64,000 nucleotides of DNA from Candidatus Terasakiella magnetica (GTDB taxonomy: Bacteria; Pseudomonadota; Alphaproteobacteria; Rhodospirillales; Terasakiellaceae), in NCBI RefSeq assembly GCF_900093605.1, contig NZ_FLYE01000003.1:1-64000 (forward strand). Reading direction: 5' to 3'. The position numbers and the translations under genes were made by a program. The notes under the pieces are model-generated. The model did no database searches and was not told the origin of the DNA. It was given only the letters and a program-made list of their open reading frames with translations. Position 1 is the stretch's first letter. Every line of letters starts with the position of its first letter. Shown piece after piece: positions 1-64,000 of the stretch.

Positions 1-34
1 AGTCCACGGAGACTGGATTAACTCCAGTATGACG
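1..34. repeat. dispersed palindromic repeat, copy 1 (cut by window edge)
   Basis: The first 34 bases match, with about five substitutions, the minus strand of the element at 54139-54195 between rbfA and truB. The stem is ACTGGA (12-17) with TCCAGT (23-28). The other copy has GCTGGA with TCCAGC, so the outer pair changes from A-T to G-C in both arms. The second hairpin of the element would lie before base 1 and cannot be seen. The copy sits just upstream of the rplY promoter. Confidence 0.6.
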
Positions 35-63
35 CGGGATTTACGTGAAATAAGCTTTGTCCA

Positions 64-92
64 TTGACTCGTTTGGGGAATTCTTGTATCAC
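64..92 (+). promoter_or_regulatory. sigma-70-like promoter of rplY
   Basis: TTGACT at 64-69 and TATCAC at 87-92 are separated by 17 bases, a normal housekeeping promoter geometry. The predicted 5' leader then contains a hairpin TGGAGC (108-113) / GCTCCA (124-129), followed by an AAGGAAA ribosome binding site at 154-160. The promoter overlaps an upstream in-frame extension of the rplY ORF, which argues for the ATG at 166 as the real start. Confidence 0.5.
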
Positions 93-165
93 GCGCGTCT
101 TGAGTTGTGGAGCACCCCTGGAGGCTCCATGCATTATATCTATAGAGAATTTTAAGGAAACAGCT

Positions 166-792
166 ATGAGCTATGTTCTAACTGCACAAAAGCGTGAGAC
201 AGCCGGCAAGGGGGCAGCCCGCGCAATCCGTCGTGAAGGTCTCGTACCTGGCGTTGTATACGGCGACAAAAAAGACCCTGTAAGCATCTCCATCGATCCA
301 AAAGAATTGTGGATTCAACTGCACACTGGTCAGACTTTCTTTGCTTCTACTGGTGAAATCGCCATTGGTAAGTCAAAAGAAACCGTTATCTGCCGTGACG
401 TTCAGTTCCACCCTGTAACGGACCAACCTTTGCACGCTGACTTCCTGCGTCTGGGTAAAGGTGCGAAGATCGTTGTTGCGATCCCAGTTAACTTCATTAA
501 CGAAGATGCTTCTGAAGGTCTGAAACGCGGCGGCGTCTTGAACGTTGTTCGTCACGAGATCGAAGCCATCGTTCCTGCAAGCTCTATTCCTGAAGCGATC
601 GTTGTTGACCTGTCCGGTACAAATATTGGTGATTCTATTCACGTTTCTGCGATTACGCTGCCAAAAGGCGTTGAGCCGTCAATTACTGATCGTGACTTCA
701 CAATCTGTTCTATCGCGGCACCATCATCTGGTGAGAAAGCGGCTGTAGAGACAGAAGAAGAAGGTGACGAAGAAGAAGCTGCTGAAGAGTAA
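166..792 (+). CDS. rplY: 50S ribosomal protein L25 (TL5/Ctc type)
   Basis: 208-residue protein of the long L25/Ctc family, which binds 5S rRNA on the large ribosomal subunit. The N-terminal half carries the L25 fold (RGKGAARAIRREGLVPGVVYG-like region near residues 12-35). The C-terminal half is the beta-domain typical of the long form, and the tail is a run of Glu residues. The ATG at 166 is preferred over an upstream TTG at 64 because it has a good AAGGAAA ribosome binding site and because the family begins with a short stretch before the conserved KRETAGKGAAR segment. pth follows 12 bases later, the usual pairing in proteobacteria. Confidence 0.95.
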   Translation: MSYVLTAQKRETAGKGAARAIRREGLVPGVVYGDKKDPVSISIDPKELWIQLHTGQTFFASTGEIAIGKSKETVICRDVQFHPVTDQPLHADFLRLGKGAKIVVAIPVNFINEDASEGLKRGGVLNVVRHEIEAIVPASSIPEAIVVDLSGTNIGDSIHVSAITLPKGVEPSITDRDFTICSIAAPSSGEKAAVETEEEGDEEEAAEE

Positions 793-804
793 GGTTCTTT
801 GACG

Positions 805-1488
805 ATGATTTTGTTGGTCGGATTAGGTAACCCCGGTGGGAAATATGCCAAAAACCGACACAACATCGGGTTTATGGCGCTGGACACGATTGTCCGGCGC
901 CATTGCTTTGGACCCTGGCGTACCAAATTCCAAGGCCAAATGTGTGAAGGCACCATTGATGGTGTTAAAGTTCTGGCCCTCATGCCGGAAACTTTTATGA
1001 ACGAGTCCGGTCGTTCCATTGGCGCAGCGGCGCGTTTTTATAAAATTGATCCTGAAAATATCATTGTGATGCATGATGAGCTTGATCTGGCTTTTACAAA
1101 AATTAAAGTCAAGACAGGTGGTGGTCATGGGGGGCACAATGGGTTGCGCAGCACCGATGCCCATATGGGTAAAAACTATAAGCGCGTGCGTTTAGGGATC
1201 GGTCATCCCGGCTCTAAAGAAAAAGTCCACAGCCACGTGCTAGGGGATTTTGCCAAGGCAGAAGTGCCTGAGCTTGATAAAATGCTCGATACGGTCTGTC
1301 AGCATATTGGTTTGATTGCCAATGGGGAGGATACGGACTTTATGAACCGTTATGCCCTTGATATGCGCCCACAGCGCCCCAATAAGGCCAAGCCGAAAGA
1401 GAAAACCGTGCAGGCCAAAGAAAAGCCTGCCCCCTCAGCCTCAGATGAGGCTAACCCTTTTGCGGTTTTGCAAAAGCTTAAAGATTAA
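805..1488 (+). CDS. pth: peptidyl-tRNA hydrolase
   Basis: Releases tRNA from peptidyl-tRNAs that fall off the ribosome, so it is normally essential. The 227-residue product opens with MILLVGLGNPGGKYAKNRHN, containing the family substrate Asn (N9) and catalytic His (H19). MHDELDL near residue 92 supplies the active-site Asp, and the GGGHGGHNGLRS segment follows. About 35 residues at the C-terminus are a Lys/Pro-rich extension beyond the catalytic core. ATG 805 is chosen over TTG 799 because the AGG of the ribosome binding site at 792-794 is better spaced to it. It is probably co-transcribed with rplY. Confidence 0.95.
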   Translation: MILLVGLGNPGGKYAKNRHNIGFMALDTIVRRHCFGPWRTKFQGQMCEGTIDGVKVLALMPETFMNESGRSIGAAARFYKIDPENIIVMHDELDLAFTKIKVKTGGGHGGHNGLRSTDAHMGKNYKRVRLGIGHPGSKEKVHSHVLGDFAKAEVPELDKMLDTVCQHIGLIANGEDTDFMNRYALDMRPQRPNKAKPKEKTVQAKEKPAPSASDEANPFAVLQKLKD

Positions 1489-1500
1489 ACCGAGCGATCT

Positions 1501-2238
1501 TTAATATCCGTATTTCTTGAGAACACGCTCTAACTGACCATTTTCCTGTATTTCGCGAATGGCAGTATTGAAGAATTCTAGCTGCTGTTTAGATGCATTT
1601 TTAAACATGAAAAAGCGCTTATAGCTCTGGTGTGGGCGTTTTGAAAAATGAACCCGGTCCTGCCATCCATTGGTTTGAACCTGATGATAGGCGAGCACAT
1701 AAGGCACCACAGCCATGCGGGCGTTTTTCTGGGCGACCTTTTCAACCAAGGTTTTAATCGTTGGCACATCTAGGCGCAGGGCCTTGTTTTTATTGACAAG
1801 ATCATCAAGAAAATGGATGCGATATCCGCTGGGCACAGCAACTGTTTGATTGAGAAACGACTGATAGCCTTTAAACTCAACAGGATCGCTTGGATGAGAC
1901 AGGAGCGCGTTGGAGTCCGCATATAGCGGGATGCTCCATTGGTATTTCTGTCGATTACTATCTCCAAACCAAACCGGATTCACCAAAGGAATGATAAATG
2001 GCCTTTGAATATTGCTGATGAGTTTATTGAGAAGCGGGCGCGAAACAACTTTATATTTGAAATCCATCTCCTCAATATGCTTATCAAGGAGCGACATGAC
2101 TTCTTTCACCAGCCCGAATTCATTAGAATAATGAAAAGGCGGTGAATCATAATAGCTTAACACGTCTACCTTCGATGCCTGTACAGGCGCGGCAAACAAA
2201 AGGCAAAGCGTAGATAAAAGGTACGCGAGTCGTTTCAT
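1501..2238 (-). CDS. periplasmic solute-binding-like protein (SBP family 3 type)
   Basis: 245 residues with a clear signal peptide (MKRLAYLLSTLCLLFAAPVQA, cleavage after the Ala-rich end). The body starts VDVLSYYDSPPFHY, the strand-loop pattern of amino-acid-type extracellular binding proteins, and the C-terminus has the family-3 helix ending LERVLKKYGY. No permease or ATPase gene is adjacent. It lies in reverse orientation between pth and ychF, which are usually neighbours, so it looks like an insertion. A related protein is at 47480-48265. The ligand is unknown; it could also serve as a periplasmic sensor module. No catalytic motif is visible. Confidence 0.7.
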   Translation of the reverse strand: MKRLAYLLSTLCLLFAAPVQASKVDVLSYYDSPPFHYSNEFGLVKEVMSLLDKHIEEMDFKYKVVSRPLLNKLISNIQRPFIIPLVNPVWFGDSNRQKYQWSIPLYADSNALLSHPSDPVEFKGYQSFLNQTVAVPSGYRIHFLDDLVNKNKALRLDVPTIKTLVEKVAQKNARMAVVPYVLAYHQVQTNGWQDRVHFSKRPHQSYKRFFMFKNASKQQLEFFNTAIREIQENGQLERVLKKYGY

Positions 2239-2335
2239 AAAGTTTCTCGATTTTTATTATCGTCTATTTTTACACTCTTGATTGAATATGAAAAGGATAA
2301 ATTCATAAAAGGAGGATAGACGCTCATGTGATCAC

Positions 2336-2364
2336 TTGACCTTTGGCTCGCATAAGGGTATGCG
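2336..2364 (+). promoter_or_regulatory. possible sigma-70 promoter of ychF
   Basis: TTGACC at 2336-2341 and TATGCG at 2359-2364 with a 17-base spacer, 38 bases before the ychF start. The -35 box is good and the -10 box is mediocre. There is no other obvious start signal for ychF in this orientation, because the upstream gene is on the other strand. Confidence 0.35.
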
Positions 2365-2402
2365 CATGCACAAGGTTTTTAATTTTTGCTGGAAGTAGTC
2401 TT

Positions 2403-3506
2403 ATGGGTTTTAACTGCGGTATCGTCGGCCTGCCAAATGTGGGTAAATCAACTTTGTTCAATGCGCTGACCTCAACGGCAGCGGCAGAAGCGGCAAACTT
2501 CCCGTTTTGTACGATTGAGCCTAACACAGGCCGTGTGGGTGTGCCCGATGATCGTTTAGATAAATTGGCTGATATTGCCGGTTCGGCAAAGATTATCCCC
2601 ACCCAGTTGGAATTTGTTGATATTGCCGGTTTGGTGCGTGGGGCTTCAAAAGGGGAAGGTCTGGGTAACCAGTTTTTGGCAAATATTCGCGAAGTGGATG
2701 CCATCATCCATGTGCTGCGTTGTTTTGAAGATGAAAACATCACCCATGTTGATGACAGTATTGACCCGATCCGCGATGCTGAAACCGTTGAAACGGAATT
2801 GATGCTGGCAGACCTTGAAAGCCTTGAAAAACGCGAACAGGCCTTGGTCAAAAAAGCCCGTGGCAATGATAAAGAAGCTGCTGCGACCTTAAAAATTGTT
2901 GAGCGTTGCCTTGAAGTGTTGCGCGAAGGCCAGCCTGCACGTGTTGTAGAGCGCCGTGATGAAGATGAAGAAAAATTCTTCCAAATGTTGCAGCTTTTAA
3001 CCTCAAAGCCGGTTCTTTATGTCTGTAACGTTGAAGAAGATAGCGCCTCTGAAGGCAATTCCATTTCTGCCAAGGTGTTTGAAAAAGCAGCGGCTGAAAA
3101 TGCCCGCGCGGTTGTGATTTCTGCTCAGATCGAAGAAGAAGTCTCCAAACTTGATAGTGAAGAAGACAAAGCAGAGTTTCTGGAAAGCTTAGGTCTGGAA
3201 GAAACGGGCCTCGCGCGTATCATTCGTGAAGGCTACAAGCTGCTTGATCTTTTGACCTTCTTTACGGTTGGCCCAAAAGAAGCGCGCGCTTGGACGGTGT
3301 TGGTGGGCTCAAAAGCACCGCAAGCCGCAGGTGTCATTCATACGGATTTTGAGCGTGGCTTCATTAAGGCGGAAACCATCGCCTATGAAGATTATATCGA
3401 GTTCGACGGTGAAAATGGGGCCAAAGAAAACGGTAAAATGCGTCAAGAAGGTAAGGAATATATCACCAAAGACGGTGATGTTTTCCACTTCCGCTTTAAT
3501 GTGTAA
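2403..3506 (+). CDS. ychF: ribosome-binding ATPase/GTPase YchF (Obg family)
   Basis: 367 residues, close to the usual length of about 363. P-loop GLPNVGKST at residues 9-17, a switch/DIAGLVRGASKGEGLGNQFL region near 70, the YchF-specific NxxE in place of NKxD (CNVEED, near 200), which explains the ATP preference of the family, and a C-terminal TGS domain (TFFTVGPKEARAWTV onward). YchF binds ribosomes and is linked to stress signalling. The start at ATG 2403 follows a GAAGTAG ribosome binding site and aligns with the conserved MGFNCGIVGLPNVGK opening; an upstream in-frame ATG-like start at 2343 would add 20 unrelated residues. Confidence 0.95.
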   Translation: MGFNCGIVGLPNVGKSTLFNALTSTAAAEAANFPFCTIEPNTGRVGVPDDRLDKLADIAGSAKIIPTQLEFVDIAGLVRGASKGEGLGNQFLANIREVDAIIHVLRCFEDENITHVDDSIDPIRDAETVETELMLADLESLEKREQALVKKARGNDKEAAATLKIVERCLEVLREGQPARVVERRDEDEEKFFQMLQLLTSKPVLYVCNVEEDSASEGNSISAKVFEKAAAENARAVVISAQIEEEVSKLDSEEDKAEFLESLGLEETGLARIIREGYKLLDLLTFFTVGPKEARAWTVLVGSKAPQAAGVIHTDFERGFIKAETIAYEDYIEFDGENGAKENGKMRQEGKEYITKDGDVFHFRFNV

Positions 3507-3930
3507 GTCTAAAAAGACATTTTGACGACGCAAAAGGGCTCTTGTGAAAACGAGGGCTCTTTTTTTGTCGAATCCCCTGTTTTGCAATCCCATAAAAAAT
3601 GAAGGGGATTGCTTTCCTTGAAGTTTTTAAGAATAATTCTTATCTATGTAACAGCGTGAAGACATGGTTTTTTGGCCCAAAGAGCGCGTTGAAATGGCAG
3701 CTAAGGCTCTGAGCTGTCAGACTCTTTATAAACTATAATTCCCATAGTCATTTTAGTGACATTGCATGGTAATACCAGACTCCTGTATTTCTGCGACTTT
3801 TCAAGGGTTTAGAGGCTGGACATTTGCATAAAGTTGTGGTGTATATAGCCCACGTTATTTTACGAGATATCCGAATAAAAACAAAATCGGCTATCTCTTT
3901 ATTCACTCTTGCATGAGCGGAGGAAGTTAA
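3507..3930. other. 424-base gap between ychF and acnB, no gene found
   Basis: No plausible coding ORF. It contains a perfect 8-base inverted repeat GCAATCCC (3584-3591) / GGGATTGC (3605-3612) that may end ychF transcription, an AGGGCTC direct repeat with a T-run at about 3534-3566, and the acnB leader with a hairpin at 3864-3897. Most of the stretch from 3615 to 3860 shows no structure I can name; a small RNA cannot be excluded. Confidence 0.5.
3864..3897 (+). promoter_or_regulatory. hairpin in the acnB leader
   Basis: Arms of 11 bases, GAGATATCCGA (3864-3874) and TCGGCTATCTC (3887-3897), pair with one mismatch across a 12-base loop, ending 22 bases before the GGAGG ribosome binding site of acnB. 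It could be a stabilising or regulatory element or a protein-binding dyad. Nothing in the sequence tells which. Confidence 0.35.
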
Positions 3931-6516
3931 GTGCTAGAAGAATATCGCAAACATGTCGAAGAGCGTGCTGCTCTCGGTATCCCACCCCTGCCATTGTCAG
4001 TTGAACAAACTGCGGCGCTTGTTGAACTGTTGAAAAACCCACCGGCTGGTGAAGAAGACACACTTGTTGAGCTTCTGACAAACCGTGTTCCGGCTGGTGT
4101 TGATGATGCAGCGCGCGTTAAAGCGGGCTTCCTTGCACAAGTTGCAAAAGGCGAAGTCGCTTGTTCATTGATTTCCAACGTGAAAGCAACTGAACTTCTT
4201 GGTACCATGCTTGGTGGTTTCAACATTGAGCCGATGATCGAGTTGATCGATGATGCTGAAGTTGGTGAAACTGCTGCTGAAGGCCTGAAGAAAACTCTGT
4301 TGGTGTTTGATTACTTCTTCGACATCAAAGAGCGCGCTGAAAAAGGTTCTGCAAACGCCAAAGCAGTTATGCAGTCTTGGGCGGACGCTGAGTGGTTTAC
4401 ATCACGCGACGAAGTTGCTGAGAGCATGACATTGACTGTCTTCAAAGTAACTGGCGAAACAAACACAGATGACCTGTCACCTGCACCGGACGCCTTTACA
4501 CGTCCTGACATTCCAATGCACGCATTGGCCATGTTGAAAAACGCACGTGATGGCATCACACCTGAAGAAAACGGTGTGCGCGGTCCGGTTAAGTTCATCC
4601 AAGACCTGAAAGAAAAAGGTAACTTGGTTGCTTATGTTGGTGACGTTGTTGGTACGGGTTCTTCTCGTAAGTCTGCAACAAACTCTGTTCTTTGGTGGAC
4701 AGGCGAAGACATTCCATTCGTACCAAACAAACGTTTTGGCGGTGTATGTCTTGGTTCTAAAATCGCACCGATCTTCTATAACACAATGGAAGATTCTGGC
4801 GCGCTACCGATTGAGCTGGATTGTACTAACTTTGATATGGGTGACGAAATCGAACTTCGCCCTTACGAAGGTAAAGCACTGAAGAACGGCGAAGTCGTTT
4901 CTGAATTTACTGTAAAATCAGACGTGATCTTTGATGAAGTTCGCGCTGGTGGCCGTATTAACCTGATCATCGGTCGTGGTTTGACAGCTCGTGCACGTGA
5001 AGCACTGGGTCTGGCGGCATCTGATCTGTTCCGCGTTCCTGCTGAGCCGGAAGATACAGGTAAAGGCTATACGCTTGCACAGAAAATGGTTGGTAAAGCC
5101 TGTGGTCTTGATGAAGGCAAAGGCATTCGTCCGGGCACATATTGTGAGCCTAAGATGACAACTGTTGGCTCGCAAGATACAACAGGTCCAATGACACGTG
5201 ATGAGCTGAAAGATTTGGCTTGTCTTGGTTTCTCTGCTGACTTGGTGATGCAGTCTTTCTGTCACACATCTGCTTATCCTAAGCTTGCTGATGTGAACAC
5301 ACACCAGACTCTGCCTGATTTCATTGAAACACGTGGTGGTGTAGCGCTTCGTCCAATGGATGGTGTTATTCACTCTTGGTTGAACCGTCTTTTGTTGCCA
5401 GATACAGTTGGTACAGGTGGTGATTCACACACACGTTTCCCACTGGGTATCTCTTTCCCTGCTGGTTCTGGCCTCGTGGCCTTTGGTGCTGCAACAGGTG
5501 TTATGCCGTTGGATATGCCTGAATCAGTTTTGGTTAAATTCTCTGGTGAGCTGCAAGAAGGCATCACATTGCGTGATATGGTTAACGCCATTCCTTACTA
5601 CGCAATCAAACAAGGCCTGCTGACAGTAGAAAAAGCCGGTAAGATTAACGTCTTCTCTGGTAAAATCCTTGAGATTGAAGGCCTGCCTGACCTGAAGGTT
5701 GAGCAAGCGTTCGAACTTTCTGATAGTGCGGCTGAGCGTTCTGCAGCGGCTTGTACCGTTCATCTGAACGAAGAGCCAATCATCGAATATATGCGTTCTA
5801 ACATCACCATGATGAAATGGATGATCGCAGAAGGTTATGATGATGCACGTACGCTGAAGCGCCGTATCACAGCTATGGAAGAGTTCATTGCGAACCCAAG
5901 CCTGATGAAGCGTGACGACGATGCAGAATATGCTGCCGTTATCGAAATTAACATGAACGAAATCACTGAGCCGCTTGTAGCCTGTCCAAACGATCCAGAC
6001 GATGTGAAAACATTGGCTGACGTTGCTGGCACAGCAATCGACGAAGTCTTTGTTGGTTCTTGTATGACAAATATCGGTCACTTCCGTGCGGCTGGTACAG
6101 TTCTTGACGGTCTGTCTGATCTTCCAACACGTTTGTGGGTTGCCCCACCAACGAAGATGGATGCAGCAATCCTGACAGAAGAAGGCTATTACTCAATTCT
6201 CGGTAAAACGGGCGCGCGTATGGAAACACCTGGTTGTTCACTCTGTATGGGTAACCAAGCGCAAATCCGTAAAGGGTCAACTGCGATGTCAACTTCAACA
6301 CGTAACTTCCCGAACCGTTTGGGTATTGATACCCTCGTTTACTTGGGTTCTGCTGAATTGGCTGCGGTTTGCGCCATGACAGGTAAGATCCCAACAAATG
6401 AAGAGTATCAAGCTAAAGTGAAGCCTTTGGAATCTCAGGCTGACGAAGTATATCGTTACATGAACTTTGATCAGATCCCTGCTTTTGTTGAAAAAGCAGC
6501 GACAGTTGAAGTTTAA
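3931..6516 (+). CDS. acnB: aconitate hydratase B / 2-methylisocitrate dehydratase
   Basis: Citrate-isocitrate isomerase of the TCA cycle, cytosolic, with a [4Fe-4S] cluster. The 861 residues match the AcnB family (E. coli about 865) from the first residues ([19 protein letters not shown]). The order is HEAT-like N-terminal domain, swivel domain ([16 protein letters not shown] near 175), then the cluster domains. Cluster-ligand cysteines are in [14 protein letters not shown] and [10 protein letters not shown] near the C-terminus. The start is GTG with a strong GGAGG 7 bases upstream. Codon use is biased (ACA for Thr, TGT for Cys), as in pnp and metK, which suggests high expression. It is monocistronic with a strong terminator. 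Confidence 0.97.
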
Positions 6517-6531
6517 GCTTTAAGCTGACAC

Positions 6532-6568
6532 AAAAAAGCCCCGTCGGAGAGATCCGGCGGGGCTTTTT
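6532..6568 (+). terminator. Rho-independent terminator of acnB
   Basis: Ten-pair stem GCCCCGTCGG / CCGGCGGGGC (one T-G wobble) with a 6-base loop, flanked by an A-run and followed by TTTTT. It starts 16 bases after the acnB stop. The A-run upstream lets it work on the minus strand as well, although the minus-strand chemoreceptor ends at 6587. Confidence 0.9.
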
Positions 6569-6586
6569 GTTTGTGCGAATTATAGC

Positions 6587-8275
6587 CTAGACGATACCTT
6601 GAGCCAGCATTTCATCGCTGAGCTCTTCCAGCAGATCAAGCACGTCATGGGCGGCGTGGTTGAGGATATCTAATTCACGCATGGCTTGGTCATGGTCATG
6701 GTTGGCAACGGCTTGTAATACGGCCTTACCATGGTCATGGACACGCGCATGAGGGGCTTCAAGATCGCGATAGACCTTCATATTTTTCACCACTTCACTT
6801 TGGATGGAATAATACCATTTCCCAAGGCGACAGTTGGTATGGGTGGATAGCTCTTCTGGCTTGACGCTAACACGGCCAAGGGCCGCATCAGTCACATGTT
6901 TTCTAAATTTAATGTGATCAAGACGGGCAACTTCCACCAAGGCACGGTCTGATTCAACCTTGGCCCAATCTTCCACCCGGTTGTTGATGAGAGTGTTGGA
7001 TTTATCAACAGCGCTGAAAACCTCATCGACTTTATCTTTATTGCGCGAGCTCATTTCAGCAACTTGGGACACATTGGAAGAAATCTCGCTGGTGGCAGCG
7101 GTTTGCTGGCTCTAAATGGTAGAGACCTCAGCCATTTTTCCGGTCAGGGCGCGGATTTGCTCACCAATGGCATTAATTTCTTGTCCGGTCTCGTTAATGA
7201 TGGATTGGCCCTCATCAACGGCTCTGCCCCCAACTTGCATGGAATCGACAATGCGATCAATATCAGAGCCCAGTGTCTGAACTTGAGCGCGGATGTTTTC
7301 TGTTTCACGCGCGGTTTGGTTGGCAAGGTTTTTCACCTCGCTGGCAACCACGGCAAAGCCTTTTCCGGCTTCACCTGCACGTGCAGACTCGATTGTGGCG
7401 TTTAGGGCAAGCAGGTTGGTTTGTGAGGCAATATCGTCAATGGCTTTAACAATATCATTAATACTGTAAAAGGCCTGTTGCAATTCACCGACTTCGCTGC
7501 CAGCCGTTGCTACAGTTGTGGAAATTTCCGTCATGGTGGAAACCGCGCTGTTTGCCGCACTTACACCTGCTGTTGCAGTATCTTCAACCACATGGGCATC
7601 GTTTGAGGCCCCTTCGGTATTGCGCGCAATCTCACCAACAGAAGCCACCAGTTCTTCAACGGCTGAGGCAATTTCCTGGCTTTGCTCGCGCAAGTGATTA
7701 AGGTCATTTGACAGCTCGGCAATGGTGATCATCGCCTCATTGGTCTCACTGGCGATATTAACGATGACCCGCAGGTTTTGCAGCGCATTATCGCGCATAT
7801 CATCTGCGTTCTGGCTATCCACATAAGAGGTCAGGGCTTGGGAAAGATCAAGCAGGGATACCTTGATGAGAGAGCTGACATGATCGGCCATTTGTTGAGG
7901 GCGCATACGTTCTTTTGTCATCAGGTCTGAGACAATGTTTGAAATCATATGAGCATAGGCACCGATATAGTTTTCCATATCGATGTTATTGTCATTATGG
8001 ATTTTACCGATTTGCTGGGCCCGTCTGAAAAAACCCTCATCAATGCGCCCATTGACCATTTCTTGCCAATATTGGCTTTGATAGCTTGCGCGCTCTTCAA
8101 TGGTGCGGTCATTGAGCAGGGAAGCCGACATGGGATGTTTGGTAATATGCTGATAAAGGGTGGTGGAGGCTTTAGTCAGGTGAGGATCGATTTTTTGTTT
8201 CAGGTTGCTTAAATTGGCTTTGTCCTGAGATGTAATCTGAAAAAAATCAATCAGTTGCGACGTATCATCTTGCAT
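6587..8275 (-). pseudogene. globin-coupled CZB chemoreceptor split by in-frame TAG
   Basis: One reading frame of 562 codons interrupted by TAG at 7112-7114 (codon 388). The first part (387 residues) is a soluble protoglobin-type sensor (about 10-165, proximal-His context [11 protein letters not shown]) and an MCP signalling domain with the tip motif [20 protein letters not shown]; there are no membrane segments. Directly after the stop the frame continues SQQTAATSEISSNVSQVAEM, the expected next heptads of the MCP helix, then a C-terminal CZB zinc domain (HIKFRKHV, CRLGKWYY, PHARVHDHG). CAG to TAG is the simplest explanation. The downstream part has a GTG at 7072 but no good ribosome binding site. 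The start at 8275 (AAAAGGA 9 bases upstream) is preferred over ATG 8302. Such receptors sense oxygen or NO and signal to CheA. Confidence 0.8.
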
Positions 8276-8466
8276 TACCCAGATTCCTTTTCCGGTTGTC
8301 ATATGCGGTCATTAATCGACGTGTTATGAGCTTGGAATAAGGCAGAAATGTGTAATTATCAAGTTTATCTAATATGTAAAATGGTCGCTAAAATTTTATG
8401 AAATATTGGCGGTTTTACCTCTTATTTATCATAAGAAGGATATGCACAATAAGCTGTTGAAAAGAT

Positions 8467-8486
8467 GTATGAAAAATATTTCATAC
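8467..8486 (-). terminator. weak hairpin after the response regulator gene
   Basis: Perfect 8-base inverted repeat GTATGAAA / TTTCATAC with a 4-base AT loop, 11 bases beyond the stop codon at 8498. It is AT-rich and followed only by ATCTTTTC on the minus strand, so it may be a weak terminator or a DNA-binding dyad in front of the chemoreceptor. Confidence 0.3.
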
Positions 8487-8497
8487 TTTTGCGACTA

Positions 8498-9220
8498 TTA
8501 GCTAACAGTTACATTTGGTGTAAAGATATACCCGGCACCATATACGGTCTTAATCATGGTGGGGTCTTTGGGATCAAGCTCGATTTTTTGTCGCAAGTGC
8601 CCAATATGGACATCAATGGAGCGATCAAAGGGTGAAGATTCGCGCCCCCTTGCTAAATCGAGCAATTGATCACGCGATAAAACCCGGTTTGGATGGCTGG
8701 CAAGGGCGCATAAAAGATCAAATTGCGCCGCTGTTAGGGGAGACTCATTACCTTCAGGGTCAATCAGCTTGCGTGCCATGCGATCAAGGGTCCAACCTGC
8801 AAAGCGCATTTCAGAAATATCATCGCCTTTGGGCTCATTTTGGATATTACCTTTAGCACGGCGCAAGACACTGCGCACACGTGCGCGCAATTCACGGGGC
8901 TCAAACGGTTTGGAGATATAATCATCGGCACCTAATTCAAGGCCAATGACCATATCGGCAGTTTCGCCCATACCTGTGAGGATAATCACAGGAATATGAT
9001 TTTCAGTGCGGATTTCGCGCAACAAATCGAGGCCATCTTCACCTTGGAGCATCAGGTCAAGCACGACCATATCCACATCACCTTTGGCAAGGGCGGTTTT
9101 CATTTCTGCACCACTAGAGGCAGAGCTTGCGCGAAAACCTACACCGGTGAGGCAGCGCTCCACCAGCGAACAGATATGTGGTTCGTCATCGACAACCAGA
9201 ATGTGGCCCGTATCCGTCAT
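8498..9220 (-). CDS. OmpR/PhoB-family response regulator
   Basis: 240 residues. N-terminal receiver with the acidic pair DD (11-12), phospho-acceptor Asp near 55 in VVLDLML, Thr in ILTGMG and Lys in YISKPFEP. C-terminal winged-helix DNA-binding domain (about 135-235) with SRDQLLDLARGRE and the closing TVYGAGYIF. It is a cytosolic transcription regulator controlled by phosphorylation. It sits 80 bases downstream of a PAS hybrid kinase on the same strand, so the two probably form a pair, although the kinase carries its own receiver and no Hpt protein is visible. Target genes cannot be deduced. Confidence 0.9.
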   Translation of the reverse strand: MTDTGHILVVDDEPHICSLVERCLTGVGFRASSASSGAEMKTALAKGDVDMVVLDLMLQGEDGLDLLREIRTENHIPVIILTGMGETADMVIGLELGADDYISKPFEPRELRARVRSVLRRAKGNIQNEPKGDDISEMRFAGWTLDRMARKLIDPEGNESPLTAAQFDLLCALASHPNRVLSRDQLLDLARGRESSPFDRSIDVHIGHLRQKIELDPKDPTMIKTVYGAGYIFTPNVTVS

Positions 9221-9300
9221 TCAAATCCCTGTTCATTTTGTTATTAATAAAATTTTACCTGAAGTTAGCTGTTGTTGGAAGCTGAAAAAACCATTTTTCT

Positions 9301-11346
9301 TCAAGGGTTTCTATCCAAGGCCTTGCGCACCCGATTGGCAAGCTCCAAACGCTCAAACGGTTTGGCGATGAGATCAATTTCTTTTTGGTTCTGTCCGGTC
9401 TGATCCATTACCTTATCAGGATAACCTGACATGAAGAGAACGGGGATATGGGGCAGGGTTTCTTTGATCTGTTCCATCATCTCAATCCCGTTTAAGCCGC
9501 CGGGCATTTCAATGTCAGAGAAAATCAGATCAAACTGTTGATCTATCTCTAAAATGCCAATGGCTTCATGACCATCACTAACGGCAATAACTTCATAGCC
9601 AAGGCGGCGCAGGCTGCTGGTGGTAAAACCACGCACGCCCGGGTCATCTTCTACCAGCAAGATACGTTCGCTACCTTGTGGAATTTTACCTGTGCGCACC
9701 TGTGGGGCGTCAATAGCCTGTTCTTCTTTGCTGCGCGGTAAGACAATGCGAAAACGCGTGCCTTCGCCCATTTGGCTGTCTACTTGCAGATGGCCTTGGG
9801 ACTGGCGCACAAAGCCATAGATCATGGAAAGCCCAAGCCCACTGTTTGGGCCTTTTTCTTTGGTGGTGAAAAACGGCTCAAAGATACGTTCCATAATTTC
9901 AGGGGGCATACCTGTGCCGTTATCGGCAACTGAAATCACCACATAATCACCCGGGGTCACATCCACATTGCGATCGGAAAAGACGCTTTTAAGTGTGACA
10001 TTTTCCGCAAAAATACTGACCTTTCCCACCCCTTGCATGGCATCGCGCGCATTGATACAGAGATTAAGGATAGAATTTTCAAACTGGTGGGGATCAATGA
10101 GAACAGGCCAGACATTCTTGTTAATATGCAGGCTGAGCTCAACTTGAGAGCCGACCCCGCGCTGTAAAATATCACGCATGCCCAAGACCAATTTGCGCGG
10201 ATCGCTTAAATGGGGCTTTAAAGGTTGGCGCCTTGCAAAGGCAAGCAGTTGTTTGACCAGCTCACCACCACGGCGCGCCGCATCAAGAGCGGGGTTGATC
10301 ATTTCCTGCATGGCAGGATCATCTTCGCCATCTTCTTGTAAGACAGAAAGGTTACCAATGATGATGGTCAGTAAATTGTTAAAATCATGGGACAGCCCAC
10401 CCGTAAGCTGGCCGATGGCTTCCATTTTCTGGGCTTGGCGGAATTTAAATTCTGCGGTGCGCACATCTGTGACGTCTTGACCGAGAACAAAATAGCCCCA
10501 GACCTCACCTTCCTCACTGATATGGGGAATGTAAGACACAAGCGCGTGAATTTCGCGCCCATCAGTGAGTTGTAAAACAAATTCACGCGAGGCTTCTTCG
10601 CCATTCAGGGCTGCGCGAATGCAGGATTTTTGGTCATGATAAATACGCTCACCCAAAACTTCGCGGGCCGTGCGCCCGATAAGTTGTTTAGGCTTATGAC
10701 CAAACCAGTCTTCATATTGTTTATTGGCAAAGGTATAGATCTGGTCTTTATTGACATAGCCAATGAGGGCGGGAACCGTATCGGCAATCAGGCGGATTTG
10801 CTCTTCTGAAATCTTAAGGGCATCAAGGGCGTTTTTAAGCTCGGCTGTGCGTTTTTGAACGCGGGCTTCAAGCTCGTCATTGGCTTGTCTGAGTGCGCGC
10901 TCAGCTGTTTTGCGCTCCGTAATATCTTTATAAACGGTGACGAACCCGCCGCCGGGCATGGGGTTGCCGCGCACTTCAAGGATCATGCCGTTGGGGCGTT
11001 CGCGCTCCATGGTATGGGGCAGGAACTTGCGGGCTTCAGCGACCGTATCGGCGATAATATCTTCAACGGGAAACTGTCCATATTCGCCGCGCTCTGCATT
11101 ATAGCGGATGAAAATTTCAAAAGGCGCACCAAAATAGCCAAATTGATCGATGGGAAAATCAGTTAATTCAAAGAATTTAGAATTCCATGCCACCAGTTTA
11201 AGATTGGCATCAAAGATAGAAAAGCCGTCATCAAGATGTTCAAGGCCTGTTTGCACAAAAGCCCACTGCTGGGCGTCAAGCGATGGCCCATCAAGGGGGA
11301 TACCCCCTTTTTTATCCAGTATTTTAAACGTCTTTCCCATAACCAT
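9301..11346 (-). CDS. PAS-domain hybrid sensor histidine kinase
   Basis: 681 residues, no membrane segment or signal peptide, so cytosolic. Order: PAS with PAS-7-like start (about 25-150, ends [17 protein letters not shown]), coiled-coil linker ([16 protein letters not shown]), second PAS (about 185-300), HisKA with the phospho-His in [12 protein letters not shown] (about 320), HATPase with the NARDAM, DNGTGM and GLGLSMIYG boxes, and a C-terminal receiver ([10 protein letters not shown], phospho-Asp in [11 protein letters not shown], Lys in LIAKPFE). The HDFNN type is common in proteobacterial hybrid kinases with PAS inputs. The ligand is unknown. ATG 11346 and ATG 11340 are both possible starts; an AGG near 11350 favours either. 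Confidence 0.9.
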
Positions 11347-11491
11347 ACCTGTTTGTAACCTATAAAGAGGCTAGCGAAAAGAGCGCATCGCTGGGGCAAC
11401 TTTACATTCCTTTACAATGTTTATCGGCTTCTTGAATGTCTCTGCATTGGCCCTTCACAGTTATGGTCTACTCTGCCTACAGTCAAAACAG

Positions 11492-11509
11492 ACGTTTACG
11501 TAAACGTAA
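11492..11509. promoter_or_regulatory. operator-like palindrome 1 upstream of the liv cluster
   Basis: ACGTTTACGTAAACGT (11492-11507) is a perfect 16-base palindrome. Overlapping it, 11496-11509 reads TTACGT-AA-ACGTAA, which has the same half-sites as the second site 45 bases downstream. Position, duplication and symmetry point to a transcription factor operator controlling the genes from 11610. The half-site resembles published sites of regulators of branched-chain amino acid or fatty acid breakdown (LiuR-type), recalled from memory and not verified here. Confidence 0.65.
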
Positions 11510-11540
11510 GGTATTTTGTTTCATTGGAAACGGATTGATG

Positions 11541-11554
11541 TTACGTTGACGTAA
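11541..11554. promoter_or_regulatory. operator-like palindrome 2 upstream of the liv cluster
   Basis: TTACGT-TG-ACGTAA, a perfect 6+6 inverted repeat with a 2-base centre, identical in half-sites to the site at 11496-11509. Centre-to-centre distance is 45 bases, near four helical turns. A TTGACG within it (11546-11551) could be part of a -35 box, so binding would repress. Confidence 0.65.
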
Positions 11555-11609
11555 ACGACAACTAGTAGGGTCTTTAATATAAAAGGCCGATCTGACGGGG
11601 AGAAAAAAG

Positions 11610-12422
11610 ATGACAGGGCAAAATACGCCCATTTTGGAAGTCGATGACATTTCATTGCGTTTTGGCGGTGTGCGCGCGCTTAGCAATGTCAGCTTCAATG
11701 TGAAAAAAGGTGAACTGTTTTCCATCATCGGACCAAACGGTGCGGGGAAAACATCACTTTTGAACTGTGTCTCTGGCCGCTATTCGCCGCAAGAAGGCTC
11801 AATTAAATTCAATGGCAAAGAAGTCACAAAGATGACTCCGAACCACCGTGCTGAATTAGGTATGGGCCGTACGTTTCAGAACTTGGCGCTTTTTGCGCAT
11901 ATGAATGTTTTGGATAACATTATGGTTGGTCGTCACCACTTGATGAAAAATAATTTCCTCACAGGTGGCATGTATTGGTTTGGCGGTGCGCAAAAAGAAG
12001 AATTGATCCACCGTCGCGAAGCTTAAGACATTATCGACTTTTTGGAAATCTCCCATATTCGCAAAAGCGTAGCCGGTACGCTTTCTTATGGTCTGCGCAA
12101 ACGCGTAGAGCTCGCCCGTGCGGTTGCACTTCGTCCTGACCTCCTTTTGCTTGATGAGCCAATGGCGGGGATGAACCTTGAAGAGAAAGAAGATATGGCG
12201 CGCTATATCTGTGATCTCAACGAGGAATGGGGCATGACGGTTGTCATGATTGAGCATGACATGGGTGTTGTCATGGATATTTCCGAGCGTGTGATGGTGT
12301 TGGATTTCGGTAAGAATATTGCTGAAGGCCTGCCTGATGAAATCATGAGTAACGAATACGTTAAACGCGCTTATTTGGGTGTTGACGAAGAAGATGAAGA
12401 ATCTGCGGGCGAGGTAGCTTAA
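11610..12422 (+). pseudogene. LivG-type ABC transporter ATPase split by in-frame TAA
   Basis: A single frame of 270 residues plus one internal stop, TAA at 12024-12026 (codon 139). Before it: Walker A GPNGAGKTS (about 45) and Q-loop GRTFQNLALF. After it the same frame reads DIIDFLEISHIRKSVAGTLS, then the signature LSYGLRKRVELARA, Walker B LLLLDEPMAGMN, the switch His in MIEHDMGVV and an acidic tail. LivG proteins have exactly this continuous sequence, so the stop is a nonsense mutation or a sequence error (for example GAA to TAA). Neither half alone could be a functional ATPase. The start ATG has GGGGAGA upstream. The CoA ligase gene starts one base after the stop. Confidence 0.85.
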
Positions 12423-12423
12423 G

Positions 12424-14361
12424 ATGAGCAGTACTTATTGCGACATTAAAGTGCATGATACTTTTCCAAAGATCTTGCGCCATAATGCACAAAACTGGCC
12501 GAATGAAGTCGCGATGCGCGAAAAAGAATTCGGTATCTGGAATGAATTTACATGGGCTGACTATCATGAAGAAGTGAAACTTCTTTCTGTTGGCATGCAT
12601 GAATTGGGTTGCGGTAAGGGCGATACGGTCGGCCTGCTTGGTAAAAACCGCCCGGAATGGGTTTGGGGTGAGGTTGCTGCACAGGCAATCGGTTCCATGT
12701 CCATGGGTATTTATGAAGATTCATTGGGTCCAGAAGCGGCTTACCTGATCAACTATGCAGAAACGAAAATCGTGATTGCAGAAGATGAAGAACAGGTTGA
12801 TAAGCTGCTGGAACTGGAAGATGTCACTTCTATCAAGCACATCATCTACTGTGACCCACGTGGCATGCGTAAATATGATGACCCACGCCTGATCGACCAT
12901 GCGAAAATTAAAGAAATTGCACGTGAAGCCTTAGCTAAAAATCCAAACGCTTATGATGAGATGTTGGAAAAAGGCAAGCCGGATGATGTTTCCATTTTAT
13001 GTACAACATCTGGGACCACGTCCAACCCGAAACTGATCATGTTGCAGTCTGGTCCTTTCTTGGAGCACTCGCTTTCTTACTTGAATGCCGATCCAAAGAA
13101 ACCGGGCGATAACTATGTTTCTGTTTTGCCGCTGCCATGGATTATGGAGCAGGTTTATGTGGTGTCTCAGGCGTTGATCGCACGTGTTGTGGTGAACTTC
13201 GTTGAAGAACCAGAAACAATGATGGCTGACTTGCGCGAAATTGGCCCAAGCTTTGTTCTTCTTGCGCCGCGTGTGTGGGAAAATATCGCTGCTGACGTTC
13301 GTGCACGTATGATGGACTCCACCAAGTTTAAACAGAAAATGTTTGAATGGGGCATGAAGCTGGGTATGGAAGCTTTGGATCGTGGTGAGCGCTCTAAACT
13401 GGCTGACTTTATCTTGTTCCGCGCTTTGCGTGACCGTCTTGGCTTTACCAACCTGACATCTGCTGCCACAGGTGGTGCGGCGATGGGGCCTGATACATTC
13501 CGCTTCTTCCTTGCCATGGGTGTGCCGCTCAAACAGCTTTATGGTCAAACAGAAATGTCTGGCGCTTACACCATCCACAAAGGCAATGATATTGACTTTG
13601 ATAGTGTAGGTGTACCGTTTGAAGATGTTGATCTGAAGATCATCAATGCGGACGAAGAAGGTGTCGGTGAAATCGTTTCTAAAACGCCGGGTATGTTCCT
13701 TGGTTACTATAAAAACGAAAAAGCCACACAAGAAGACGTTCGTGATGGCTGGATGCATACAGGTGATGCAGGTTACTTCAAGAAAGAGAACGGCCATCTG
13801 GTTGTGATTGACCGGATCAAAGATCTGGCTGAAACATCCACAGGTGTGCGCTACTCCCCACAATTTATTGAGAATAAACTGAAATTCTCACCATTTGTGG
13901 CTGAAGCTGTGATCCTTGGTAAAGACCGTCCAGACTTGGCTGCTTTGATTTGTATCCGTTTCTCCATCGTTTCAAAATGGTGTGAGCAAAAACAAATCGC
14001 GTTTACCAACTACACGAACATCTCTGCATTGCCGGAAGTTTATGCCGCTGTGAAAGATGAAATTACCAAGGTCAACGCCAGCTTGCCAGAAGCCCAACAA
14101 ATTCAGAAATTTGTACTGCTTTATAAAGAACTGGATGCGGATGACGGCGAATTGACACGTACACGTAAAGTACGTCGTAACGTGGTTGCTGAGAAATACG
14201 AAGAAGTTATTGATGCGATCTATAACGGTGATGAGAAAGTTCACATCGATACCATGATTACGTTCCAGGATGGTTCGAAGTCACGCATCGTAACCGACCT
14301 TAAAGTGGAAACAATGAATACAGCTTCCGCAATTTCAACAAATAAAGCTGCGGCTGAATAA
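12424..14361 (+). CDS. AMP-binding acyl-CoA ligase (long-chain fatty acid type)
   Basis: 645 residues of the ANL superfamily, forming an acyl-adenylate and then an acyl-CoA. P-loop TTSGTTSNPK near residue 195, the LYGQTEMSGAY adenylate motif near 375, GDAGYFKKENGHLVVIDRIKDL near 440 and a C-terminal Lys-containing segment TRTRKVRR near 580. It resembles FadD-like ligases commonly found inside Liv-type transporter clusters of alpha- and betaproteobacteria. Its position between the ATPase gene and the permease genes implies it activates the imported substrate, perhaps an aromatic or aliphatic carboxylic acid; this is inference. ATG 12424 follows the upstream stop by one base. Confidence 0.85.
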   Translation: MSSTYCDIKVHDTFPKILRHNAQNWPNEVAMREKEFGIWNEFTWADYHEEVKLLSVGMHELGCGKGDTVGLLGKNRPEWVWGEVAAQAIGSMSMGIYEDSLGPEAAYLINYAETKIVIAEDEEQVDKLLELEDVTSIKHIIYCDPRGMRKYDDPRLIDHAKIKEIAREALAKNPNAYDEMLEKGKPDDVSILCTTSGTTSNPKLIMLQSGPFLEHSLSYLNADPKKPGDNYVSVLPLPWIMEQVYVVSQALIARVVVNFVEEPETMMADLREIGPSFVLLAPRVWENIAADVRARMMDSTKFKQKMFEWGMKLGMEALDRGERSKLADFILFRALRDRLGFTNLTSAATGGAAMGPDTFRFFLAMGVPLKQLYGQTEMSGAYTIHKGNDIDFDSVGVPFEDVDLKIINADEEGVGEIVSKTPGMFLGYYKNEKATQEDVRDGWMHTGDAGYFKKENGHLVVIDRIKDLAETSTGVRYSPQFIENKLKFSPFVAEAVILGKDRPDLAALICIRFSIVSKWCEQKQIAFTNYTNISALPEVYAAVKDEITKVNASLPEAQQIQKFVLLYKELDADDGELTRTRKVRRNVVAEKYEEVIDAIYNGDEKVHIDTMITFQDGSKSRIVTDLKVETMNTASAISTNKAAAE

Positions 14362-14375
14362 GGGAGACGATTGAA

Positions 14376-15269
14376 ATGAACTGGGATCTACTTAGCCAGC
14401 TGCTATTGAACGGGCTGATCATTGGCTGCCTTTACGGCGTTGTCGCGATGTGTTTCGTTCTTATTTATAAATCCACACAAATTGTGAACTTTGCCCAAGG
14501 TGAATTCCTGCTGATCGGTGCATGGGTGTGCTGGTGGTTCTTAACCACATGGGAATTACCGTTTGTTATCGGCTTCCTCTTCACGCTGGCCTTTATGACG
14601 GTCTTTGGGATTATCCTACAAACAGTGGTGCTGCGCCCGATGATTGGCGAGCCGATCATTTCGGTGATCATGGTAACCATCGGTTTGAGCCTGTTTTTCC
14701 AAGCGGGTATGAAATGGATGTTCGGGGTTGATGTACAGCCTTTCCCACAAGTGTTTGAACAGGAAAATGTCGAGATCTTCGGCATGATGATCCAGACGGC
14801 CTATATCATGAGTTTGGTGATTTCACTCTTCATCATGGTCGGTTTTGCATGGTTCTTTAAATCTTCAAAACACGGTCTGGCCATGCGTGCAACAGCCTTT
14901 GACCAACAAGTGGCACAGTCACTGGGTATTTCGGTTAAGCATGTATTTGCCATGGCATGGGCGATCTCCGCTGTTGTATCTGCGGTCGCTGGTGTGGTTA
15001 TCGGTATTGTAAACGGCGTCTCTGATACGCTGGCCTTTATCGGGATTAAAGTATTCCCGGCCGTTATCCTGGGTGGGCTTGACTCCATCATCGGTGCCAT
15101 TGTCGGTGGCATCATCATCGGTCTGTTGGAAAACTTTGCAGAATATGCAGATGGTCAATGGTTCCAAGTCGGCAACCTTTACACAATCGCGCCGTTCTAT
15201 GTGTTGGTTATCATCTTGATGATCAAACCATACGGTCTGTTTGGTACAAAAGATATTGAGCGAGTATAA
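14376..15269 (+). CDS. Liv-type ABC transporter permease (LivH family)
   Basis: 297 residues, mostly hydrophobic with about eight membrane segments. It shows family signatures: LLNGLIIGCLYGVVAMCFVL at the N-terminus, the IYKSTQIVNFAQGEF motif near 30 and the permease loop FFKSSKHGLAMRATAFDQQVAQSLG near 170. It is one half of the inner-membrane channel, partnering with the next gene. An AGGGAGA ribosome binding site precedes ATG 14376. The gene is 14 bases after the CoA ligase, consistent with one operon. Confidence 0.9.
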   Translation: MNWDLLSQLLLNGLIIGCLYGVVAMCFVLIYKSTQIVNFAQGEFLLIGAWVCWWFLTTWELPFVIGFLFTLAFMTVFGIILQTVVLRPMIGEPIISVIMVTIGLSLFFQAGMKWMFGVDVQPFPQVFEQENVEIFGMMIQTAYIMSLVISLFIMVGFAWFFKSSKHGLAMRATAFDQQVAQSLGISVKHVFAMAWAISAVVSAVAGVVIGIVNGVSDTLAFIGIKVFPAVILGGLDSIIGAIVGGIIIGLLENFAEYADGQWFQVGNLYTIAPFYVLVIILMIKPYGLFGTKDIERV

Positions 15270-15273
15270 TTAG

Positions 15274-16362
15274 ATGGCTGGTTATAACATGATGCGGTGC
15301 GGTGAATTCCGCACCACCTACGAGAAAGACACAACCATCTTTCCGACCCCTATGTCTAAAAAGTTTGCAATTTTGGGTGTGTTGCTTTGCATCGTAGCCC
15401 CTTTGCAAATCGGTGAATTTGAATTCGTCAGCGACTTTATGTTGTCTTTGATGATCCAGATTGGCTACATGTCAATTGGTGCACTTGGTCTTAATATTCT
15501 GGTTGGTTTTACAGGCCAGATTTCATTGGGGCACGCGGCATTCTTTGGTTTTGGTGCTTTTGCATCTGCGTGGATGAGTAACTCATTCTCAATTCCGGTT
15601 TTCTTCTCTATTCCATTGGCAGGTGTTCTGACAATGGCGGTAGGCATGATGTTCGGGATGCCCGCTGCGCGTATTAAAGGGCTTTACCTTGCCATCGCAA
15701 CGCTTGCGTCACAGTTCATCTTGGAAGATTTCTTTGCCCGTGCAGAATGGTTTACAGGTGGTTCTGCTGGTGCACTTGCAAACCCATTTGAAATCTTTGG
15801 CTTAGTGCTTGATGGTGATCGCAGCTACTACTATGTGGTTCTCGCTTATATGGTGGTGATGTTCATCGTGGCGGCAAACCTGATGCGTTCACGCGATGGT
15901 CGTGCGTTTGTTGCCGTGCGTGATCACTATCTATCTGCAGAAGTCATGGGGATTAACCTGACATGGTATCGTGTTCTGTCTTTCGGCATTTCCTCGTTCT
16001 ATGCAGGTATCGCCGGGGCACTTTACGCTCACTACTTACAATATGTATCTGTTGAAAGCTTCAACCTGCTTTTGTCGATCCAGTTTATCGGCATGATCAT
16101 TATCGGTGGTCTTGGTAGCGTTATGGGCTCTTTGATGGGGACTATCTTCATGGTGTTGCTGCCAGAAATTATGCAGGGTGCTGCAGGTCTTGCAGCAGGC
16201 ATTCCAGGTGTTGGTTCCAGCTTTATGGACGGCATCAACTTCTTAAAAGAAATGACGGTTGGTTTAGCAATTGTCCTGTTCCTTATGTTTGAACCGGACG
16301 GGCTGGCTCACCGCTGGCGGATGATTAAGGCTTATTGGAAGCTTTATCCATTCTCTTACTAA
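15274..16362 (+). CDS. Liv-type ABC transporter permease (LivM family)
   Basis: 362 residues, second membrane subunit. About 35 hydrophilic residues precede the first membrane helix. Typical features are SIGALGLNILVGFTGQISLGHAAFFGFGAFA (around 65-95), PAARIKGLYLAIATLA and the cytoplasmic coupling loop RDGRAFVAVRDHYLSAEVMGIN near 205. It starts four bases after livH ends, so the two are translationally linked. It partners with LivH, the broken LivG-type ATPase and LivF. Confidence 0.9.
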   Translation: MAGYNMMRCGEFRTTYEKDTTIFPTPMSKKFAILGVLLCIVAPLQIGEFEFVSDFMLSLMIQIGYMSIGALGLNILVGFTGQISLGHAAFFGFGAFASAWMSNSFSIPVFFSIPLAGVLTMAVGMMFGMPAARIKGLYLAIATLASQFILEDFFARAEWFTGGSAGALANPFEIFGLVLDGDRSYYYVVLAYMVVMFIVAANLMRSRDGRAFVAVRDHYLSAEVMGINLTWYRVLSFGISSFYAGIAGALYAHYLQYVSVESFNLLLSIQFIGMIIIGGLGSVMGSLMGTIFMVLLPEIMQGAAGLAAGIPGVGSSFMDGINFLKEMTVGLAIVLFLMFEPDGLAHRWRMIKAYWKLYPFSY

Positions 16363-16461
16363 TTCGAGTGAATTCGAAAAATGTGGGGCGATAAAAGCAA
16401 TACTAAATGCCCCGGATCACCTCTTCAGGAAGGTAACTTTTAATTAAGGGAGACGCATTAC

Positions 16462-17736
16462 ATGCGCAAATTACTTACAGGCCTTTTGGCTACATCAACG
16501 GCAGTTGCTTTTGCCGGTTCTGCATTGGCTGCTGACAAGCTTCTTATTGCAAACTTGGCTGATCTGACAGGCCCAACAGCATCTGTATCAAAGCCTTTTA
16601 CACAAGGTAAAAAAGATGCTGCTGCATATGTTAACGCTAATGGCGGTATTGCAGGTAAAATGGTTGAACTTGATACAGTTGATTATGGCTATAAAGCGCC
16701 ACAAGCAATTGGTCAGTACAAAAAATGGAAGTCTGCTGGCGCAGTTGCTATCCAAGGTTGGGGTACGGCTGATACAGAAGCTCTCGTTGGCTTTGTTGGT
16801 CGCGACAAAATCCCATATTTCTCTGCTTCTTACTCAGCTCACTTGCAAGACCCAACTGGTAAATCCGAGCATGTGAAAAAAGGCGCACCTTACAACTTCT
16901 TCGCTGGCCCATCTTATTCTGATGGCGCACGTGCTGTAATCCAGTGGGCTGCGGCTGATGCGAAAGAAAAAGGCATTGCTAAGCCTAAGTTCGTATTCAT
17001 GGGCGATAACCACCCCTACCCGAACGCTGCGAAAAAAGCGGCTCAAGGCTATGCAGCTGACCTTGGTTTCGAGGTTGGCAACAACATCGTGTACTCTATG
17101 AAAGCTGGTGACTTTAAAGCACAGTGTCTGACACTTAAAGAGTCTGGCGCTCAGTATGCTTACCTTGCAAACACGGGTGGTTCAGGCATTTCTTTGCTTA
17201 AATCATGTAAGTCTGTTGGTGCTGAAGTTCAGTTCATCACAAACGTTTGGGGTATGGACGAAAACGTAATGAAAGCTGCCGGTTCTGCAGCCAATGGCGT
17301 TGTCTTCCCAATGGGCGCTGCTGCCTTTAACGCAGACGTACCTGGCATGAAAATGGTTAAAGCGATTAACGCTGCTGGTTCTAACCAAGCACACCACAAT
17401 GTTCACTATGTACGTGGCGTATGTTCATTCTTCTACATGAAAGAAGCAATGGAATGGGCTAATGCAAATGGTGGCATTAAAGGTCCAAACATCAAGGAAG
17501 GCATGTACCAGAAAAAAGACTGGATCCCTGCTGGCCTTGAAGGCGTATGCCCAGCTGGGACATGGACAAACACTGACCACCGCGGTCACATGGATGTTTA
17601 TGTTTACCAAGCAAACGTAAAAGGTAACCCAGATCCATCTAAGTCTGTTCCAGAATTGCTGAAAGACGGCACAATTGGCATGACTAAACTGTTTGATGCG
17701 AAGCTCGAGCGTAAAGCTGAGTGGCTTGGCCTCTAA
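16462..17736 (+). CDS. periplasmic substrate-binding protein of the Liv-type transporter
   Basis: 424 residues with a signal peptide (MRKLLTGLLATSTAVAFAGSALA, cleavage before ADK). The mature part starts LLIANLADLTGPTASVSKPF and has the bilobal family-6 pattern (Peripla_BP_6), including DYGYKAPQAIGQYKKW and a C-terminal DWIPAGLEGVCPAGTW segment. It delivers ligand to LivH/LivM. Related proteins near CoA ligases are often annotated as branched-chain amino acid binders, but the ligase context argues for a carboxylic acid ligand. Codon use is that of a highly expressed gene. A 99-base leader with its own AAGGGAGA site separates it from livM. Confidence 0.88.
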   Translation: MRKLLTGLLATSTAVAFAGSALAADKLLIANLADLTGPTASVSKPFTQGKKDAAAYVNANGGIAGKMVELDTVDYGYKAPQAIGQYKKWKSAGAVAIQGWGTADTEALVGFVGRDKIPYFSASYSAHLQDPTGKSEHVKKGAPYNFFAGPSYSDGARAVIQWAAADAKEKGIAKPKFVFMGDNHPYPNAAKKAAQGYAADLGFEVGNNIVYSMKAGDFKAQCLTLKESGAQYAYLANTGGSGISLLKSCKSVGAEVQFITNVWGMDENVMKAAGSAANGVVFPMGAAAFNADVPGMKMVKAINAAGSNQAHHNVHYVRGVCSFFYMKEAMEWANANGGIKGPNIKEGMYQKKDWIPAGLEGVCPAGTWTNTDHRGHMDVYVYQANVKGNPDPSKSVPELLKDGTIGMTKLFDAKLERKAEWLGL

Positions 17737-17749
17737 GGATCACCTTCCT

Positions 17750-17790
17750 GAGGCGTGTTGGGGACCCGATCAGACGAACGATTGGGCCTC
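17750..17790 (+). other. intercistronic hairpin after the binding-protein gene
   Basis: GAGGC (17750-17754) pairs with GCCTC (17786-17790), and inside it CCCGATC (17765-17771) pairs with GATTGGG (17780-17786, sharing a base, one G-T wobble). There is no T-run, so it is more likely an mRNA-stabilising structure than a terminator. Such hairpins behind binding-protein genes usually let them be expressed above the other transporter subunits. Confidence 0.4.
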
Positions 17791-17881
17791 CAGCCCCCTT
17801 CATTAAAAATTATTTATTTATCCATTTTTTAAAGAAACAATCCGCCCTTTTTTTCAGGGCACAGGGAAAAGGAAAATACCA

Positions 17882-18709
17882 ATGGCAGAGGCAGCTTTAG
17901 CGCAAGAAAACGCAGACCTGATGCTAAGCGTAAACAACATCGAAGTTGTTTATAACGAGGTTATTTTGGTACTTCGCGGCGTGTCTTTGGATGTGCCAAA
18001 AGGAGCGCTTGTCACTTTGCTCGGTCCAAACGGTGCCGGTAAATCAACAACCTTGAAAGCCATCTCCGGTCTTTTGGGTACAGAAGACGGTGAAGTTACC
18101 CGTGGTGATGTGGTTTATAAAGGCCAAAACATTGCAAACGGAAGCCCAGACAAAACCGTAAAAGACGGTTTGTTTCAGGTGATGGAAGGTCGTCGTATCA
18201 TTGAAGATATGACAGTGATCGAAAACCTGCGTCTTGGTGCATATACACGTACCGATAGCCAAAGCGAGATCAAGGCTGATATCGAAAAGGTTTTCCACTA
18301 TTTCCCACGTCTTAAAGAACGCACAGGTCTTGCGGGCTACCTTTCTGGTGGTGAGCAGCAGATGCTGGCGATTGGTCGTGCGATTATGTCTAAGCCGGAT
18401 ATGATTTTGCTGGATGAGCCTTCAATGGGTCTGTCGCCGCTTTTGGTGAAAGAAGTGTTTGAAATCATCCGCACCTTGAATAAAGAACTCGGTATTACAA
18501 TGCTGCTGGTTGAGCAAAACGCCAACATGGCCCTAAAACATTGTGATTACGGTTACATCATGGAGTCAGGCAAGGTCGTGCTTGATGGTACCCGTGAAGA
18601 GCTGCTGAGCAACGAAGATGTGAAAGAATTCTATCTTGGTGGCGGTGGTGAAGAACGTAAGTCGTTCAAAAACCTGAAATCTTACAAACGTCGTAAGCGT
18701 TGGTTGTAA
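17882..18709 (+). CDS. Liv-type ABC transporter ATPase (LivF family)
   Basis: 275 residues, complete ATPase: Walker A GPNGAGKST near 49, Q-loop FQVMEGRRII, signature LSGGEQQMLAIGRA near 155, Walker B MILLDEPSMGLSP and switch His region in LLVEQNANMAL. The C-terminus has a basic tail (KSYKRRKRW) not always present in LivF. It is the second ATPase of the transporter; with the LivG-type gene broken it would be the only intact one. It is preceded by a 145-base spacer with a hairpin and an AGGGAAAAGGAAA ribosome binding site. Confidence 0.9.
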   Translation: MAEAALAQENADLMLSVNNIEVVYNEVILVLRGVSLDVPKGALVTLLGPNGAGKSTTLKAISGLLGTEDGEVTRGDVVYKGQNIANGSPDKTVKDGLFQVMEGRRIIEDMTVIENLRLGAYTRTDSQSEIKADIEKVFHYFPRLKERTGLAGYLSGGEQQMLAIGRAIMSKPDMILLDEPSMGLSPLLVKEVFEIIRTLNKELGITMLLVEQNANMALKHCDYGYIMESGKVVLDGTREELLSNEDVKEFYLGGGGEERKSFKNLKSYKRRKRWL

Positions 18710-18757
18710 GAAGTTTGAGCCAAAAAATAAAACAAGATTAAAGAACAGGGTAGAGCC

Positions 18758-19999
18758 ATGAGCGACCAACAATATTTCGATCCATTGGAAACACGCGGGC
18801 AGGCGCAACGCGAAGAAGAACAGCTTTCGCAGTTGGCCAGTCAGCTTGCGCATGCCAAAAGCAATGCGGCTTATTTTAGTGATCTGTTAAAAGAAATTGA
18901 TCCAGTAAAAGTTGATCGTGATCTGTTGGCCTCTATCCCTGTGACACGCAAGTCTGATCTTGTCACCCAGCAACGCGAGGTTCCTCCTTTTGGCGGTATG
19001 AGCGTTTCTGCAAACGGTTTGATGGGGCGTTTGTTCCAATCACCGGGTCCGATTTATGATCCAGAAGGCCGAGAAGCTGATTACTGGCGTACAAGCCGTG
19101 CCTTTCATGCCGCAGGTTTTCGCAGTGGTGATGTGGTGTTGAATACCTTGTCTTATCATATGACACCGGGTGGTTTTATCCTTGATGGTGGCGCGCACGC
19201 CCTTGGCTGTAGCGTGATCCCGGCAGGCCCGGGCAATACGGAACAACAGCTTGAAATCATCCGTGATCTTAAGCCAAACGGATATTGCGGCACGCCGTCT
19301 TTCTTGCGCATCTTGTTGGAAAAAGCGGATGATGCAGGCATTGAGACAAGCTGTTTTGAAAAAGCATTGGTGACAGGTGAGGCTTTGCCCCCTTCTGTGC
19401 GCGACTGGTTTGTTGAGCGTGGAATTAATGTGGGTCAAGTCTATGCCACGGCTGATCTGGGCTCTATTGCCTATGAATCATCAGCTAAAGAAGGCCTGAT
19501 TGTGGATGAAGGCGTTTTGGTTGAGATTGTGCGCCCGGGCACGAACGATCCGCTACCAGAAGGTGAAGTCGGTGAAGTTGTTGTGACAAACCTGAACTCC
19601 CAAGCCTATCCCTTGATCCGTTTTGGCACAGGTGATCTTTCTGCGGTTTTAGAAGGCGCAAGCCCCTGTGGGCGCAATAATATGCGCATCAAAGGCTGGA
19701 TGGGCCGTGCAGACCAGACCACAAAGGTCAAAGGCATGTTTGTCCACCCCGCTCAGGTGAACCAAGTGGTGAAGCAGTTTGATCAAATTGAAAAAGGCCG
19801 CCTTGTTGTCAGTAATGATGATAACCGTGATGCCATGACACTTCAGTGTGAAGTGAGTGCGGGCTCTGATGATTTGGCAAAAGCGATTGGCGAGTCTGTT
19901 CAGACCATTTGTAAATTGCGCGGGTTTATTGAATTTGTTGAGCCGGGCACACTGGCAAATGACGGTAAAGTCATCGACGATATTCGCACATACGATTAA
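18758..19999 (+). CDS. PaaK-like CoA ligase (phenylacetate-CoA ligase family)
   Basis: 413 residues of the AMP-binding superfamily, PaaK branch: short N-terminal helical part, ARN-type loop replaced by LNTLSYHMTPGGFILDGG, the PSFLRILLEKA segment near 180, the adenylate region VYATADLGSIAYES near 225 and the C-terminal AMP_binding_C_2-like domain (GWMGRADQTTKVKGMFVHPAQV). It probably activates an aromatic or related carboxylic acid with CoA. It lies 48 bases after livF and is followed by a terminator, so it is the last gene of the transporter operon and the second CoA ligase in it. The exact substrate is unknown. Confidence 0.82.
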   Translation: MSDQQYFDPLETRGQAQREEEQLSQLASQLAHAKSNAAYFSDLLKEIDPVKVDRDLLASIPVTRKSDLVTQQREVPPFGGMSVSANGLMGRLFQSPGPIYDPEGREADYWRTSRAFHAAGFRSGDVVLNTLSYHMTPGGFILDGGAHALGCSVIPAGPGNTEQQLEIIRDLKPNGYCGTPSFLRILLEKADDAGIETSCFEKALVTGEALPPSVRDWFVERGINVGQVYATADLGSIAYESSAKEGLIVDEGVLVEIVRPGTNDPLPEGEVGEVVVTNLNSQAYPLIRFGTGDLSAVLEGASPCGRNNMRIKGWMGRADQTTKVKGMFVHPAQVNQVVKQFDQIEKGRLVVSNDDNRDAMTLQCEVSAGSDDLAKAIGESVQTICKLRGFIEFVEPGTLANDGKVIDDIRTYD

Positions 20000-20030
20000 G
20001 ACCCATAAGAAATTCAGTTCCTCTACAAAC

Positions 20031-20076
20031 ACCCTGTGAGATATTTGTTAAAAAATGTTTCACGGGGTATTTTTTT
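20031..20076 (+). terminator. terminator of the liv/CoA-ligase cluster
   Basis: ACCCTGTGA (20031-20039) pairs with TCACGGGGT (20060-20068, one T-G wobble) and is followed by ATTTTTTT. It ends the long operon 30 bases after the last stop codon. Confidence 0.85.
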
Positions 20077-20152
20077 CCCATTCAGGCAATCGTTGCCGGG
20101 CTTTATAATGAATCAATCTCAATAAAATCAACAAGTTAGTTGTTTTTGATTC

Positions 20153-20167
20153 TGGCCTGTTCTTTGC
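20153..20167 (+). promoter_or_regulatory. sigma-54-like promoter
   Basis: TGGCCTG-N4-TTGC with GG and GC at the exact -24/-12 spacing, followed by T (consensus TGGCACG-N4-TTGCW). It lies 58 bases upstream of the start at 20225. An imperfect dyad ATGGC/GCCAT follows at 20181-20195. No enhancer-binding protein gene is in the window. Confidence 0.55.
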
Positions 20168-20224
20168 TTTACTTCCTCTTATGGCTGTCGGCCATACTCC
20201 AAACTAGAGGAAGGGAGAATTATC

Positions 20225-20668
20225 ATGATTGGTCCTGTTTCTAGTTCATACTCCAATGTTGGGCAACTGTATGATCCTCAACGCTTGTCACCAAGTCAGA
20301 ATGAACTCGTTCAATCTGTCTTGTCTGGCTATAACGCCAATGCGTTAAAGCAAGCGGATATACAGGAGATCAACGACACTTTTAGAGAGGCAGGAATTGT
20401 TCCTTCCGCTGATCTTAAGGCCGCAGTTGAAGCCGCTGGTTTCAAGGCCGAAGATCTCAGGTCTAAGGGTGGGCAACGCGGTGGAAATCCTCCACCACCA
20501 CCGCCCCCTCAAGAAGCTGATAGCGAAGAAACAGTTGATGCTTTTCTGGATTTACTTGAGCAGTATCAGGGTCAAGAAATGAACGCTAATACGCTTAATG
20601 AAATGACACAAAAGTGGACGGAGTCCGGTCATACCCAAAATGGAAGTTTTATTTCCATTATGGCGTAA
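20225..20668 (+). CDS. hypothetical protein with poly-proline stretch
   Basis: 147 residues that I do not recognise. It has no signal peptide and no membrane segment. The N-terminal half is polar, starting MIGPVSSSYSNVGQLYDP, with helices around DIQEINDTFREAGIVPSADL (65) that look faintly like EF-hand-type pairs but lack a clear calcium loop. A seven-residue proline run lies near 90, then an acidic helix (DAFLDLLEQYQ). A good GAGGAAGGGAG ribosome binding site precedes ATG 20225. A sigma-54-like promoter and its own position as a single gene between two terminators suggest an independently regulated unit, perhaps tied to nitrogen status or flagella; this is inference. Confidence 0.7.
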   Translation: MIGPVSSSYSNVGQLYDPQRLSPSQNELVQSVLSGYNANALKQADIQEINDTFREAGIVPSADLKAAVEAAGFKAEDLRSKGGQRGGNPPPPPPPQEADSEETVDAFLDLLEQYQGQEMNANTLNEMTQKWTESGHTQNGSFISIMA

Positions 20669-20750
20669 ACTCCGGGACCAAGGTTGGCCATTGGGCTGTG
20701 CTTGATACAGTTCTTTGGCTGACTTTTGGGGGGAGATATAGGGCAATAAA

Positions 20751-20781
20751 AACGCCCGCCGATATTTCATCAACGGGCGTT
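20751..20781 (-). terminator. terminator of gcvTH
   Basis: AACGCCCG / CGGGCGTT (8 pairs, 15-base loop). On the minus strand it is followed by TTTTATTG, so it ends the gcvT-gcvH transcript 33 bases after the gcvH stop. It may also limit read-through from the gene at 20225. Confidence 0.8.
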
Positions 20782-20813
20782 CTAACATTATTCAAGCTTG
20801 CGAAAGAGAGCCC

Positions 20814-21188
20814 TTAATCAAGGTCTTCACAGAACTTTTTATAAGCTGCTTCGTCCAATAGCTCATCAAGCTCAGACGCATCACCAATGGTCATTTTAAA
20901 GAACCAGCCGTCACCTTCAGGCGAAGAGTTGACAAGCTCAGGTGCATCTTCAAGGGCTTCGTTACCTTCAGTGATTTCACCTGTGATCGGCGCATAGATG
21001 TCAGAGGCAGTTTTAACAGATTCAACAACGGCGCAATCTTCGCCCTTATCAACAGCGCGGCCGACTTCTGGTGTTTCAACAAAAACAATATCGCCAAGCG
21101 CGTTTTGAGCATATTCCGTAATGCCGACAGTTGCCGTGTCACCTTCAACAAGGACCCATTCGTGATCTTCAGTATATTTAACAGCCAT
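20814..21188 (-). CDS. gcvH: glycine cleavage system H protein
   Basis: 124-residue lipoyl carrier that shuttles the aminomethyl group between the P, T and L proteins. The lipoylated Lys is K59 in [15 protein letters not shown]. The length and the opening [12 protein letters not shown] are standard. ATG 21188 has an AGGAAAG site upstream; an in-frame upstream extension to 21269 is unrelated to the family. It is the second gene of the gcvTH unit under the glycine riboswitch. gcvP does not follow, because a terminator and an opposite gene come next. Confidence 0.95.
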
Positions 21189-21275
21189 AATATTCTTTCC
21201 TATGTGTGTTCCTACAAAAAGCAGGAAGTCGATTGATGTAAAAGATCCCTTACTATCGCAGGGACACAAATGGGA

Positions 21276-22376
21276 TTACCCCTTAAAGTAACGCTGCGGC
21301 ACAAACGGCAGCTTTGCGATCTCTGCAGGCACAGATTTGCCGCGGATGATCAGATTAATTTCTGTTCCAATTTTTGAGAATTCTTTTTTGACATACCCCA
21401 TGGCGATCGGCCCTTCAAAGCTCGGCCCAAAGCCGCCTGAGGTGATCTCACCAATGATGTTACCGTCTTGATCCGCAATTTCGGTATGTGCACGTGCAGG
21501 CGCACGACCCAATGGTTTGATACCCACACGTTTGCGCGAAACACCTTCATTCAGATGTTTCATCACCACGTCATGACCGGGAAAACCGCCTTCTTCACGG
21601 CGGCGTTTACCCACGGCCCAGTTAAGGGACCCTTCAATGGGGGAGGTCGTGGTATCAATGTCTGAGCCATAGAGGCATAAGCCCACTTCAAGGCGCAAGG
21701 AATCACGCGCACCAAGGCCGATGGCTTCGACTTCATCTTCCCCTAAGAGTTTGCGCGCCAGTTCTTCACATTGTGCTTCAGGTACGGAAATTTCATACCC
21801 ATCTTCACCCGTATAGCCGGAACGAGACACCAAGCACGGGATGCCTGCAACCTCAACTTCCGCCATATTCATAAAGATCAATTGATCAATACCGGGAGCA
21901 AAACGGTTAAGCACTTCAGCCGCTTTTGGTCCTTGTAAGGCCAAGAGCGCACGGTCTTCTAAAAGCTCAAGGCTATGGTTGGGCAGGCTTTTTTCAATAT
22001 GGGCGAAATCGGCTTCTTTACAGGCGGCATTAACCACTAAATAAAGGTGATCACCGCGATTGGTCACCATGAAATCATCACGAATGCCACCCTCATCATT
22101 CATCAGTAATGAATAGCGAATACCATTAACAGGCAGGGCTTTAATCTCACTAGGCGTGAGTGTTTCAATCGCGCTTTGAACATCATCGCCTTTTAAGAGG
22201 GCTTGACCCATGTGGGAGACATCAAAAAGGCCGCAAGCCTTGCGGGTATGGAGATGTTCATTCTTAACGCCAAGGGGATATTGCACAGGCATATCATAAC
22301 CTGCAAAAGCCACCATCTTGCCGCCAAGCTCAATATGAAGCGCGTGCAAAGGAGTTGTTTTTAAATCATCGCTCAA
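21276..22376 (-). CDS. gcvT: glycine cleavage system T protein (aminomethyltransferase)
   Basis: 366 residues. Transfers the methylene group from the H protein to tetrahydrofolate and releases ammonia. Conserved stretches include GKMVAFAGYDMPVQYPLG at the N-terminus, GLFDVSHMGQ near 50, SRSGYTGEDGYEI near 190 and the GCV_T C-terminal barrel (GRAPARAHTEI and GEITSGGFGPSFEGPIAMGYV). The start is TTG (22376) with AAGGA 7 bases upstream. It lies directly behind the tandem glycine riboswitch and its promoter. Confidence 0.95.
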   Translation of the reverse strand: MSDDLKTTPLHALHIELGGKMVAFAGYDMPVQYPLGVKNEHLHTRKACGLFDVSHMGQALLKGDDVQSAIETLTPSEIKALPVNGIRYSLLMNDEGGIRDDFMVTNRGDHLYLVVNAACKEADFAHIEKSLPNHSLELLEDRALLALQGPKAAEVLNRFAPGIDQLIFMNMAEVEVAGIPCLVSRSGYTGEDGYEISVPEAQCEELARKLLGEDEVEAIGLGARDSLRLEVGLCLYGSDIDTTTSPIEGSLNWAVGKRRREEGGFPGHDVVMKHLNEGVSRKRVGIKPLGRAPARAHTEIADQDGNIIGEITSGGFGPSFEGPIAMGYVKKEFSKIGTEINLIIRGKSVPAEIAKLPFVPQRYFKG

Positions 22377-22439
22377 GGGAGGTTCCTTTCTTGAAGAGAC
22401 GAGACCAATTCACACTGGCAAAAATGCGCCAGCACTTGG

Positions 22440-22651
22440 CCCCTCTCTGTCATGGAACCTGAAAGATTCCCCCACAGCTTGGCTCAAATACACGAGCCTA
22501 TGCGTGTAGGGTTTCCTCGTCGGTGGGATGGCATATAAACGTGCAATCCACTTTCCAGAGTCTCATCGCCCAGCGGTCCAAATGCCTGAGAGTTTAGCAG
22601 GGGCGCTTGCTCCTTCGGCGGGCGACCATATCTTGTCGCCTCTCTCCCGCA
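22440..22651 (-). promoter_or_regulatory. tandem glycine riboswitch
   Basis: The minus strand starts with GCGGGAGAGAGG (near 22650), the 5' stem of the first aptamer, followed by CGCCGAAGGAGCAA and CTCTCAGGCA with GGACCGCTGG. The linker and second aptamer follow, with CACCGACGAGGAAACC and AATCTTTCAGGTTCC, closing with ACAGAGAGGGG near 22441. These are the conserved core strings of the two glycine aptamers in order. It ends 64 bases before gcvT, with which it would be co-transcribed and turned on by glycine. Confidence 0.93.
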
Positions 22652-22673
22652 TGGGGTCATATGATGTGGGCTT

Positions 22674-22702
22674 ATTCTACAGACGGGCAGGGCAAGGGTC
22701 AA
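22674..22702 (-). promoter_or_regulatory. sigma-70 promoter of the riboswitch-gcvTH transcript
   Basis: On the minus strand TTGACC (22697-22702) and TAGAAT (22674-22679) with exactly 17 bases between. The predicted start is about 20 bases before the first aptamer stem. Confidence 0.75.
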
Positions 22703-22725
22703 TTAATGAATTATTGCAAACCCAT

Positions 22726-23283
22726 TTAGCGTTGTGTTTGGCGATGGTTATAGGCCATTTCTTCACGGCTGAGCTGAAAACCGATATAGATTTCGTAGTT
22801 CGATCCATCGGTTGCGCCGTTGGTAACGATGGTCAGATCAACAGGTTCATCGCGCACTTCGTTTTGGGTCAGGTTACCGGGAAAGGCTAGTTTCATGGGG
22901 AAGGTGCTTTTTTGCAGGACTTTTTTATTATCATCAATCACGGCAATGAAATAGCTGAGCTCAGCTGAGCGTGACTGATCAGCAGGCCCGCGTTTTGCGG
23001 CAATGACAGGGGCAACTTGGGCGGTGATGGCACCGGCGCGGGTGTCATAATCCACATCATAATAACATTGGCTCAGCACATTGGTGACTTTGGCTTCAAA
23101 AAGAACGTCGATCAAATCACGACCCGGCCCTTCTTTAAATTTAGTCAGCTCAGCTGCATTTTTTAAGACGGTGACACGCGGGCAGGGTTCTGGTTTTTCT
23201 GCGCGCCAGATTTTCATGGAGTCACAGGCTGTAAGGCCAAGGCACAGGATTGATGCCACTAGCGTGAATTTTGCAAATTTCAT
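22726..23283 (-). CDS. putative outer-membrane lipoprotein
   Basis: 185 residues with a type II signal: basic start MKFAKF, hydrophobic core, lipobox LTAC with Cys near residue 20, then Asp at +2 (CDS). The body is a single beta-rich domain with no catalytic motif that I recognise (FEAKVTNVLSQCYYDVDYD, FAVIDDNKKVLQKSTFP, EIYIGFQLSREEM). Family not identified. Asp at +2 would favour inner-membrane retention in enteric bacteria; whether this holds here is uncertain. It sits alone between the riboswitch promoter and a TPR-like gene on the same strand, 65 bases away. Confidence 0.75.
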   Translation of the reverse strand: MKFAKFTLVASILCLGLTACDSMKIWRAEKPEPCPRVTVLKNAAELTKFKEGPGRDLIDVLFEAKVTNVLSQCYYDVDYDTRAGAITAQVAPVIAAKRGPADQSRSAELSYFIAVIDDNKKVLQKSTFPMKLAFPGNLTQNEVRDEPVDLTIVTNGATDGSNYEIYIGFQLSREEMAYNHRQTQR

Positions 23284-23347
23284 CGACTTAAAGACTCCAT
23301 GAAGTAACTATTCTTTCAGGGCAACATACCCATAAAAGATCGATCAA

Positions 23348-25030
23348 TCAATCCAAGCTATGGGCTAATGCACCAAATTTTGCCAAGGCGCGCGATCTTG
23401 CCCATGGGTTGGTCAAGCTCTTGGCGGATTGTAGCCCGATCATAAAGGCTTTTTGGGCTTGTTTTATATCTCCGGCCTTTTGGTGGAATTTGACCAGATC
23501 GCCTAATACCCAGACCCGTGAAAAAACGCTTTTGATCTCTTCCATAGCCTCATCGGCCTCGCGTTGTAAATCTGCAGAAGAAGAGGCAAAATCATGTTGC
23601 TTTGAGGCATAGGCCAAATCCCACAGATTGCGCGCCTTGATACGATCATCACTGATCATATCAAGGATTTGATAGGCTTGATCAGCATGTTTGCTTTGGC
23701 GTGTATCACTCACAATCTGAATGTAGGTCTGGGCAATATTAGACAGTGCATAGTTTTTGGCAAAAGGCAGTTTAACGGCCTTGGCAATGATGAAAGCTTC
23801 ATCCAAGACCTGAAAGGTTTGGGCTGATTGGCCCGCAAGCCACAAGGCGCGCGCCATATCAGAAAGGATGACACTGCGATAGCGTTTGGCTGAAATTCGC
23901 TCAATGGTCGTGCGGGCCGCTTCAAAACGTTTCATCTTTAAAAAGGCACGGCTGGCCTCCATTAAAATGGGAATGCGGGTTTCATCATCGGGGAGGTCTT
24001 CAACCGCTTTTAAAGCCCATTCCGGATATCCGATTTTTGCCATGGCACTGGCACTTTGGCGCAGCAAGGTGATGGCAGAGCCATTGCGTGCAGAGTTACG
24101 TACTTGCTCAGCAAGCTCATCTAAGAGCCCAAGCGCGCGTTTTTTATCCACATGGGAAAGGAGCTCAACTGCCTTTACCTGAATGGGCAGGCTGTCTTCA
24201 ATAGCTTCAATAGCTTGGGCGCCAGCAAGGATTTTATTAACCGTATTGACCAATCGGTCGTTCTGTTTGTCATGAAGATAAAATTCAGCGATTTTAAGCA
24301 AAACAGCCAAGCGACGTTCTGCCACAGGAATGAGAGATAGGCTGGTAATGGCTTCTCTGACCTTGCCTTCACGCACATGGGCCTTGGCAATATTGGTCAG
24401 GGCCGCAATGACCAAACGGCTGTCTTTAATGCGTGCAGCTGTCTTCATCGCGTCACCTTCAAGCCCGACGCGCACTTGGGCTGCCAGTATCTCACCCAAG
24501 GCCCAATCGCGCATATCATCTTCAAAAACGGCGCGCGAACTTTCAACGGCTTCTTGCAACAGGCAGTTTGACGTGGGGCTTTTAAAACATGCGCTAACAT
24601 CGCGGGTTGGATCAGCGGTTTTTGTCTCTTTATCTTCCAGCAATTTGCGTGTGCGTGGGTCTGCCAGCAAAGCTTGGCGGGCTTCTTCGCGCCGGGCCTG
24701 TCGGACTTGATCAAGACGATTGATCAATGCGCGCACACGCCCGATATTTTCAATATGTTTAATCAGGTCTGAATTGACCTTCCCTGTTTGTTTGACCCCA
24801 TGGTTTTTTTGATACTGTTTAATGGCATTTTCAAGGTCTGCCCCCATCAGCCCATCAATGGTACCGATATAGAGCCCTTGGGCTTTTAAAAGTTCTTGGA
24901 CTTGCTGAATCGGGTTTTTCAGGCGATAGACTTCAGGTGTGGCCCCCGGTTTAGACAGGCCACTGGGCTTGGCTGCAAAAGCTGTAAAGCTGAGCAACAT
25001 ACAGATAAATATGGTCAAAACGTGCATCAT
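23348..25030 (-). CDS. peptidoglycan-binding, TPR-like repeat protein (exported)
   Basis: 560 residues. Signal peptide (hydrophobic run IFICMLLSFTAFA). A PG_binding_1 module follows (about 38-95: VQELLKAQGLYIGTIDGLMG, KQYQKNHGVKQTGKV). The rest is a helical array of about 34-residue units rich in Ala and Leu (ALTNIAKAHVREGKVREAI, AEFYLHDKQNDRLV, ALKAVEDLPDDET), looking like degenerate TPR repeats. It likely sits in the periplasm, binds the wall and scaffolds other proteins; no enzyme motif. Its start is 28 bases from the divergent ispH ORF edge. Confidence 0.75.
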   Translation of the reverse strand: MMHVLTIFICMLLSFTAFAAKPSGLSKPGATPEVYRLKNPIQQVQELLKAQGLYIGTIDGLMGADLENAIKQYQKNHGVKQTGKVNSDLIKHIENIGRVRALINRLDQVRQARREEARQALLADPRTRKLLEDKETKTADPTRDVSACFKSPTSNCLLQEAVESSRAVFEDDMRDWALGEILAAQVRVGLEGDAMKTAARIKDSRLVIAALTNIAKAHVREGKVREAITSLSLIPVAERRLAVLLKIAEFYLHDKQNDRLVNTVNKILAGAQAIEAIEDSLPIQVKAVELLSHVDKKRALGLLDELAEQVRNSARNGSAITLLRQSASAMAKIGYPEWALKAVEDLPDDETRIPILMEASRAFLKMKRFEAARTTIERISAKRYRSVILSDMARALWLAGQSAQTFQVLDEAFIIAKAVKLPFAKNYALSNIAQTYIQIVSDTRQSKHADQAYQILDMISDDRIKARNLWDLAYASKQHDFASSSADLQREADEAMEEIKSVFSRVWVLGDLVKFHQKAGDIKQAQKAFMIGLQSAKSLTNPWARSRALAKFGALAHSLD

Positions 25031-25097
25031 GAAAAAATTCTAGCATGATTATTCAGGATTGGCTTTACTCTTTGTTGAGGCTTTCTATATTGAGGGC

Positions 25098-26039
25098 ATG
25101 AAACCTTCTTTGACCATATTACTTGCGGGGCCGCGCGGTTTTTGTGCTGGTGTGGACCGCGCTATTCATATTGTAGAACGTGCGCTTGAAAAATTTGGCA
25201 AGCCCGTCTATGTGCGCCATGAAATTGTGCATAACAAATTTGTCGTGGATAATTTGCGCGATCAGGGCGCAATCTTTGTGGATGAACTTGATGAAGTGCC
25301 TGATGATAAGCCTGTGATCTTTTCCGCCCATGGGGTGGCAAAGACGGTACCAAAAGAGGCCGAACGCCGTGAAATGACCTATGTGGATGCCACCTGCCCG
25401 TTGGTGAGCAAAGTCCACCGTGCAGCTGAGCGCTATTATGATAAAGACCATCCGGTGGTTTTAATCGGTCATGAAGGCCACCCTGAAGTAATTGGTACCA
25501 TGGGGCAATTACCGGACGGCGCAGTTAAGCTGGTGGAAAGTGTTGATCAGGCAAAAACGGTTGAACTGCCAAGCGATGTGCCCTTAGGCTTGGTGACGCA
25601 AACCACCTTGTCTGTTGATGATACCAAAGACATTCTGGCTATTTTAAAAGAGCGTTATCCCAATTTGGAAATGCCTAAAAAAGAAGATATCTGTTATGCC
25701 ACGACAAACCGCCAGACAGCGGTAAAACTGATCGCGGATAAAGCCGATATGGTCATGGTAATTGGTGCGCCAAATTCATCTAATTCAAAGCGCCTTGTAG
25801 AAGTGGCAAAATTAAATGGTTGTCCCAAATCCATGTTGGTCCAACGCGCAAGCGAGATTGATTTTGACCAGTTTGACGGGGTAACAACCCTTGGCATCAC
25901 CGCCGGGGCTTCTGCACCCGAAGTGTTGGTTGAAGAAGTGGTCACTGCCTGTAAAGAAAAGTTTGATGTAAGCGTCAAGTTTGAAACCTTCACGAAAGAA
26001 GACGTGATTTTCAAACTTCCCGCCAGTTTGAGTACATAA
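25098..26039 (+). CDS. ispH: 4-hydroxy-3-methylbut-2-enyl diphosphate reductase
   Basis: Last step of the MEP isoprenoid pathway, an [4Fe-4S] enzyme. 313 residues with all family marks: [13 protein letters not shown] (first cluster Cys, near 19), [27 protein letters not shown] (second Cys), [29 protein letters not shown] and [11 protein letters not shown], with the third Cys in IC(Y)ATTNRQ. ATG 25098 (GAGGG close upstream) aligns with the family; the TTG at 25059 is spurious. thrB starts 5 bases after the stop. Confidence 0.96.
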
Positions 26040-26044
26040 AAGAA

Positions 26045-27007
26045 ATGGCTGTTTATACAGAAGTCAGTGATGACGAACTTTCAACCTTTGTGGAGCGGTT
26101 TTCCATTGGGGCTTTGCTGTCATATAAAGGCATTGCTGAAGGGGTGGAAAATTCCAACTATATTATCCAGACCGAACAAGGCCCCTTTATCCTCACCCTT
26201 TATGAAAAGCGCGTGAATGAAGCGGATTTACCCTTCTTCTTAAATTTGCTGGAACATCTTAGTGAGCGCGAGATTACCTGTCCGGTCCCGCTTAAAGATG
26301 ATAAGGGACAAGCTTTGGGCACTTTGGCAGGTCGCCCGGCTGCAATTTTCACCTTCCTTTCAGGCATGTGGCCGCGCAAGATTAAGCCAGTTCATTGTGG
26401 GGAGCTGGGCCGCGCTTTGGCAGAACTCCATGTGGCAGGGCGTGATTTCCCCATGAAGCGGGCCAATGATTTGGGCGTGATGGATTGGCGCGGACTTTTA
26501 AACCAATGTTTGGAACATGCAGATGATGTGCAAGTCGGCCTTGGTGAAAAGTTAAGTGCCGAGCTGGATTATCTGGAGCCGCGCTGGCCCATTGGTTTGC
26601 CCAAAGGCATTATCCACGCCGATGCATTTCCCGATAATGTGTTTTTTCGCGGCGAGAAATGCAGCGGGCTGATTGATTTTTATTTCGCCTGTCATGATAT
26701 TTTTGCCTATGACTTGGCGATTTGTATGAATGCATGGTGTTTTGAAAAAGATGGTGATTTTAATGTCACCAAGGCACGTTTGTTATTATCAAACTATCGC
26801 AAGGTGCGTGATTTTAGCACTGAAGAAGTGGATGCTTTGCCCATGGTTGCACGTGGGGCGGCTACGCGGTTTTTGCTCACACGTCTTTATGATTGGGTCA
26901 ATACGCCCAAGGATGCGTTGGTAAAACCTAAAGACCCTATGGAATATTTTAAAATTCTCAAATTCCACCAGTCGGTTCGTTCCGCTGCTGAATATGGATT
27001 ACAATAA
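26045..27007 (+). CDS. thrB: homoserine kinase (APH-fold type)
   Basis: 320 residues, the phosphotransferase-fold homoserine kinase typical of alphaproteobacteria and pseudomonads. It is not the GHMP type. Signatures: MAVYTEVSDDELSTFV opening, GIAEGVENSNYII (about 35), IHADAFPDNVFF with the catalytic Asp (about 190) and LIDFYFACHDIFAYDLAI for the metal. It makes O-phosphohomoserine for threonine synthesis. It overlaps neither neighbour and rnhA starts immediately after its stop codon, so ispH-thrB-rnhA form an operon, a common alphaproteobacterial arrangement. Confidence 0.95.
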   Translation: MAVYTEVSDDELSTFVERFSIGALLSYKGIAEGVENSNYIIQTEQGPFILTLYEKRVNEADLPFFLNLLEHLSEREITCPVPLKDDKGQALGTLAGRPAAIFTFLSGMWPRKIKPVHCGELGRALAELHVAGRDFPMKRANDLGVMDWRGLLNQCLEHADDVQVGLGEKLSAELDYLEPRWPIGLPKGIIHADAFPDNVFFRGEKCSGLIDFYFACHDIFAYDLAICMNAWCFEKDGDFNVTKARLLLSNYRKVRDFSTEEVDALPMVARGAATRFLLTRLYDWVNTPKDALVKPKDPMEYFKILKFHQSVRSAAEYGLQ

Positions 27008-27463
27008 ATGAGCAATGACGTTGTTGAAATGTACACCGATGGTGCCTGTAGTGGTAATCCCGGCCCTGGAGGCTGGGGGGTGTTGATGCGCTTTAAGGGT
27101 GTGGAAAAAGAATTTTGCGGCGGGGAAGAAGAGACCACCAATAACCGCATGGAATTGATGGCAGCGATTAGTGGGTTGCGCAATTTAAAACGTCCGGTAA
27201 AAGTCGCGCTTTATACCGACAGCACCTATGTGAAAGACGGCATCACCAAGTGGATTTTTAATTGGAAGAAAAACGGTTGGAAAACAGCGGCGAAAAAGCC
27301 TGTGAAAAATGCTGATCTTTGGCAGGAACTCGAAGCCGCCCTTAAGCCCCACGAGGTGGAATGGCATTGGGTCAAAGGCCATGATGGTCATGAAGGTAAT
27401 GAACGCGCAGATGATTTAGCGCGCGAAGGTGTGGAAAAGATCAAGAATAGCCTGATCATGTAA
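27008..27463 (+). CDS. rnhA: ribonuclease HI
   Basis: 151 residues. Cleaves RNA in RNA-DNA hybrids. Catalytic acidic residues are visible in [17 protein letters not shown] (D10), the Glu of [10 protein letters not shown] (about 50), [12 protein letters not shown] (about 74) and the [10 protein letters not shown] segment (about 135). The substrate-binding basic loop is [17 protein letters not shown]. It begins on the base after the thrB stop, so translation is coupled. Confidence 0.97.
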
Positions 27464-27514
27464 GGCTTGTATCTATGGATATTGGTTCAGGTCCAATATG
27501 ACATGTATCCCAAG

Positions 27515-27542
27515 AAAAAAGCCCCCTTTTGAGGGCTTTTTT
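27515..27542 (+). terminator. bidirectional terminator rnhA / dsbD
   Basis: AAAAAAGCCC / GGGCTTTTTT with an 8-base loop between the convergent rnhA and dsbD genes. Both strands have a T-run after the stem. Confidence 0.85.
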
Positions 27543-27615
27543 ATTTTCTCACTAAAGACATTTTTGTCCTCAGTGGGGTTTGTAAGAATAGAGATGGGGA
27601 TGGTTTAGACGGGTT

Positions 27616-29730
27616 TCAACCCTTTGCCTTGTTAATTGCCCCTAAAACATCATCTTCACTAAGCAATTCTGGCAAAACAATGCCATTTGGTGCAGCTGGC
27701 CCGTAAACCGCGTTAAAAGGAATGGCGTAGCGTTTAAAACTTGCCAGGTAATCCGCAATCACTTGGTCTGGATTGGTCCAATCGGCTTTCATGGCAATGA
27801 CGTTTTCTGTTGATAATGTTTCAAAAGCCTCACCTTGATAAAGCACAAGGTTCTTATTGACCTGACAGGTGATGCACCATTCAGCGGTTACATCTACAAA
27901 CACCACATGGCCTTGGGCCACAAGCTCATCAATTTTGGCAAGATCAAACTTTGTCCAGAGTTTTTCGGCGACCTCTTGATCAATCGCTTCTTTTTGCGCA
28001 AAGCTTGGCACGGCAAATGCCGCGATAAAGAGGGTTAAGACAATCGGGGTGGTGAGGGTTTTAAGCTGGGCTTTAAAGAGTAGCACAAAGATCACGCTAC
28101 CCATAAGCGCCAAGAGCACCAATGCAGCATTTAGCCCCACTTGCGCCCATAACACAGTGAGCAGCCAAAGGGCCGTGGCGAGTAAGGCAAGACCAAGAAT
28201 TTTGCGCAAAATTACCATCCATTGACCGGGTTTGGGCAAGCGCGTGGCAAGGGCGGGGAACAGGGCAATGAGGATATAAGGTAGCGCAAGGCCCAAACCT
28301 AAGGCGCTAAAAACCAGCAGGATTTCCACGGTGCCTTGGGACAGAGCAAAGCCCACAGCGGTGCCTAAAAAAGGGGCTGAGCACGGGGTTGCGAGCAAGG
28401 TGGCAAAGGCACCTGTCATGAAATGTCCACCCAAACCATGGACGTGGGAGGAGCGTTCACCTACGTTTGACAGCCAGCTTGGCAGGTTGATTTCAAACAG
28501 TCCCCACATGTTGCAGGCAAAGAGAATAACAATCAGGCTAAGCGCGATGAGGAAAAGTGGTTGTTGAAACTGTATCCCCCAACCAATTGAGGCCCCGCCC
28601 GCTTTCATGGCGATCAACACGCCTGCTAAGACCCAAAAAGAAAAGAGGATGCCGCCAGTGGATGCAAGAAAGCTTAGGCGCACAGTCGTTGGGTTGCCCC
28701 CACCATGGCTGACAAGGCCAAGGACCTTAAGGGAAAGAACAGGCAAGACACAGGGCATGAGATTGAGGATCAAGCCGCCCAGCACAGCAAGCAACAAGAC
28801 CGTGATAAGCGGTAAGTTGTTTAAGGCCGTTTCACCTAAAGGAGCAAAGCCTTTTGTGGTCGGAAGAAGGCCTGCACCTGCGCTTACCTTAGTGGTTGTT
28901 TCAAAAGCTTTTTGCCCGTCATTAAAGGTTAGGGTGAAATCCGCTGTCTCAAACCCATTTTCTAAAAACTGCAAGCCATCAAGAGGCGTATCAATCAGGG
29001 CGGTTTTTTGATCTTTGGAAAGTTTGAGCTCTGGTTTGAAAAAGGCAAGCTCAATGGGGCCTTCAATTAAGGCATCAGGCGCGCTTAACGGTGTGGGCGA
29101 CGTCAGCTTAACGCGCAGGGTGCCATTTTTTTGGTCCGCATCGCTATAAAGAACTGCAGAATGGAGTTCAACACCGTATGTGGTGGTTTTCGTTGGGACC
29201 AGACTTTCAAACTTATTAATCAGCTGGGCATGTTCGCTGGCTTGGGCCGGACCTGTTGGCAGGGTAAGTGAAAGATCGGTTTCAACGGGAATGCAGACCT
29301 CAGCACAGGTGAGAAAACGCACCTTGGCGTTGATATCAAGGGGCTGGTCTGTCGGGTTGATTTTAAGGTGAAGGGGGTAAACCACTTCCTTTTTATAGCC
29401 CACAGTTTCAAGACCAAGAACGACGAAACGCTCCGGCAAAGGCCAACGCATTTCAGCATTGGTAATGGCAGGGGTGTCTTTCCAATCCACTTCAGGGGGA
29501 TAGCCCGCATCACCGGGGCTGCGCCAATAAACTTTCCAGCCCTTTTGCATTTTAAAGTGAAGGCCAAGAATAATCTGATCGCTTTCGCCCACAGCACTCA
29601 TGGCGGAGATCAGGCGCACTTGGGTTTTATCAATACCTTTCCATTCACTGGATTGGGCAAAGGCGGCCTGCCCCCATGTGAAGACGGTAAAGAGAAACAC
29701 GAATGTGATATATTTAGCGAGTTGATACAT
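27616..29730 (-). CDS. thiol:disulfide interchange protein, DsbD/ScsB type
   Basis: 704 residues. Signal peptide, then a large periplasmic N-terminal domain with a Cys pair FLTCAEVCIPVE (about 140), eight membrane segments from about residue 300 (PLITVLLLAVLGGLILNLMPC carries a channel Cys; ATPCSAPFLGTAVGF carries the other), and a C-terminal periplasmic thioredoxin-like domain with EWCITCQ (about 620). It moves electrons from cytosolic thioredoxin to periplasmic proteins such as c-type cytochrome assembly or repair factors. The large N-domain is closer to ScsB than to E. coli DsbD. No scs neighbours are present. Confidence 0.88.
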   Translation of the reverse strand: MYQLAKYITFVFLFTVFTWGQAAFAQSSEWKGIDKTQVRLISAMSAVGESDQIILGLHFKMQKGWKVYWRSPGDAGYPPEVDWKDTPAITNAEMRWPLPERFVVLGLETVGYKKEVVYPLHLKINPTDQPLDINAKVRFLTCAEVCIPVETDLSLTLPTGPAQASEHAQLINKFESLVPTKTTTYGVELHSAVLYSDADQKNGTLRVKLTSPTPLSAPDALIEGPIELAFFKPELKLSKDQKTALIDTPLDGLQFLENGFETADFTLTFNDGQKAFETTTKVSAGAGLLPTTKGFAPLGETALNNLPLITVLLLAVLGGLILNLMPCVLPVLSLKVLGLVSHGGGNPTTVRLSFLASTGGILFSFWVLAGVLIAMKAGGASIGWGIQFQQPLFLIALSLIVILFACNMWGLFEINLPSWLSNVGERSSHVHGLGGHFMTGAFATLLATPCSAPFLGTAVGFALSQGTVEILLVFSALGLGLALPYILIALFPALATRLPKPGQWMVILRKILGLALLATALWLLTVLWAQVGLNAALVLLALMGSVIFVLLFKAQLKTLTTPIVLTLFIAAFAVPSFAQKEAIDQEVAEKLWTKFDLAKIDELVAQGHVVFVDVTAEWCITCQVNKNLVLYQGEAFETLSTENVIAMKADWTNPDQVIADYLASFKRYAIPFNAVYGPAAPNGIVLPELLSEDDVLGAINKAKG

Positions 29731-29823
29731 ATTGTGACCTTTCGACCTTTGGTATCGGTGAAAAATATGTCAGAATTAGGGACAAGACTTGCACAAACGT
29801 GAATTGGGCCATATGTGATAGAG

Positions 29824-30399
29824 ATGAATGATAACAATACCATATCCAATGACCTGACAGGCCAGCTGCTGGTGGCCATGCCCAATATGCCTGATCCGCG
29901 CTTTTCAAAAGCGGTGATTTATGTGTGCTCACATTCTGAAGAAGGCGCCATGGGGCTGGTGGTGAACCGCCTTGTGCAATCGTTAAGCTTTCCCGATTTG
30001 CTTAATCAGCTTGATATTGAAAGCTATGGCATGGAAGACCAAATCCGCGTGCATGTGGGTGGGCCTGTTGATGAAGAACGTGGTTTTGTGCTGCATAGTC
30101 CCGATTATATGAAAGATTCCACCGTCATTGTTGGTTCTAACTATGCCTTAACCGCCACGGTGGATATTTTGCGCGATATGGCAAGCGGGATTGGCCCTAA
30201 TAGAACCATGCTCGCCCTTGGCTATGCCGGATGGGGGCCGGGGCAGCTTGATCAGGAAATATTGGAAAATGGCTGGCTTAATGTGCCTGCCAATGATGCC
30301 ATTGTTTATGATGATGTGCTTGATACCAAGTGGGAACGCGCGCTTGGTCAGCTTGGTATTGATCCAAGATTGCTTCTTGATGAAGCAGGCCATGCTTAA
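29824..30399 (+). CDS. YqgE/AlgH family protein
   Basis: 191 residues of the DUF179 family: TGQLLVAMPNMPDPRF at the start, FSKAVIYVCSHSEEGAMG, VVNRL, VHVGGPVDEERGFVLHS and ALGYAGWGPGQLDQEI later. The biochemical role is unresolved in the family; no catalytic residues are known. ATG 29824 is more likely than GTG 29815, although both have weak ribosome binding sites. It is divergent from dsbD with 93 bases between, so the promoters share this short gap. Confidence 0.9.
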   Translation: MNDNNTISNDLTGQLLVAMPNMPDPRFSKAVIYVCSHSEEGAMGLVVNRLVQSLSFPDLLNQLDIESYGMEDQIRVHVGGPVDEERGFVLHSPDYMKDSTVIVGSNYALTATVDILRDMASGIGPNRTMLALGYAGWGPGQLDQEILENGWLNVPANDAIVYDDVLDTKWERALGQLGIDPRLLLDEAGHA

Positions 30400-30410
30400 A
30401 GCCTCGAGGC

Positions 30411-31019
30411 TTATTTTATATTCTGTAAGGTTTCCAGGGCTGGGCCAAAACCTGCTTGGGCGGCGCTTTTAAGCCAGAATAGGCCTTTTTGTTCATCCAC
30501 TTTCACACCAATGCCCTGAAGATAGGTCAGCCCCAAGATATGTTTGGCTTTGAGTGAGCCTGTTTTTGCTGCTTGGCGGATATAGCGAATGCCAATAACG
30601 GGGTTGGCCTTTATGCCAATGCCGGAAATATACATCTCCCCCATGCGCATCATGGCGTAATGATCGCCCAATTTGGCTGCTTTGTTAAACCAGCCGCGCG
30701 CCAAATTCACATTTACTTTGCCGTTTCGTCCCTCAAGATGGATGTTGCCCAAAACCACCATGGCGGGGGCATGTTCTTGTTTGGCGGATTTATGGAGAAA
30801 GACCATGGCTTTTTCCATGCTTTTTTCAACGCCTCGGCCCTGCATATACATGGTGGCAATCCAATAATCAGCCAGCGGGTTGCCATGGCGTGCATATTGG
30901 TGAAATTCGCGCAAAGCATCTTCATTGCGCCCTTCTTGCACGGCGCGAATGGCATCTTCCATGGCGGCATGGGCAGACGGGATGAAAAGAAGGGTAAAAA
31001 TGAAAAAAACGAAATGCAT
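30411..31019 (-). CDS. exported Sel1-repeat protein
   Basis: 202 residues. Signal peptide MHFVFFIFTLLFIPSAHA, then four to five Sel1-like repeats of about 36 residues, each with the pattern A-x-x-x-LG-x-x-Y-x-x-G-x-G (ADYWIATMYMQGRGVEKSME, APAMVVLGNIHLEGRNGKVN, YAMMRMGEMYISGIGIKANP, LKAKHILGLTYLQGIGVKVD). It is a periplasmic adaptor for protein-protein contacts. The ATG at 31019 is chosen because it gives a clean signal peptide; the longer ORF upstream runs through the yejA-like promoter region. It is convergent with yqgE. Confidence 0.78.
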   Translation of the reverse strand: MHFVFFIFTLLFIPSAHAAMEDAIRAVQEGRNEDALREFHQYARHGNPLADYWIATMYMQGRGVEKSMEKAMVFLHKSAKQEHAPAMVVLGNIHLEGRNGKVNVNLARGWFNKAAKLGDHYAMMRMGEMYISGIGIKANPVIGIRYIRQAAKTGSLKAKHILGLTYLQGIGVKVDEQKGLFWLKSAAQAGFGPALETLQNIK

Positions 31020-31119
31020 GGACCTGAACCTCTTGCGCAAACCATACATCCCCGCCAATATCAAGTAAACGTCATCCTTGGCGATACAAGGATCATTTAT
31101 TAAGAACAGGATCATAAAA

Positions 31120-32955
31120 ATGGGTTTTAAACAGCTACTTCTTGGTGGATTACTCACCGTAAGTGTGTCTTTTGCAGCTTTTGCCGCAGAGAAAAAACAT
31201 GCGGTTTCCATGCATGAGGATATTAAATATAGCGCTGGTTTTAACCATTTTGACTACGCCAACCCAAGCGCGCCCAAAGGCGGCAAAATCCGCCTTTCTG
31301 CTTTGGGTTCCACCTTTGATACCTTTAACCCCTTTACCTTAAAAGGCATTACGGCTGAGGGGGCAGGACGGGCTTTTGAAAGCCTCACCACTCAATCTCT
31401 TGACGAGCCGTTCACGGCCTATGGTTTGTTGGCAGAAACCATTGAAATGCCAGAGGATCGCTCTTGGGTCGCGTTTCATCTCCGTAGCGAAGCTAAATGG
31501 CATGATGGCAAGCCGGTTACGGCTGAGGATGTGGTTTTTAGCTTTAATACTTTGATGGAAAAAGGTCATCCGCGTTATCGTTTTTATTACGCTGATGTGG
31601 TTAAGGCTGAGGTGTTAGATAAGCGTTCTGTCAAATTCACGTTTAAGAATGGTGAAAACAGGGAGCTCGCCTTGATCATGGGGCAAATCCCGATCTTGCC
31701 AAAACATTATTGGCAGGGAAAAGACTTTTCCAAAACCACACTTGAAGCGCCGCTTGGCAGTGGGCCCTATCGGGTGAAGTCGTATGAGTCTGGGCGCAAT
31801 GTGGTTTATGAGCGGGTGAAAGACTATTGGGGGAAGGATTTAGCGGTTAATAAAGGCCAGAATAACTTTGATGAAATCCGCTTTGATTATTATCGCGATG
31901 CGACCGTGGCGGTGGAGGCCTTTAAAGGCTGGGCGTTTGATTATCGCTATGAAAATGTCGCAAAAAACTGGGCGACAGCTTATGAAATCCCAGAAGTTAA
32001 AAACGGCTTGATCAATAAACTGCGCATTAAACATGAGGTTGGTACAGGCATGCAGGGCTTTGTCTTTAACCTGCGCAAAGACAAGTTCAAAGACCCGTTG
32101 GTACGCCAAGCCTTGGCCTATGGTTTTGATTTTGATTGGGCCAATAAAAACCTGTTTCATAATGAATATAGCCGCACCAATAGTTATTTCTCAAATTCAG
32201 AACTGGCTTCAAGCGGGTTGCCTGTTGGGCGCGAGCTGGAGATTTTGGAAAAATACCGCGGGCAAATCCCCGAAGAAGTCTTTAGCAAAAGCTATATGGC
32301 GCCAAAAACCGATGGCAGCGGCAAGATCAGGCAGAACCTGAAACAGGCCGTTATGTTGTTAAAAAAAGCGGGCTACGTCATTAAAAACAAAAAGCTGGTC
32401 CATGCAAAAACAGGGGCCAATCTTGATTTTGAAATCATCATCAATACCTCACCTGCATGGGAGCGCATTGTGCTGCCCTTTAAGAAAAACCTATCTCGCC
32501 TTGGTATTGAGGTTTCAGTGCGCATCATTGATAGCGCACAATATAAACAACGTGTGGACACGTTTGATTATGACATGATTGTCAGTGTCTTTGGGCAAAG
32601 CCAGTCACCGGGTAATGAACAGCTGAATTATTGGAGCAGTGATGCCGCAAAACGCCAAGGAAGCCGCAATTACATCGGTATCAGTAATGATATAATTGAC
32701 GAACTTACTCAAATGGTAGTCAATGCACCAAGCCGTGAAGAACTGGTGATGAGAACCCGCGCGCTGGATCGTGTTTTGTTATGGGGCCATTATGTCATTC
32801 CAAACTGGCATCTTAAAGTAGCCCGCATTGTGGCGTGGGATCGATTCGGCAGGCCTGCGACCTATCCGAAATACAGCCCGGGCTATAGCGCATGGGATTT
32901 TTGGTGGTTAGATGAGCAAAAAGAGCAGCAGTTGCGCGAGAAACGCGCCCAATAG
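31120..32955 (+). CDS. extracellular solute-binding protein family 5 (YejA-like)
   Basis: 611 residues, signal peptide MGFKQLLLGGLLTVSVSFAAFA. The body matches oligopeptide-type binding proteins: FDTFNPFTLKGITAEGAGRAFESL near 50, WHDGKPVTAEDVVFSF near 125, and LLWGHYVIPNWHLKVARIVAWDRF near 560, the latter characteristic of the YejA subgroup. It would bind a peptide or related ligand in the periplasm for a YejBEF-type transporter, but no permease gene is next to it. ATG 31120 has GGATC upstream and gives a proper signal peptide; the 31078 start does not. Confidence 0.87.
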   Translation: MGFKQLLLGGLLTVSVSFAAFAAEKKHAVSMHEDIKYSAGFNHFDYANPSAPKGGKIRLSALGSTFDTFNPFTLKGITAEGAGRAFESLTTQSLDEPFTAYGLLAETIEMPEDRSWVAFHLRSEAKWHDGKPVTAEDVVFSFNTLMEKGHPRYRFYYADVVKAEVLDKRSVKFTFKNGENRELALIMGQIPILPKHYWQGKDFSKTTLEAPLGSGPYRVKSYESGRNVVYERVKDYWGKDLAVNKGQNNFDEIRFDYYRDATVAVEAFKGWAFDYRYENVAKNWATAYEIPEVKNGLINKLRIKHEVGTGMQGFVFNLRKDKFKDPLVRQALAYGFDFDWANKNLFHNEYSRTNSYFSNSELASSGLPVGRELEILEKYRGQIPEEVFSKSYMAPKTDGSGKIRQNLKQAVMLLKKAGYVIKNKKLVHAKTGANLDFEIIINTSPAWERIVLPFKKNLSRLGIEVSVRIIDSAQYKQRVDTFDYDMIVSVFGQSQSPGNEQLNYWSSDAAKRQGSRNYIGISNDIIDELTQMVVNAPSREELVMRTRALDRVLLWGHYVIPNWHLKVARIVAWDRFGRPATYPKYSPGYSAWDFWWLDEQKEQQLREKRAQ

Positions 32956-33048
32956 GTTTATCTGCCTAATTTTGTAACATGACTTTTTGCTGATTAACCC
33001 TAGAATAGGATAGTTTTGAGGCGTCGCTAAAAGATAGGTAAAGAAACA

Positions 33049-34632
33049 ATGGTTGCTCAAACCAAGTTTTATAAACTCGGGGATGAACATAGTGCACAGG
33101 AATGGGGCAGCATTGTTGCGACCTTGGCCCATGGGCGCAAAATGGGTGAACGCGTTGTTGAACAGACCTATCTTGATACCTTTGACTGGGCGGCATGTCG
33201 CGCGGGCATCACTATCATTACTGAAAATGATGGGGCGTTAAGCCTGCATCTTATGGAAGATGGCAAGCGCGGGAAATACCCCAATTGCTTGCCTGTTGAG
33301 AAAACCCCTGTTTGGCCCAGTGACATCCCTGCTGGAAAAATGCAAAATAAGTTGGCAAAGCTTGCAGGTTTACGCAGTTTTATGGCCTTGGCACAGGTAA
33401 AGTCTGAACAGATTATCTTAGCGGTGGAAGATAAAAAGGGCCGCGTGCGTGTGCGCCTGATTGTGGAATGTAATTTTCAACGCCCCGCCCCACGGCGCAA
33501 GATGATTGAATTGGGCTGTCGTTTGCGCATTGAATGTCTGGCAGGGTACGAGAAAGATTTTGCCAAGACATGGCCCATCTTTGAAGGCTTAACGGCTTCT
33601 AGTCAGCAAGAGCATTTTAACCTGATTATGAGCAATGCGGGCAAAACGCCCAAAGATTATACCAGCAAGCTTAATATCAAGCTTGAGCGCGATATGCGCA
33701 GTGATGAGGCGCTGAAAACCATCTTGTTAGATCAATTAATCAAGATTGAGTGCACGCTTGAGGGCACAATGAAGAATATTGATACGGAATTTTTGCATGA
33801 TTTGCGCGTGGCAGTGCGTCGCTCACGCAGTGCGCTAAGCCGCATGAAAGGGGTCTTGCCCCAAACAATGCAGGATCGTTTTTCACAAGAGCTACAATGG
33901 ATTGGCTCCATTACCACCCCGGTGCGCGACCTTGATGTTTATATGCTGGATTTTCCAAAATACCGCGCGCAGTTATCGGTTGAACAACAAGAAAACCTCC
34001 AGCCGCTTTATGAGTTTCTTTGTAGCCAACATAAAATGGCGCGCACGCAATTGATTAAAGAGATTGAGAGCCGTCGGTTTAAAGACTTTTTAGTCAAATG
34101 GCGCACTTACCTTGAAAAACCAGTTCCTCAACGCCCAACGGCCCTTGCGGCAATCCTTCCTGTGGGAGGTGTGGCGGATAAACGGATATGGAAGACCTAT
34201 CGCCGTGTCATGACGGAAGGCAAAGCCATTGGCCCTCAAACACCTGCTGAGGCCTTACATGATATGCGCAAGACCTGCAAAAAACTGCGTTATTTATTAG
34301 AGTTTTTTGTCTCGCTTTATCCAAGCGAACAAGTCACAGCTTTGGTGAAATCCTTAAAAGGGCTTCAGCAGAACCTAGGTGATTTTCAAGATTTGGATGT
34401 GCAGGCAGAGGCCTTAAATGATTACTCAACTCAGATGATGAGTGCTGGTGAGAACCGCCCGCAGGTCTTTATGTCCATGGGGGTGTTGGTGGAAGGCTTT
34501 ATGCGGCGAAAGGTTGAGGTGCGTGAAGAGTTCTATGAACGCTTTGGCGCTTTTGCCTCTCCTGAAGTTGAACTTGAATTTCGCAAACTCAGTGGGCATG
34601 AGAAGAAAAAGAAAGTGACAGTGAAAGCTTAA
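33049..34632 (+). CDS. CYTH-CHAD domain protein
   Basis: 527 residues. The N-terminal 220 residues look like a CYTH (triphosphate tunnel) domain: YLDTFDWAACRAGITI near 40 and runs of basic and acidic strands. From about 225 a helical CHAD domain with conserved His/Arg helices LHDLRVAVRRSRSALSRM (about 245) and LHDMRKTCKKLRYLLEFF (about 400). CHAD domains bind polyphosphate, and CYTH domains act on tripolyphosphate. A role in polyphosphate handling is therefore likely; CYTH catalytic residues were not checked one by one. It stands alone between the YejA-like gene and a convergent glycosyltransferase. Confidence 0.85.
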   Translation: MVAQTKFYKLGDEHSAQEWGSIVATLAHGRKMGERVVEQTYLDTFDWAACRAGITIITENDGALSLHLMEDGKRGKYPNCLPVEKTPVWPSDIPAGKMQNKLAKLAGLRSFMALAQVKSEQIILAVEDKKGRVRVRLIVECNFQRPAPRRKMIELGCRLRIECLAGYEKDFAKTWPIFEGLTASSQQEHFNLIMSNAGKTPKDYTSKLNIKLERDMRSDEALKTILLDQLIKIECTLEGTMKNIDTEFLHDLRVAVRRSRSALSRMKGVLPQTMQDRFSQELQWIGSITTPVRDLDVYMLDFPKYRAQLSVEQQENLQPLYEFLCSQHKMARTQLIKEIESRRFKDFLVKWRTYLEKPVPQRPTALAAILPVGGVADKRIWKTYRRVMTEGKAIGPQTPAEALHDMRKTCKKLRYLLEFFVSLYPSEQVTALVKSLKGLQQNLGDFQDLDVQAEALNDYSTQMMSAGENRPQVFMSMGVLVEGFMRRKVEVREEFYERFGAFASPEVELEFRKLSGHEKKKKVTVKA

Positions 34633-34641
34633 AGAGCTTTT

Positions 34642-36180
34642 TCACGTTGGGAAATAGTGACGCAAAGTCTGGGTGATATCCGTAATCACCCCGTCCCAAT
34701 CGCCAAATGTTTTTTGCCGAAACAGGCGCACGGACTGATACCAATAAGAATCTGTGCGCTCATCCATCCATCGCCAATCGGCACTTTTATCCACCATAAT
34801 CCATACAGGCTTGCCCATGGCTGCTGCCAAATGGGCTACGCTGGTATCAATGGTGATGATGAGATCAAGCTGGTCAATAAGGGCAGCTGTATCGGCAAAA
34901 CTGACAATCTCGTTGGTGTAGATAAAGATATGGTTTGCGTTTGGGAGTTCTTGGCTGGGTGAAAGCTGTAAAGATACCCAATCAAATTTTTCCTGTTCTA
35001 ATAAGGGCTTTAGTTGATCAAGCTGTAAAGAGCGCAAGTGATTGCGCATGTGAAGGTTTGAGCCTTCCCAAACCAGCCCGATCTTGGGTTTGCCATCTTC
35101 TGGAAAGCTGTGGGCAAAGGGCGCTGGTGGTGTGAGGTAGGCCTCGCGATGGGGCATATTGTCAATGCTCACCTCCAGATAAGCGGCAAGATCGATCAGG
35201 TAGGATTGAAAATCAAAGGCTGAGCTATCGCTAACTTTATCACACACATTGATTTGCGGCAGGCTATGGGCGAGCAGGTCAATCAGGGCCTTGCGACAGA
35301 CAAATGTCACTTCTGCGCCTTTGTCAGCGAGCTCAAGCAGAAAGCGCGAGAACTGGATGACATCGCCATAGCCCTGCTCACAATAAACCAGAATTTTGCG
35401 GCCCTTTACGGGCTGGCCTTTCCAAAAAGGCAAGGTGCTGTCGGGTTTGGTGAGAGAGACATTATTTTCAGCATAGCGGGCTTTATATTTTCGAAAACCT
35501 TTTTGCAAGAATCCTTGCTTTAGTAAGCAATGAGCCTCCCCCAGTTGAAGTGAGGGACTATCCAGCCCACAGGATTTTGCCAGTTTTAAAAAATGCAGGG
35601 CTTTTTCATATTGGGCGATTTGATAAAAACACACATGGAGGTGGAGATAAATCTGCCCGTCATTGGGCGTGATGGAAAGGGCGCGCAAAAACGAATGAAT
35701 GGCCTTATCAGGTGTGCCTTGGTCATGTTCAATACGGCCCTTTAACATCCAGCTCGCCACCCATTCAGCATCATATTGTAGGGCCTTGTCGCTACAGCTT
35801 TGCGCAGCGATCTGGTTTTTGCCGGCATAAAACACATGGGCCAGATCATGCCAGAAATGTGGCGAGGCAATTTCAACACCTTCAAGGCGAAAGAGATGGG
35901 GCTTGGTTTTTTCAATCTCGCCACTGCGCGCCCAGATCATACATAAAAAGGCAATGGCTTCATCATTACCCGGATTGCTTTTGAGCAGGCCGGAGGCTTT
36001 TTCAAAGGCCTGTTGGTTATTCTTTAAAGCATAGTCAAGACGCGCTTGTGCCAAGATCACTTTGCTTGAGCTGGCTTCAAGGCTTTCAAGGATTTTTTGT
36101 GCTTCCCCAATTTTTTGATGGCGCAAACGGCTTAATGCAAAATCAACAGCCTGATCTTGCGTGAATGTCTTTTGCATCAT
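34642..36180 (-). CDS. TPR-glycosyltransferase family 9-like fusion protein
   Basis: 512 residues. The N-terminal half is helical TPR repeats (from ALSRLRHQKIGEAQKILESL through KAIHSFLRALSITPNDGQIY and KALHFLKLAKSCGL). The C-terminal half, from about 265, resembles heptosyltransferase-type (GT9) domains: ILVYCEQGYGDVIQFSRFL, PKIGLVWEGSNLHMRNHLRS, and IITIDTSVAHLAAAMGKPVWI. This TPR-GT arrangement is seen in bacterial O-linked sugar or flagellin/LPS modification proteins, but the acceptor and sugar here are unknown. No signal peptide. It ends 9 bases from the convergent CYTH-CHAD gene, leaving no room for a terminator between them. Confidence 0.75.
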   Translation of the reverse strand: MMQKTFTQDQAVDFALSRLRHQKIGEAQKILESLEASSSKVILAQARLDYALKNNQQAFEKASGLLKSNPGNDEAIAFLCMIWARSGEIEKTKPHLFRLEGVEIASPHFWHDLAHVFYAGKNQIAAQSCSDKALQYDAEWVASWMLKGRIEHDQGTPDKAIHSFLRALSITPNDGQIYLHLHVCFYQIAQYEKALHFLKLAKSCGLDSPSLQLGEAHCLLKQGFLQKGFRKYKARYAENNVSLTKPDSTLPFWKGQPVKGRKILVYCEQGYGDVIQFSRFLLELADKGAEVTFVCRKALIDLLAHSLPQINVCDKVSDSSAFDFQSYLIDLAAYLEVSIDNMPHREAYLTPPAPFAHSFPEDGKPKIGLVWEGSNLHMRNHLRSLQLDQLKPLLEQEKFDWVSLQLSPSQELPNANHIFIYTNEIVSFADTAALIDQLDLIITIDTSVAHLAAAMGKPVWIMVDKSADWRWMDERTDSYWYQSVRLFRQKTFGDWDGVITDITQTLRHYFPT

Positions 36181-36216
36181 TTGCCCTAACTAAAATATTT
36201 GTATGTTTATCATAAC

Positions 36217-36250
36217 AAAAAGAGCCCCTGCATAAACAGGGACTCTTTTA
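36217..36250 (-). terminator. terminator after the malyl-CoA lyase homologue
   Basis: AAAGAGTCCCTG / CAGGGGCTCTTT on the minus strand (one mismatch, 6-base loop), followed by TTGTT after a T-run. It lies 36 bases beyond the stop of the gene at 36286 and before the glycosyltransferase start. Confidence 0.75.
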
Positions 36251-36285
36251 AGATAGTCACATAGATGGAATTTAAAAAGCCGGAC

Positions 36286-37167
36286 TTAGGCTTCAGCTTC
36301 CATTTTTGTAATGGCTTCAGCTTGGGCAACAACTTGTTTGGCTGTAACCACATGCAGGTTTTCAATCAGCTTGCCATCCACAACCACAACGCCTTTACCT
36401 TCGGCTTCGGCTTCAGCGTGGGCGGCGATGATTTTTTTAGACCAATCGACTTCTTTTTCAGATGGGCCGAAAATCTCGTTGGCTTTACCCACAGTTTTTG
36501 GGTGGATCAGTGTTTTACCATCAAAGCCAAGCTCAAAGCCTTGTTGGCAATGTTCAACAAAACCTTCGTCATCAGACAGGTCAAGATAAACACCGTCCAA
36601 AATGGCGATGTTGGCAGCGCGCGCGGCCAAGACACAGATGTTTAAAGACATCATAAACGGCAGGCGCATCATGGTGTGTGAACAACGCAGCTCTTTTGCC
36701 AGATCAGACGTGCCCATAACAAAACCGCCCATACGATCGGTAGAATCGGCGATTTCTTCTGCGCGCAACATGCCGCGTGGTGTTTCCATCATGCACCAGA
36801 TTTTCATCTCAGCAGGCGCACCAGAGGCATCCATGATCGCTTCGACTTGGCGAACCGTATCTGCGCTTTCCACTTTTGGTAAAAGGATCGCATCTGCACC
36901 GGATGTGGAAGCTGCAACAATATCGTCATAGCCCCATGGGGTGTTCAGACCATTGGTGCGGATGAGGATTTCACGCATGCCGTAACCGCCTTCTTTCACG
37001 GCATCGACAATTTGTTGGCGCGCCAGTTCTTTGGCGTCTGGGGCTACGGCGTCTTCCAAATCAAGGATCAAACCGTCAGCAGGGAGGTTGCGGCCCTTTT
37101 CAAGAGCGCGCGCATTAGAACCCGGCATATAAAGTACACTACGGCGAGGACGTGCTGTGGCAGCCAT
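36286..37167 (-). CDS. HpcH/HpaI aldolase family; (3S)-malyl-CoA thioesterase/lyase-like
   Basis: 293 residues with the CitE/Mcl TIM-barrel: RRSVLYMPGSNARALEKG at the start, DLEDAVAP (metal-site Asp/Glu near 37), IRTNGL, ILLPKVE, MMETPRGM and the C-terminal GFDGKTLIHP (about 222). The C-terminal VVVVDGKLIENLHVVTAKQ closely matches Mcl2-type proteins of Rhodobacter, which hydrolyse (3S)-malyl-CoA, rather than longer Mcl1 malyl-CoA lyases. It acts in the ethylmalonyl-CoA/glyoxylate assimilation network. It could also be a citramalyl-CoA lyase. Monocistronic. Confidence 0.78.
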   Translation of the reverse strand: MAATARPRRSVLYMPGSNARALEKGRNLPADGLILDLEDAVAPDAKELARQQIVDAVKEGGYGMREILIRTNGLNTPWGYDDIVAASTSGADAILLPKVESADTVRQVEAIMDASGAPAEMKIWCMMETPRGMLRAEEIADSTDRMGGFVMGTSDLAKELRCSHTMMRLPFMMSLNICVLAARAANIAILDGVYLDLSDDEGFVEHCQQGFELGFDGKTLIHPKTVGKANEIFGPSEKEVDWSKKIIAAHAEAEAEGKGVVVVDGKLIENLHVVTAKQVVAQAEAITKMEAEA

Positions 37168-37301
37168 TGGACAATTTCCTTATGTTTAAGTCAGAATTAA
37201 TTTGTTTCGCATTTGCGGCAAAATATAAACAAAAGTTTCTCATTGGCAAGCCTGCATGATGGTTTATAAGTGGTTTGAGACGCCATGAAGAGTGTAAAAC
37301 C

Positions 37302-38153
37302 ATGAGTATTCTGTCGATTCAATCATCTGTAGCTGTTGGGCATGTGGGTAATTCTGCGGCCATGTTTCCCATGCAGCGCCTTGGTTTTGAGGTTTGGGCC
37401 GTGCCGAGCATGCTATTTTCAAACCATCCGGGCTACGATTCTCATGGCGGGGCCCCTGTCCCGATTGAGACCATGCGCGCCATGGTCGATGGCATTGATA
37501 AGCTCGATCATTTTGATCATTGTAATGCGGTTCTTTCTGGCTACCTTGGCACTGTAGAGGCCGGACAATTTGTGGTGGAAACCGTCAAGCGGGTGAAAAA
37601 CAGCAATAAAGAGACAGTTTATTTTTGTGATCCGGTGGTGGGTGATATGACCCGCCAGCTTTATGTGGAAAATGCCGCGGCTGAATATGTGCGCGATGAG
37701 CTGTTGCCCCTGGCTGATATTATTGCACCTAATATTTTTGAGCTGGAATATCTGACTGGGCGCAAACAAGAAACTTTGGATGATACCTTATTTGCAGCAG
37801 ATATGTTGCGCAGCCGTGGTCCCAAAACGGTTTTGGTTACCTCTGTTAAAGGGCGCAAAGGCAGTACCCCAACGGTTTCCAATGTGGTGGTCAGTGATAA
37901 GGGGGCGTGGCGCGTGACTGTGCCGCAATGCCCGCTTCGCGCCAAAGGAACGGGTGATGTGTTTGCCGCCCTGTTTCTTGCCCATCTGTTGCGTGGGGAG
38001 CGAACCCGATCGGCATTGGAGCTGGCAACCTCAACCATTTTCGGTATCATTGATGATACGGTGCGTCATGATAGTGATGAACTTCGCCTTATTGATGCAC
38101 AGGCTGAATATCTTCACCCCAGCTTTTATTTTGATGCGGTACGTGTGGGATAA
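37302..38153 (+). CDS. pdxY: pyridoxal kinase
   Basis: 283 residues of the ribokinase fold: ILSIQSSVAVGHVGNSAAMF at the start, FSNHPGYDSHGG (substrate lid), VLSGYLGT, YFCDPVVGDM and the catalytic GTGDVFAALFLAHLL (about 222). It phosphorylates pyridoxal (PdxY type) in vitamin B6 salvage. ATG 37302 is preferred over TTG 37275, which lacks a site and adds unrelated residues. The cobU gene starts 26 bases downstream on the same strand, so they may be co-transcribed. Confidence 0.88.
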   Translation: MSILSIQSSVAVGHVGNSAAMFPMQRLGFEVWAVPSMLFSNHPGYDSHGGAPVPIETMRAMVDGIDKLDHFDHCNAVLSGYLGTVEAGQFVVETVKRVKNSNKETVYFCDPVVGDMTRQLYVENAAAEYVRDELLPLADIIAPNIFELEYLTGRKQETLDDTLFAADMLRSRGPKTVLVTSVKGRKGSTPTVSNVVVSDKGAWRVTVPQCPLRAKGTGDVFAALFLAHLLRGERTRSALELATSTIFGIIDDTVRHDSDELRLIDAQAEYLHPSFYFDAVRVG

Positions 38154-38179
38154 TGTTTCTCTTGTGAGGAGAATAAAAA

Positions 38180-38680
38180 ATGGCAAAAATTACGTTGGTT
38201 CTGGGCGGGGCGCGCTCTGGTAAATCAGCCTATGCGGAAAAGATTATTGAAGAGGCTGGCGGGGGCATGTATCTGGCAACCTCGCGTGTGTGGGATGCAG
38301 AAATGGCAGAGAGGGTGCAAACCCATCAAGATCGCCGAAACGAGCTTTGGACCACCATTGAAGAGCCTGTCCATATCCATGATCATATTGCCAAGACCGA
38401 TAAGCCCATGTTGGTGGATTGCTTGACATTATGGCTGTCAAACCTGATGGATGAAGAGGCTGATATTGATCAGGAAACGCAAAAATTATGCACCTCTTTG
38501 AGGGGCGCTGAGCATGATGTGGTGCTGGTTTCAAATGAAGTGGGTCTGGGCATTGTGCCTGATAATGCCTTGGCGCGAAAATTTCGCGATCATGCTGGAC
38601 GGCTTAATCAAGCAGTAGCGCAAACAGCTGATCGTGTGCTATTTATCGCCGCAGGTCTCCCCCTAACCTTGAAAGAATAG
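38180..38680 (+). CDS. cobU: adenosylcobinamide kinase/guanylyltransferase
   Basis: 166 residues, bifunctional enzyme of cobalamin assembly: LVLGGARSGKSAYAE P-loop at 6-20, ATSRVWDAEMAERVQTHQDRR (with the guanylylated His near 48), VDCLTLWLSNL and VSNEVGLGIVP near 118. All match the CobU/CobP family. Its AGGAG site precedes ATG 38180. cobW follows 8 bases later, so the pair forms a small cobalamin unit. No cobalamin riboswitch is visible in the short gaps before it. Confidence 0.93.
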   Translation: MAKITLVLGGARSGKSAYAEKIIEEAGGGMYLATSRVWDAEMAERVQTHQDRRNELWTTIEEPVHIHDHIAKTDKPMLVDCLTLWLSNLMDEEADIDQETQKLCTSLRGAEHDVVLVSNEVGLGIVPDNALARKFRDHAGRLNQAVAQTADRVLFIAAGLPLTLKE

Positions 38681-38688
38681 AACAAGCG

Positions 38689-39759
38689 ATGAAAATTCCA
38701 GCAACTGTCATTACCGGCTTTTTAGGTGCCGGCAAAACAACCTTGATCCGCCATATGCTTGAAAATGCCGGTGGTAAACGTATCGCCTTGGTGATTAATG
38801 AATTTGGCGATCTTGGCGTGGACCGTGAAATGGTCAAAGGCTGCGGCATTGAAGGCTGCGAAGATGAAAATGGTGATGACAATGTGATTGAGCTGGCAAA
38901 CGGCTGTATCTGTTGCACGGTCGCAGATGAATTCCTGCCCACCATGGAAGCCTTGCTGGAACGCGAAACCCCACCTGATCATATTGTGATTGAAACTTCC
39001 GGTCTGGCCCTGCCCAAACCCTTGGTAAAAGCCTTTAACTGGCCTGAGATTAAAACCCGCGTCACCGTTGATGGTGTAGTCACCGTGATTGATACCCACG
39101 CCGTTGAAATGGGGCGTTTTGCCGATGATGAAGCGACCATTCAAAAAGTGCGCGAAAGCGATGAAAACCTTGATCACGACAACCCGCTTGAAGAATTATT
39201 TGAAGACCAACTGCAATGTGCAGACATGGTTTTGATGAATAAGTCCGATCTGGTAGAAGAAGCGCGTTTTGCCACCATTCAGTCTGATCTAAAATCGCGT
39301 GTGCGCGACCATGTGAAATTTATCAAAACAGACCATGGTCAAGTGGACCCGGCGATTTTGCTCGGCCTTGATGCCGCAGCTGAAGATGATTTGGCAGGGC
39401 GTGATTCTCATCATGAACATGGGCATGATCACGACCATGAGCATGACCACCATCATGAGCATGATCATAGCCATGACGAGTTTGAAAGTTTCTCTTTATC
39501 CCTTGGTCCGATTAACGATCCGGTGGCTTTAGAAAGCAAGCTTTTAGAAGTGGTCGATACCCACGATATTTTGCGCGTAAAAGGCTTCTTGGATATCCCC
39601 GGCAAACCCATGCGCCATGTGGTGCAAGGCGTCGGCCCGCGTTTCCAACGTTATTTTGATCGCCCTTGGGCTCAAGATGAAGCGCGCTCCAGCCAATTGG
39701 TGATCATTGGCAAACACGGCCTTGATCGTGCTGCCATTGAAAAATCGCTGGTTGCTTAA
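38689..39759 (+). CDS. cobW: CobW-type GTP-dependent metal chaperone
   Basis: 356 residues of the COG0523 family: P-loop GFLGAGKTTLI at 10-20, GCICC metal-binding CxCC near 74, and NKSDL (about 187). A histidine-rich run at about 245-270 (DSHHEHGHDHDHEHDHHH and onward) is a metal-storage segment. The CobW subgroup supplies cobalt for cobalamin synthesis, supported by the adjacent cobU. Metals other than cobalt (zinc, iron) are possible for the family. It ends with a terminator 15 bases after its stop. Confidence 0.9.
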   Translation: MKIPATVITGFLGAGKTTLIRHMLENAGGKRIALVINEFGDLGVDREMVKGCGIEGCEDENGDDNVIELANGCICCTVADEFLPTMEALLERETPPDHIVIETSGLALPKPLVKAFNWPEIKTRVTVDGVVTVIDTHAVEMGRFADDEATIQKVRESDENLDHDNPLEELFEDQLQCADMVLMNKSDLVEEARFATIQSDLKSRVRDHVKFIKTDHGQVDPAILLGLDAAAEDDLAGRDSHHEHGHDHDHEHDHHHEHDHSHDEFESFSLSLGPINDPVALESKLLEVVDTHDILRVKGFLDIPGKPMRHVVQGVGPRFQRYFDRPWAQDEARSSQLVIIGKHGLDRAAIEKSLVA

Positions 39760-39774
39760 TAAAAAAACAAACAC

Positions 39775-39811
39775 AAAAAAGCCCCGCCGTTAAAACGTGC
39801 GGGGCTTTTTT
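39775..39811 (+). terminator. bidirectional terminator cobW / ferredoxin-NADP reductase
   Basis: AAAAAAGCCCCGC pairs perfectly with GCGGGGCTTTTTT around an 11-base loop that itself contains GTT/AAC. It serves the convergent genes on both sides. Confidence 0.92.
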
Positions 39812-39823
39812 GTTTTTTAGGTC

Positions 39824-40840
39824 TTACTCGCTTGGTACACCCATGGAGGTGGAATATTCAAAGTGGAGTTCTTCACCCGGATGGGCATAGGCATGGGCTG
39901 CGCGTGCAGCCATTGCGGCTTCTGAAAAACCACATAGGATAAGCTTGAGCTTATTTTGATAGGTGATGATATCGCCAACAGCAAAGACACCTTCTTCAGA
40001 GGTTTGCATGGTTGTCGGGTCAACATTGAGGTGTTTTTTCTCAAGCTCAAGGCCCCAATCGGCAATCGGGCCGAGGTTTTGCGACAGGCCGTAAAACGGC
40101 AGCAAAATATCGGCTTCCAGATCACGTGTGTTGCCATCAAAATCTTTGACCACAACGGCGCTGATCTGATCGCCTTCGCCTTTAAGTCCTTCAAGCTGAT
40201 AAGGCACCACCAGTTCGATCTTGCCGTCTTCATCCAGCTGTTTCATCTGAGAAACGCTTTCAGGGGCAGCGCGGAATTTTGGACGGCGGTGAACCACCTG
40301 AACGGATTTTGCCACATCGGCAAGGGAGAGAGCCCAATCGACCGCACTGTCACCACCACCAGCAATGACCACACGCTTGTCGCGGAAATCTTCGCGTTTG
40401 CGCACCATATAGAAAACAGACGTGCCTTCATATTGCAGCAAGCCTTCAAGCGGTGGGCGGTTTGGACCAAATGCACCCACACCAGCGGCAATAATTACGG
40501 CCTTGGCGTTGATCTTGGTGCCTTTGTTGGTTTCAAGTTCAAAAGAACCATCGTCTTGTTTTTCAAGTTTTGTCACTTGCTGGGAAAGATGATAGACCGG
40601 ATCAAACGGGGCGGCCTGTTCTTCCAGCTTATTAATCAGCTCACCACCGGTGATGGAAGGGTGGGCCGGAATATCATAGATTGGTTTTTCAGGATAAAGC
40701 GCTGTACATTGACCGCCGATCATATCCAGTGCATCAATGACATGGCATTGCATTTTCAACATGCCGCATTCAAAAACGGCAAAAAGGCCAGTTGGACCTG
40801 CACCAATAACGACAACGTCGGTTTTTTGTATTTCGCTCAT
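39824..40840 (-). CDS. ferredoxin-NADP+ reductase, thioredoxin-reductase-like (YumC type)
   Basis: 338 residues. FAD site VVVIGAGPTGLFAVFECG (8-25), ALYPEKPIYDIPA (characteristic of the group), NADPH site VVIAGGGDSAVDWAL (about 160), and the C-terminal GVFAVGDIITYQNKLKLI. The redox-active CxxC of thioredoxin reductases is absent, which defines this ferredoxin/flavodoxin-reducing subgroup. ATG 40840 follows a TTTAAGAGAAATG context and starts the family sequence MSEIQKTDVVVIG; the ORF extension to 40948 is unrelated. It is divergent from tsaE. Confidence 0.92.
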   Translation of the reverse strand: MSEIQKTDVVVIGAGPTGLFAVFECGMLKMQCHVIDALDMIGGQCTALYPEKPIYDIPAHPSITGGELINKLEEQAAPFDPVYHLSQQVTKLEKQDDGSFELETNKGTKINAKAVIIAAGVGAFGPNRPPLEGLLQYEGTSVFYMVRKREDFRDKRVVIAGGGDSAVDWALSLADVAKSVQVVHRRPKFRAAPESVSQMKQLDEDGKIELVVPYQLEGLKGEGDQISAVVVKDFDGNTRDLEADILLPFYGLSQNLGPIADWGLELEKKHLNVDPTTMQTSEEGVFAVGDIITYQNKLKLILCGFSEAAMAARAAHAYAHPGEELHFEYSTSMGVPSE

Positions 40841-40924
40841 TTCTCTTAAACCTTTAAGTATTCGGTAAACCAATTGTGCATAAAATGCGATGAAAAAGCC
40901 TTTGAAGTCTAGTATTAAGTTTTC

Positions 40925-41386
40925 ATGATTATAGAAATTCACTCCCAATTAGAAACTGAAGAGCTCGCGCGCAAGCTTGCATACAAGGCTATGCCCGGTG
41001 ATGTGATTGCCCTGCATGGTAATTTAGGTGTGGGCAAATCGGTTTTTGCCCGTGCCTTTGTGCGCGCTTTAACCACCCCTGATGAAGAAGTGCCGAGCCC
41101 CACCTTCACCCTTGTGCAAATTTATGACGCTGAATTTGGCGAGCTTTATCATTTTGATATGTATCGCCTAGACCAGCCCGATGATTGTTTAGAGCTTGGT
41201 ATTGAAGAGGCCTTTAGTGAAGGGGTGTCTTTAATTGAATGGCCGGGCAAAATTGGCAATTACCTGCCTTGGGATTGTTTGAATATTAAAATCAGCCATG
41301 GCGAGTCTGGTGAGATGAGCCGCCATGTTGAGCTGAGTACACAAGGCAATTGGGATGTCCGCATAAAGGAGTTATCACTTGGTTGA
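40925..41386 (+). CDS. tsaE: tRNA t6A37 threonylcarbamoyltransferase ATPase TsaE
   Basis: 153 residues. P-loop GNLGVGKSVFARAF at about 32, PSPTFTLVQIY (about 59), FDMYRL and LIEWPGKI (about 108), all diagnostic. TsaE drives turnover of the TsaBD complex that adds t6A to ANN-decoding tRNAs. It overlaps the next gene: its TGA (41384-41386) lies inside the start region of amgK, so translation is coupled. Confidence 0.95.
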   Translation: MIIEIHSQLETEELARKLAYKAMPGDVIALHGNLGVGKSVFARAFVRALTTPDEEVPSPTFTLVQIYDAEFGELYHFDMYRLDQPDDCLELGIEEAFSEGVSLIEWPGKIGNYLPWDCLNIKISHGESGEMSRHVELSTQGNWDVRIKELSLG

Positions 41387-42386
41387 TCGTATAGAGTTGC
41401 GCGATGGGTTTTTAAAAGAAAACGGCTGGGGGGATGTGGATTGTCCGCTTTTGGCCGGAGATGCATCTTTTCGTAAATATTATCGATTAAGCCGTGGGGG
41501 AAAATGCGTTGTGTTGATGGATGCACCGCCCCCCCAAGAAGATGTGCGCCCCTTTATCAAGATTGCCAAATTTCTTACAGGCCACGGCTTTAGTGCGCCT
41601 GAAATTTATGCGCAGGATGTGGAAAACGGTTTTTTGCTCATTGAAGACCTCGGCGATGATACCTACACGCAGCTTTTAGCACAGGGCGCAGATGAAGAAG
41701 CGCTTTATCAACTGGCAACCGATGTGTTGATTGAACTCCATCAAGAAAAAATTGGCCTGGCAGACGATTTACCTGCCTATGATGTGGCCTTGCTTAATCG
41801 GGAATGTTTGTTGTTGCCACAATGGTGGATGCAGGCGGCCTTTGATGAAGATTATGTCAGTGAAGGGATGACCGCCTCATATCTGGCGGCATGGAAACCT
41901 GCTTTTGAATTTGTGCAAAAACAGCCCAATGTGTTGGTCTTGCGCGATTATCATGTGGATAATCTGCTGGTGCTGAAAGGTCGTGAAGGCTGGAAAACTT
42001 GCGGGCTGCTGGACTTTCAAGACGCGGTGGCGGGTTCAGCCCTTTATGATTTAATGAGTTTGTTAGAAGATGCGCGGCGCGATATTGAGCCCGCACTTAT
42101 TGAAAAGATGAAACAACGCTATCTTGCCGCTTTTAAAGAGATGGAGCGCGAAGAGTTTGAGGCGGTGTTTGCCATTTTGGGCGCGCAACGCCATGCCAAG
42201 GTGATCGGGATCTTTGCGCGGTTGTGTATGCGCGATGGCAAGCCGATTTATCTGGAACATATCCCACGGGTCTGGCGTTTGTTTGAACGCTCCCTTGAAC
42301 ATCCTATTTTAAAAGACGTGAAAGAGTGGGTCGATACCCATATCGCTCAAGAAAAAAGAGGAACACCACCATGTCTGATGCAATAA
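41379..42386 (+). CDS. amgK: anomeric N-acetylmuramate/N-acetylglucosamine kinase
   Basis: 335 residues, aminoglycoside-phosphotransferase fold: FRKYYRLSRGG near 31, VLLMDAPPPQED, catalytic VLRDYHVDNLLVL (about 187) and metal-binding GLLDFQDAVAGSALYDL (about 209). This is AmgK, which phosphorylates MurNAc at C1 for the MurU recycling route that bypasses de novo UDP-MurNAc synthesis. The start is TTG 41379 with AAAGGAG 7 bases before it, overlapping the tsaE stop by 8 bases. murU overlaps its 3' end by 16 bases. Neighbouring murU strongly supports the assignment. Confidence 0.9.
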   Translation: MVDRIELRDGFLKENGWGDVDCPLLAGDASFRKYYRLSRGGKCVVLMDAPPPQEDVRPFIKIAKFLTGHGFSAPEIYAQDVENGFLLIEDLGDDTYTQLLAQGADEEALYQLATDVLIELHQEKIGLADDLPAYDVALLNRECLLLPQWWMQAAFDEDYVSEGMTASYLAAWKPAFEFVQKQPNVLVLRDYHVDNLLVLKGREGWKTCGLLDFQDAVAGSALYDLMSLLEDARRDIEPALIEKMKQRYLAAFKEMEREEFEAVFAILGAQRHAKVIGIFARLCMRDGKPIYLEHIPRVWRLFERSLEHPILKDVKEWVDTHIAQEKRGTPPCLMQ

Positions 42387-43102
42387 CTTTCGGTATGGTG
42401 CTCGCCGCTGGTCTGGGTACACGTATGCGCCCTTTAACGCTTTATACGCCAAAGCCGTTGATAAAGGTTGCCGGGCGCACTATGGCGGACCGTGCCTTGG
42501 ATCGTTTTTTAGAAGCGGGTGTGCAAAACGCGGTGCTTAATATCAGCTATCTAGGTGACCAGATAGCCAAACATTTTGAAGAGCGCAGTGATCTTGCAAT
42601 TTCTCTCTCAGAAGAAGACGAGCCCTTAGAAACAGGTGGCGGGGTGCAAAAGGCTTTGCCCCTATTAAAAGGTGATGCTTTTTTTGTGATGAATGGGGAT
42701 GCCATTTTGTTAAACGGCCCGACGCCAGCCTTGGAACGACTCGCGGCAAAATGGGCGCGGGAAGATGAGATTGATGTCTTGCTGCTGCTTTTACCCAGCC
42801 ATAAGGCAACGGGTTATGAGGGGCAGGGGGATTTTACCTTAAGTTCAGATGGGATACCCGCCTTTCGCGGTGAATTAGATACGGCCCCTTATGTTTTTAG
42901 CGGCACGCAAGTACTGTCGCGCCGTGTGTTTGAAGGACGTGAAATGGGGAAATGGTCTTTGCGCGAAGTATATGAGCAAGCCATTGCACAAGGTCGCGTC
43001 AAAGCCATTGTTCATGACGGGGACTGGTTGCATGTGGGCACCCCTGAAGGGCTGGACGTTGCGGAAGATTATTTTGCCAAAAGAGAGTCTGTTGATGGAT
43101 AA
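42371..43102 (+). CDS. murU: N-acetylmuramate-1-phosphate uridylyltransferase
   Basis: 243 residues, nucleotidyltransferase fold: MVLAAGLGTRMRPLT (9-23), PKPLIKVAGR, NISYLGDQI, LETGGGV and FVMNGDAIL (about 103). With AmgK it turns recycled MurNAc into UDP-MurNAc, contributing to fosfomycin tolerance in other bacteria. ATG 42371 has AGAGGA upstream and begins inside amgK. lnt starts 8 bases before its stop. The order tsaE-amgK-murU is widespread in alphaproteobacteria and pseudomonads. Confidence 0.92.
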   Translation: MSDAITFGMVLAAGLGTRMRPLTLYTPKPLIKVAGRTMADRALDRFLEAGVQNAVLNISYLGDQIAKHFEERSDLAISLSEEDEPLETGGGVQKALPLLKGDAFFVMNGDAILLNGPTPALERLAAKWAREDEIDVLLLLLPSHKATGYEGQGDFTLSSDGIPAFRGELDTAPYVFSGTQVLSRRVFEGREMGKWSLREVYEQAIAQGRVKAIVHDGDWLHVGTPEGLDVAEDYFAKRESVDG

Positions 43103-44639
43103 GGCCAAATGGAAACGCAGGCTGTTTCTTATTTTATTGGGCTTATGTGTGGTGGCAGCTTTGCCCCCGTTTCATATCTGGCCCTTAGCTTTTGTCGGCC
43201 TGTCGGGGCTCTTTTTATATCTGGATAAAACAGAAACCAAGAAACAGGCCTTTTTTACAGGCTGGCTTTTTGGGGCAGGTTTTTTTGGTGGCGGGCTTTA
43301 CTGGCTGACCAACGCATTTTTTGTTCATGCTGATAAACATGGCTGGCTTGTACCTATTGCAGTACCTGCTTTGGCTGCGGCCATGGGGCTCTTTATCGGG
43401 CTGACTTGCGTCCTCAGCGTTATCTTATGGCGTGAGCATAGGGCGCAGTCTCAGGTTTATGGACGGCTTATCCTCTTTGCATTGGCATGGACTGTTCTGG
43501 AATGGGTGCGCAGTTGGATATTTACCGGATTTCCTTGGAATCTGATGGGCACGATTTGGGCTTTCAGTGATGAGATGATTCAACCTGCAGCTTATATGGG
43601 GGCTTATGGTTTAAGTCTGTTTACGGTTTTGGCTGCTGTGTTGCCTGTGGGCTTTTTCTATGTGGAAAAACGCAAGAAAATGGGTGCGGCTTTCCTTGTT
43701 GGGCTAATCCCGATTGTAATGTTTACCCTTGGTTATGTTCGACTTTCTGATGCAGTGGTTGAAACCTATGACGGGGTGCTGCTGCGCCTTGTTCAACCCA
43801 ATATTGCCCAAGCTGATAAATGGAAAAAAGATCTTAAAATTCAGAACTTCCAAAAGCTTCTTGATTTAAGTGCGGCGCGCAAAGAGGGGGCTGCCAGCCC
43901 CACCCATGTGATTTGGCCGGAAACAGCGGTAACTTTCCCGCTTAATCGGGATGAGCGGGTTAGGCGGGCTGTGGGCTCGGTTGCGCCAACGGGTGGGGCG
44001 GTGATTACAGGTACACCACGCATGACACAAAGGGGCGAGACGCCTTTTCAGGTTTGGAATTCCTTGATGGTGGTGAATGAAGTCGGGCAGGTGGTTGCAA
44101 ATTATGACAAGTCCCATCTTGTACCGTTTGGGGAATATATCCCGTTTCGAAAAATCTTACCTCTTCAGAAGTTAACGGCAGGCGGTGTAGACTTTTCAGC
44201 AGGGCCGGGACCTCAAACAATCAAGGTCGGTGGATTACCTTCTTTTAGCCCTTTGATTTGTTATGAAATTATCTTTCCAGGGGCGGTTAAAGATGAAGAA
44301 AATCGCCCACAATGGCTGCTCAATGTCACAAATGACGGTTGGTATGGAAATAGTCCGGGCCCCTATCAACACTTAATAAGTGCACGCATGCGAAGCGTTG
44401 AAGAAGGCTTACCCTTGGTGCGCAGTGCCAATACTGGCATAACAGTTGTAACCGATGGGTTTGGACGTATCCGCCACCAAATAGCTTATGGGAATGAGGG
44501 TTTCATTGACGTTGAGCTACCTAAACCTTTGGTGAAAGCACCAATGGCTGCCACTTGGCAGGGTCTTGTAAATATCTGTTTACTTCTTGTTTACATGATG
44601 ATTGCGCAATGGATCTTTATTACTTATCGGAAAAGATAA
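43095..44639 (+). CDS. lnt: apolipoprotein N-acyltransferase
   Basis: 514 residues; adds the third acyl chain to lipoproteins in the inner membrane. About six N-terminal membrane helices, then a periplasmic nitrilase-like domain with catalytic Glu in IWPETAVTFP (about 275), Lys in NYDKSHLVPFGEYIP (about 337) and Cys in FSPLICYEIIFPG (about 387), and a final membrane helix. ATG 43095 overlaps the murU end by 8 bases. Lnt is often downstream of a hemolysin-like gene; here it is coupled to cell-wall recycling genes. Confidence 0.95.
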   Translation: MDKAKWKRRLFLILLGLCVVAALPPFHIWPLAFVGLSGLFLYLDKTETKKQAFFTGWLFGAGFFGGGLYWLTNAFFVHADKHGWLVPIAVPALAAAMGLFIGLTCVLSVILWREHRAQSQVYGRLILFALAWTVLEWVRSWIFTGFPWNLMGTIWAFSDEMIQPAAYMGAYGLSLFTVLAAVLPVGFFYVEKRKKMGAAFLVGLIPIVMFTLGYVRLSDAVVETYDGVLLRLVQPNIAQADKWKKDLKIQNFQKLLDLSAARKEGAASPTHVIWPETAVTFPLNRDERVRRAVGSVAPTGGAVITGTPRMTQRGETPFQVWNSLMVVNEVGQVVANYDKSHLVPFGEYIPFRKILPLQKLTAGGVDFSAGPGPQTIKVGGLPSFSPLICYEIIFPGAVKDEENRPQWLLNVTNDGWYGNSPGPYQHLISARMRSVEEGLPLVRSANTGITVVTDGFGRIRHQIAYGNEGFIDVELPKPLVKAPMAATWQGLVNICLLLVYMMIAQWIFITYRKR

Positions 44640-44732
44640 TGTTCTACTGCGAGTTATTTTTTGCATTTTGAGCAGTCCTGTAGTTGTGTTTAGGGTGCGA
44701 AGTTTGCTATAGTCTTTTTCAGATTCGGGCCG

Positions 44733-44747
44733 AGCTGAAATTCAGCT
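44733..44747. promoter_or_regulatory. 15-base palindrome before the XRE gene
   Basis: AGCTGAA-A-TTCAGCT is a perfect dyad 26 bases upstream of the start at 44774, just past a TATAGT -10 box (44708-44713). It may be the autoregulatory operator of the XRE protein encoded next, although a hairpin in the leader is also possible. Confidence 0.45.
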
Positions 44748-44773
44748 GGGACGCATAAAGGAAAAGCGGAAAA

Positions 44774-45235
44774 ATGGATAAAGTTGCAAAACTTCAAGGC
44801 TTACCAAAGAAGAAGCCGGGAGAAGCAAACCCAATTGATATCTATGTTGGCACACGTTTGCGCCAGCGCAGAACCCTGTTGGGAATGAGCCAAGGCAAGC
44901 TTGGTGACACGGTTGGATTGACCTTTCAACAAATCCAAAAATACGAGCGTGGCGCTAACCGCATTGGCGCGAGTCGTCTTTATGATCTAAGTCGCGTTTT
45001 AGATGTGTCGATTGCCTATTTCTTTGAGGATATGCCTGCGGAAATCAGTGAAGACCGATACAAAGGGGTAAGTCAGGAACTCAGCACCAATGTGAGTGCG
45101 TTTGAGGTTGATGACATGACGCGCCGTGAGACATTAGAGCTGGTGCGCAATTATTATAAAGTGACAAACCCAACAGTGCGCCGTCGTTTATTTGAGCTGG
45201 CCAAAGTTTTGGCTTGCGATATCAAATCTGCATAA
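44774..45235 (+). CDS. XRE-family HTH regulator (paralogue of 63448-63843)
   Basis: 153 residues. HTH_3 domain about 25-85: VGTRLRQRRTLLGMSQGKLG, recognition helix TFQQIQKYERGANRI, SRLYDLSRVLDVSIAYFFED. The N-terminal tail is basic (PKKKPGE) and the C-terminal 60 residues are helical and charged (RRETLELVRNYYKVTNPTVRRRLFEL). This pair of HTH plus short tail is common in alphaproteobacteria. Targets are unknown. It starts before metK with a 194-base gap holding a riboswitch, so the two are probably separate units. Confidence 0.85.
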   Translation: MDKVAKLQGLPKKKPGEANPIDIYVGTRLRQRRTLLGMSQGKLGDTVGLTFQQIQKYERGANRIGASRLYDLSRVLDVSIAYFFEDMPAEISEDRYKGVSQELSTNVSAFEVDDMTRRETLELVRNYYKVTNPTVRRRLFELAKVLACDIKSA

Positions 45236-45316
45236 GTCTCTTGTAACTTAAAACTTGACCTATAGGTTTTATCTGATAGAAGAAGCCTAGATTTTCTGCG
45301 CAATATCCGCAGAAAA

Positions 45317-45372
45317 CATGGGGGGATTTGGATCGCTTGCGCACCCATGATAAAAAATGTCGCTAAGTGGGC
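45317..45372 (+). promoter_or_regulatory. SAM-II (SAM-alpha)-type riboswitch before metK
   Basis: CATGGG (45317-45322) pairs with CCCATG (45344-45349) as P1; the loop contains GGATTTGG and CTTGC; after P1 comes GATAAAAAATG and then GC(T)AAG (45362-45367), which pairs with the loop CTTGC as the pseudoknot P2. The GATTT loop, ATAAA linker and GCTAA core are the conserved strings of SAM-II. It lies 58 bases before metK, a known SAM-II target in alphaproteobacteria. The 3' distance to the ribosome binding site is longer than usual. Confidence 0.65.
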
Positions 45373-45429
45373 TTAATATATAGTGCCCTTGATCCATTGG
45401 TTTAACTCTTTGATCGAAAGGCGCTATAA

Positions 45430-46602
45430 ATGGCTCTCGATAAATATCTTTTTACATCTGAATCTGTTTCTGAAGGTCACCCTGATAAGGTTGCTGACCG
45501 TATTTCCGATTCTATCATCGATGCATTTCTTGAACTGGACCCGGTTTCACGCGTTGCTGTTGAAACAATGGTTACAACAAACTTTGTCGCTCTGGCTGGT
45601 GAAGTTCGTGGTCCAGATGAAATGAACCATGAAAAATTCAAAGAAATCACACGCCAAGCCATTAAGGATATTGGTTATGAGCAACGTGGTTTTCACTGGA
45701 AAGATTGTGAAATCACTTCACAAATCCACTCCCAGTCTGCTGATATCGCGCAAGGCGTAGATGAAGGTAGCGGCACCGATACAGAAGAAGGCGCTGGCGA
45801 CCAAGGTATCATGTTTGGTTACGCAACCAACGAAACACCTGAGCTGATGCCTGCGCCGATCATGTATTCGCACCAAATCCTGCGTCGCATGGCTGAAGAC
45901 CGTCACTCTGGTAAAGTTAAGGGCTTTGGTCCTGACAGTAAATCACAGGTGACTTTGGCTTATGAAAATGGCAAGCCTGTTCGTGCAACCTCGCTGGTTG
46001 TTTCAACACAGCATGACGAAAGCCTGTCTTTGGATAATGTGCGTGAACTTGTTCTGCCGTATTTTGAAGAAGTTTTGCCAGAAGGCTGGTTGCCATCTGA
46101 TGAAAACATCTATGTAAACCCAACAGGGCGTTTTGTTATTGGCGGTCCTGATGGGGACGCGGGCCTGACGGGTCGTAAAATCATCGTGGATACATACGGT
46201 GGGGCAGCCCCTCACGGTGGTGGTGCTTTTTCTGGTAAAGATCCAACAAAGGTTGACCGTTCTGCCGCTTATGCTGCGCGCTACCTTGCGAAAAACATTG
46301 TGGCGGCTGGTCTGTCTGATAAATGTACAATCCAGCTTTCTTACGCCATTGGTATTTCCAAGCCATTGTCTGTTTATGTGGATACAGCGGGTACAAACAA
46401 AGTTGATGAGGAAAAAATATCTCAAATTGCTGCTGAGATCATGGACCTGTCCCCACGTGGCATTCGTGAACATCTGCAACTGAACCGTCCGATCTATAAA
46501 GAGACATCTGCTTATGGTCACTTTGGTCGCACGCCAACAGCAGAAGGTCACTTCTCTTGGGAGAAAACAGACCTTGTTGATGAACTGAAACGCCAGTTCT
46601 AA
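45430..46602 (+). CDS. metK: S-adenosylmethionine synthetase
   Basis: 390 residues, complete. Motifs: [18 protein letters not shown] at 10-27, the ATP loop [17 protein letters not shown] (about 118), [21 protein letters not shown] (about 240) and [19 protein letters not shown] (about 260). It makes SAM from methionine and ATP. A SAM-II-type riboswitch upstream would give feedback control. A strong terminator follows. ATG 45430 follows AAAGGCGC, which is a weak ribosome binding site. Codon use is that of a highly expressed gene. Confidence 0.97.
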
Positions 46603-46643
46603 ATCAATAAAACGATTGAGATGCCTGTTGAACACAGGTATTG

Positions 46644-46680
46644 ATGGGCCCCTGTTTTCAAGCAGGGGCTCATTTCTTTT
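46644..46680 (+). terminator. terminator of metK
   Basis: GCCCCTG / CAGGGGC (7 pairs, extended by G-T/G-C outer pairs) with an 8-base loop, then ATTTCTTTT. It ends 15 bases before trmB. Confidence 0.85.
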
Positions 46681-46694
46681 GTAAGGCATAAAAG

Positions 46695-47402
46695 ATGACT
46701 GAAAAACCGGAACTTTATACAACGCGCCTAAGAACCTTTGGGCGGCGTCAAGGCTATAAGCTTAAGCCACGTCAGCAAAGGCTGGTGGATAATTTACTGC
46801 CAGAGCTGCAGATTGAACCCTCACAAGACGGCTCCTATCTTGATCCTTCCAAGATGTTTAAGGTGCCTGTTAAGCAGGTCTGGTTTGAAGTCGGTTTTGG
46901 GGGCGGTGAGCATGCCGCAGCCCAGGTTGAGAATAATCCGGATATCGGTTTGATCGGTTGCGAGCCCTTCCTTAATGGTGTGGGGAGTTTACTCACGCAT
47001 GTGGATGATCGTAATTTGCAAGACCGCATTCGCATTTATGGGGATGATGCGCGCTCAATGCTGGATGTGATGCCTGATGACAGTGTGGAGCGCTTGTTTT
47101 TATTGTTTCCTGACCCATGGCGCAAACGCCGTCACGCCAAGCGCCGTTTTGTGGGGGAAGAAAACCTCAAGCTGGTCTCGCGCGTGCTGAAAAGTGGTGG
47201 GGAGTTTCGCGTTGGCAGTGACCATATGCCTTATATTGATTGGACGTTGGAGCATTTGACTCGCCATGCTGATTTTGAATGGATTTGCGAAGGTCCAAAA
47301 GATTGGCGCGAACGCCCGGCTGACTGGCCACCAACCCGTTATGAGCAAAAAGCCATTCGTCAGGGAAAAGCCTGCGTATATTTGAGATTTAAACGCAAAT
47401 AA
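46695..47402 (+). CDS. trmB: tRNA (guanine-N7)-methyltransferase
   Basis: 235 residues; SAM-dependent m7G46 methylation of tRNA. SAM-binding EVGFGGGEHAAA near 66, LIGCEPFLNGV, and the C-terminal motif FPDPWRKRRHAKRRFV near 145 typical of TrmB. It follows metK directly, so the SAM supplier and a SAM user are neighbours; the terminator between suggests a separate transcript or read-through. Complete by length. Confidence 0.95.
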   Translation: MTEKPELYTTRLRTFGRRQGYKLKPRQQRLVDNLLPELQIEPSQDGSYLDPSKMFKVPVKQVWFEVGFGGGEHAAAQVENNPDIGLIGCEPFLNGVGSLLTHVDDRNLQDRIRIYGDDARSMLDVMPDDSVERLFLLFPDPWRKRRHAKRRFVGEENLKLVSRVLKSGGEFRVGSDHMPYIDWTLEHLTRHADFEWICEGPKDWRERPADWPPTRYEQKAIRQGKACVYLRFKRK

Positions 47403-47479
47403 TTGTGAAAATAATATTGAGTTTCTGTTAAGATAAGGGCGTAAACTCATAAAAAGAATAATTTCGAAAGCTCTTGAAA

Positions 47480-48265
47480 ATGCGCCGCGTTAACAGCTTT
47501 GCCGTATGGCTGTTTTTATGTTTTGTACTGTTAAGTCAGGTAAGCTTGCTTGCTGGATCACAGAGCGTGCGCGTTCTTGCCTATCCTTTTCCGCCTTATT
47601 TGAATGAAGATATGAAAACCGGTTTAACACCGGATGTCTTGTCTTTGCTTAATCATTATCAAAATGACTATAACTTTGTTCTTCACGTTGTTGAACCACA
47701 GCAACGATACGAAAATATAGTGTCGGCAAAGCAGGATATGATCCTTTTTGAGATGCCGCAGTGGGATTGGCAGGACAAGACAGATCATGTCATGTTTTCA
47801 CGTCTTTTGATGAAGGGCGGTGAGGTCTATATCACCAAACGCACCAAAGACCGTGACCAAAGCTATTTTGATCAGATCAAAGATAAGCATATTGGCGCTT
47901 ATGAAGGCTATCACTATAAGTTTGCTGACTATAATTCTGATGAAGCATGGTTAAAGGCGAACTTTGATATTGATTTAGCCAATCGTCACAGGATCATCAT
48001 GGATTGGGTAAAACAGGGAAAAGTAGATGTAGGGGTGATTACTCTTGCGTTTTTAAGGCGCTATTTTAAGGACAATCCAAACGAGATTGCCGCCTATCTA
48101 GTGTCGCAAAACTTTGCACAAATTTATCACTTAAAGGCAGTTTTGCGCAAAAATGGTCCCATCAGTGTAGAGAATTTTGAAAAGATATTATCAGGTATTA
48201 AACATACCGATCGGTTTCATCGCTTGCTTGAGAAAAACGGTATCTTGCGCCAGTGGACTTTTTAG
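47480..48265 (+). CDS. periplasmic solute-binding-like protein (SBP family 3 type)
   Basis: 261 residues with signal peptide (VWLFLCFVLLSQVSLLAG). The mature start is VRVLAYPFPPYLNEDMKTGL, the same pattern as the protein at 1501-2238, and the C-terminus is LEKNGILRQWTF. Probably a paralogue of that gene; no transporter is nearby. ATG 47480 is preferred over TTG 47474. It lies between trmB and rimP, which are not usually separated by such a gene. Function unknown; ligand sensing or uptake in the periplasm is possible. Confidence 0.68.
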   Translation: MRRVNSFAVWLFLCFVLLSQVSLLAGSQSVRVLAYPFPPYLNEDMKTGLTPDVLSLLNHYQNDYNFVLHVVEPQQRYENIVSAKQDMILFEMPQWDWQDKTDHVMFSRLLMKGGEVYITKRTKDRDQSYFDQIKDKHIGAYEGYHYKFADYNSDEAWLKANFDIDLANRHRIIMDWVKQGKVDVGVITLAFLRRYFKDNPNEIAAYLVSQNFAQIYHLKAVLRKNGPISVENFEKILSGIKHTDRFHRLLEKNGILRQWTF

Positions 48266-48372
48266 TCGTCTCTGTAGAAAATGCGGCTGATTATTTTTTC
48301 TTGCAATTGGAATAAATCAGCGTATAAAGAGGGCGAACTCAATACATAGCCACTTATGTGGATTTGATTGAA

Positions 48373-48396
48373 GTGGGCCGCTGGCCCGCTTTTTTT
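48373..48396 (+). terminator. terminator-like hairpin in the rimP leader
   Basis: GTGGGCC-GCT-GGCCCGC followed by TTTTTTT, between the binding-protein gene and rimP. It either ends the upstream gene or acts as an attenuator in the rimP-nusA leader. The 45-base leader after it ends in GGAAAGGGAAAG before ATG 48442. Confidence 0.7.
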
Positions 48397-48441
48397 GTTA
48401 ATGGGTCCAAGGGATTCGAAAGTTAGGAAAGGGAAAGCCAT

Positions 48442-48936
48442 ATGTCTTCAGAGATTAAACGCATTGAAGAAATCATTGCGCCAACCCTGACAGATCTGGG
48501 ATACGCTATTGTACGTCTGCAAATGCAGGGGGATCGTCACCAGACTTTGCAGATTATGGCGGAACGCCTAGATCGTAAAATAATGGATGTCGATGATTGT
48601 GCAAAAATCAGCCGTGCCATTTCGCCTCTTTTGGATGTGGATGATCCCATTGAAGACCCCTACTCTTTGGAAGTGAGTTCTCCAGGTGTAGATCGTCCGC
48701 TTGTGCGGGCAGAAGATTTTGAACGTTTTGCCGGTTTCGAAGCCAAAGTAGAAATGTCTTACTTGATCGATGGACGCAAACGTTTCACAGGCCGCCTTGT
48801 GGGGCTTGTGGATGGAAATGTACAAATTCTGGTGGACGGTGTGGCTCAAGATCTTCCTTTTGAAGATGTTGTAAAAGCCAAATTGGTCCTCACCGATGAC
48901 CTGCTTGCTGCAGCGTCGAAAGAACAAGGATTGTAA
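48442..48936 (+). CDS. rimP: ribosome maturation factor RimP
   Basis: 164 residues, needed for 30S assembly. Conserved two-domain layout: LGYAIVRLQMQGDRHQTLQI near 20, DVDDCAKISRAISPLLDVDDP (about 50), YSLEVSSPGVDRPL (about 74) and the C-terminal SH3-like region with GRLVGLVDGNVQI. First gene of the rimP-nusA-ylxR-infB-rbfA-truB operon, with nusA 6 bases after its stop. Confidence 0.96.
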   Translation: MSSEIKRIEEIIAPTLTDLGYAIVRLQMQGDRHQTLQIMAERLDRKIMDVDDCAKISRAISPLLDVDDPIEDPYSLEVSSPGVDRPLVRAEDFERFAGFEAKVEMSYLIDGRKRFTGRLVGLVDGNVQILVDGVAQDLPFEDVVKAKLVLTDDLLAAASKEQGL

Positions 48937-48942
48937 GGAAAG

Positions 48943-50457
48943 ATGGAACAATCTAGCGGAATGCCTCGCCCTGAGTTGCTACAAGTTGCAGATGTTGTTG
49001 CACGTGATAAAGGGATTGAACGCGATCAGGTTTTTGAAGCCATGGAACAAGCCATTCAAAAGGCTGGTCGTTCCAAATATGGTCAAGAACACGATATCCG
49101 TGCCAATATCGACCGTAAAACCGGTGAGATTAAACTGGCACGCTACATCGAAGTCGTGGAAGAGGTCGAAGACGAACATATGCAAATGACCGTTGATCAG
49201 GCACGTGGGCGCAAAGCCGATGCTGAACTCGGTGAATTTCTTGTCGATCCGCTGCCACCAATTGATTTTGGTCGCATTGCTGCACAAACAGCCAAACAGG
49301 TTATTGTTCAAAAAGTTCGTGATGCAGAACGTGATCGCCAGTTTGACGAATATAAAGACCGTATCGGCGAAGTTGTTAACGGTCTGGTTAAACGCGTTGA
49401 GTTTGGTAATGTTATCGTTGACCTTGGCCGCACAGAAGCCCTGTTGCGCCGTGACGAATGTATTCCACGCGAACATGTGAAAAATGGCGACCGTATCCGC
49501 GCATACATTTTTGATGTACGTCGTGAAAACCGTGGCCCGCAAATCTTCCTGTCACGCTCTCACCCACAATTTATGGCGAAGCTCTTTACACAGGAAGTAC
49601 CGGAAATTTATGACGGTATTATCGAAATTAAATCTGTTGCCCGTGATGCTGGTTCTCGTGCCAAGATCGCTGTTCAATCAACGGACCATTCCATTGACCC
49701 GGTTGGGGCATGTGTGGGTATGCGTGGCTCACGCGTTCAAGCCGTTGTTTCTGAGCTGCAAGGCGAGAAAATCGATATCATCCAGTGGTCCATGGACCCG
49801 GCAACCTTCATCGTAAATGCCTTAGCGCCTGCAGAAGTGGCCAAAGTCGTTTTGGATGAAGAAACAAACCGTATTGAGGTTGTTGTACCAGATGATCAGC
49901 TTTCACTAGCGATTGGTCGTCGTGGTCAAAACGTACGCCTTGCGTCACAGCTGACAACTTGGGACATTGATATCCTGACAGAAGCTGATGAGTCAGAGCG
50001 TCGCCAAGAAGAATTTAAAGCCCGTTCGGCTCAATTCATCGAAGCATTGGATGTGGATGATGTGATTGCGCACCTCTTGGTGACAGAAGGCTTCTCTTCT
50101 CTTGAAGAAGTAGCTTATGTACCGCGTGCAGAATTGGCTGAGATCGAAGGGTTCGATATGGATGTGGCTGAAGAGCTACGTGCACGTGCCTTGGCCTATC
50201 TTGAAGAACAAGACAAAGTTCTTGATGCTAAGCGTGTTGAGCTGGGCGTCAGTGACGAGTTGTTTAACGTTGAAGGCCTAAATGCAGCCATGGTTGTTGC
50301 CCTTGGTGAAAACGACGTGAAGACACTTGACGATCTGGCCGATTTGGCTGGTGACGAGCTGCGTGAATACGTTGGCGAGAAGAACCTCAGTGAAACGGCT
50401 GCTAATGACATTATCATGGCGGCGCGTGCACATTGGTTCGAAGATGAAGACGAATAA
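48943..50457 (+). CDS. nusA: transcription termination/antitermination protein NusA
   Basis: 504 residues. N-terminal RNAP-binding domain, S1 domain (about 135-200; GEVVNGLVKRVEFGNVIVDL), KH1 (CVGMRGSRVQAVVSELQGEKID near 250), KH2 (AIGRRGQNVRLASQLTTWDIDI near 325) and two C-terminal helix-hairpin repeats (LLVTEGFSSLEEVAYVPRAEL and DNVKTL-like VKTLDDLADLAGDEL). Acts on elongating RNAP in pausing, termination and rRNA antitermination. The ylxR gene overlaps its last 14 bases. Confidence 0.97.
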   Translation: MEQSSGMPRPELLQVADVVARDKGIERDQVFEAMEQAIQKAGRSKYGQEHDIRANIDRKTGEIKLARYIEVVEEVEDEHMQMTVDQARGRKADAELGEFLVDPLPPIDFGRIAAQTAKQVIVQKVRDAERDRQFDEYKDRIGEVVNGLVKRVEFGNVIVDLGRTEALLRRDECIPREHVKNGDRIRAYIFDVRRENRGPQIFLSRSHPQFMAKLFTQEVPEIYDGIIEIKSVARDAGSRAKIAVQSTDHSIDPVGACVGMRGSRVQAVVSELQGEKIDIIQWSMDPATFIVNALAPAEVAKVVLDEETNRIEVVVPDDQLSLAIGRRGQNVRLASQLTTWDIDILTEADESERRQEEFKARSAQFIEALDVDDVIAHLLVTEGFSSLEEVAYVPRAELAEIEGFDMDVAEELRARALAYLEEQDKVLDAKRVELGVSDELFNVEGLNAAMVVALGENDVKTLDDLADLAGDELREYVGEKNLSETAANDIIMAARAHWFEDEDE

Positions 50458-51034
50458 GGGGGATACCCCTGAACGCCGCTGTATCGTAACGGGATCGGTT
50501 TTACCTAAAGAAAAACTGATCCGTTGCGTGGTTTCTCCTGATGGTATTGTTGTACCGGATGTGGGAGAAAAACTGCCAGGACGCGGTTTGTGGTTGTCTG
50601 CGGCGCGAGATGTGGTAAATACCGCATGTGCGAAGAACGCATTTTCGCGCGCAGCTCGCCAAAACGTCAAACCTATGGAAGGTTTGGCGGATCGAATTGA
50701 AGCCCTGTTGGCGCAGCGCTGCCTTTCCTTAATTGGGATGATGCGCAGAACCAACGGTGTGATTTTCGGGTTTGAGAAGACCCGGGGCTGGCTCAGAGAC
50801 GGTAAATGCACCGTTGTGTTAGCCGCCAGTGATGGCGCTGATGATGGGCGGGCAAAGATTAAGGCCTTAAGTGGTGACCTTCCTTTGATCGAATTATTCG
50901 ATTCTGGGGAATTAGGTGGCACGGTAGGTCGGGACCATGTGGTCCATATGGGATTCGCGTCTGGCCGAATGGCTAAGCGTTTTCAAGTGGAGGCTTTGCG
51001 CTTGCAAGGTTTTCGCGACATAAAGAGTGATTGA
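50444..51034 (+). CDS. YlxR-family RNA-binding protein with L7Ae-like C-terminus
   Basis: 196 residues. The N-terminal DUF448/YlxR domain has PERRCIVTGSVLPKEKLIRCVV and GRGLWLSAARDVVNTAC. The C-terminal part from about 90 has an L7Ae/L30e-like pattern (SLIGMMRRTNGVIFGFEKTRGW). This two-domain form is usual in alphaproteobacteria. Lies between nusA and infB and overlaps nusA, so translation is coupled. Probably binds RNA; the exact role is unknown. Confidence 0.88.
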   Translation: MKTNKGDTPERRCIVTGSVLPKEKLIRCVVSPDGIVVPDVGEKLPGRGLWLSAARDVVNTACAKNAFSRAARQNVKPMEGLADRIEALLAQRCLSLIGMMRRTNGVIFGFEKTRGWLRDGKCTVVLAASDGADDGRAKIKALSGDLPLIELFDSGELGGTVGRDHVVHMGFASGRMAKRFQVEALRLQGFRDIKSD

Positions 51035-51092
51035 ATGAGGCATTTATCACATTGATAGATGCGAACGTACGAAAGACAGGCACAGTTCGGAT

Positions 51093-53651
51093 ATGACAGA
51101 TAAAAAAGGCGATGACAGCAACAAGCTCAGCCTCAATCGACCCGGCAAACTTGAACTGAAGAAGACTGTAGAAGCAGGTCAGGTTAAGCAAAGCTTCTCC
51201 CATGGGCGCAGTAAGTCTGTGGCTGTCGAGGTGCGTAAGAAACGAACATTCGTTCAGGGAACTTCAGGACGCATGTCTGAAGTAAGCGCTCAGGAAAAAG
51301 CGGCTAAAGAACAGGCTGAAGCAGCCTTTAAGAAGCCGGAAGCACCTGTCGCAGCACCTTCTGATGTAGATCAGAACCTGACAAATGGTGAGATCGCCAA
51401 GCGCGCGCAAGTTCTTCAAAACGCCAAGAAAGCTGAAGAAGAAGCGGCAAAAGAAGCCTTGAAAGATGCTGAAGCACGCGCCAAGCGCGAGAAAGCAGAT
51501 GCGGACCGTCGTGCTGAAGAAAAAGCCGATGCCGATCGCAAAGCAAAAGCTGAAGCCAAAGCTAAGGCAAAAGCGGATGCTGAAGAAAAGAAACGTGTTG
51601 AAGCAGATGCACGCCGTCAGGCTGAAGAAGCCTCGCTTGCTGCACAGCGTGCTGAAAAAGGTGCTGCGGCACCAACGAAAAAGCCTGAAGCAAAACCTGC
51701 TCCAAAGCCGAAGAAAAAAGAAGTTAAAAAACAAGATAACAACAAACGCGGCAATGACCGTCGCCGTGGCAAGGGTAAACTGTCTGTGGACAGCTTTGGT
51801 AATGAACAGCGCCAACGCTCACTGGCTTCAGTGAAACGTGCGCGTCAAAAACAAAAGCGTCAAGACAGCGGTGCCCAACAAGAACAAGCCAAGCAAAAAC
51901 GTGAAGTGACATTGCCTGATCACATTACGGTTCAGGAACTTGCTAACCGTATGGCAGAACGTGCTGCAGCTGTTGTAAAAACATTGATGACAATGGGTAC
52001 AATGGTGACCATCAACCAAACAATTGACGCTGATACAGCACAAGTTGTTGTGGAAGAATTTGGTCATACTGTAAAACGCGTTTCTGATGCGGATGTGGAA
52101 GTTGATCTGACAGGTCCAAAAGATGACGCCGCCGATATGGTTTCTCGCGCGCCGATCGTGACTGTGATGGGTCACGTTGATCATGGTAAAACATCTCTGC
52201 TTGATGCATTGCGTGAAACAGATGTTGTGGATAAAGAAGCCGGTGGTATCACCCAGCATATTGGTGCCTATCAGGTGACCATGGCAAGCGGTGCGAAAAT
52301 CTCCTTTGTTGATACACCGGGTCACGAGGCCTTTACCGCCATGCGTGCACGTGGTGCTGAGCTGACAGATATCGTTATTCTGGTTGTGGCTGCCGATGAT
52401 GGCGTTATGCCACAAACGATTGAGGCCATTCGCCACGCTAAAGCGGCAGAAGTGCCGATCATCGTTGCGATCAACAAAATTGATAAGCCGGGTGCAGACC
52501 CGATGCGTGTGCGTACAGAATTGCTGCAACATGAAATTCAGGTTGAAAGCATGGGCGGTGACGTAATGGATGTGGAAGTTTCCGCAAAGAAACGTCTCAA
52601 CCTTGAAAACCTTGAAGAAACAATCTTGCTGCAAGCTGAAGTTCTTGAACTGAAAGCCAATCCTAACCGGGCTGCTGAAGGTGTGGTTGTTGAAGCCCGT
52701 CAAGAACGTGGTCGTGGTAACATCGCAACTGTGATGGTTCAACGCGGTACATTGAACATTGGTGATATCTTTGTTGTTGGTTCTGAATGGGGTCGTGTAC
52801 GTGCCTTGGTTGATGATCATGGTCACCATGTGAAATCATCCGGTCCGGCAACACCTGTTGAGGTGCTTGGTCTACAAGGGACGCCTTCTGCAGGTGATCA
52901 GATGGTTGTGGTTGAAACCGAAGCCAAAGCACGTGAAGTTTCTGAATATCGTACCAATAAATCCAAAGCAGCAAAAGCAGCCGCTTCTGGTCGCGGGACG
53001 TTGGAAGAACTGTTTAGCCAGATCGCTGCTGGTGAAGTTAAGGAACTGCCTGTTCTTATTAAAGGTGATGTGCAGGGTTCTATTGAGGCCTTGTCCGGTA
53101 CGTTTGATAAACTTGGGCGTGATGATGTGAAAGTGAAAGTCCTTCACGGCGCAGTTGGTGCGATTAACGAGTCAGATATTACGCTGGCACGTGCATCTAA
53201 CGCCTTGATCATCGGCTTTAACGTTCGTGCCAACCCGCAAGCGCGTGAGATGGCAAAACGTGACGGTGTGGATATTCGTTATTACTCCATCATCTATGAT
53301 GCAGCGGACGATGTGAAACGTATGATGTCTGGTCTGCTTGATCCAGTCTATCAAGAGAAATTCATCGGTTACGCTGAAATCCGTGAAACCTTCAATATCT
53401 CCAAAATCGGTACGATTGCGGGTTGTATGGTTACTGAAGGCGTCGTGAAACGCGGTGCTAAAGTGCGCTTGCTACGTGACAACGTTGTTGTTCATGAAGG
53501 CAGCCTTGGCCAGCTCAAGCGTTTCAAAGATGATGTGAAAGATGTGAAGTCTGGTTTCGAATGTGGTATGTCGTTCGAAAATTACAACGATATCAAAGTG
53601 GGCGATATGATCGAATGCTTTGAAATGGAACAGATCGAACAAGAACTTTAA
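51093..53651 (+). CDS. infB: translation initiation factor IF-2
   Basis: 852 residues. Long N-terminal extension rich in Ala, Lys and Glu (about 60-200, coiled-coil), an IF2_N-like helix ([20 protein letters not shown]), then the GTPase: G1 [12 protein letters not shown] (about 360), G3 DTPGHEAF, G4 NKIDKPGA, followed by two beta-barrels and the fMet-tRNA-binding C-domain (about 750-850, [19 protein letters not shown]). It guides initiator tRNA to the P site. Complete and in the standard operon position. Confidence 0.97.
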
Positions 53652-53660
53652 ATAATCAGC

Positions 53661-53680
53661 GCCCCTGTGAAAGCAGGGGC
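53661..53680 (+). other. hairpin after infB
   Basis: GCCCCTG / CAGGGGC with a 6-base loop, 10 bases after the infB stop. There is no T-run (CTATTCC follows), so it is not a clear terminator; it may be a partial attenuator or a processing site inside the operon. Confidence 0.45.
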
Positions 53681-53732
53681 CTATTCCACCAAATCCCTCT
53701 TTTGGGATAATACGTGTGGAGGATGAGTTAAA

Positions 53733-54137
53733 ATGACCAGACGTTCAGGTAAAGCCCCAACTCAGCGCCAATTGCGTGTGGGTGAGGAAATTCGTCATGC
53801 ATTGGCTGAAATTGTCGCCCGTGCTGATTTTCGTGACCCCGATTTAATTGATGCCTCTATTTCAGTTTCAGAAGTACGCGTCAGTCCCGATTTGCGCAAC
53901 GCAACTGTGTTTGTCTCTGACCTTGGTGGGGATAATACCGATGCGGTTGTGGATGGGCTTAACCGGGCAAGCGGTCATGTGCGCCATGAATATTCTCGTG
54001 TTTCCACAACAAAATATATTCCCAAGTTTAAATTCAAGCGCGACGATGCCTTGGATGAGGCTTTGAAAATCAATCGTTTATTGCAGGACCCCAAAGTTCA
54101 GGCGGATCTGCAAGAAGATGAGGAAGAAGACCTTTAA
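53733..54137 (+). CDS. rbfA: ribosome-binding factor A
   Basis: 134 residues, KH-fold factor for cold-related 30S maturation. Family pattern QRQLRVGEEIRHALAEIVAR at the start, SISVSEVRVSPDLRNATVFV (about 48), and YIPKFKFKRDDALDEALKIN near 95. The tail is acidic (EDEEEDL). It follows infB by 81 bases with a GTGTGGAGGATGAG ribosome binding site and precedes truB. Confidence 0.95.
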   Translation: MTRRSGKAPTQRQLRVGEEIRHALAEIVARADFRDPDLIDASISVSEVRVSPDLRNATVFVSDLGGDNTDAVVDGLNRASGHVRHEYSRVSTTKYIPKFKFKRDDALDEALKINRLLQDPKVQADLQEDEEEDL

Positions 54138-54138
54138 G

Positions 54139-54195
54139 TCGTCATGCTGGAGTTGATCCAGCATCCATGGACTCTGCAACAAGTCCAGAGTGACA
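54139..54195. repeat. dispersed palindromic repeat, copy 2
   Basis: Two consecutive hairpins between rbfA and truB: ATGCTGGA (54144-54151) / TCCAGCAT (54157-54164), then ACTCTG (54171-54176) / CAGAGT (54186-54191). The minus strand matches the start of the window (1-34). It looks like an intergenic mobile or structural repeat family; it sits inside a core operon, directly before truB and close to its ribosome binding site. Confidence 0.65.
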
Positions 54196-54207
54196 AGAGT
54201 GTATATC

Positions 54208-55104
54208 ATGGCCCGTAAGAAAAAAGGCATTCCCATTCACGGCTGGCTGATCATTGATAAGCCGCTGGAAATCTCTTCAAATAATGTGGTTGGTAAAGTG
54301 CGTTGGTTAACCAAGGCGCAAAAAGTCGGTCATGGCGGCACGCTGGACCCTTTAGCCACAGGCATTTTGCCGCTTGCTTTTGGGGAGGCGACAAAGACTG
54401 TGTCTTATGCAATGGATGGGGCGAAAACATATCGCTTTGAAGTCACCTGGGGGGAAAGTCGCACCACAGATGATGGCGAAGGCGAAGTCAATGCCACGTC
54501 AGACCACCGCCCAAGCCGTGAGAATATTGAAGCCATCTTACCCTCATTTTTAGGCGAGATTGAGCAAATACCACCGAAATATTCTGCCATTAAGATTAAT
54601 GGGCAACGTGCTTATAAGTTGGCACGCGCTGATGAAGAAGTTGAAATGGCTGCACGCACAGTGCAAATCGATCGCCTTGAGCTAGTGGAATGTGTGGATG
54701 CGAATCGGGCAGTGTTTGAAGTTGATTGTGGCAAAGGTACCTATGTGCGCTCCTTAGGGCGTGATATTGCGCTTAAATTGGGCACGGTTGGATATATATC
54801 TGTCCTGCGGCGCACAAAAGTTGGCCCATTTGATGAAACAGGCGCGATTTCACTGGATTCTGTAGAAGAGATTGTGCATAGTGACGCGCTTTTTGAAAGC
54901 CTTCTTCCTATCGAGACCGTGCTAGACGACATCTTGGCACTGGCCTTAAGCGAAGAAGAGACCTTGAAAATTCGCAATGGCATGTCTTTGAAAAAAGACC
55001 AGCCCGATGCAGAAACCATGCGGTTGATGTTTGTGGGTAAAGTAGTTGCCTTGGCGAAAGTGGAAGACGGTATCGTTCAACCCTTCAGGGTCTTCAATTA
55101 TTAA
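54208..55104 (+). CDS. truB: tRNA pseudouridine synthase B
   Basis: 298 residues; makes pseudouridine-55 in tRNA. Motifs: [20 protein letters not shown] at 11-30, [21 protein letters not shown] with the catalytic Asp (about 45), [20 protein letters not shown] (about 120) and [19 protein letters not shown] (about 180). The ATG at 54208 starts the family sequence; the GTG at 54190 lies in the repeat element and is unlikely. The ribosome binding site is poor because the repeat occupies the gap. Confidence 0.94.
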
Positions 55105-55124
55105 TATTATATATGGAGTATCCG

Positions 55125-55394
55125 ATGTCGATTACAGCTGAAGAAAAAGCACAAGTTATCGCAGAATACGCTACTAAAGAAGGCGACACAGGTTCACCTG
55201 AAGTACAAGTAGCCATTCTCACTAAGCGCATTGCAAACCTGACAGAGCACTTGAAGACTCATAAAAAAGACTTCCACTCTCGTCGCGGTCTGTTGCAAAT
55301 GGTTGGTCAACGTCGTCGTCTCTTGGATTATGCCAAGAAGAAAGACGTTGCTCGTTACCAGAGCATCATTGAACGCTTGGGTCTGCGTCGCTAA
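55125..55394 (+). CDS. rpsO: 30S ribosomal protein S15
   Basis: 89 residues, same length as E. coli S15: [35 protein letters not shown] (about 21), [20 protein letters not shown] (about 42) and [15 protein letters not shown] 55125 follows GGAG with 7-base spacing; the upstream ATG at 55113 is inside that region. It precedes pnp as in most bacteria. Confidence 0.97.
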
Positions 55395-55412
55395 GACACA
55401 GGTTTTAGGGGC

Positions 55413-55450
55413 AAGGCGCGATATACCGATTTTGGTGTTCGCGCCTTTCT
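55413..55450 (+). terminator. terminator-like stem after rpsO
   Basis: AAGGCGCGA / TCGCGCCTT (9 perfect pairs, 17-base loop) followed by TCTTCGTTTTC. It likely ends part of the rpsO transcript, with pnp having its own leader. Confidence 0.65.
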
Positions 55451-55526
55451 TCGTTTTCGACCCCGTGGCATTTGTCACAAAGCCGTCAAACCACCGTTGG
55501 TCGAGGTGGTGTAGATTGGCGGATAA

Positions 55527-55568
55527 GACCGTAGGTTAATTTTTAAGGGAAGGTCCCTTAAGCGGTCT
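55527..55568 (+). promoter_or_regulatory. structured leader hairpin before pnp
   Basis: GACCG (55527-55531) pairs with CGGTC (55564-55568), enclosing a tight hairpin TTAAGGGA-AGG-TCCCTTAA (55543-55561). It ends 25 bases before the pnp start. In E. coli a pnp leader stem is the RNase III and PNPase autoregulation target; this structure is a candidate equivalent. Confidence 0.45.
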
Positions 55569-55592
55569 AAAGTACGTATGTAAGGAAGATAT

Positions 55593-57800
55593 ATGTTTAA
55601 AGAATTCCGTAAAGAAATCGAATGGGGCGGTCGTCCGCTTGTATTTGAAACTGGTAAAATCGCACGTCAGGCTGACGGTGCCGTAATGGTGACTTATGGG
55701 GAGACAAAGGTTCTTTGTACTGCCGTTGGTCAAAAGAAAGCCCGCACTGACATCGATTTCTTTCCGTTGACAGTCAACTATCAGGAAAAAGCGTTTGCTG
55801 CGGGTAAAATCCCGGGTGGCTTTTTCAAACGTGAAGGTCGCCCTTCTGAAAAAGAAACACTGACATCACGCCTGATTGACCGTCCAATCCGTCCGTTGTT
55901 TGCGCCGGGTTACAAAAACGAAACACAAGTTATCTGTACAGTATTGGCACATGACCTTGAAAACGATCCTGATATCGTTGCCATGGTTGGCGCGTCTGCT
56001 GCATTGACAATTTCCGGTATGCCATTCATGGGCCCAATTGGTGCGGCGCGCGTTGGTTATATCGAAGGCGAATATGTTCTCAACCCAACAACAGAAGAAC
56101 TTGAAGATTCTGTTCTTGATCTGGCTGTTGCGGGTACGCAAGCTGGTGTACTGATGGTTGAATCAGAAGCTCAAGAGCTTTCTGAAGAAATCATGCTGGG
56201 CGCTGTGGCTTATGGTCATAAAGAATTCCAAACAGTCATCGATGCGATCATCGATTTGGCTGAAGCTTGTGCAAATGAGCCTTGGGATATGGCAGAGCCA
56301 GTTGCTTACCTTGGTGATGTTGAAGCAAAAGCTGCTGAGTTGGCTGAAGAAGGCCTGCGCGCTGCTTACAAAATCAAAGACAAGCAAGAACGTGTTGCTG
56401 CTGTAAATGAAGCAAAAGACAAAGTAACTGAATTCTACGCTGATGCTGTTGAAGCTGGCGAAGTAAATAAAGTTGTTGTTGCTGGCGTTCTGAAGAACCT
56501 TGAAAAAGACATCGTTCGTCGTGATATCATTGCAACACAGTCTCGTATCGATGGTCGTGACACAAAAACAGTTCGTGCGATTGATGCACAAGTTGGTTTG
56601 TTGCCACGCGCACATGGTTCTGCTTTGTTCACACGTGGTGAAACACAAGCCATGGCGGTAACGACTTTGGGTACAGGCCAAGATGAGCAAATCATCGATG
56701 CCTTGGACAAAGAATACCGTGAAAACTTCATGCTGCATTATAACTTCCCTCCATACTCTGTAGGTGAAGCAAGCTTCTTGAAGTCACCGGGTCGTCGTGA
56801 AATCGGCCATGGTAAATTGGCATGGCGCGCAATTCGCCCCTTGATGCCGTCTAAGGAAGAATTCCCTTACACAGTTCGTGTTGTTTCAGAAGTTACAGAA
56901 TCTAACGGTTCTTCTTCTATGGCAACTGTTTGTGGTACATCCCTTTCTTTGATGGATTCTGGTGTTCCTTTGAAACGCCCTGTTGCGGGTATCGCAATGG
57001 GCCTGATCAAAGAAGACGATGGCTTTGCTGTTCTGTCTGACATCTTGGGTGATGAAGATCACCTTGGTGACATGGACTTTAAAGTTGCGGGTACTTGCGA
57101 GGGTATCACGTCTTTGCAGATGGACATTAAGATTACGTCTATCACGCCTGAGATCATGGAAATTGCACTGGACCAAGCTAAAGGTGGCCGTCAGTTTATC
57201 CTTGATGAGATGGCTTCTGCGATTACATCTGGTCGTGAAGATGTTTCTAACAACGCTCCAAAAATCACAGCTTTCCAGATCAACAAAGACAAGATCCGTG
57301 AAGTTATTGGTACAGGCGGTAAAGTTATCCGTCAGATCACTGAAGAAACTGGTGCGAAAATCGACATTGAAGACGACGGTACAATCCGCGTTGCCGCTGT
57401 TGATGGCGAGTCTGGTCAAAAAGCGATTGATTGGATCCAAGGTATTGTGGCTGAACCAGAGATCAATAAGATCTACCGCGGTAAAGTCGTAAAAGTCATG
57501 GATTTCGGTGCATTCGTTAACTACATGGGCACAAAAGACGGTTTGGTTCACATTTCTGAACTTAAAAACGAACGTGTTGCTCAAGTATCTGACGTCTTGT
57601 CTGAAGGTGACGAAGTTTGGGCGAAACTCATCGGTATTGATGATCGTGGTAAAGTTAAACTTTCTATGCGTGTTGTTGATCAGGAAACTGGTAACGACAT
57701 CACAGAAGAAGTTGGCGAAAAGCGCCCACGTAGCGAAGGTGAAGGCGATTCTGATCGTCCACGCAAGCCACGCGGTCCACGCAAGCCACGTCGTGACTAA
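55593..57800 (+). CDS. pnp: polyribonucleotide nucleotidyltransferase
   Basis: 735 residues. Two RNase PH domains (about 1-140 and 300-520; [20 protein letters not shown] near 75; [18 protein letters not shown] near 330; [15 protein letters not shown] with active-site Asp residues near 490), KH ([20 protein letters not shown] near 565) and S1 ([24 protein letters not shown] near 630), then a basic Pro/Arg tail. Phosphorolytic 3'-5' exoribonuclease of the RNA degradosome. ATG 55593 follows TAAGGAAG. Highly expressed codon use; strong terminator downstream. Confidence 0.97.
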
Positions 57801-57825
57801 GTTAGGTTAAGCCTGCTTTAAAGAG

Positions 57826-57864
57826 AAAGCCCCTTGGTAACGGTTGTGCCAAGGGGCTTTTTTT
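57826..57864 (+). terminator. terminator of pnp
   Basis: GCCCCTTGG / CCAAGGGGC (9 perfect pairs, 11-base loop) followed by TTTTTTT, 25 bases after the pnp stop. Confidence 0.93.
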
Positions 57865-57883
57865 ATAGGCGAAATATAGGCAC

Positions 57884-57919
57884 AAAAAAGCCCTTCCCAA
57901 ATGAATGGGAAGGGCTTTT
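57884..57919 (-). terminator. terminator of phaB
   Basis: GCCCTTCCC / GGGAAGGGC (9 pairs, 8-base loop) with A-run and T-run on both sides. It lies 24 bases beyond the phaB stop; with the pnp terminator it separates the convergent genes. Confidence 0.9.
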
Positions 57920-57942
57920 GTATTTCTCTTTGAAAAGAGAAA

Positions 57943-58665
57943 TTAGTACATGTGCTGACCACCGTTGATGGACAGTGTTGCACCTGTTACGAAGTCGCCA
58001 TCGTCAGCAACCAGGAACAATACGCCACGAGCGATGTCGTCAGCGCGGCCCAAGCGACCCATTGGGATCTTCGCAATGATTTTTTCAAGAACTGCAGGCG
58101 GTACTGCACGAACCATGTCTGTATCAACATAACCCGGTGCAATCGCGTTTACAGTGATGCCTTTGCCAGCACCTTCTTGAGCCAAGGCTTTTGTGAAGCC
58201 GTGGATACCAGATTTAGCAGCAGCATAGTTCACCTGACCGTACTGACCAGCTTGACCGTTGATAGAACCGATGTTCACGATACGACCAAAACCGTTGGCA
58301 CGCATGCCGTCGATTACGCCACGACACAGGTTGAAGCAAGAGCTCAAGTTTGTCGCAATTACTGCATCCCAGTTGTCTTCAGACATGCGGTGCAATGTAC
58401 CGTCACGTGTGATACCAGCGTTGTTTACCAAAATTTCAACAGCACCGAGGTCTGTTTCAATTTGCTTGAGCATTGCTTGACAAGCGTCAAAATCGCTCAC
58501 GTCACATTTAAAAGAAGCAATACCTGTTTCTTCTGTGAATTTTTTTGCGGCTTCTTCGTTGCCACCAAAGTTGGCTGCAACTGTATAACCAGCTTCTTTA
58601 AGGCGTTCAGAGATAGCGCGACCAATACCGCGCGTGCCACCAGTAACGAGTGCTACACGACCCAT
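57943..58665 (-). CDS. phaB: acetoacetyl-CoA reductase
   Basis: 240 residues, SDR fold: VTGGTRGIGRAI (7-18), NNAGITRDGTLHRM (about 85), catalytic Ser region NIGSINGQAGQYGQ, and YxxxK in VNYAAAKSG (about 150); IAPGYVDTDMV follows. Reduces acetoacetyl-CoA with NADPH to (R)-3-hydroxybutyryl-CoA for PHB. It is the PhaB type. It is next to phaA on the same strand with a terminator between, and near phaC and phaR. Confidence 0.95.
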   Translation of the reverse strand: MGRVALVTGGTRGIGRAISERLKEAGYTVAANFGGNEEAAKKFTEETGIASFKCDVSDFDACQAMLKQIETDLGAVEILVNNAGITRDGTLHRMSEDNWDAVIATNLSSCFNLCRGVIDGMRANGFGRIVNIGSINGQAGQYGQVNYAAAKSGIHGFTKALAQEGAGKGITVNAIAPGYVDTDMVRAVPPAVLEKIIAKIPMGRLGRADDIARGVLFLVADDGDFVTGATLSINGGQHMY

Positions 58666-58807
58666 ATGCTTCTTCCTCTACTTAAATAGTCATCAAAAAA
58701 TCGACAAAGATCGAAACCTTCGATCCTTGAATAGCGGTATTGTGGGGTCATTATCTTAATAAATCTACCCCTAATTTTGAAATATTCAAACTTTATACAT
58801 TTGAGGC

Positions 58808-58845
58808 AAAAAAACAGCCCGCTTCCATCAGAAAGGGGCTGTTTC
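58808..58845 (-). terminator. terminator of phaA
   Basis: AAACAGCCC / GGGCTGTTT (9 pairs) followed by TTTTTTTG on the minus strand. It separates phaA from phaB, which therefore may have its own promoter in 58666-58800. Confidence 0.85.
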
Positions 58846-58897
58846 TCAATGCTTTATAAAAGAATGTTCAGTTTATGAACAGGCTTTTAAAAGGGGT

Positions 58898-60073
58898 CTA
58901 TTCACGCTCAACACAAAGTGCAACGCCTTGACCGCCACCGATACAAAGTGTCGCAACACCTTTTTTAGAATCGCGACGCTTCATTTCGTGCAACAGGGTT
59001 ACAAGAACGCGGTTACCAGAGGCACCGATTGGGTGACCAATGGCAATAGCGCCACCATTTACGTTTACTTTGTCAGTGTCCCAACCGAGCTCTTTGTTTA
59101 CAGAGATCGCTTGTGCAGCAAAGGCTTCGTTGGCTTCAACAAGGTCGATGTCAGAAACTGACCAACCCGCTTTATCCAAAGCTTTGTTTACCGCAGGAAC
59201 TGGGCCTGTACCCATAATCTTTGGATCAACACCATGTGTAGACCAAGCTTTCACTGTTGCAAGTGGTGTCAGGCCACGTTTCTCAGCTTCTTCTTTAGAC
59301 ATAAGAACAACAACTGATGCACCATCGTTGATGCCTGATGCGTTACCTGCTGTTACAGAACCGTCTTTAGAAAAGGCCGGGCGAAGTTTGCCGAGTTTCT
59401 CAGCTGTTACGCCGTCTTTGATGAATTCGTCCGTATCAACAACGATGTCGCCTTTGCGAGATTTGATTGTTACTGGAACGATTTCTTCAGCGAACTTGCC
59501 TTCGTTGCGTGCAGCTTCTGCTTTGTTTTGAGAAGCAGCTGCAAACGCATCTTGCTCTTCACGTGAGATTTCATATTTGTCAGCGATATTTTGCGCTGTT
59601 GTACCCATGTGGTAATCGTTAAATGCACACCACAGACCATCTTTGATCATGGTGTCTTCCATTTTGGATGGGCCCATTTTTGTGCCGTTACGCAGGTGCA
59701 TAACGTGCTGGGAAGCAGACATGTTTTCTTGACCACCAGCCACAACAACATCAGCATCACCCAAAAGAATGGATTGCATGCCCATGCCAACAGCACGAAG
59801 ACCAGAACCACAAACCTGGTTGATTGTCATCGCAGTTGATTCTTCAGGGCAGCCTGCAAGGATCGCAGCTTGGCGTGCAGGGTTTTGGCCTGAACCACCT
59901 GTGAGAACCTGGCCCATAAACACTTCTTGAACGTCTGCAGCGTCAACGCCTGCGCGCTCTAGTGCAGCTTTAATGACAGTGGCACCCAATTCTTGTGCAG
60001 GTACGGAAGCCAAGCTACCGCTAAAATTACCGACCGCTGTACGTGCAGCACCGACAATGACAACTTCAGTCAT
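58898..60073 (-). CDS. phaA: acetyl-CoA acetyltransferase (beta-ketothiolase)
   Basis: 391 residues. Catalytic Cys in [14 protein letters not shown] (about 88), His in [19 protein letters not shown] (about 347) and Cys in [13 protein letters not shown] (about 377). Condenses two acetyl-CoA to acetoacetyl-CoA, the first step of PHB synthesis. ATG 60073 has GGAGA 10 bases upstream; TTG 60079 is less likely. It lies in the order phaB-phaA-phaC-phaE on one strand. Confidence 0.95.
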
Positions 60074-60220
60074 ATTCAAAGTCTCCTAAAATAAATTTCT
60101 TTTTCGCTGTGCCGGAAAAGTCGTTTCCCGTCACCACAGGCCCCATAGAGTATAGACGCCTGATCATTGGTCAAGTAATGATTGTATGTGTTCGACCTTA
60201 GAATTATAAAAAAATTACAT

Positions 60221-61321
60221 TCACTTGGATAATAGCCACTTAGCTAAAGGGCTATAGAGTGATTTTGCCGCATTTTGTCCTGTAACCATGCCGATATGAC
60301 CACTTTTTACGGCCTTTACCTCGCAATTAGGTATCAGCTTGGCTAAAGCCATGGCAGATTCTGGCGGCACGATTCGGTCATTGGCCGGGATATAAAGCCG
60401 TGTCGGGCAGGTGATTTCTTTGGGGTCAATATAATGACCGTCCAATTCCCAAACACCGCGCGCAGGACGGTTTTCAACATACCAATCAAACAGGCATTCT
60501 TTAGCCAAAGGGCCGCTTAAGGGGACCGAATCATTCACCCAGTCTTCAAGGGCAACAAATTTTTTAGCCTCGCTACTGTCTGGGTCCAGCTTTGAGAAAT
60601 CGGCAAATTTCTGCAAAATGCGATAAGGGTCAAGCGCGCTGAAGAGAGACTGAATGACATCAATGGGCAGTTCGCCCAAATAATCAATCAGCTGTTCAAG
60701 CTGGGGCTTGGCGGCTTGAATGGCTTTAACATAAGGGTTGTTTTCAGCCTGGAAATCCCATGGTGTCGCCAGCAAGACAAGACGCTCGATCTTTTCAGGT
60801 TCCATGGCAGCATAAGCTGTGGTGAGAACGCCGCCCATGCAATAACCCACTAGGCTTACGGGGCGCCCCGTTTGGCGATGGACTTCTTCGACCGCATTAT
60901 GAAGCCTTTTTAAAATATAGTCTTCAAGCCCCATTTTCTTTTCAGCTTCCCCCACATCCCCCCAATCGAGAAGGAAACTGCGCAACCCCTTTTTTGCCAT
61001 GGTGCGCATGAAGCTGCGGCCTTTTTTAAGGTCAAGCACATAGGCCTTATTAATAAGAGAGGGCACGCACAGGAGAACAGGTGCGTCTTTTGGCCCGCCA
61101 TAATCCAAAAGGCGGCTGCCCCCTTCTGCCCAAATAGCGGCGGGGTCTTTGAGGTTTCGCTGATAGGGGTGGGTGTGATAGGCGCGCACCCCATTCATAA
61201 AGTCTAGACCGCGCAGGTAAGCCTCGGCATCAAGGGCAGCGCGGAATTTTTCATCGGGTAGTGAGGTAATTTCACTTAAAAGGGCATCAGCCTCATTTTT
61301 TAAGCTGGGATTCCAGATCAT
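60221..61321 (-). CDS. phaC: short poly(3-hydroxyalkanoate) synthase PhaC
   Basis: 366 residues. Alpha/beta hydrolase with lipase-like box GYCMGG (catalytic C161), Asp in IPANDRIVPPESAM (about 313) and His in KSGHIGMVTG (about 342). The length matches class III PhaC (about 355) rather than class I (about 590). The start MIWNPSLKNEADAL (ATG 61321) overlaps the upstream partner by 29 bases; a longer ORF to 61480 overlaps even more and does not fit the family. Polymerises (R)-3-hydroxyacyl-CoA on granules, and needs a partner subunit, probably the product of the overlapping gene. Confidence 0.9.
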   Translation of the reverse strand: MIWNPSLKNEADALLSEITSLPDEKFRAALDAEAYLRGLDFMNGVRAYHTHPYQRNLKDPAAIWAEGGSRLLDYGGPKDAPVLLCVPSLINKAYVLDLKKGRSFMRTMAKKGLRSFLLDWGDVGEAEKKMGLEDYILKRLHNAVEEVHRQTGRPVSLVGYCMGGVLTTAYAAMEPEKIERLVLLATPWDFQAENNPYVKAIQAAKPQLEQLIDYLGELPIDVIQSLFSALDPYRILQKFADFSKLDPDSSEAKKFVALEDWVNDSVPLSGPLAKECLFDWYVENRPARGVWELDGHYIDPKEITCPTRLYIPANDRIVPPESAMALAKLIPNCEVKAVKSGHIGMVTGQNAAKSLYSPLAKWLLSK

Positions 61322-61700
61322 GGACCCGTTTTTCGAGCTCGCCAATGCGTTTCGACAGCTCATCCACGTCATGCACAGGGTGCTCAGATGAAGGGCGAGC
61401 GGTCGCGGCCCCAGCCGCTGCGTTTTGGGCGGCTTGGACATTTTCGGCGAATTGGCTGAACGGGTTTGTTCCATCTTCAAATTGTGCCTTCCAGCTTTCT
61501 GCCCATGTATTCATCCAATTTTGGACTTTTTGTGGCGAATCAAGGTTTTTCATAAATTCAGCGGATTGTTCGCCAAAAGCCTCGGCTGATTTGCTGGCAT
61601 CATCAACAGCGCGTTTGGTCGCATCGGAGGTGAGCTGTTTTTGCCAGAGCTCTAAATATTGAGCCGCCAGATCGTTCATTTTATTTTGCGAGTCGCTCAT
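61293..61700 (-). CDS. small PhaE-like PHA synthase subunit / phasin-like protein
   Basis: 135 residues, acidic and helical. The C-terminus is a coiled coil KRIGELEKRVHDLESQLKK like the end of PhaE, and the middle has WMNTWAESWKAQFEDGTNPF, while classical PhaE is about 350 residues. It has no signal peptide. It is upstream of and overlaps phaC by 29 bases, so translation is coupled. Its role as a class III-type partner is inferred from position and coiled-coil end; it could instead be a phasin. phaR is divergent. Confidence 0.7.
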   Translation of the reverse strand: MSDSQNKMNDLAAQYLELWQKQLTSDATKRAVDDASKSAEAFGEQSAEFMKNLDSPQKVQNWMNTWAESWKAQFEDGTNPFSQFAENVQAAQNAAAGAATARPSSEHPVHDVDELSKRIGELEKRVHDLESQLKK

Positions 61701-61724
61701 GAATGGAAAACCTTTATTGTGTAG

Positions 61725-61830
61725 TGCAGCAATTGGTGCAGCATTTTTCAGTCTTTAAATTACTATATTGCATCAATTACGGTCAATTATTTGATGAATT
61801 TACATTTTTTTTGCAAATAGTGCGATGCAA
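61725..61830. promoter_or_regulatory. TGC-rich putative PhaR binding region
   Basis: Between the divergent phaE-like gene and phaR: direct repeats TGCAGCA at 61725-61731 and 61737-61743, further TTGC...GCAA at 61811-61830, and TGCG and GCAG beyond. PhaR in Paracoccus binds TGC-rich sites of the type CTGC-N3/4-GCAG (recalled from the literature). The site fits autoregulation and repression of the pha synthase genes. Confidence 0.5.
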
Positions 61831-61932
61831 CACTTTTGTGCGCAGCAATTTCGCGCTATGTTAACAAGAATACGGGGATCTCATCACAAAAGTACGATGA
61901 TGGGGCAGGGACATAAAGAAGAAGATATAACT

Positions 61933-62550
61933 ATGGCTGCACAAAACGAAGATAAAGACGCACCGATTACGATTAAAAAATATGCGAACCGTCGTCTGTA
62001 TAATACGGCAACAAGCAGTTATGTAACGCTTGACCACCTTGCACAGATGGTAAAAGACGGCACGCAGTTTGCGGTATTTGATGCGAAAAGCGGTGATGAA
62101 ATTACACGCACTGTTTTAACCCAAATTATTGTGGAAGAAGAAGCCAAGGGCCAAAACCTTTTGCCAGTAAGTTTCTTGCGCCACCTGATCAGTTTTTATG
62201 GTGATAGCCTTCAGGGTCTCGTGCCAAGTTATCTTGAACAGTCCATGCAATCGTTTGCGACCAATCAAGAACAGATGCGCGATTATATGAAAGACACCAT
62301 GGGCGGGATAAACCCGTTTGGCCAGTTTGAAGAAATGAACAAACAGAATATGGCCATGTTTGAAAATGCCATGCGTATGTTCACACCACCTTTTTATAAA
62401 GAAGGTGAAACGCCAGCAACTTCTGAAGAAGGCGATAAGCCCTCTAAAGGCGAAGCCAAGGCACAGGAAAAAACTGTTGATGACTTGCAGGATATGAAAG
62501 CCCAGCTTGAAGCCATGCAGCAACAACTTTCAAAACTGTCAGATAAGTAA
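61933..62550 (+). CDS. phaR: polyhydroxyalkanoate synthesis repressor PhaR
   Basis: 205 residues. The N-terminal PHB_acc_N DNA-binding region ITIKKYANRRLYNTATSSYVTL (about 14-35) is highly conserved; the PHB_acc domain follows (LPVSFLRHLISFYGDSLQGLVPSYLEQSM); the C-terminus is Gln/Glu-rich with a coiled coil. It senses PHA polymer and represses phasin and pha genes. ATG 61933 is the family start; longer upstream extensions are ORF artefacts. The ribosome binding site is weak (AAGAAGA). It is divergent from the phaE-like/phaC genes and has a terminator after it. Confidence 0.92.
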   Translation: MAAQNEDKDAPITIKKYANRRLYNTATSSYVTLDHLAQMVKDGTQFAVFDAKSGDEITRTVLTQIIVEEEAKGQNLLPVSFLRHLISFYGDSLQGLVPSYLEQSMQSFATNQEQMRDYMKDTMGGINPFGQFEEMNKQNMAMFENAMRMFTPPFYKEGETPATSEEGDKPSKGEAKAQEKTVDDLQDMKAQLEAMQQQLSKLSDK

Positions 62551-62574
62551 GAATCTTACAATTTGAATTAAATT

Positions 62575-62610
62575 AAACCGAATGAGCTGACAAACAGGCT
62601 CATTCGGTTT
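62575..62610 (+). terminator. terminator of phaR
   Basis: AAACCGAATGAGC pairs perfectly with GCTCATTCGGTTT around a 10-base loop, followed by ATACTTTTTC. Thirteen perfect pairs, very stable. Confidence 0.85.
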
Positions 62611-62637
62611 ATACTTTTTCCCTCTTTTAAAATTTGA

Positions 62638-63213
62638 ATGTTTGAGAACATCGTGGTTTCTGTTGTTGACCCGAAGGTCTCTTTACCCGTTGGTATTGTA
62701 AGGACCCCTCAAACCCGCGTGCAAAATACGGCACCCGGCACAAGTTCGGATTCCATTCAACGCTCTGCACAAGCCTTTGTTGAGCAGCTCCCCCCTGAGG
62801 TGCGTGAACGGGTTGGTCAACAGCCCCAGCCACGCGACACTTATCGACGCAATCGCTTTGATGAAGCTTTGCGTAGTGAGGAGCAAGCCGCGGTTCAGGC
62901 AAAGGGGCTTGAAGGACAAGCTTCTGCAAAACTTGCTCAAGCCACCCCAACAGAGCCGACTTATTCAGCACCGATTATTACAGCGGACCTGACTTTATTA
63001 CAGGCTCAATTGGCTGCCTTGGATGAAACAACATCGGGCAACGCATCATTAAGCCGAACCCAACATGGGGCATATCATGATGCCTATGTGAGTGCCGGGG
63101 CGCAACCGGGTGGGCAGACGGCGGCGCTTGAAGCCCAACTAAAGCGCGAAGAGCTTGAAAATAAAACACATATAGTACCACCGGTTTTAACAAGCCTGAA
63201 TACGCGCGCTTAG
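62638..63213 (+). CDS. hypothetical protein, disordered and helical
   Basis: 191 residues that I do not recognise. No signal peptide or membrane segment. The N-terminus is beta-like (MFENIVVSVVDPKVSLPVGI), followed by Gln/Pro-rich low-complexity sequence (VQNTAPGTSSDS; QLPPEVRERVGQQPQPRD), then a helical Ala/Gln segment (LLQAQLAALDETT, LEAQLKREELENK). Start ATG 62638 has no good ribosome binding site; a GTG at 62653 is possible. A hairpin CAGGTT/AACCTG lies just after its stop. Could be a structural or flagellar-type protein; not assignable. Confidence 0.55.
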   Translation: MFENIVVSVVDPKVSLPVGIVRTPQTRVQNTAPGTSSDSIQRSAQAFVEQLPPEVRERVGQQPQPRDTYRRNRFDEALRSEEQAAVQAKGLEGQASAKLAQATPTEPTYSAPIITADLTLLQAQLAALDETTSGNASLSRTQHGAYHDAYVSAGAQPGGQTAALEAQLKREELENKTHIVPPVLTSLNTRA

Positions 63214-63232
63214 AACAGGTTCTTACAACCTG

Positions 63233-63359
63233 AAATATTATAGAAATATTTTGCCTTCACTTTGGGGAAAGACTGAAAAACCTCGCATTTTTCCTTAAAA
63301 TTTTATCAATAATTTTACATTATCATGTGTGTATTTATTTGAAATATTAGGAAATATTT
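63233..63359. promoter_or_regulatory. two AAATATT/AATATTT dyads before the second XRE gene
   Basis: AAATATT-5-AATATTT at 63233-63251 and AAATATT-4-AATATTT at 63342-63359, both embedded in the longer match TGAAATATTA...GAAATATTT. They lie upstream of 63448. AT-rich sequence makes chance dyads easy, but the shared flanks make a repeated operator plausible. Confidence 0.4.
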
Positions 63360-63447
63360 ACTTGCCAAATGAGGGCGGAATCTATAATCATTGATAGAAA
63401 AATAATAAAAATGCGCAGTATGTAAGTTGAATAAGGAGCATGCTTTC

Positions 63448-63843
63448 ATGTCAAATGAAGCAAAAGAGGGTAAAGTGACGAATAGAGCCACGGATACAGA
63501 TCGCCATGTTGGTGCGCGTATTCGTGAGCGCCGAATTATGCTGGGTCTTAGCCAGCAGCAAATGGCTGATATGATAGGGGTAACATATCAGCAAGCGCAC
63601 AAATATGAGCGCGGCATCAACCGTATTTCAGCTGGTCGTCTATATGAGATTGCACAGGTTCTTAAAGTAGCTGTCGGCTTTTTCTTTGAAGGCTTGGATG
63701 AAGATGATGATACGGAAATTGATCTGACAGATCGCCAACGTATGTGTCTTGAGCTTGCTCGAAACTTCTCACATATTGATAATGACCGTCATCAAGACGC
63801 GCTTAGCCAACTGGCCCGCGCGCTCGCTGCAGAAAATAACTGA
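63448..63843 (+). CDS. XRE-family HTH regulator (paralogue of 44774-45235)
   Basis: 131 residues. HTH_3 domain: VGARIRERRIMLGLSQQQMA, TYQQAHKYERGINRI and AGRLYEIAQVLKVAVGFFFEGL, closely parallel to the protein at 44774. The C-terminal half is acidic then helical (LTDRQRMCLELARNFSHID). ATG 63448 follows AAGGAG by about 10 bases; the TTG at 63427 is less likely. Targets unknown. Followed by a terminator. Confidence 0.85.
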   Translation: MSNEAKEGKVTNRATDTDRHVGARIRERRIMLGLSQQQMADMIGVTYQQAHKYERGINRISAGRLYEIAQVLKVAVGFFFEGLDEDDDTEIDLTDRQRMCLELARNFSHIDNDRHQDALSQLARALAAENN

Positions 63844-63871
63844 TCTCTTTTAAAACGATCTTTTACTTTTG

Positions 63872-63904
63872 AAACCGGATGGACCAGTGTTCATCCGGTT
63901 TTTC
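63872..63904 (+). terminator. terminator of the second XRE gene
   Basis: AAACCGGATG / CATCCGGTTT with a 10-base loop, then TTTC. Ten perfect pairs. Confidence 0.85.
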
Positions 63905-64000
63905 TATGCCCGCTTTTTGACGGGTAATTTGTCCCATAAGCGTCCTTAAAACGTGATAAACTGCTTTCTGTTGATGCAAACTTTTTAAAAGAGAGTGAAA
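63905..64000. other. end of window, upstream region of an unseen gene
   Basis: 96 bases with no ORF of its own. The last bases AAGAGAGTGAAA could be a ribosome binding site followed by a GTG start, but this cannot be judged because the window ends here. Confidence 0.3.

Follow-up and report, generated by a model that had tools for sequence, protein, structure and literature searches.

The window, meaning the whole 64,000-nucleotide stretch of the Candidatus Terasakiella magnetica genome that was analysed (contig NZ_FLYE01000003.1, positions 1 to 64,000), carries a six-gene operon in the order livG-acs-livH-livM-sbp-livF, the first gene of which is interrupted by a single in-frame stop codon. 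A chemoreceptor gene on the opposite strand also contains an in-frame stop, and a frameshifted gene lies farther along the same contig (C3), outside the window. The features discussed below are listed here.

11492..11507: 16-base palindrome upstream of livG, a probable regulator site that recurs elsewhere in the genome
11541-11555: weaker copy of the palindrome
11610..12422, plus strand: livG, LivG-like ABC ATPase gene with a single in-frame stop, the frame being open on both sides of the TAA
12024..12026, plus strand: in-frame TAA, codon 139, with glutamate at this position in all relatives examined
12424..14361, plus strand: acs, AMP-binding acyl-CoA ligase, second gene of the operon (PF00501 and PF23562)
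14376..15269, plus strand: LivH-like permease, open (PF02653, BPD_transp_2)
15274..16362, plus strand: LivM-like permease, open (PF02653, BPD_transp_2)
16462..17736, plus strand: periplasmic binding protein, sbp, open (PF13458, Peripla_BP_6)
17882..18709, plus strand: second ABC ATPase, LivF-like (PF00005; best NCBIfam model LivF at 221.2 bits, under its cut-off of 441)
6587-8302, minus strand: protoglobin-MCP-CZB chemoreceptor gene with an in-frame TAG in the signalling domain (stop at 7112-7114)
C3 69549-69868, outside the window: YbaB-family gene, frameshifted (PF02575 in the orthologue of Terasakiella sp. SH-1)

The stop in livG, at 12024-12026, is codon 139 of a 270-codon frame that runs from the ATG at 11610 to the TAA at 12420-12422. 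Read with X at the stop, this frame matches PF00005 at 117.9 bits and PF12399 at 33.9 bits, as a HAAT-type (LivG-like) ATPase does, and the two domains (ABC_tran at residues 24-186 and BCA_ABC_TP_C at residues 236-260) make up one continuous ABC ATPase. The halves alone cover complementary positions of the ABC_tran profile, 1-80 and 89-137, and this, together with the continuity of the X-read frame, marks the locus as one gene with one stop and not as two genes. That the continuity exceeds chance follows from five congeners, which align across the stop without a break at 91-95% identity. The initial annotation had described a LivG-type ATPase gene split by an in-frame ochre codon within an otherwise intact transport operon, and both parts of that description hold, as the ATPase domains span the frame around the TAA and the remaining five genes of the operon have open frames. 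The term "LivG-like" is the right one because the protein scores 254.9 bits with the NCBIfam LivG equivalog NF008449, below the cut-off of 362.

Comparison with relatives was made in two sets, with Terasakiella pusilla counted in both. The first comprised 60 genomes, one per species and including the studied one, of which 25 gave a livG match at E 1e-80 or better; in all 28 rows from the 24 related genomes the stop site holds glutamate (GAA or GAG), and none of these rows is interrupted ahead of residue 252 of the aligned frame, in other words short of the C-terminus. The second comprised named loci, and among the best 80 of 578 the site is glutamate in every case (54 GAG, 26 GAA) and the aligned part of livG carries no stop. 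A search for conservation of the TAA in independent genomes thus came out negative in the 28 rows from 24 genomes and in the best 80 of 578 loci. All five congeners (G001-G005) have an uninterrupted livG, so that the gene is broken here and intact in relatives, the pattern of a pseudogene arising by nonsense mutation. As the stop is missing from every relative examined, conserved recoding and a conserved split gene are rejected. The best named locus match to the operon is that of T. pusilla DSM 6293, and a tree of the six operon proteins places the studied genome as sister to Terasakiella sp. SH-1 (G005) with support of 1.000. The latter is a magnetotactic bacterium sequenced with PacBio and Illumina (PMC6819731). 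The literature searched contained no treatment of livG, nonsense mutation and pseudogene together.

The operon itself is a widely conserved uptake-and-activation unit: of the best 80 of 578 named loci, 71 have all six genes in this order and orientation, and the remaining nine show the leading part of the operon, their contigs ending no more than about 4.5 kb past livG. Like HAAT importers with LivG and LivF, it combines ABC_tran and BCA_ABC_TP_C domains and encodes two ATPases, two permeases and a binding protein together; unlike them, it has an AMP-binding ligase between the first ATPase and the permeases, a stop in livG and a livG product under the LivG equivalog cut-off. The genes had also been credited with the codon bias of highly expressed genes, and this stood for only some of them. 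When effective numbers of codons were ranked among 416 ORFs, the binding protein (4th percentile), livF (9th) and acs (17th) came out low; livM (31st) and livG (50th) held middle ranks, and livH (94th) had a high value and thus little bias.

The palindrome upstream of livG is repeated at six further sites in the genome; forward and reverse matches numbered 15, as against one for the reversed control. The five of these six places that were viewed adjoin genes for an acyl-CoA dehydrogenase, an IcmF-like protein, an enoyl-CoA hydratase, thioesterases and a MerR-type regulator, and the sequence is LiuR-like. A palindrome shared within one genome beside acyl-CoA catabolism and MerR-type genes is the arrangement expected of a LiuR regulon. 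In Proteobacteria, LiuR is a MerR-type regulator of branched-chain amino acid use (PMC5343134). The operon probably serves to import short or branched carboxylic acids and activate them with CoA under a LiuR-like MerR regulator. The proposal is weakened by the distribution of the palindrome, which was seen upstream of the operon in the studied genome (G000), G002 and G005 but not in G001, G003 and G004, and is hence not conserved across the genus.

Private codon changes were counted in a comparison of G000, G005 and G004 that covered 168 orthologues and 56,088 codons, and genes with at least 20 such changes were ranked by nonsynonymous share. The studied lineage has 6942 synonymous and 1001 nonsynonymous changes. 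In livG there are 28 and 4, the latter including the stop, giving a share of 0.125 and rank 63 of 149 genes. Ranks for the downstream genes are 66 for livH, 128 for livM, 69 for sbp and 109 for livF, and within the operon only acs is raised (82 synonymous, 28 nonsynonymous; share 0.255, rank 12 of 149). A six-genome count also marks acs in the studied genome, with 23 nonsynonymous and 23 synonymous changes that are scattered, and in the SH-1 lineage it is livH that is raised (32 synonymous, 13 nonsynonymous; rank 7 of 148). Apart from its stop, livG is under normal constraint, with a share near the median, and the suggestion of relaxed selection on it found no backing. Because the remainder of the gene shows no relaxation, the lesion should be either recent or a sequence error, and normal constraint fits the one as well as the other.

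The studied genome is a 3.68 Mb draft in 47 contigs with a completeness of 100 and a contamination of 0.21. Among 231 ORFs compared with G005 over about 332 kb, two clear lesions were found: the livG stop and, in ybaB, the shift of one base within a run of A (C3 near 69720), beyond which the frame resumes at more than 90% identity. A weaker comparison, below the 55% cut-off applied to the 231 ORFs, revealed an in-frame TGA in a 145-residue ORF on C1 near 259.8 kb, which is open in G005 at 54.6% identity; it appears hemerythrin-like by eye, and its G005 orthologue has no Pfam match. Further rows from the homology scans against G005 and G004 were dismissed by eye as lying upstream of the true start, antisense or in weak ORFs. 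The matched stretches of the relatives contain flagged lesions as well: in G005 the livH gene of this operon is shifted by one base past residue 267 of its 297 (locus L233 near 4807), and a 754-residue ORF carries one more flagged frameshift; G004 has four flagged rows, none judged real.

The initial annotation had also placed a nonsense codon in a chemoreceptor gene, and this is confirmed by the TAG at 7112-7114, in frame on the minus strand and 4.9 kb from the livG stop. The site is leucine in 12, valine in two, alanine in one and a gap in two of 17 aligned homologous rows; among the congeners no close orthologue was found, the best match being 43%. A coding-potential scan over 532 kb of the studied genome flagged 24 stops, 22 of which looked by eye like neighbouring genes that each have a start, so that livG and the chemoreceptor remained; with stricter thresholds the scan missed both. 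In G004, the coding-potential scan noted an in-frame TAG behind sigma-70 region 2 (C32 near 79306). Lesions in the stretches examined are thus few and of mixed type, which fits an ordinary pseudogene load and is also compatible with isolated errors. A genome full of errors is rejected on this small number in those stretches.

Taken together, these comparisons suggest that the LivG-like ATPase of a conserved operon was probably inactivated in one Terasakiella genome by a recent nonsense mutation of a single base. A substitution private to this genome among those examined would have created the TAA, and the 138-residue product predicted from it would keep Walker A and the Q-loop and lose the signature, Walker B and the C-terminal domain, these motifs presumably being divided between the two halves in this way. 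No working LivG/LivF pair could then form, and the importer would be off. The ATG of acs stands one nucleotide behind the end of livG, and because about 400 bases before it would go untranslated, loss of translational coupling and polarity would be expected to reduce expression of the downstream genes. The gene is an ordinary pseudogene candidate, a reading that the few lesions of mixed type favour. It shares with recent bacterial nonsense pseudogenes the single substitution, its restriction to one genome and otherwise normal constraint, and differs from them in general only in lying within a conserved operon.

A base-call or assembly error, with an intact livG in the living strain, is a real possibility that falls short of probable. 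The stop is private to one assembly and the rest of the gene is under normal constraint, and ybaB, a conserved gene on the same contig, carries a one-base homopolymer shift; a lesion in a run of A is a typical error, which makes errors elsewhere more credible and so counts against a real lesion in livG. The closeness of the chemoreceptor stop likewise counts against recent inactivation. However, livG has a substitution, and one well away from contig ends, where ybaB has a homopolymer indel, and two clear lesions in 231 ORFs, in a draft of such completeness and low contamination, are few for an error-prone sequence. Rather than a new mechanism, the stop most likely reflects either ordinary, recent gene breakage or a mistake in sequencing.

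Retention of function, whether by readthrough, by fragments or by a borrowed ATPase, is very unlikely even when these routes are taken together. Low-level readthrough had been put forward at the outset, and it or the separate synthesis and assembly of two fragments might draw on the frame being kept on both sides of the stop and on the conserved C-terminal half, but such continued work of livG is highly improbable. No relative examined has the stop or a split livG, and TAA terminates most of the ORFs viewed here. The loci of all 42 tRNA hits in the studied genome (150 of 181 candidates were scored) gave only sense anticodons with ARAGORN and none that would read a stop (TTA, CTA, TCA), in a set that may be incomplete, since SH-1 is reported to have 50 tRNAs (PMC6819731); at one weak hit, C22:80847 with 29.2 bits, ARAGORN called nothing. 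Neither a suppressor tRNA nor conservation of the stop among relatives, the two marks of readthrough or recoding, was thus seen, and a suppressor is rejected with the same reservation about the set. Restart behind the stop is unlikely as well, because the first in-frame candidate start, TTG at 12042, has no visible ribosome site before it. That transport continues through LivF alone or through an ATPase borrowed from another Liv-type system is barely credible. LivF is intact, and the genome encodes other Liv-type ATPases at C2:113383 (40%), C44:5481 (35%) and C8:11979 (33%); yet none is close, the best paralogue being only 40% identical, and a second livG copy of about 60%, present in G001-G004, was not found for G000 or G005 at E 1e-80. 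With no stop-reading anticodon called, backup by readthrough or by a close copy is accordingly unlikely. Moreover, in 71 of the best 80 of 578 loci all six genes are found side by side, which argues that LivG is normally part of the set.

A broader reading, in which the clade of the studied genome and SH-1 is losing the operon by separate hits, is unlikely. It draws on the stop in livG and the raised acs in the former, on the frameshift in livH and the raised share of that gene in the latter, and on the lack of a livG copy of about 60% in either; two or three lesions make parallel loss no more than a lead. If true, it would mark a change of diet in the lineage. The stop in livG changes no general view. 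If real, it would add one more recently broken transporter subunit, offer a natural test of whether a Liv-type importer can do without one of its two ATPases, and call for caution in predicting substrates from this genome; if an error, it would matter for annotation only. As a separate observation, acs of T. pusilla (G001), which stands outside the pair formed by G000 and SH-1, shows an in-frame gap of 36 residues when aligned with the other five congeners, within 6233-8056 of its locus.
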